DNA from: a virus | Direction: 5' to 3' (one strand) | DNA: 20,614 nucleotides | Virus record (IMG/VR): IMGVR_UViG_3300009474_000020 | Span: 1 to 20,614 of that record | Shown: piece by piece, positions 1 to 20,614 of the stretch | How positions within the stretch are numbered: position 1 is the first letter of the stretch | How the letters are laid out: each line of letters begins with the position of its first letter | Made by a program: the position numbers and the translations under genes | The notes under the pieces: model-generated | The model's input: only the letters and a program-made list of their open reading frames with translations | What the model was told of the DNA's origin: nothing | The model's database searches: none

Positions 1-2
1 AT

Positions 3-3000
3 ACTCAGTGGGCTGGTCGTCAGTTAATGGTTGGTCTAACCATGCCTCTGGCAATGCTTGGATCATATGCAGCAAAGGCTTTCAAGGAAATGGAAGCAGC
101 GGTAGTTAAGTTTCAGCGTGTATACGGAGATATATTTACTGATAGCGCAGCAACAGATGTTGCAGTTGAAAATATTAAAAGAATTGCAAATGAGTATACA
201 AAGTTTGGAGTTAGCGTAACACAAACAATGGAAATGGCAGCAACCGCTGCTGCAGCAGGTTTTCAAGGAACTGCGCTTAATGCTCAGGTAAGAGAAGCAA
301 ACAAATTAGCAGTTCTTGGTCAAGTTGAACAACAGCAGGCATTAGAGACAACTATTTCTTTACAGAATGCATTTGGTTTGTCGACTGAAGATCTTGCAAA
401 GAAGATCGATTTTCTTAACGCAGTTGAAAACCAGACAGTTCTTTCTATTGAAGATTTAACAATTGCAATTCCTAAAGCAGCACCAGTTGTAAGACAACTT
501 GGTGGAGACGTAGAAGATTTAGCATTCTTCCTTACAGCAATGAAGGAAGGTGGAATCAACGCATCACAAGGTGCAAACGCACTTAAGTCTGGACTTGCCT
601 CTATGATTAACCCAACCAAGAATACATCAGAGATGCTTGCTAAAATGGGTATAAATATTAACGCTGTTGTAGAATCAAATAAGGGAGATCTAAAAGGTAC
701 CGTACTTGGCTTTGCAAGAGCACTGGATGAATTAGATCCACTTAATCGTGCACGAGCAATCGAGCAACTTTTTGGAAAGTTTCAATTTGCAAGAATATCA
801 ACACTATTTCAAAACGTAGTAAAAGAAGGTTCACAGGCATCACGAGCACTACAATTGTCTGGTGCATCACTTGAAGAACTAGCAATTATCTCTGAGCGAG
901 AAATGGGAAAAATTGAAGATTCTGTTGGATTTAAGTTTCAGGCAGCAGTAGAACAGTTTAAACAAACAATTATGCCAATAGGAAAAGAATTCCTAGAGGC
1001 ACTAACACCAATTGTTAAGTTTATTGGTGGACTGTTTGAAAAGTTTAACAATCTATCAGATGGAACAAAAAAGTTTGTAACAATAGTAACAACGTTAGTA
1101 GCAGGAATTGGACCAATATTCCTTATGACATTTGGTTTGCTTGCAAATGGCCTTGCTAACTTAATTAAGTTGTTTGCACTAATTAGAGGTGGAATGGCAA
1201 AGTTAAATGGCCAAAATAAAGTTCTTGGTGGTGGATTTGATTATTTAACACAGCAGGAAATTGAAAACTTAGCATCATCAAATGCATTACATGGTTCACA
1301 TCAAAAACTTATTCAGGTATTTAATGTTGAAAGCACAGCGCTACAAAAACTTGCAGGATCATATGCAAACGCTGCTTCACAGGCACGTGCACTTGCTACA
1401 TCTTCTCCTGGGCTGTTTGCTTCTCCAGGGGCAACAACTGCGGTTGCTGGACTTCCAGGTGGAAGAACAAGACCAGTTAGAAAATATGCTGATGGAGTTT
1501 TGCAGGTACCAGGTCCAAAGGGTGCAGGAGATATTCAACCAGCATTCCTTGCTCCAGGTGAAGCAGTAATTCCAGCAGACGTAACAGCAAAGAATATTGG
1601 TTTCTTACATGCAATGATGGCTGGTAAGACTCCTGGATATATGGCTGGAAAGATTCCAGCAAGACCTAAGTTCCATGCAAAACCTGATGAAACACAGTCA
1701 GGTGCAAAGATGATTGGTATGCCAAAATCTATTGCACAAGTTACACAGTCAAGACAGATTGCTGATCGTATTGCAGAGTCAGTTCAAAAGAGTCAGTTTG
1801 GAAAGGTTCCACCAACAGATTTTGGAACATTGTTACAAGGAACTTCTGGAAGAAGTTTTCCTATTCCAAATGTAGGCGGAGTATACAGAAAGCCAAACGG
1901 AGAAGTTGTATTCGTAAAACCAGCAGTTGATGCAACATCAGCACTAGCAGAACAACGTGCAACAATTATTGCAAGAGAAGCACACGGACTTAGTGCACCA
2001 AAGCAAACAATCAAAACAATGATGGACCCAACAGATACAACTGGTAAGAGAAAGTTAATTGTACTTGAATCACCATATGATCCTAAATTAGCAGAAGCAA
2101 GTGGCAAGTTTACAAAGAAGCAAATGGTTACACAACTTGTTGCATCACTTCTTCGTGGAGACAAAGATTTATCAAAGTCAAATGTGTTTGGAAATACACT
2201 TGCAGATGTTGGTCCAGCAGGAGTATTTGGAAAGGCTTCTGGATTTAGAGACATTCAGTCTGCAATGCCTTCAATGAAGGATCAGGCAATGATTAATCTT
2301 CTTGGAGTTAAGGGCGGAGCAAGAAAAGACTTTGCTCTATCTACTGCAGACATAGCAAAGAAGATGACCCCACAAGAGTACAACTCTGCAATTAGCGGAG
2401 AGATTGCAAAGGTACTCCCAAAACTTAAAAATACTGTTGGTGGAATGAACCTTTCATCTGCAGAAGCAGCCCCATATAACGCAATGATTGCAAGACTTGA
2501 AGCAGGACAAAAAGTTAACTGGGCTGACTTCCAAAAGATACACGCATCTGCAGGATCTCCAGTAAAGAAACTTATGGCTGGTTTTATTCCAGAACTATCT
2601 CCAGTAGCAAAGAGCCAATCACAAGTTGAGATGCAAAAGTTTTTTGATTGGGCTGATAAGCAGGTAGAATCATCAAAACTAGATGGAACATTTAAGGGCA
2701 GATGGAAGAAATCAACAGGACCAGCATTCAGACAAAGTTTGATGGAAAAGATGATTTATGATCCAAATAGCAAAACATTCTGGACAAATCAAGGTGGAAC
2801 AAATGGAGTTAACCTTGAGCGAATGCAAGAAAGATTCAACTATCGTTTCGGTATTGCACCTGATCCAAAGAGTGGAAAGTATGTAAAATCTAATCTATTT
2901 AACATCAATAAATTCTTGAGCAATGTTACTTCAGGTGGAGCATCCAAGCGTGGTGGAGATATTGGTGCCAATAACTCAAAGGCAAAGATTGTATGGAATG

Positions 3001-6000
3001 ATATTAAAAAGGCTGCAGCAGATCCTGGCGGAATAAAGTCAGACAAGACAATAAGAAAGTATACAGACTTCCTTGCAAACATGAAGGATGCAGCAGGAAA
3101 TGAAACTCAGTTAGCAAAAGACTTAAAGTCAAAGGATCTTGGTGTTCGTAAGGCTGCAATGGAAAGCATCGATAAGATGTTTAAATTTGATGCATCTCAC
3201 GCACAGGCAGTTAGAGTCTATGACAGTTTAGATGATGCTGCAGCAGGTAAATCAAGACCAGCAGCAAAGTCAGAAAAATACTCTATGGGAACAATGGGTC
3301 CAGACTATAGAGTTGTAAATGAATATGTTAAAACAAATGATCCTCAGAATAAATCTAGATTTGAGAAAATTTTAGACTGGAACAATAAAAGTGGCAACCC
3401 GCTAGGTCTTAATGCATCACAAACAAGTAGTATTCAGGCTGCTATTCAGTCAATCGTAAAACAAGAGAATCACCCGTTTGAGCCACAGAACCAAAGACAT
3501 GTTAAGGCACTTGCAGAACTTGAAATAAAGGCAAGAGACATGATGACAACAAATCCATCACAGTCTAAGGGCCTATCATTCTTAAGCAAGAATCCTGGCG
3601 CATACATGAATGCAAGACTTGTTAACGAGGTAATGTCTGACAGAATTGCAGACTCATCTTGGTTTAAGAGAATGAATGCAAAAAAGATGTTTATGAATAC
3701 AGACATTCTTGATGAAAAGGGAAGACCAGTACGTGGAGGATTGGAAACTGTAAGAAAGTCAGAATATTATCGTGATCCAAAAACTGGACGATTTATTCCT
3801 TACACTGGACAGAATACAATTCCAGTATCAACTGGTAGAGTAACTGGCAAGGGAACTGAAACTAGAACTCCAGATACCACAAAGACTGGTGGAGGACCGA
3901 CAGCAACAAGATCACAGGCAAGAACATTTGCTATTAGACGTGATGCGGGAGATCCAAGGTTCCAAGGCCTAGGCACAGAATCTGGATTAAGCAAGGCAGC
4001 ACAAGGAAGAGTTACTAATGCTGTTCAGGAACAAGCACGACTATTGAAGGCAAGAAATAACCTAACCAAGCAAGAAATTAGTCAGGCTCTTTCACAGTAT
4101 AGACGAAGAGTGGTTGCTGCTGAAATTGAAAAAAGCAATAATGTTTCACAAGAAAAAAGAATGCGTGAGCAAGCAAAAGCAGAAACAGCCAAACTAACAA
4201 ATGCTAAGGATGCTGCAAAGCGAGAGGCTGTCGAAAAGAGAATGGCCCGTCAGGAAAAAGTTGGCAGATATTCAGGTGGAACAGCAGGTGCCCTTGGTGG
4301 TGTAGCAATGGGAGCAATGATGACTGGTGCCGACTCTAAGGTCACTGGAGGCCTATTTGCGGCCTCTGCACTTGCAGGCATGGCTCCAATGTTAACTAAC
4401 CCATATATTGCTGCAGGAACGGCTGTACTGGCTCTTGCTGGATCTGTATGGATTGCAGAAAAAGCCAATAAGTCAGCAGCCGAAAAAATATCAAGGTTTA
4501 CAGATGAAACATCTGCAACAACTGAAAAAATGAAGTCTATTGGAGAACTTACTGGAAAAGTCGGGGCTTCAGAACTATATGCACGAAAGAGATCCACATC
4601 AGTATCTGATAGATATACTACTGGATTTGAAAGAGGAAAGCAGCAGTTTGGTGCAACCTTTGTAGAATCAGAAACTGGTAAGTCTATTGTAGAGTCATTT
4701 ACAAAAGATATGGTGACTGGTGGAAATAATGCTGTTAAGAAAATATCTTTACAACTTGCTGCCTATGTTTCAGATGGAATAATGAGTGCAGAACAGGCCC
4801 ATTCAGTTGCAAGCCAAATTGGAATTAATTTAAATAATCAAACTGTAACTTCTCAGATAAGTGGTGAAATTCTTTCACTTATTGGTCCAGGTGGTGTAGA
4901 CCTACTTAAAGATCCGCTAACTGTAAGAATGAACTTAGTTCAAGAGCAAATTTCTAGCACATCAATGAGCACAGAGGATTATGCTGCTGCTGGAGTTCCA
5001 GTATTTGATATGGGGGCTCAGGATGATATTCAAGAGGCTGCATCCAACTACTTTGATGATTACATTGCATTGTTTACAGAAACTGGACCAGAAAGAATTG
5101 GAGCAGCACTAGGTTCATCCTTTGCTCAATCTTTCGAGTTTAATCAATCTCAGGCAGATTCATTTGCTAAATATTATGATGATCAGATATTGATATTACA
5201 AAAACAAAAGTTACAAACATCTGAGGTTTCAAAGCAAAAAGTTATAACTGATAAAATTCTTGAACTAGAAGGAAAAAGAAATTCTGGCCTAGAGGCATTT
5301 AAGAAAAACAATCAGGCAATATTAGATACCGCAAGTAAGGCTATTGGTGCACTACAAAACAGTAGTCCAGGAACAAAGGCACTTAAGACAGCCTCACGAA
5401 CACAACTATTAGACAAGTACAAGGGTGGGCCAGAAGAGTTAGCATCAGTTGTTCTTGCAGAGAAAACTAAAAAATTAGACACAGATCTAGAGATAAAGAT
5501 TAATGCTGTAGCAGGAAGTGGAATTGTCGGTCCAGACGCATTAAGTAAAATGGTTGACATGTTTGGAACAGATGCAAAGGGACAAGCAGCAATCCGCAGA
5601 AATCTAGATTTGGCAATCACAAAGCACGACCCAGGAAAAGTTCAGCAGTTGCTTCTACAACTTGGAACATTCAAAAACGAAAAAACAAGTAGAAAAATTT
5701 TTGTTGCATTAATGAAAAAAGATCCAGCAAAGTTTGATAAACTTGCATCAACAATTGCACTTATGCAAAAGATGGACACCAAGGAAATCAATTTAGAAGC
5801 ATTCTTTGAATCAGAGGATGCCATTACAAAACTAGAAGACCTTCAGTTAAAACTTGAAGAAGTCGAAAACATGCCAACTCCAATTACCACAGAAGCAATT
5901 GCTCTTATTAATACTGATGGAAATTCAAAAACTAAGGATATGAGTGCATTACTTGCTATTTGGGACCAATGGGGCAATCTTCCAGATGAAACAAAAAAGA

Positions 6001-8990
6001 CTGTTATTCAAGAGTACATTGCAATATATTCAACAATTGATGATGAAGCAGCACTTAACAGCATAAAGACTAGAAATCCAAAAGCAAGAAAAATTACACA
6101 AGCACAAATTAATGCTGAAAAAGGAAGAATGGCAGCAGAAAGAACGATGCAGGTTGTCAATCAGGATATTGCATCTGCCAAGGCTAACGGCATTGATGAT
6201 GGGTCTAAGGATGGTTCAAAGAAGGAAGATCCAATCAATGACATTCTTAGAAGACTCAAAGAGGTAAGACTTGCGTCTGTTAATGCTGCTGGTGGCATTT
6301 CAGAATTATTTAAAGCAGTCGGAGATGGCAAAAAGGTAAAGGGCGTAATTGGTGATGTATTCAACGGAATGCAACAGCAGTTAACTAAAAAGGGCTCAAA
6401 CCAACAGTTTATTGACTTCCTAACCTCTATGATTGGTGACCCAGCAGAACTTGGCAAGTACATGAAGACTGCTACAAAGGCTCCCAGCGGAAAGAACAAG
6501 GGTAAGGTTGTAGATCCATTTACTGGTAAGGTAATTCAGGGTGGCAAGGCTGGGGGTGTAGTTTTATCTGATAAGGGTAAAGCAGCACAAGCAGGGTTAG
6601 CAAAGGCTATTGGTGGAGACTACAATGCAGCACAACTTAAATCAATAACAAATGATAAAGATCGTGCCAAGGTCATGGAAAGAATTGCAACACTTGCAAA
6701 GACAAACAATAAGTTTGTTATTGATAATGCAACACTACAAAATATTTTAAATGACGAATACTATGTAACTGAAATTGCTGCTGGAAGAATTACAGACAAG
6801 GAACTTGAGACAAACACACTTCTTGCAAAGCAAGCAGAATTAAGACAAAAGATTAACGGTATTGTAACTGAAGGACTTTCTGCACAACAGGAAATTTCAG
6901 ATAAGGGTCGAATTGGTGAACTTCTAAAGTTTATGAAGGAGACTACAGATCTTCCACAACTTTCTGAGAACGCTTTGCTTGATATGATTAAGAATCCAAA
7001 TCAACTATCTGCTGCAATTTCTGCAATGGATATGTATAAGACTGGAATAGAAAAGGTTCCTGCAAGCCTACAGAAGGTTGTTGATGGACTTAATAATGTT
7101 CAGAAGAATGCTAAGATTCAGGGATACATCAATTTTGCATCACAAACAATGCCAGAGAAAATTTCTCAGGGAGCAGCAGCAGCACAAAATGTTTTAGGAG
7201 TTAAGGCACGTTTAAGAGAAAGAATGAACATGTCTGAACTCAGAAAGTATGGAACAAAGGCAAACCCTAGCATGGGAGAGACTGCCTATCAGAATGCACT
7301 AAAGGCAACTGGTGGTGCCTCATTGACAGGTGGCGGAAAGAGTTTGAGTCAGATTCAAGTTGCAAGACAAGGACTTGGATCCCAAATGAACCTTGTACAG
7401 GCAAGAGCAAATCAGATTCAAAGAGACATCTCTGCAAAAGAAGATGAACTAAATAAAGCAATAGAAGATAAGAATAAGTATTATGAAAAGTTAATCGACA
7501 CCGAAAAGGATTCTATTGAGGCAAATGAGTCAAACCTTAAGAAGCAGTTTACAGACTTAATTGATGCAAAGCAAACAGAGTCTAATAAGTTAAGCAATGA
7601 TTTAGCAATTATTAATCATCAAGAAGAAGAAATCAACAAGGTCTATGATGAAAGAATCAAGGCATTAAATGAAACACAGCAGATAAATCAAAGACTTATT
7701 GCTCAACAACAAACACAACTTGGTTTAGCAGATGCAATTACACAGGGTGACATAGCAGGAGCAGCCCGTGCTGCTCAAGAAATGCGATCACAGAGTGCAG
7801 CAGCATATGCAGAAGATACAACAAATGCTCTAACACAAGCAAGAGACAACCAGATCAAGGGCCTAAAGGGTGCAGAGTCTGGAATGACAAAGGAACAAAT
7901 TGCAGAGCGTCAGTATCAAATATCTCAAGAGATTTATAAGTTAGAAACAAATCCTGCAAGACTTGCAATAGTCGCTGCAATAGAAGCATCACAGGCTAAG
8001 ATTACTCAGTATGAAAAAGATAGATCTGTTGCACTCGATGGAATAAATGCTAAGTATGAAACAGAGGTTGCTAATTTAAATAAGGCTCTTGCTGCACAAA
8101 CAAGCATCCTTGACTCATTAGAAAAAGAAGATGCAGCCCTTGCAGCACAAGAAGCAGAACTTATTTTGATTCTTGATAGTCTAACTAGCATGGATGACCT
8201 TGCTGGAAAAACGCTACAAGATTTTGAAGATATGGTTCTTAAGGCAGAATCAATGGCCACTGCTCTAGAAGAAGATATTGTTAAGGCAATGATGGCTATT
8301 GAGGCAGACTCGGCAAGTGCCTCTGGATCTTGGACAAACATTGTGGACAAGATTAACACACTTCCAGATTCAATTACTATTCAAAGCATTATAAATGAAG
8401 TTAGAAACATTACAGAAAATATTACAAGGTATATAACAACTATAGAAACTGGTGGTGGTTCAAGTTCAAGTTCATCAAGCAGTTCAAGTTCATCAAGTAG
8501 TTCAACAACATCTACTAGTGGTTCTACTGGGTCTACAGGATCCAAAGGAACTACAGGCTCTGCATCAGAGGCAAATGCAAAAACTGCAACTACTGCCCAA
8601 AATGCAGCAGCATCCGCAGCAACTTCAGCAGCATTAAGGCAACTTACATCTGGAGGATCTCTAAGTGCATCACAGAAAAAACTTTTGGGAATGTCTTCTG
8701 GAGGGCTAGTTCCCAAGTATTTCTCTCTTGGTGGATTTGCTAAAGGAACGGACATTGTTCCAGCAATGCTAACACCAGGAGAATTTGTAATGAGCAAGTA
8801 TGCTGTAGACACATATGGAGTTGATAGAATGAAGGCAATTAATTCTGGATCAGACGCTTCCTCTTCAGTGTATAATTATGAGTTAGTAGTAAATGTTAAG
8901 TCAGATGCTAATGCAAGCGATATTGCAAACACAGTAATGGCTAAGATTAAGCAGGTAGACGATATGAGATTAAAGGGGAATAGATTTTAA
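3..8990 (+). CDS. Phage tail tape measure protein, 5'-truncated, giant multidomain
   Basis: This protein sets siphophage tail length and is ejected ahead of or with the DNA. The frame is open to the left edge, so the gene starts upstream; at least 2995 aa are visible. Residues below count from the Met at position 27. Residues ~1-270 match the classic tape-measure core (a stretch reading FLTAMKEGGI, GANALKSGL). Residues ~345-395 are a hydrophobic pair of helices. Residues ~490-530 carry a GDIQPAFLAPGE motif. Residues ~605-845 look like an inserted kinase-like domain. Residues ~1419-1482 are a Gly/Ala-rich hydrophobic region, and ~2450-2750 are long coiled coil (Glu/Lys/Gln-rich). A poly-Ser linker follows, then a terminal GTDIVPAMLTPGE motif at ~2906-2919. 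I find no cysteine in the whole visible protein. At roughly 0.15 nm per residue it would specify a tail up to ~450 nm, less if the embedded domains are globular. The stop overlaps the next start by 1 bp. Confidence 0.93.
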   Translation, partial: TQWAGRQLMVGLTMPLAMLGSYAAKAFKEMEAAVVKFQRVYGDIFTDSAATDVAVENIKRIANEYTKFGVSVTQTMEMAATAAAAGFQGTALNAQVREANKLAVLGQVEQQQALETTISLQNAFGLSTEDLAKKIDFLNAVENQTVLSIEDLTIAIPKAAPVVRQLGGDVEDLAFFLTAMKEGGINASQGANALKSGLASMINPTKNTSEMLAKMGININAVVESNKGDLKGTVLGFARALDELDPLNRARAIEQLFGKFQFARISTLFQNVVKEGSQASRALQLSGASLEELAIISEREMGKIEDSVGFKFQAAVEQFKQTIMPIGKEFLEALTPIVKFIGGLFEKFNNLSDGTKKFVTIVTTLVAGIGPIFLMTFGLLANGLANLIKLFALIRGGMAKLNGQNKVLGGGFDYLTQQEIENLASSNALHGSHQKLIQVFNVESTALQKLAGSYANAASQARALATSSPGLFASPGATTAVAGLPGGRTRPVRKYADGVLQVPGPKGAGDIQPAFLAPGEAVIPADVTAKNIGFLHAMMAGKTPGYMAGKIPARPKFHAKPDETQSGAKMIGMPKSIAQVTQSRQIADRIAESVQKSQFGKVPPTDFGTLLQGTSGRSFPIPNVGGVYRKPNGEVVFVKPAVDATSALAEQRATIIAREAHGLSAPKQTIKTMMDPTDTTGKRKLIVLESPYDPKLAEASGKFTKKQMVTQLVASLLRGDKDLSKSNVFGNTLADVGPAGVFGKASGFRDIQSAMPSMKDQAMINLLGVKGGARKDFALSTADIAKKMTPQEYNSAISGEIAKVLPKLKNTVGGMNLSSAEAAPYNAMIARLEAGQKVNWADFQKIHASAGSPVKKLMAGFIPELSPVAKSQSQVEMQKFFDWADKQVESSKLDGTFKGRWKKSTGPAFRQSLMEKMIYDPNSKTFWTNQGGTNGVNLERMQERFNYRFGIAPDPKSGKYVKSNLFNINKFLSNVTSGGASKRGGDIGANNSKAKIVWNDIKKAAADPGGIKSDKTIRKYTDFLANMKDAAGNETQLAKDLKSKDLGVRKAAMESIDKMFKFDASHAQAVRVYDSLDDAAAGKSRPAAKSEKYSMGTMGPDYRVVNEYVKTNDPQNKSRFEKILDWNNKSGNPLGLNASQTSSIQAAIQSIVKQENHPFEPQNQRHVKALAELEIKARDMMTTNPSQSKGLSFLSKNPGAYMNARLVNEVMSDRIADSSWFKRMNAKKMFMNTDILDEKGRPVRGGLETVRKSEYYRDPKTGRFIPYTGQNTIPVSTGRVTGKGTETRTPDTTKTGGGPTATRSQARTFAIRRDAGDPRFQGLGTESGLSKAAQGRVTNAVQEQARLLKARNNLTKQEISQALSQYRRRVVAAEIEKSNNVSQEKRMREQAKAETAKLTNAKDAAKREAVEKRMARQEKVGRYSGGTAGALGGVAMGAMMTGADSKVTGGLFAASALAGMAPMLTNPYIAAGTAVLALAGSVWIAEKANKSAAEKISRFTDETSATTEKMKSIGELTGKVGASELYARKRSTSVSDRYTTGFERGKQQFGATFVESETGKSIVESFTKDMVTGGNNAVKKISLQLAAYVSDGIMSAEQAHSVASQIGINLNNQTVTSQISGEILSLIGPGGVDLLKDPLTVRMNLVQEQISSTSMSTEDYAAAGVPVFDMGAQDDIQEAASNYFDDYIALFTETGPERIGAALGSSFAQSFEFNQSQADSFAKYYDDQILILQKQKLQTSEVSKQKVITDKILELEGKRNSGLEAFKKNNQAILDTASKAIGALQNSSPGTKALKTASRTQLLDKYKGGPEELASVVLAEKTKKLDTDLEIKINAVAGSGIVGPDALSKMVDMFGTDAKGQAAIRRNLDLAITKHDPGKVQQLLLQLGTFKNEKTSRKIFVALMKKDPAKFDKLASTIALMQKMDTKEINLEAFFESEDAITKLEDLQLKLEEVENMPTPITTEAIALINTDGNSKTKDMSALLAIWDQWGNLPDETKKTVIQEYIAIYSTIDDEAALNSIKTRNPKARKITQAQINAEKGRMAAERTMQVVNQDIASAKANGIDDGSKDGSKKEDPINDILRRLKEVRLASVNAAGGISELFKAVGDGKKVKGVIGDVFNGMQQQLTKKGSNQQFIDFLTSMIGDPAELGKYMKTATKAPSGKNKGKVVDPFTGKVIQGGKAGGVVLSDKGKAAQAGLAKAIGGDYNAAQLKSITNDKDRAKVMERIATLAKTNNKFVIDNATLQNILNDEYYVTEIAAGRITDKELETNTLLAKQAELRQKINGIVTEGLSAQQEISDKGRIGELLKFMKETTDLPQLSENALLDMIKNPNQLSAAISAMDMYKTGIEKVPASLQKVVDGLNNVQKNAKIQGYINFASQTMPEKISQGAAAAQNVLGVKARLRERMNMSELRKYGTKANPSMGETAYQNALKATGGASLTGGGKSLSQIQVARQGLGSQMNLVQARANQIQRDISAKEDELNKAIEDKNKYYEKLIDTEKDSIEANESNLKKQFTDLIDAKQTESNKLSNDLAIINHQEEEINKVYDERIKALNETQQINQRLIAQQQTQLGLADAITQGDIAGAARAAQEMRSQSAAAYAEDTTNALTQARDNQIKGLKGAESGMTKEQIAERQYQISQEIYKLETNPARLAIVAAIEASQAKITQYEKDRSVALDGINAKYETEVANLNKALAAQTSILDSLEKEDAALAAQEAELILILDSLTSMDDLAGKTLQDFEDMVLKAESMATALEEDIVKAMMAIEADSASASGSWTNIVDKINTLPDSITIQSIINEVRNITENITRYITTIETGGGSSSSSSSSSSSSSSSTTSTSGSTGSTGSKGTTGSASEANAKTATTAQNAAASAATSAALRQLTSGGSLSASQKKLLGMSSGGLVPKYFSLGGFAKGTDIVPAMLTPGEFVMSKYAVDTYGVDRMKAINSGSDASSSVYNYELVVNVKSDANASDIANTVMAKIKQVDDMRLKGNRF
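1842..2560 (+). other. Kinase-like domain embedded in the tape measure protein (tentative)
   Basis: This segment of the tape measure protein (residues ~606-845 from Met at 27) reads like a small HipA/PI-kinase/actin-fragmin-kinase type fold. There is a glycine-rich strand (NVGGVYRKPNGE), then VVFVKP with a candidate ATP lysine K631. The helix AREAHG has a candidate paired glutamate E651. A strand LIVLESPYD could be the hinge. The C-lobe motif GDKDLSKSN gives D714-x4-N719, the exact catalytic Asp to Asn spacing of kinases, followed by LADVGP with D727 as a possible metal ligand. The motifs are directly visible, but the fold assignment is inference. It could instead be a decayed or purely structural domain. 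Boundaries are approximate. Confidence 0.4.
8466..8501 (+). repeat. 18-bp tandem repeat coding a poly-serine linker
   Basis: Two adjacent 18-base units, TCAAGTTCATCAAGCAGT and TCAAGTTCATCAAGTAGT, differ at one base and lie in frame within a longer TCA/AGT serine-codon tract (about 8457-8506). They encode part of a run of about 15 serines followed by a Ser/Thr/Gly-rich stretch in the tape measure protein, between the coiled-coil part and the C-terminal domain. This is a flexible linker that could gain or lose units by replication slippage without a frameshift. Confidence 0.8.
8972..8978 (+). promoter_or_regulatory. Shine-Dalgarno AAAGGGG for the Dit-like gene
   Basis: AAAGGGG lies 11 nt before the ATG at 8990, inside the 3' end of the tape measure gene. 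It is one of only a few strong ribosome sites in the window. It supports independent initiation at the ATG that overlaps the tape measure stop as TAATG. Confidence 0.6.
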
Positions 8991-9661
8991 TGGCCACAAA
9001 TCCTAATGCAGTTGCATACATGGCGGGTAGAAAGAAGTATGGAAGACCACAGGCAATGCTATGGTCAGAAAACTCTGGAACATTGTCTAATGGACTGTAC
9101 ATTCCAAATGGGTACGAAATAGGTGCAGACCCAGGAACACAGGTAGAAGATGAGTCATTAAACCAATTTTTAATTTTGTCTGATGACAATAGATCTGAAA
9201 TAACTATGGATCAAGATAGAATAGAAAAACGTGAAAGAATGATTAATGGCAGAATGAGATCTTATCATGTTGCTGATAAACTGAAGATATCAACATCTTG
9301 GAACATGCTTCCATCAAGAGCATATGCTTTGTCACCAGAGTTTAACACAGCAGATGGTTCATCTGCATATAATGGGTTATATGGAAAACCAACAGGGGCA
9401 GATGCTCAATATACATCCGACGGTGGAGCAGGTGGAGTTGAGATGCTTGATTGGTATGAAAACCACAAGGGATCATTCTGGGTTTACCTGGCCTATGATA
9501 AGTATACTAATTTTGGCAAAGAAGATGCAGCCTATGGGCACTTAGCACAGTACAACCAAGTAATTGAAATGTTCTTCTCTTCATTTCAGTATACTGTCGT
9601 AAAGCGTGGAAACTCAAACTATGATTTTTGGAATGTCTCAGTAACACTGGAAGAAGCGTAA
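8990..9661 (+). CDS. Tail protein, distal-tail (Dit) position
   Basis: This is a 223-aa structural protein with no signal peptide, membrane segment or cysteine. Its place directly after the tape measure gene and before the large hub protein is where siphophages encode the distal tail protein, the ring connecting tube and tip. The sequence is rich in aromatic beta-strand segments, such as the central SFWVYLAYDKYTNFG and the C-terminal MFFSSFQYTVVKRG ending in NVSVTLEEA. This fits a beta-rich tail-tip fold. I do not recognise a specific family signature, so the Dit label rests on synteny; it could be another minor tail protein. The start ATG overlaps the upstream stop (TAATG) and has a good Shine-Dalgarno. 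The next gene begins 1 nt after its stop. Confidence 0.7.
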   Translation: MATNPNAVAYMAGRKKYGRPQAMLWSENSGTLSNGLYIPNGYEIGADPGTQVEDESLNQFLILSDDNRSEITMDQDRIEKRERMINGRMRSYHVADKLKISTSWNMLPSRAYALSPEFNTADGSSAYNGLYGKPTGADAQYTSDGGAGGVEMLDWYENHKGSFWVYLAYDKYTNFGKEDAAYGHLAQYNQVIEMFFSSFQYTVVKRGNSNYDFWNVSVTLEEA

Positions 9662-9662
9662 T

Positions 9663-12600
9663 ATGTTTCAAAATGATGAATTAAAAAATCACCTAGAAAC
9701 TTCTTCAGTAGTTAGAACTCAGTCAGCAGTTGTTGCGGAATGGAATATGAATATTCCTAATAATATTAAGAAGATTGGCAACTATAGATATCGACCAGCA
9801 GACTCAACATCAATTTATAATAGTTTGATTAATAGTTTTGACATTAATGAAAATGAATCTTCTGCTGTTAAGTTTTATTATGGCGCTACAGATGCTGACA
9901 TTCGTTTAGACGGTGGTGTTGATGATTTGGGTCAGCCAATTACTCTAACTCCCAAAAAAGACAAGGTAAAACTTTTTTACTCTTTAGAGAGTTGCTTTTA
10001 TAAGTTTAGGCCTAGGTCTGGAATTAATAAGGCTAAATATTTAAGTAACTCATACATACATCACACAAATACCGCTATGGCTGATAGACCAAGATATTAT
10101 ATGCCAGATAAAGATGACTACTTTAAGTATTGGACATCTTACAGAACAGAAGACGGCATTGAATATGGAATATCAAATAAGGTAGTAAATGGTCAGCACT
10201 ATATCTCAGATGCAGCCCCCTTCATTGTTTATGAGAATAAAATTCCAACAAATCGTGTAATTGTAAAAATGCAAACCCATATTGGATCTGTTGACCTTGG
10301 GCCATTTTCAAAATCAAGTGGTTCATTTACAGATCCATTTTATGGAAACTCGAACAAAAGAACTCCTGTTAAGTGGAAGATTCAGTCATTAAAAAATAAT
10401 AATTGGATAGACATGAAATCGTTTAATGCGTCGTCAACAAGAAGAGACGGGACACCGCTAATTTCATCAGACGGCTACCTGGAGTTGTCTTACGGTTTGA
10501 TAGTTCCAGATAGATACAGAGATGTTTTTATAAAGGCAGAAGAGTATTCGTCTATTAATTTTCTTCCAGAAAAAAGCATAAATGGTTATGCTTATTTGAT
10601 TAAAGAAAATGATTTAGATCTTGGTGTTTACCATATATGGTTTGAAGATAATTATGAAACTTTTGTACCAGTATATGGGTGGGACGTTGCAGACGAATCA
10701 GTAAGTAGACTTACTAATTTTGTTACAGATCTGACATCACCAATAGCATATTCAAACTCAACTGACGGTCAAAATGTTTATAGAGAGTTTGCATATATTG
10801 AAGGGCTTAGAGTTGTAGTAGACACAATGACACGCTCAGACTCAACCTTTGATTTGATTGAGTTATCTCCAAGACTAGTAGTAGATCTTTCAGATAAGAC
10901 CATTGATTTTTCAATTACAAAGACTGCATCAGATCTTGGTTTATCAGGTCTTCCAGTTGGTCAGTTGCTTGCATCAAACGGTACACTAAAGTTATTTGAC
11001 TATGATCAAGCATTTAACATTAACAATAATTCAAGCATAGTTAAAAACTATATAACTAAAAACATTCAGATTAAGTTCTATGAGATTGTTGTTAATGTAA
11101 ATGGATACGATTATTTTGTACCTATTAAAACAATGTACACAGAAGGCTTTCCCGATATTGATAATCAAAATAGACAGGTATCTTTAAAGTTAAGAGACAT
11201 GTTCTTCTACTTTGAATCAATAACTGCTCCACAAACTCTTGCAACAAGCGCATCGCTTAGTTATGCGGTTTCTATGATTCTTGACTCGATTGGGTTTTCC
11301 AACTATACGTTTAAGAGAATCCCAGGAGAGCCAGATCCGATAATTCCATATTTCTTTATATCTCCAGACACAACAGTGGCAGAGGTTTTGAATCAATTGG
11401 CTGTTTCAACTCAAACAGCAATGTTCTTTGATGAGTACAACAACTTCGTTATGATGAGCAAAAATTATATTCTTCCAACAGTAGATGAAAGAGTTACAGA
11501 CTTTGAGTTATACGGATCCAAAGATTTTGTTAAAGATGGAGTTTTGCAAAATAAAGCAAGTAAAAGTAAACTAGCAAACATAATATCTGTTTCTTCTCAA
11601 AACAACGACATTTTCAACGACGGTAGTATTAACTATAAAACTAGATATATACAAAAGACATATGGATCGCTCAAACAAGCAAGTCTTATAGATAAAGAAA
11701 AGACTTGGATATACAAGCCAGTGCTTTTGTGGGAAGTAACTGGAGATCAAAACACAAAATCAATTAACGATCAATCAAATAATCAGTCTAGTTATACTCT
11801 TGGTGCAATTCCACTTAACTCAAACCTGTCTGCTACCGTTCCATATGTTGCAAACAATACTCTGATGAATAACGTGATGGACCTTGGTGAGGGTGTTTAC
11901 TGGTTATCTAGATACACTGGATACTTTTATTCAAATGGCGAAGTGATAAAATTTGATGCAGTAGAATATAGCATAACTGGATATGGAAATGTTTGGATTA
12001 ACAACGTACTTGAATATCAAAATTACTTCTCTAAACTAACCCATAATGGAAAGATTTATCCCACTGGCTTAGTAAGAATCTACTCTGTACCAAACTATCA
12101 AGATATCAATGGTGTTACAAAACTAAAAAATGGTCCAGTTGCAAAGCACGGCAGAGGTCAGTTTGGAACCACACCAGTATCTCACAGTGCAGGACTAGAC
12201 CCATACTGGACATCAAATGATTCTGTTCGTGGTTGTACGATGAGGTCAGAACTATTGTTTAGCCTTGCAGATCAGTCATCTATCAATACTCAAATAGGTG
12301 CACTAACCTTAGATACACAGGCTGCAGGTGTTTCAAACTCATTAGCACAACAGTCTGTTAGAAGTGGCATTATTAAAAACTTTTTGTCACAATACTATGG
12401 AACAGAAACAGATCTTAATAAGTTAAAAACAACACAAAGTGGAACAATTCAGTCTTCTGCCTTTATATTAAATGGTCCATCTTTTACAACAACACAAAGC
12501 GGTATTGACTTTGTTTCTTATGTTCATAAGCCACTAACAAATAAGTTTAAGCATTTTGGAACACGAATGAGAATTATTGGTAAGATTGAAAATAATCAAA

Positions 12601-13982
12601 ATCGTGGTCAGACTCCCATTGGTAGTGACACATACTTTGTTGTAACTGGTAACTCTCCAGATCAAAACATTAATATTAGTGCTGGTTCTGGAGGCTTGGC
12701 AGTAATGCTCAACCCATCAACTAACGTTGGGTACTACTTTGAGATATTAGCGCTAACTGAAAATAATGTTAATAGTTATAGCACATCTGCACAAAATTTA
12801 GATAACGTTGTTTTCTATAAGGTTATGAGAGACTCAGCAACTTCTAAGGCTATACCTGTAAAACTTTGGGGTGGACTAACAAACATAATTGTTGATGATG
12901 GAAAGTTTACGGGGCAGTCAAGAATGGTTGGAGAAGAAAATCCAACAGTGTATGATCTAGCAGTAGAATATCAAGACCTTGGAAACATAAGACGATTCTA
13001 TCTATACATAAACAACAGACTCATATCTACAGTAGATGATATAACACCACTACCAATCTATAATAATATGGCCATGTTTGTTCGTGGTTCTGCAAGATGT
13101 ATGTTTGAAAACATTTATGCACTAACTAATAATTATAGTCAGAACACAACCTTTGCACTAGACACCCCAGTCATGTCCGCAATTAGCGATCAAGAAATTG
13201 ATGTGAATGAATCATTTAGAAAGTATGCTATGAGCGGAATAGTTCAGTCAACATATTTATCTGGAATAAGCGCATCACAACCACCAGAATATAATATGTA
13301 TTTTGAGGAGTTTGGGTCTATTATGAGAGAGGCAGCATACTTTAATATTAGGTACGATAAAGCATACCCTGCTCTTTATGCAAAACTTTCACCAACATTT
13401 AATAAGATAAAAGGGTACACAGTTTCTGGATTTAGGGCAGGTTCCTACGGAGCAGAGTTTTTAATATTTAACTCAACAGACACTGCAATCAGTCTTGATG
13501 AAACAACTGGAAACTATTTAAGAATTCAAGGTGTAACTTTTACACAGGAGTCACAGCACGAGTTAACCATGGATGAATACTTTAGCAAAAATAGTGATTT
13601 CTCAAATCCAGATATTTCTGGTTCAAGTATAATCAAGTCTCCAGTTAAATATGACAATGATTTTAAAGATATAAAAGTTAGCAGAATGACATATGGTAAA
13701 AAAGATTTTTCATTACAGACACCATACATTCAGACACAAGATGATGCTAACAGTTTGATGGAGTGGATTGTTAATAAAGTGATTAAGCCTAGAAAGTCTG
13801 TAGGTCTAAAGATTTTTGCAACCCCAATCCTACAACTAGGAGATATAGTTACTGTTGACTATCAAGATAATGACTTGGTTGATCAAGTATCCAATGTTTC
13901 AAGTAGGTTTGTAGTATATAATATAGAATATGCAAAAAATTCAGAAGGTCCAGATATGACTGTTTATCTGAGTGAGGTATAA
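9663..13982 (+). CDS. Large minor tail protein / tail-tip hub with inserted lectin-like domains
   Basis: This 1439-aa protein is likely the central tail-tip hub (Tal/gp27-like role), closing the tube and carrying adhesion modules. Residues ~185-275 (from NRVIVKMQTHIG through WKIQSLKNNNWIDM) resemble a discoidin/galactose-binding sandwich. Residues ~400-650 contain the hub-like beta region with a ligand-plate style segment (TTVAEVLNQLAVSTQ, followed by FFDEYNNFVMMSK). Residues ~955-1160 look like a concanavalin/LamG jelly roll (GGLAVMLNPST, RRFYLYINNRLIS). The C-terminus (~1350-1439) returns to a typical hub ending with PILQLGDIVTVDY and a final strand ending in LSEV. The lectin-like module is therefore inserted between hub segments. 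The protein has only three cysteines. No lysozyme or NlpC/P60 catalytic motif was seen. The start is 1 nt after the upstream stop. Confidence 0.8.
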   Translation: MFQNDELKNHLETSSVVRTQSAVVAEWNMNIPNNIKKIGNYRYRPADSTSIYNSLINSFDINENESSAVKFYYGATDADIRLDGGVDDLGQPITLTPKKDKVKLFYSLESCFYKFRPRSGINKAKYLSNSYIHHTNTAMADRPRYYMPDKDDYFKYWTSYRTEDGIEYGISNKVVNGQHYISDAAPFIVYENKIPTNRVIVKMQTHIGSVDLGPFSKSSGSFTDPFYGNSNKRTPVKWKIQSLKNNNWIDMKSFNASSTRRDGTPLISSDGYLELSYGLIVPDRYRDVFIKAEEYSSINFLPEKSINGYAYLIKENDLDLGVYHIWFEDNYETFVPVYGWDVADESVSRLTNFVTDLTSPIAYSNSTDGQNVYREFAYIEGLRVVVDTMTRSDSTFDLIELSPRLVVDLSDKTIDFSITKTASDLGLSGLPVGQLLASNGTLKLFDYDQAFNINNNSSIVKNYITKNIQIKFYEIVVNVNGYDYFVPIKTMYTEGFPDIDNQNRQVSLKLRDMFFYFESITAPQTLATSASLSYAVSMILDSIGFSNYTFKRIPGEPDPIIPYFFISPDTTVAEVLNQLAVSTQTAMFFDEYNNFVMMSKNYILPTVDERVTDFELYGSKDFVKDGVLQNKASKSKLANIISVSSQNNDIFNDGSINYKTRYIQKTYGSLKQASLIDKEKTWIYKPVLLWEVTGDQNTKSINDQSNNQSSYTLGAIPLNSNLSATVPYVANNTLMNNVMDLGEGVYWLSRYTGYFYSNGEVIKFDAVEYSITGYGNVWINNVLEYQNYFSKLTHNGKIYPTGLVRIYSVPNYQDINGVTKLKNGPVAKHGRGQFGTTPVSHSAGLDPYWTSNDSVRGCTMRSELLFSLADQSSINTQIGALTLDTQAAGVSNSLAQQSVRSGIIKNFLSQYYGTETDLNKLKTTQSGTIQSSAFILNGPSFTTTQSGIDFVSYVHKPLTNKFKHFGTRMRIIGKIENNQNRGQTPIGSDTYFVVTGNSPDQNINISAGSGGLAVMLNPSTNVGYYFEILALTENNVNSYSTSAQNLDNVVFYKVMRDSATSKAIPVKLWGGLTNIIVDDGKFTGQSRMVGEENPTVYDLAVEYQDLGNIRRFYLYINNRLISTVDDITPLPIYNNMAMFVRGSARCMFENIYALTNNYSQNTTFALDTPVMSAISDQEIDVNESFRKYAMSGIVQSTYLSGISASQPPEYNMYFEEFGSIMREAAYFNIRYDKAYPALYAKLSPTFNKIKGYTVSGFRAGSYGAEFLIFNSTDTAISLDETTGNYLRIQGVTFTQESQHELTMDEYFSKNSDFSNPDISGSSIIKSPVKYDNDFKDIKVSRMTYGKKDFSLQTPYIQTQDDANSLMEWIVNKVIKPRKSVGLKIFATPILQLGDIVTVDYQDNDLVDQVSNVSSRFVVYNIEYAKNSEGPDMTVYLSEV
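12538..13140 (+). other. Concanavalin/LamG-like jelly-roll domain inside the hub protein (tentative)
   Basis: This part of the hub protein (residues ~959-1159) has alternating beta strands typical of LamG/concanavalin sandwiches. It opens with a strand around FGTRMRIIGKIE, has a GLAVMLNPST turn, a YFEILAL strand, and ends with RRFYLYINNRLISTV and FENIYALT. Such domains commonly bind glycans. The assignment is by pattern only and needs structure prediction. Confidence 0.5.
13974..13977 (+). promoter_or_regulatory. Shine-Dalgarno GAGG fixing the ATG start at 13984
   Basis: GAGG sits 6 nt before the ATG at 13984. A GTG 12 bases upstream (13972) is in the same frame but lacks a ribosome site and would overlap the end of the hub gene. 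The ATG is preferred. Confidence 0.55.
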
Positions 13983-13983
13983 G

Positions 13984-15606
13984 ATGGCTGAAGCAACACC
14001 AAACTTGCCAACACCAACCGCCTCTACTGCAACAGATGGGGTTCTTGCAGCATCTAAAGATATTTTTGTTATTACAGATGAATCACTTCCAATAGAAATA
14101 ATGACTGATCTTGTCTTTGAGGATATAGGCGGACAAGAGATTATCAATATATCAAGATCAGATATTGTGAATGGACAAAATGTTATTTATCAGCCAATCA
14201 AAAACCTTACATCACTAAACTATCAGTATAATCCACAAAATATAATATCATTACAAGACACGTCGGAAAGTTATTTTAAAAAGTTTCCAATACAATTAGA
14301 TAAAAGAATGCCTCTGCTTGGAACTGGTCCAAATAATGAGACGGTATATATCGATCTAGACACAGGAGATCTAGTAATAAATGTTGTTGGTTTAGAAAAA
14401 GATGAGCAGGTAGAGGTCCAAATCCTTAATAGTGGGGCCCTATTTAATGATACAATATACGAGGTGAATTTAATGATTACTAATACTGGAAAAAATATCT
14501 TAGCAAAGTATTTATTGGGACAGGCTCCAGCCTATGCCTCATATATTGCCCTTGGCTGTGGAGCAAAGCCATTGGCGTCAGATGGTGTTCTTGACGACTA
14601 CTCAAACAAAGAAAGACTCAACTTTGAGATGTTTCGTGTTCCAATCATTTCTCGTGGATATGTTTCTGAAGATGACATAACAAAACTTGTTTTAACTGCA
14701 GAACTTCCATCAGAAGAAAGATATGAAATAACAGAAGTCGGTATATTTTCTGCGGGATCGAATACTTCAGCAGGAGCATATGACAGTAAGTCTATCTATG
14801 CGTTTACACAGGATGAAAACTGGGAATACCATGCTACAACTGCAGCGACATCTATTCCAATTATATATGAACCACTAGACGGAGATTTGCAGAATAACGT
14901 TATAAATGTAACCGAAAGCGTGTTTCAAACAAACGCTGACAACCGTATTTTTACAAACCAGGACAGATATCTAAGATATGAAAGGTGCAGATTCTTTAAC
15001 AATATTATTGTTATCAGAGGAGACGTATCAGATATATCGACTGATATTAATAATCACCTTGTAATTAATTCTGGATCAGAGCACCTTCATCTAACTGGAG
15101 CCAACCTTGATTTTAATAGGAATGCTCCAACTGACGAGATTAAATTAGCATTTACCGTAATTAATAAAGACGGAGAGTCTAATGCAGTTCCAGATAATGT
15201 AAAAATTATTGTTGAGTTTGCATCATCAGATATTTATAATACTGGAGAGTGGGCAAGGTTTGAAGTAAACCTAGACAACGGAACTGGATCAGGTCAGCAT
15301 GACTTTAGCACAAACAGGTATGTAGTTGCAACAAGGCAGTTGCAGGAACTGTACAAGAGTTCTGGCTTTACCTGGAGTCAGGTTGATGTAGTTAAAATTC
15401 TTGCTTGTGTAACAGATGGTGGATCTGTAACAGATAACTTTTATGTATGCCTTGATGCAATCAGGTTAGAAAATAATAGTACTGCAAATCCACTATACGG
15501 AATGAGCGGTTACTCTGTTATTAAAAATCTAGGAGCACAGCCTATAATTAAGTTAGCAAATACAACAAACTACATTGAGTTTAGATTTGCTTTGGATGTT
15601 CAATAA
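13984..15606 (+). CDS. Minor tail / receptor-binding-type protein
   Basis: This 540-aa protein probably sits on the outer tail tip. The middle (~residues 150-270) carries signatures seen in tail-collar/fibre base domains: SYIALGCGAKPL, then a strand ending in RYEITEVGIFSAG. The C-terminal third (~335-500) resembles a carbohydrate-binding jelly roll: SSGFTWSQVDVVKILA followed by FYVCLDAIRLEN. It has four cysteines and no membrane segment. I chose the ATG 1 nt after the hub stop because of the GAGG ribosome site. The gene ends in TAATG overlap with the next gene, which suggests coupled expression. A host-surface adhesin is the likely role; a purely structural baseplate protein is the alternative. 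Confidence 0.7.
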   Translation: MAEATPNLPTPTASTATDGVLAASKDIFVITDESLPIEIMTDLVFEDIGGQEIINISRSDIVNGQNVIYQPIKNLTSLNYQYNPQNIISLQDTSESYFKKFPIQLDKRMPLLGTGPNNETVYIDLDTGDLVINVVGLEKDEQVEVQILNSGALFNDTIYEVNLMITNTGKNILAKYLLGQAPAYASYIALGCGAKPLASDGVLDDYSNKERLNFEMFRVPIISRGYVSEDDITKLVLTAELPSEERYEITEVGIFSAGSNTSAGAYDSKSIYAFTQDENWEYHATTAATSIPIIYEPLDGDLQNNVINVTESVFQTNADNRIFTNQDRYLRYERCRFFNNIIVIRGDVSDISTDINNHLVINSGSEHLHLTGANLDFNRNAPTDEIKLAFTVINKDGESNAVPDNVKIIVEFASSDIYNTGEWARFEVNLDNGTGSGQHDFSTNRYVVATRQLQELYKSSGFTWSQVDVVKILACVTDGGSVTDNFYVCLDAIRLENNSTANPLYGMSGYSVIKNLGAQPIIKLANTTNYIEFRFALDVQ

Positions 15607-16046
15607 TGGCATTACCAGATAGCGGTATTAAAAAAGTAATAATTCCAAAGTCTTCTTTGCCACAGAGATCTGGAGAAAACAAAGACTATGCTGTTAGATT
15701 TAGAGTTGTCTCAGAAGATAAAAATAGAAGTTCTCACTGGTCAATTAAGTACACAGTTCCACTTCCAGATGTAACTGCAATAGATTATAGAGTTGCTGTA
15801 GATCAATCACATGACATGGTTACGGCTGTTTGGGTCCCTGAATCTGGAACAAAATCTGAATTTGATGTTTATGTTAAATGGGATAGTGAGCCATGGCAGT
15901 TTGTTTCTACTGTCTTTACAACAACTTACTCTACAATTATTAAAACTGGTGCAAATCATGTACAGATTGCTGTACAGGTACCAACATTTCCTAAACAAAG
16001 ATATACTGGATCAACCCTTTTTGAGTCAACACAGGAAAACGTTTGA
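15606..16046 (+). CDS. Small tail protein with fibronectin-III-like domain
   Basis: This 146-aa protein overlaps the upstream stop by one base (TAATG). After a short basic, proline-containing N-terminus (~1-30), the rest is a beta sandwich with FnIII-like features: SIKYTVPLPDVTAIDYR, then an AVWVPES strand, then YVKWDSEPWQFVS and a late VQIAVQVPTFPK strand. FnIII-like modules are common in tail fibres and minor tail proteins, where they may grip carbohydrates weakly or act as spacers. No cysteine is present. The position between the adhesin-like protein and the fibre-knob-like protein supports a tail-tip accessory role. Exact function unknown. Confidence 0.62.
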   Translation: MALPDSGIKKVIIPKSSLPQRSGENKDYAVRFRVVSEDKNRSSHWSIKYTVPLPDVTAIDYRVAVDQSHDMVTAVWVPESGTKSEFDVYVKWDSEPWQFVSTVFTTTYSTIIKTGANHVQIAVQVPTFPKQRYTGSTLFESTQENV

Positions 16047-16055
16047 TGGTATAAT
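16047..16055 (+). promoter_or_regulatory. Extended -10 promoter TGGTATAAT, likely leaderless start
   Basis: The 18-base gap between two tail genes contains TGGTATAAT, a perfect TGN-TATAAT extended -10. It ends 9 nt before the ATG at 16065. Transcription would start at or within a few bases of the ATG, and no Shine-Dalgarno is present. No well-placed -35 is visible (TTGAGT at 16021 is 23 bp away), which is normal for extended -10 promoters. Confidence 0.5.
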
Positions 16056-16064
16056 AGATATATC

Positions 16065-16508
16065 ATGTCAAAACTACCACTACCAGAGCGAGGCCAACCA
16101 CTAGATGTTTCATATATCTATCAGTTGGCTACAGCCATAAATGATCTGTCATCACAGATATCTCCAGCAGTTTACAAGTATGTTACAGTAGATACTCCAG
16201 GAGTAGGAAAGCAAAGCGTAAAGGCTTCTGAGGCTAGAATTATTGGTGGATACGTAAACGTTGTAAACAGTTCTACACGAAATGCTGGAACAGAAGTTGC
16301 ATTCTCCTATGATTTTCCAACTGATTTTAAGTATGCACCAATCGCAACTGCAACACCAATTAATATCGGCGGAACAGATGCTGGTAAGAATGTTTCAGTA
16401 GTTTTAAAAACTGTTACAACGTCTAAGGTTGAAGGAATCGTTAGATTCGGAACAACTGGAGATATGTCTGTTGATGTTAATCTTGTTATAATTGGAATTC
16501 CAAATTAA
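16065..16508 (+). CDS. Probable tail-fibre/knob protein, H-type-lectin-like
   Basis: This 147-aa protein opens with a short helical segment (SYIYQLATAINDLSSQ) like the trimer-forming N-termini of fibre proteins. It continues as a beta-rich domain in which AFSYDFPTDFKYAPIATATP is followed by alternating strands (VSVVLKTVTTSKVEGIVRF) and a final VNLVIIGIPN. The pattern of a strand ending in F, then a 'P.tDFK.aP' segment, then paired strands resembles H-type lectin or phage knob domains; this is inference. There is no cysteine. The gene is separated from the gene before it by a gap holding a TATAAT box and lacks a Shine-Dalgarno. It may be transcribed separately as a leaderless message and so produced at a different level from the rest of the tail. 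Confidence 0.6.
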   Translation: MSKLPLPERGQPLDVSYIYQLATAINDLSSQISPAVYKYVTVDTPGVGKQSVKASEARIIGGYVNVVNSSTRNAGTEVAFSYDFPTDFKYAPIATATPINIGGTDAGKNVSVVLKTVTTSKVEGIVRFGTTGDMSVDVNLVIIGIPN

Positions 16509-16510
16509 GA

Positions 16511-16702
16511 ATGATAAAATGTATAAAATGCACACGAAGAATGTTCATAGACAGACAGTACAGCAAAATTGATTACTTGGAAGTTTATTGCATATATTGT
16601 GGATCACGAAGATTCTTTAATCCACCTACAGCAACAGCAGAGGGACAATGGCTACTAAAAAAGGAAGTATTGAGAGCGAAGGCTACAATGAGTCCCCTAT
16701 AA
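16511..16702 (+). CDS. Small four-cysteine zinc-ribbon-like protein
   Basis: This 63-aa protein contains two CxxC knuckles, CIKC at residues ~4-7 and CIYC at ~27-30, the second followed by GSRRFF. It also has a basic/aromatic middle (MFIDRQYSKIDYLEVY). This layout suits a single zinc-ribbon that could bind nucleic acid or a protein partner. Small proteins of this kind are frequent in phages, but I cannot assign a function. It starts 2 nt after the upstream stop with no clear ribosome site. Its last 55 bases overlap the following gene in another frame, which suggests translational coupling. Confidence 0.65.
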   Translation: MIKCIKCTRRMFIDRQYSKIDYLEVYCIYCGSRRFFNPPTATAEGQWLLKKEVLRAKATMSPL

Positions 16703-17190
16703 TACAGGGGAACAAAAAAGTTTGGTTTCTTAATGGAGACCTTGTTAGAATTCATCACTTAAATAGATCTAATGGAATAATGTCTGTTTATAATATTACA
16801 CAAGACAGAATTGAAAGTTGCCTTATTGGTGATTTTAAAAACAAAAGAGAAAGAGCATATACAGTTGGCCAGACTGCTGATTTAGTCAATCGTCATAAAA
16901 AGTATATGCCATCATTAATGAAACGAGGAGTCATTCCATTTCCCACAGGATCTCAAAAGGGTGGTGCAAGAGGGTTTCAGGTCAGATCATATTATTCAGA
17001 ATCCCAAGTAAGAGAGATTCGTGATATACTTGCTTCATACCATATTGGTAGACCAAGAAAAGATAACTTAATAACAAATGATATTACTCCATCGCAGCAA
17101 GAGTTGACACGGCGAATGGGAGACGGTATACTTACATATACAAGAACTGAAGATGGGCGATTTATTCCAGTGTGGAATGAGTCTATTTAA
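16648..17190 (+). CDS. Putative DNA-binding protein with MerR/excisionase-like HTH
   Basis: This 180-aa protein has a first half with a beta-rich segment (KKVWFLNGDLVRIHHLNRSN) of unknown role. It is followed by a helix-turn-helix-like region: YTVGQTADLVNRHKKYMPSL, a basic loop rich in Gly/Lys/Arg, then RSYYSESQVREIRDILASYH. That order (helix-turn-helix then wing then a YYS-type helix) resembles MerR/excisionase winged helices, and the tail GRPRKD is AT-hook-like. It lies between tail and replication genes, where a transcription or replication regulator would fit. The ATG at 16648 has GAGGGA just upstream. The next in-frame ATG (16780) would remove the conserved-looking segment, so the overlapping start is kept. 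Confidence 0.65.
   Translation: MATKKGSIESEGYNESPIIQGNKKVWFLNGDLVRIHHLNRSNGIMSVYNITQDRIESCLIGDFKNKRERAYTVGQTADLVNRHKKYMPSLMKRGVIPFPTGSQKGGARGFQVRSYYSESQVREIRDILASYHIGRPRKDNLITNDITPSQQELTRRMGDGILTYTRTEDGRFIPVWNESI
16693..16711 (+). other. GC-rich hairpin TCCCCT-N7-AGGGGA at the zinc-ribbon stop codon
   Basis: A six-base perfect stem (TCCCCT / AGGGGA) with the 7-nt loop ATAATAC encloses the stop codon (16700-16702) of the zinc-ribbon gene and lies 46 nt into the HTH gene. G/C runs are rare in this AT-rich sequence. There is no U-tract after it on either strand, so it is not an intrinsic terminator. Its function is unknown. Confidence 0.4.
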
Positions 17191-17191
17191 T

Positions 17192-17198
17192 AAAGGGG
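17192..17198 (+). promoter_or_regulatory. Strong Shine-Dalgarno AAAGGGG
   Basis: AAAGGGG in a 14-base gap, 6 nt before the ATG at 17205, is the best-placed ribosome site in the window. It selects this ATG over the ATG at 17200, which is in another frame. Confidence 0.7.
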
Positions 17199-17204
17199 TA
17201 TGGA

Positions 17205-17432
17205 ATGTCAGAAGTAGAAAATACAGTTAGCAGCGACAGTACTAAGGTTGGGGTAACTCTTGGTTACACACTTAATCTTGGCAACTTTCAGTCATTGAGG
17301 ATTGATCTTAATGTTATTGATTCTAAGCGTGATGGTGAGAATACAAATGACGCATTTGAGCGTGTTTATAAGTTTGTAGAAGACAAGTTGACAGAAAAGG
17401 TCAACGAAGCAAAGTCTGAAATCTCAGAGTAA
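17205..17432 (+). CDS. Small protein of unknown function before the replication genes
   Basis: This 75-aa, acidic protein is not assigned to a family. It has a beta-strand-rich middle (VGVTLGYTLNLGNFQSLRID) followed by a helical C-terminus (NDAFERVYKFVEDKLTEKVN). No metal-binding cysteines or membrane segment is present. It has a strong ribosome site, so it is probably well expressed. Its stop overlaps the next start by one base (TAATG). Its position upstream of helicase and primase suggests, but does not show, an accessory replication or nucleic-acid-binding role. Confidence 0.6.
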   Translation: MSEVENTVSSDSTKVGVTLGYTLNLGNFQSLRIDLNVIDSKRDGENTNDAFERVYKFVEDKLTEKVNEAKSEISE

Positions 17433-17740
17433 TGGCAGAACGCAAAGACCGAATGGCTTTGCTTTCAAGATACAGCAAGTATCATACCGCAAGGTACGAA
17501 TCAAAGCCATCCCTTAATCTTAATGTAGAGCAATGGGCATCAGATGCACTGGTAGAGTCATACGGTATATCAGGTTGTTACGATATACTTGAGTATTACT
17601 TTTTAGTTTCAGAAAATCCATCATGGAACTACTTTGCATATAATGCAGAGAAAATACTACAAGCACAAAAAGATAAAAAGAAAGACGATGAAGAGAGAGC
17701 AGTTCGTAGACAAATGGCAAAGGAGTGGTTAAGTGAATAA
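17432..17740 (+). CDS. Small unknown protein directly upstream of the helicase
   Basis: This 102-aa, charged, mostly helical protein has two parts. Residues ~1-70 hold a segment with aromatic residues (GCYDILEYYFLVSENPSWNYF). Residues ~72-102 form a highly basic/acidic helix rich in Lys, Asp, Glu and Arg (LQAQKDKKKDDEERAVRRQM). It starts on a TAATG overlap, and its end overlaps the helicase start by 8 bases. That tight coupling makes a helicase partner or loader a reasonable guess, but no loader motif (AAA+ or DnaD-type) is visible. Confidence 0.55.
   Translation: MAERKDRMALLSRYSKYHTARYESKPSLNLNVEQWASDALVESYGISGCYDILEYYFLVSENPSWNYFAYNAEKILQAQKDKKKDDEERAVRRQMAKEWLSE
17719..17725 (+). promoter_or_regulatory. 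Shine-Dalgarno AAAGGAG supporting the helicase GTG start
   Basis: AAAGGAG lies 7 nt before the GTG at 17733, inside the preceding gene. It makes GTG the likely initiation codon, with the start overlapping the upstream stop as GTGAATAA. Confidence 0.7.
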
Positions 17741-18959
17741 TACAGAGGCAAAACTAATCTCCGCAGTTTTAAGTGATAAGCAGGTGCACGTTCTTCTGCA
17801 AGCAAATGTTGATAACCTTCTTAGAACTCATACAGATGTGTGGAACTTCATCAGAAATTATTTTGAGCACAACAGTTCTGTGCCACCAGTAAACCTTGTT
17901 GTAGAAAAGTTTCGTGACTTTCAACCAGTCGATGGTGTAGGTGCAACTAAGCATCACTTAGAAGAACTTCAAACTGAGTATTTAACCGACAGCCTAAAAG
18001 ACATTCTTAGGTCTGCAGCAGGTGACGTACAACAGGGAGAAGGCAACAAGGCTTTAGAAAATCTAATTACTCAAACATCAGAGTTAAAGAAAAATACTTC
18101 CGCAATTCGTGATATCGATGTAACTGATCTAGAGTCAGCAGTAGCATACTTTGAACATGTGAAAGAGCAACAGGCTTTGGGACATGTTGGAATAAAAACA
18201 AATCTTCCAGGGTTTGACAACTATCTTCCATCTGGAATCATGCCAGGACAACTAGGGGTTTTTCTTGCATATCCTGGTATCGGAAAGTCTTGGATGGCAC
18301 TGTACTTCGCTGTACAGGCCTGGAAGCAGGGTAAGACACCACTTGTAATCTCTCTTGAGATGTCAGAGACAGAGGTACGTAACCGTGTCTTTACAATTAT
18401 GGGTGAGGGACTTTGGTCTCACCGTAAACTTTCAAATGGTGAGGTTGAGATAGAAACGCTTAAGATGTGGCATGCAAAGCATCTTCAGGGCAAGCCAGAG
18501 TTTCACATTATCTCTAATGATCAGGGTGGAGAAATTAACCCATCTGTTCTTCGTGGAAAGATTGATCAGTACAAGCCAGACTTTGTAATCGTTGACTACC
18601 TTCAGTTGATGGCTCCTAATCAAAAATCAGATAACGAAACGGTACGAATGAAGAACCTTTCAAGAGAACCTAAACTAATGGCTATTGGAGAAGAGGTTCC
18701 TATTATTGCTATTTCATCAGCAACTCCAGATGACGTAAATGATCTTAGTGGAGTCCCAACACTTGGGCAAACCGCTTGGTCAAGACAGATTGCTTATGAT
18801 GCTGACTGGGTTATTGCACTTGGTCGTGGAACAAATAGTGATGTTATTGAGTGTGCTTTCCGTAAGAACCGTAATGGATTTATGGGGGATTTCTTGGTAC
18901 AGGTTGATTTTGACAAGGGCTATTACAGATATAAAGATTTTGAAGATAGGACGGTATAA
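17733..18959 (+). CDS. Replicative DNA helicase, DnaB-like
   Basis: This 408-aa hexameric-type helicase unwinds DNA at the phage fork. An N-terminal helical domain (~1-150) precedes the RecA-like ATPase core. Walker A is AYPGIGKS (K185, S186), with Ala in place of the usual first Gly. Motif LVISLEMS follows. Walker B is FVIVDYLQLM (D288). The later WSRQIAYDADWVIALGR and FRKNRNGFMGD correspond to the C-terminal DnaB motifs, including the KNRNG segment. The DnaB motif normally reading 'VPVIALSQ' is here VPIIAISSAT, so the conserved glutamine that senses the ATP state is absent (S329). Length suits phage DnaB enzymes. The GTG start is backed by a strong ribosome site. A TATAAT box overlaps the stop. 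Confidence 0.9.
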   Translation: MNNTEAKLISAVLSDKQVHVLLQANVDNLLRTHTDVWNFIRNYFEHNSSVPPVNLVVEKFRDFQPVDGVGATKHHLEELQTEYLTDSLKDILRSAAGDVQQGEGNKALENLITQTSELKKNTSAIRDIDVTDLESAVAYFEHVKEQQALGHVGIKTNLPGFDNYLPSGIMPGQLGVFLAYPGIGKSWMALYFAVQAWKQGKTPLVISLEMSETEVRNRVFTIMGEGLWSHRKLSNGEVEIETLKMWHAKHLQGKPEFHIISNDQGGEINPSVLRGKIDQYKPDFVIVDYLQLMAPNQKSDNETVRMKNLSREPKLMAIGEEVPIIAISSATPDDVNDLSGVPTLGQTAWSRQIAYDADWVIALGRGTNSDVIECAFRKNRNGFMGDFLVQVDFDKGYYRYKDFEDRTV

Positions 18960-18960
18960 T
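18955..18960 (+). promoter_or_regulatory. Possible -10 box TATAAT for a leaderless downstream gene
   Basis: TATAAT (context CGGTATAAT) overlaps the helicase stop and ends 7 nt before the ATG at 18968, so a transcript would begin at or next to that ATG. No Shine-Dalgarno is present. Unlike the site at 16047 it lacks the TG extension, and no -35 is visible. Confidence 0.35.
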
Positions 18961-18967
18961 ATGTTAC

Positions 18968-19294
18968 ATGGCAAACTATCATCACAAGCCCATAAAGAAG
19001 TTCTATTTAGATGGAGTCATCCATGATGAATCAGCCATAGGCAGACTAAAGTTAGAATATATACGCTTATTGATATCAGAAATGAAACTTAGTGGATATG
19101 TACCAAGATTTGACATAGAGCCAGATTTTACTATAGACTATAATGAAAGAAAAAGAAATTTTGATTTTGCATTAACAGTACACGGAATACACGTAGGAAG
19201 AAAGCAGAGTGAATGGATCGCAGGGATAGACGGCAACAAGCCAATATATACACAAAAGAACAAATCAAACGAGTTCTCTCAGGAGCAGGTATAA
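18968..19294 (+). CDS. Unknown protein between helicase and primase
   Basis: This 108-aa protein is not recognised. It is soluble, with a helical middle (RLKLEYIRLLISEMKLSGYV) and aromatic/acidic strands after it (FDIEPDFTIDYN, then FDFALTVHGIHVGRK). It has no cysteine pair or membrane segment. It starts 8 nt after the helicase stop without a ribosome site but 7 nt after a TATAAT box. Its last 82 bases overlap the primase gene in another frame. Its lodging between helicase and primase suggests a replisome role, which is only inference. An ATG at 18961 in another frame stops after 21 codons and was rejected. Confidence 0.6.
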   Translation: MANYHHKPIKKFYLDGVIHDESAIGRLKLEYIRLLISEMKLSGYVPRFDIEPDFTIDYNERKRNFDFALTVHGIHVGRKQSEWIAGIDGNKPIYTQKNKSNEFSQEQV

Positions 19295-20157
19295 CAGTTG
19301 AGTCAGAAGTTGATTCAGACTATATAATTTTTTGCCCATTTCACAACAACAACAGAACACCTGCTGGAGAAGTAGACAAATCAACTGGTAAATTCTTTTG
19401 TTTTTCCTGTCATCATATTACAGACCTTATAGAGTTGATAATGCATACAAGCAATAGAACCTATTTTGAGTCAATTAGATTTATTAAAAGCAAAGAGAAA
19501 GAAGGAAACCTAGAGCAAGATATAAATAAGGCTCTTTATCAAAAACCAGAATTTACTCCTTTTGACGAGTTGATTTTAAAAAGACTTTATAACAACCTGC
19601 TCTCTTCAGACAGAGCAAAGGATTATTTTAATTACAGAAAGATAACAAATGGTTCTTGGTCAAAGTTTTTTCTTGGATATTCAGAAAAGCAAGATATGGT
19701 AACAGTTCCAGTTCATAGTCCAGATGGAATGCCTCTAGGTTTTGTTGGTAGATCTATCGAAGGAAAAGAGTTTAAGAATACACCAGGACTACCAAAAGCA
19801 AAAACATTGTTTAATTTACACAGAGTAAAGACGGCAGATCGTGTATATGTTGTAGAGTCATCATTTGATGCTATTAGACTTGACCAGTGTGGACTATCTT
19901 CAGTTGCCACACTTGGATCAAATGTTTCAAACATACAGATAGAATTACTTCAAAAATATTTTAATGATATAATTGTTATTGCAGACAACGATGAAGCAGG
20001 TGGAAACATGAAGACTAAGATAATTGAAAAACTTGGGTCTCGTGTTTCTGTAATAAATTTAGATAGCAAGTATAAAGATATTGGCGATATGGATGATTCC
20101 TTGATCTCAAACTTACAAACAAACTTTGTAGAAGATATGGTAGGAATGCTTAAATGA
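19213..20157 (+). CDS. DNA primase, DnaG-like (CHC2-type zinc finger + TOPRIM)
   Basis: This 314-aa primase makes RNA primers at the phage fork. The N-terminal zinc finger has C41-P-F-H44 and C63-F-S-C66, the CPFH / CFSC ligands typical of phage DnaG. The TOPRIM domain has E215 in VYVVESSFDA and D258/D260 in VIADNDEAGG, the metal-binding acidic residues. It is far shorter than bacterial DnaG (~580 aa) and lacks a clear C-terminal helicase-interaction domain. The helicase contact must lie elsewhere or on another protein. The ATG at 19213 is the only in-frame start before the zinc finger. AGGAAG lies 12 nt upstream. The 82-bp overlap with the preceding gene is unusually long for this genome. 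The stop overlaps the next start as ATGA. Confidence 0.9.
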   Translation: MDRRDRRQQANIYTKEQIKRVLSGAGITVESEVDSDYIIFCPFHNNNRTPAGEVDKSTGKFFCFSCHHITDLIELIMHTSNRTYFESIRFIKSKEKEGNLEQDINKALYQKPEFTPFDELILKRLYNNLLSSDRAKDYFNYRKITNGSWSKFFLGYSEKQDMVTVPVHSPDGMPLGFVGRSIEGKEFKNTPGLPKAKTLFNLHRVKTADRVYVVESSFDAIRLDQCGLSSVATLGSNVSNIQIELLQKYFNDIIVIADNDEAGGNMKTKIIEKLGSRVSVINLDSKYKDIGDMDDSLISNLQTNFVEDMVGMLK

Positions 20158-20447
20158 AATTTAAAACACAGTGGCTAGAAGCCCTAAAGAGTATGAGACA
20201 CAAAGAGTATTGGAATAAATCTAATACTGTAGAATTCTTTGCTTTTATGACAAAGATTGCAATTATTTTTCCAGGACTTTTATTAGGCAAACAGTTTTGG
20301 TGGCTGTATATTTTTGCTCTCATGTCTAGCGCTTCTTTGATTTGGTCATCAACCGTAAAAACTTTGCCAACAATCATATGGTTTAATATTTTGTGGTGTG
20401 TTCTTGCATCACTCTCAATTGCCAAGCACTTTGGTTTAATCCTATGA
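20154..20447 (+). CDS. Small multi-spanning membrane protein
   Basis: This 97-aa protein begins with a basic, amphipathic cytoplasm-type N-terminus (MKFKTQWLEALKSMRHKEYW). Hydrophobic stretches follow at about residues 27-44 (FFAFMTKIAIIFPGLLLG), 47-64 and 70-90 (PTIIWFNILWCVLASLSI), so two to three transmembrane helices are likely. Positive charges early suggest an N-in topology. No family is recognised. It is coupled by ATGA overlap to the primase before it and to the halogenase after it, with AGGA 8 nt before its start. A role with the halogenase, such as anchoring it or handling its substrate, is inference. A holin was considered but is not supported. Confidence 0.65.
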   Translation: MKFKTQWLEALKSMRHKEYWNKSNTVEFFAFMTKIAIIFPGLLLGKQFWWLYIFALMSSASLIWSSTVKTLPTIIWFNILWCVLASLSIAKHFGLIL

Positions 20448-20614
20448 ACATAGTTGTTTTAGGCGGAGGAACTGCTGGATACATTGCTGCACTTTCTTTA
20501 AACAAAAAAGTTTCAGGTGCTAGGGTTGTAGTTGTTGACAGCAGCAAGTATGGACCAATTGGTGTCGGTGAGGGTACAACATTAAATTTTTCAAGATTAC
20601 TAAAAGAACTAGAT
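20444..20614 (+). CDS. Flavin-dependent tryptophan-halogenase-family protein, 3'-truncated
   Basis: Only the first 57 codons lie in the window. MNIVVLGGGTAGYIAA is the GxGxxG dinucleotide (FAD) motif in the form typical of tryptophan halogenases, whose usual sequence is GGGTAGW. The downstream segment PIGVGEGTT matches the family's VGEAT signature near the flavin site. Family members use FADH2, oxygen and halide to halogenate tryptophan or related aromatic substrates; the substrate here is unknown. The catalytic lysine and the WxWxIP motif would lie beyond the window. The start is fixed by ATGA overlap with the membrane-protein stop; no strong ribosome site is seen. Alternative: another FAD-dependent oxidoreductase with a similar start. 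Phage-encoded halogenases have been described in a cyanophage. Confidence 0.8.
   Translation, partial: MNIVVLGGGTAGYIAALSLNKKVSGARVVVVDSSKYGPIGVGEGTTLNFSRLLKELD

Follow-up and report, generated by a model that had tools for sequence, protein, structure and literature searches.

The tape measure protein (TMP) encoded on the 20.6-kb virus fragment analyzed here (hereafter the window) carries an internal, strongly conserved domain whose predicted fold is that of a kinase. Our favored explanation, which we consider probable, is that this domain belongs to the HipA/PI4K/CtkA-like branch of the protein-kinase-like (PKL) superfamily and forms an exchangeable cargo in the TMPs of large actinobacterial siphophages, where it would act as a phosphotransferase ejected with the TMP. 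TMPs are usually regarded as rulers for the tail and conduits through the membrane. A conserved and exchangeable kinase-like domain in the first third of such a protein suggests the delivery of an enzyme before any phage gene expression, so that these phages may introduce a kinase into their host as infection begins.

The Carrier Protein, Its Relatives and Their Hosts

The domain lies in an ORF that is open at its 5' end (3..8990, plus strand). This ORF matches both the Pfam family PhageMin_Tail (E 1.5e-27) and the TMP profile PHROG 10030 (E 7.8e-90). Genes for a minor tail protein, a tail protein, a DnaB-like helicase and a primase follow it on the 3' side, while an Ig-domain gene and small genes without assigned function lie 5' of the TMP gene in one relative. 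Sequence profile and tail gene order both fit a TMP, and cultured relatives of the N-terminal part carry the same annotation, the best matches being Streptomyces phages of ~130 kb, Tomas and Faust among them. Judging from relatives (L002), ~195 aa of the protein are missing 5' of the window. The complete TMP is estimated on this basis at ~3190 aa, with the kinase-like domain internal at about residues 761-1058; this is the first third of the protein, and not its middle as the first-pass annotation had it.

Polyvalent proteins combine at least two disparate catalytic domains within a single polypeptide. We recognized no second domain in the TMP, and the segment that follows the kinase-like domain (residues 864-1329) was modeled poorly (pLDDT 56.6, pTM 0.33). 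This same segment (window 2592-3989) is common to kinase-less relatives, yet occurs in 10 loci only and is not recognizable in more distant kinase carriers. It is possibly a second exchangeable module.

In two scans of IMG/VR viral contigs, the confirmed relatives of the domain numbered 330 and 388, and 80 from each set were retained for analysis. In all relatives fetched, the domain sits within a long, TMP-sized ORF (some ended by contig edges), and its position there varies by lineage from ~715 to 1370. A tblastn search of GenBank phages and plasmids yielded no domain relative, nor did the genome contigs searched; therefore, no cultured carrier is represented in these collections. A WhiB gene was present in all 14 large contigs tested from this phage group (L004, L013, L015, L016, L028, L106, L162, L163, L191, L196, L201, L204, L244, and L254), and the sole match in the WhiB control search was Corynebacterium. 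Given the WhiB genes and the actinophages that are the best cultured relatives of the TMP, the hosts are very probably Actinomycetota.

Predicted Fold of the Domain

Residues 566-863 of the TMP (1698..2591, plus strand; 298 aa, with the structured part at ~1731-2546) form an autonomous domain. AlphaFold2, run on a 51-sequence alignment, produced a model of this domain with a pLDDT of 84.8 and a pTM of 0.85, in which the structural elements follow the order of a kinase. In domain numbering, strands at 44-76 (with K74 in strand 70-76) are followed by a helix at 79-94 that contains E85, strands at 104-126, a helix at 140-153, the catalytic loop at 155-162, D170, and finally a C-terminal helical lobe (helices 193-283).

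Foldseek against the PDB placed CtkA at the top (probability 1.00, E 4.8e-4). CtkA was also the best match in VIA-align (Z 10.9 over 203 residues), followed by PI4KIIalpha (9.7), a Fam20C-like Golgi casein kinase (9.4), LepB (9.1), VPS34 and HipA (8.9 each), and actin-fragmin kinase and a bacterial Ser/Thr kinase (8.3 each); all 50 matches listed have kinase-like folds. According to the tool's own note, models without a clear match usually reach a best Z of 7 to 8. A Z of 10.9 at the head of so homogeneous a list is meaningful, though values of 8-11 are moderate and do not resolve the subfamily. Matches in BFVD include kinase-like domains in other tailed-phage proteins, under such names as portal protein, ADP-ribosyltransferase, and PI3/4-kinase. 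The fold is accordingly predicted to be kinase-like and nearest to the HipA, PI-kinase and actin-fragmin kinase branch, which is what the first-pass annotation had anticipated. With its two modeled lobes and its Lys/Glu and Asp/Asn/Asp positions, the domain is assigned to the PKL superfamily. Its activation segment, DVGxAGVFxxASGxR, is unlike that of canonical kinases, and we found no credible domain match in Pfam, PHROGs, NCBIfam, PADLOC profiles or PDB sequences.

Catalytic Motifs and Their Conservation

Five motif residues had been proposed in kinase order, numbered from the ATG at base 27, and we found them at the claimed sites in VVFVKP (1905-1922), AREAHG (1971-1988), GDKDLSKSN (2157-2183), and LADVGP (2199-2216). 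Conservation was assessed in 62 relatives that are <95% identical to each other, with a minimum pairwise identity of 34%. The strand-3 lysine, K74 of the domain (K631 in the earlier numbering; 1917..1919, plus strand), is identical in 62/62. Equally invariant are both aspartates of D155-K-D157 (D712 and D714; 2160..2168, with the D714 codon at 2166), among which D157 is the candidate catalytic residue, as well as the catalytic-loop asparagine N162 (N719; 2181..2183) and the DFG-equivalent aspartate D170 (D727; 2205..2207). The expected conservation thus extends to K631, D714, N719, and D727. It does not extend to E651 (E94 of the domain), which varies among the 62 (Glu in 36, Asp in 9, Lys in 6, Ala and Gly in 3 each) and had been mistaken for the kinase glutamate; the helix-C glutamate lies nine positions away at E642 (E85 of the domain; 1950..1952), where it is kept by 61 of the 62.

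No other part of the TMP, the N-terminal region excepted, is as well conserved as the kinase-like domain. Residues 601-750, within the domain, are 69-73% identical to distant relatives, and the corresponding figure for the TMP after residue 863, its extreme C-terminus excepted, is 14-54%. The dN/dS of the domain is 0.06-0.12. On these comparisons, strict selection acts on the putative ATP-binding and catalytic residues.

Modularity of the Cargo Slot

The domain is part of a module of 311 codons (1659..2591, plus strand) that is present in the window and in most relatives, and that appears as one clean in-frame gap in four close relatives (L016-L019). These four are 87-88% identical to the window just upstream of the module and lack exactly residues 553-863; at their empty site MAGSIP runs directly into ELSP, where the window has MAGKIP, the 311 aa, and then ELSP. 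The two ends of the module carry an imperfect 21-nt direct repeat, with the left copy (MAGKIPA) at 1641..1661 and the right copy (MAGFIPE) at 2574..2594, both on the plus strand, and a single copy is kept at the empty site. The repeat copies match at 16/21 positions, a value reached by 4 of 384 random pairs. This pattern suggests that the module was gained or lost via recombination between short repeats. In a phylogeny built from the N-terminal region, at least five changes are needed to account for the presence of the domain, as counted by a quick method with L235 scored as lacking the kinase. The existence of phages without the domain shows that it is dispensable.

One contig, L235 (5110-6200), keeps the flanks of L237 but has another kinase-like domain between them in place of the kinase cassette. 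The flanks common to these two contigs read LPRxGVPGFAxGVVSLGMPIPFK... and ...SVPGPKGAGDIQPAMLSPGEAVIP. The replacement domain has motifs of the PI3/PI4-kinase type (GGFRDxxGKKYYVK, E, NVDTHAGNVMF, and NLDIGNS) and matches PF00454 across its catalytic loop, a match that is weak and sub-threshold (E 0.016). L235 is the single contig from which this cassette exchange is known.

Directly before the cargo slot lies a linker, LQVPGPKGAGDIQPAFLAPGEAVIP (1500..1574, plus strand), whose general form is PGPKGAGD..PA.L.PGE.VIP and which is also found in L083, L160, L167, L235, L238, and L244. Several lineages have a second copy beyond the cargo, and the linker resembles the PGEFVM motif at the C-terminus of the TMP. 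It is possibly a recombination or processing site. In L238 (6661-7635), the slot is bounded on either side by a copy of the VPGPKGAGD..SPGEAVIP linker and contains an HNH-nuclease-like motif (SHIVPRSQL...NEWAEDNLIMDSNIVNESLKN); Pfam offered no support for this motif. The kinase-less TMPs L188-L254 have very diverse, Pfam-silent sequence in the slot, past ~residue 735, and a Pfam search of the variable region in 20 relatives without the domain returned nothing credible. This variable region could hold further unrecognized cargo.

A Second Phage Kinase-Like Family

L235 also led us to a second family of kinase-like phage proteins, with the conserved residues YxK, E, WD...DN, and DxGG. Its members are large, uncharacterized proteins without a kinase annotation. 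One is a giant protein encoded a few genes past the portal gene of the actinobacterial (Actinomycetia) phage DSL-LC01 from Dishui Lake (L258, OQ999401.1); in the Gordonia phages Forza and GodonK (L275 and L276), the gene comes immediately after the portal gene. Further members occur in Pseudomonas, Enterobacter, and Morganella phages, partly in proteins annotated as ADP-ribosyltransferases.

A profile comparison of the TMP family with this second family in hhalign paired K74 with K, E85 with E, D157 with D, N162 with N, and D170 with D (P 7e-4); the P was 0.15 when an unrelated TMP segment served as the control. With the single L235 sequence the N-lobe alone was aligned, the full register being obtained with an alignment as input. 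The link between the two families is weak by itself, yet it is in register with the predicted structure.

Proposed Function and Alternative Explanations

A folded kinase of ~4 nm hardly fits the lumen of a 4-nm tail tube, and the passage would therefore be made in an unfolded or deformed state; the finding raises the physical question of how a folded domain gets through such a tube. We propose that, at infection, the TMP would leave through the tail tube before the DNA does, and that its cargo part would arrive at the inner membrane or in the cytoplasm and fold there. The domain might then phosphorylate (or otherwise nucleotidylate) one or more host proteins, and this modification could favor the phage by preparing the cell or by dampening an early defense. 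Known TMP biology makes such delivery plausible; the TMP of lambda, for one, meets inner-membrane proteins during injection (PMC13190303). A broader proposal, to which we give slightly less than an even chance, is that actinobacterial phages use their TMPs as polymorphic carriers of effectors. The slot after the VPGPKGAGD..PGEAVIP linker would hold interchangeable enzymes (two unrelated kinase families and possibly a nuclease), injected before the genome so that the host is reprogrammed or disarmed ahead of phage gene expression. The kinase-like domain itself suggests a likely function for hundreds of unannotated environmental phage proteins.

Several other explanations were weighed against ejection of a phosphotransferase. 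A kinase fold may serve another chemistry, such as AMPylation, glutamylation, or the phosphorylation of lipids or nucleotides, as it does in several kinase-fold enzymes. Lipid kinases and LepB stand beside protein kinases among the nearest solved relatives, and the divergent activation segment fits this explanation as well; however, the Lys, Glu, Asp, Asn, and Asp are all kept in canonical order, a set that indicates phosphotransfer while leaving the acceptor undecided. We regard a different chemistry as unlikely. Alternatively, the kinase could work in the producing cell, phosphorylating itself or tail components at assembly and then riding along in the virion. Strict conservation is compatible with such a role, TMP synthesis is late and supplies several copies to each tail, and no folded domain would need to be delivered. 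An assembly step would, however, be less dispensable than the domain appears to be, with close relatives lacking it in otherwise similar TMPs and another lineage swapping in a different kinase-like domain, and we think this explanation unlikely.

Far less probable is a pseudokinase, that is, a former kinase retained as a structural or regulatory module such as a tape-measure stop or spacer. Its position in a structural protein and its capacity to be lost would suit this role, but pseudokinases normally lose some of their catalytic positions, which here are invariant or nearly so, and the replacement domain in L235 has intact motifs too. There is finally the reading of a chance motif in a coiled-coil TMP without any kinase fold. 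About 10% of shuffled TMPs contain a match to an equivalent regular expression, which was dropped as evidence for being too weak; the motif, weak alone, owes its significance to conservation and structure. The confident globular model, the structural matches to kinases, the conservation, and the clean module boundaries rule this reading out.

Comparison With Known Systems

A literature search for a kinase in a phage TMP found no paper. The cyanophage MinS1, in which a "kinase domain" and a TMP are reported, was rejected as a precedent given that these are separate genes. The earlier claim that no characterized case exists stands for TMPs in the literature searched, although kinases had been predicted in polyvalent proteins that phages inject (Iyer et al., 2017, PMC5512222). 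Earlier proposals thus exist for kinases injected by phages, as they do for effectors derived from TMPs.

The HipA/HipT Ser/Thr kinases of toxin-antitoxin systems share with the TMP domain a kinase-like fold (VIA-align Z of 8.9 for HipA and 8.3 for the bacterial Ser/Thr kinase), a lone bacterial-type catalytic domain, and a D-x4-N catalytic loop. K86, N215, and D233 of HipT are essential for toxicity, and HipA, a kinase of this fold, halts growth via phosphorylation of a tRNA synthetase (PMC9325769); this example implies no target for the TMP domain. Unlike HipA, the TMP domain has a DVGxAGVF activation segment and sits in a virion protein, and the 11 members scanned gave no Pfam match of any kind, nor did the window match HipA_C (PF07804). 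The closest solved folds are those of CtkA and PI4KIIalpha-like atypical kinases (Z 10.9 and 9.7), to which the domain is 14-15% and 10-11% identical, respectively, with no detectable sequence profile match.

Like the TMP domain, the polyvalent-protein kinases are domains of the kinase superfamily in large proteins that are supposedly co-injected with DNA. That kinase group lacks the C-terminal lobe and occurs mainly in phages of Verrucomicrobia-Chlamydia and Bacteroidetes (PMC5512222), whereas the carrier here is a TMP and the modeled domain keeps a helical C-lobe after D170. The MuF polymorphic toxins of temperate phages also place variable effector domains on a virion protein for which injection has been proposed; there, the carrier is a head/packaging protein, the effector domains are C-terminal, and no kinase is mentioned (PMC5576092). 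The Sle1-type effectors of actinobacterial contractile injection systems likewise combine a TMP-derived carrier with swappable functional domains in actinobacteria (PMC13277306). Those effectors belong to a bacterial device rather than a phage, with a C-terminal functional domain and no kinase reported, while the phage domain is internal to its TMP. The kinase-like domain described here thereby ties phage tails to the TMP-derived effectors of actinobacterial injection systems.

Follow-up and report, generated by a model that had tools for sequence, protein, structure and literature searches.

A flavin-dependent halogenase gene in an actinophage replication operon and its recurrent pairing with a small membrane protein

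In this study, we analyzed a stretch of viral DNA of 20,614 nucleotides (IMG/VR record IMGVR_UViG_3300009474_000020; hereafter the window), which ends within a gene for a flavin-dependent halogenase (FDH). Comparison with related contigs confirmed, at the level of sequence, that this is a real FDH gene, with its catalytic residues intact in a sister contig. The window FDH alone is a further member of the phage FDHs already known from VirX1, HTVC008M and DSL-LC01. The new aspect of the window is the pairing of the FDH with TM97, a membrane protein; the pairing is recurrent, and no prior description of it was found among the open-licence papers searched. TM97 is a candidate partner of the FDH, which we regard as likely but unproven.

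The halogenase gene and its continuation in relatives

The FDH frame opens with the ATG at 20444 and reaches the window end at 20614 without a stop, encoding 57 aa (MNIVVLGGGTAGYIAALSL...IGVGEGTTLNFSRLLKELD). These residues matched Pfam Trp_halogenase (PF04820) over profile positions 1-57 with 46.2 bits (E 3.8e-12; cut-off, 21 bits), and the runner-up family, FAD_binding_2, was just 0.4 bit over its own cut-off. GGGTAG at residue 7 and GVGEGTT represent the GxGxxG flavin-binding and GVGE[AGS]T motifs, and the earlier note, made from the window sequence alone, had rightly recognized halogenase signatures at this N-terminus.

That note had also proposed extending the gene in the 3' direction. 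A sister contig, IMGVR_UViG_3300009470_000199 (L002), identical to the window at 99.98% (2 mismatches in 9,559 nt), lengthens the FDH without interruption to 392 aa, with the frame still open at the contig end; an exact-match scan for the last ~110 aa of the window FDH recovered this same contig alone. Beyond the window, L002 encodes the catalytic lysine (Lys72, in VKTGIKFTNW, aligned with SYKMAIKF of Thal), the WxWxIP motif (GWCWKIP, W272) and the catalytic glutamate (Glu345, within EPLEAT). Lys72 is the counterpart of the catalytic Lys79 of PrnA and Thal. None of the outcomes that the earlier note had named as refuting the FDH reading was seen in L002. The L002 protein matched Trp_halogenase with 291 bits (profile 1-369) and PHROG 2928 'tryptophan halogenase' with 287 bits, and the solved structures of Thal, PrnA, RebH and VirX1 (PDB 6qgm) matched it with E 9e-34 to 4e-47. 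A complete FDH of 505 aa with 46% identity was found in the same gene order in a contig of 115,201 bp (L003/G002), where the catalytic lysine and a WAWKIP motif are present and the gene lies after a 97-aa ORF (TM97) and before the genes for SSB and DNA polymerase III alpha. In addition, purifying selection was evident in one cluster of related phage FDHs (median pN/pS 0.15).

Replication operon and phage identity

The FDH gene follows genes for DNA replication and TM97 on the same strand (Table 1). Primase and TM97 overlap by ATGA (ATG 20154, TGA 20155-20157), as do TM97 and the FDH (ATG 20444, TGA 20445-20447), so the ATGA coupling back to a DnaG primase described earlier is right at both junctions, and the position in the replication operon supports the accompanying view that the FDH belongs to the phage operon and is no stray host fragment.

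Table 1. Coordinates of the FDH gene and the genes preceding it in the window
Feature	Position	Strand	Evidence or remark
DnaB-type replicative helicase	17733..18959	+	PF03796; backbone marker for the survey of relatives
108-aa conserved ORF, PHROG 17515	18968..19294	+	
DnaG-type primase	19213..20157	+	CHC2 zinc ribbon PF01807 and Toprim PF13155; PHROG 47
TM97, 97-aa membrane protein	20154..20447	+	Aligned family, AF2 helices, FDH adjacency and co-occurrence; ATGA-coupled to FDH
5' end of FDH gene, 57 codons	20444..20614	+	Pfam PF04820; expected full length about 505 aa

The nearest cultured relatives of the window DnaB are from Streptomyces phages (38-39% identity), and the minor tail protein is likewise nearest to Streptomyces phages. 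Streptomyces phage Evy (Stanwilliamsviridae, Samistivirus) has the order DnaB, primase, DNA binding protein and DnaE, as in the window's clade, and the actinobacterial marker WhiB was present in 13 of 19 records, namely the 115-kb relative and 12 of 18 further ones. The window phage is best read as a large actinophage of a Stanwilliamsviridae-like, WhiB-carrying clade. Since actinophages carrying WhiB make up a major group in freshwater (PMC6802176), we infer an aquatic, probably freshwater habitat. The tape measure protein (window positions 1-8990, at least 2,995 aa, PF10145) contains a region at residues ~620-790 that, on visual inspection, resembles an enzyme-like domain embedded in the protein; the sole Pfam match was PhageMin_Tail.

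The halogenase and TM97 as an optional cassette

We compared the primase-to-SSB interval in 65 contigs, comprising the best DnaB matches that span it plus L003. In 64 of these listed contigs the gap measures 27-35 nt, and FDH and TM97 are both absent there; the exception is L003, where 1,811 nt carry both. The FDH is optional, because 64 of the 65 listed relatives pass straight from primase to SSB, and it is an accessory of the window's phage clade, outside its replication machinery.

Association of TM97 with halogenases

Viral contigs contain about 500 relatives of TM97. Among the best 80 TM97 loci, the FDH abuts TM97 in 49, with junctions of -7 to +12 nt; 44 of these have FDH then TM97, and five have the window's arrangement, TM97 then FDH. 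The remaining 31 had no FDH within the fetched stretch, and nearly all are ordered primase-TM97-SSB. Four such primase-TM97-SSB contigs carry an FDH elsewhere (G005 80 kb, G007 51 kb, G008 108 kb, G009 34 kb), and the five tested TM97 contigs without FDH are fragments of 16-40 kb. Selection by DnaB alone gave 18 contigs of 40 kb or longer, of which three had an FDH with adjoining TM97 and 15 had neither (exact p 0.0012), and throughout the tested contigs of that size in the window's clade both genes were present or both absent, with no exceptions; these TM97-FDH counts overstate independence, since G007 and G008 are almost duplicates of each other and related contigs inherit the linked cassettes.

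Many phage FDHs, including VirX1, lack TM97, and many have neither TM97 nor its wider family TM116 nearby. In a tree of 48 FDH proteins, those with the window's arrangement grouped together (92/76), nested in a broader clade that includes HTVC008M, and TM97-linked FDHs were also found in the P-SSM2-type clade and the VirX1 clade. TM97-linked FDHs therefore occupy several deep clades, and the FDH-TM97 arrangement alone forces at least four changes on the tree; TM97 persists while its FDH partners differ.

Several side observations were made around the FDHs. About four distinct halogenase genes lie in one phage contig of 140,720 bp (G004, L005), including a tandem pair of short copies near 97-100 kb. 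Short halogenase-like paralogues (~393-398 aa) stand beside a full-length FDH at L015:8238, L016:8787, L054:8780, L057:8498 and L008:2895; they have EPIS for EPLE and GWMFEIP, and perhaps form a distinct subfamily. In L210, L212, L255, L258, L259 and L260, which have the order FDH then TM97, one or two tiny DUF2061-like membrane proteins (66-83 aa) precede the FDH, and a family of ~240 aa with weak similarity to DUF6065 is scattered beside FDH and TM97 (L166:5991-6707, L198:2404-3129, L255:5554-6249).

TM97 and the TM116 superfamily

In the AlphaFold2 model of TM97, a short helix at the N-terminus is followed by three long hydrophobic ones at 22-44, 49-65 and 72-92 (pLDDT 73). About half of the 97 columns of the TM97 subfamily are invariant, and comparison of the window with other contexts gave pN 0.10-0.16 and pS 0.70-0.94; with pN low relative to pS, TM97 is therefore old and strongly constrained, and has not recently moved. 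TM97 had no match in Pfam, PHROGs or 50,697 phage records, and cellular homologues were not confirmed in genome-contig scans, which detect exact short peptides only. Foldseek searches returned nothing significant, all matches lying above E 1, with weak recurrent matches to three-helix carriers (SemiSWEET, mitochondrial pyruvate carrier and phage PnuC). These matches and an LP..I..N resemblance prompted the idea of a SemiSWEET/PQ-loop-like transporter, which was rejected, as hhalign against a profile of retrieved PDB sequences and a hand-written consensus scored 12.7 compared with a shuffled mean of 11.1 and maximum of 19.8. A P2X receptor profile match (E 0.06) was taken as chance.

TM97 is homologous to a wider family of about 116 aa, TM116, with the core YWx3NxVE, PGL, WWL, LIW, KxLP and FN. 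TM116 is abundant in contigs judged T4-like by gene content only, with at least 594 confirmed relatives in highly varied gene contexts (L266-L345), and the TM116 queries tested had no match in Pfam, PHROGs or phage records. An FDH was present in 6 of 18 T4-like TM116 contigs and within 6 kb in 12 of 80 TM116 loci, which ruled out the idea that the family is restricted to FDH-bearing phages in general. Among the tested contigs of at least 40 kb, the TM97 subfamily is confined to FDH-bearing ones; the wider TM116 superfamily also occurs without FDH. As this wider TM97/TM116 superfamily is common in T4-like contigs that lack FDH, its basic function need not involve halogenation.

Discussion

FDHs convert FADH2 and O2 to a flavin hydroperoxide, which turns halide into HOX, and HOX reaches the Lys/Glu site by a tunnel (PMC8407142). 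The 18 phage records examined contained no flavin reductase of family PF01613, and reduced flavin is therefore probably supplied by the host; by contrast, a flavin reductase gene adjoins the FDH on a bacterial plasmid. The YHG signature in the C-terminal part marks the binding of free tryptophan in halogenases acting on it (PMC8269204). It is absent from the complete homologue P0002, the window lineage's own C-terminus lying beyond the contig ends, which makes free tryptophan an unlikely substrate and points to another, possibly bulky one. Several related phage FDHs neighbor 2OG-Fe(II) oxygenases, an Asp/Asn hydroxylase or a sulfotransferase, which the window FDH does not; such neighbors suggest that those related FDHs take part in tailoring a larger molecule. 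To our knowledge, no natural substrate has been established for any viral halogenase. Across independent lineages, the surroundings of phage FDHs repeatedly include 2OG-Fe(II) oxygenases, Asp/Asn beta-hydroxylases, a sulfotransferase and DUF6065-like proteins (L209, L210, L034, L251, L253 and L260).

We lean, with restrained confidence, toward a functional FDH of a Stanwilliamsviridae-like actinophage, whose gene entered the primase-SSB interval together with that of TM97, and toward the mechanism that would go with it. Following known FDH chemistry, host-supplied FADH2 would react with O2 and halide to give HOX, which would pass to Lys72/Glu345 and halogenate an electron-rich aromatic group. 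Less surely, the substrate would be a bulkier or membrane-associated molecule of host or phage instead of free tryptophan, and TM97 might dock the FDH at the host membrane, or move substrate or halide across it.

The main competing explanation is that the FDH is real and acts by itself, whereas TM97 is a small phage membrane protein with no link to it that occupies the same accessory slots and might serve, for instance, in superinfection exclusion or the timing of lysis. VirX1 reportedly works alone in vitro, TM97 is missing from it and from other FDHs of cultured marine phages, TM116 homologues occupy many FDH-free contexts, and accessory slots in these phages gather unrelated genes. Yet such independence fits poorly with the all-or-none co-occurrence in the window's clade, which holds even where TM97 and FDH are kilobases apart, with the two genes touching or overlapping whichever comes first, and with the pairing of TM97 with FDHs of several deep clades; we consider this explanation credible, though on balance probably wrong.

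It is improbable that the gene encodes a PF04820 flavoprotein that has lost halogenation and hydroxylates or otherwise oxidizes its substrate instead. Some relatives of the same arrangement do show a relaxed WxWxIP (GWSFQIP in L222, GWTFEIP in L235), and the lack of a phage flavin reductase would suit such an enzyme, but the window lineage keeps GWCWKIP, Lys72 and Glu345, and the lysine is kept in 72 of 72 aligned FDH representatives. As for an assembly chimera or a decaying host fragment, the gene is truncated at the contig end in the window and again in the sister record; however, that independent record has the same junction, the architecture with ATGA coupling recurs in five further relatives, there are no stop codons, and the complete gene in the 115-kb relative already refutes this explanation, whose probability is close to nil.

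More speculatively, and with more doubt than belief, phages of aquatic actinobacteria may share a two-component, membrane-linked halogenation, in which interchangeable FDHs would be combined with one slowly evolving three-helix protein uniting enzyme, substrate or halide at the host membrane during infection. One strongly conserved membrane partner recurring with distant FDHs would narrow the search to the membrane, and FDH and TM97 form a testable pair, a tangible starting point for asking what viral halogenases are for. In addition, viral FDHs are common outside cyanophages, in replication operons and accessory regions alike.

Comparison with known systems

FDH homologues have been reported in 20 of 153 cyanophage genomes (PMC10452541), and one in the metagenome-assembled actinophage DSL-LC01 (PMC10611076). 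The earlier note had taken the window gene for a second lineage of viral halogenase, in a non-cyanobacterial siphophage; the lineage is supported, but it is not new, as HTVC008M and DSL-LC01 (PMC10611076) precede it. The roles that the note suggested, modification of a metabolite, a signal or a toxin, were neither favored nor disfavored by the present data.

Stanwilliamsviridae such as phage Evy share with the window the replication gene order and related DnaB and minor tail proteins; unlike the window, Evy has no FDH and no TM97 separating primase from DNA binding protein. Actinomycetia phage DSL-LC01, from a lake (PMC10611076), resembles the window in being a WhiB actinophage with an FDH homologue, ORF137, but this protein has 27% identity to the complete homologue, Asp in the catalytic Glu column and WVSKIP in place of WxWxIP, and the genome lacks TM97. 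The tryptophan halogenase of Pelagibacter phage HTVC008M shares the window's large FDH clade (99/96 in a 16-row set) and is the closest cultured-phage match to the complete homologue (36% identity), whereas HTVC008M itself is a T4-like myophage in which the FDH adjoins phytanoyl-CoA dioxygenase and terminase genes, and TM97 is absent. VirX1 of cyanophage Syn10 is, like the window FDH, phage-encoded, with the catalytic Lys/Glu and the tryptophan motif (WVWNIP in VirX1); VirX1 is not a free-tryptophan enzyme, and the window FDH is probably not one either. In contrast to the window gene, the VirX1 gene lies in a T4-like cyanophage region without TM97, and the window FDH falls outside the VirX1 clade across a deep separation (branch 98/96), the TM97-linked FDHs of L166, L198 and L209 being closer to VirX1 than the window FDH is.
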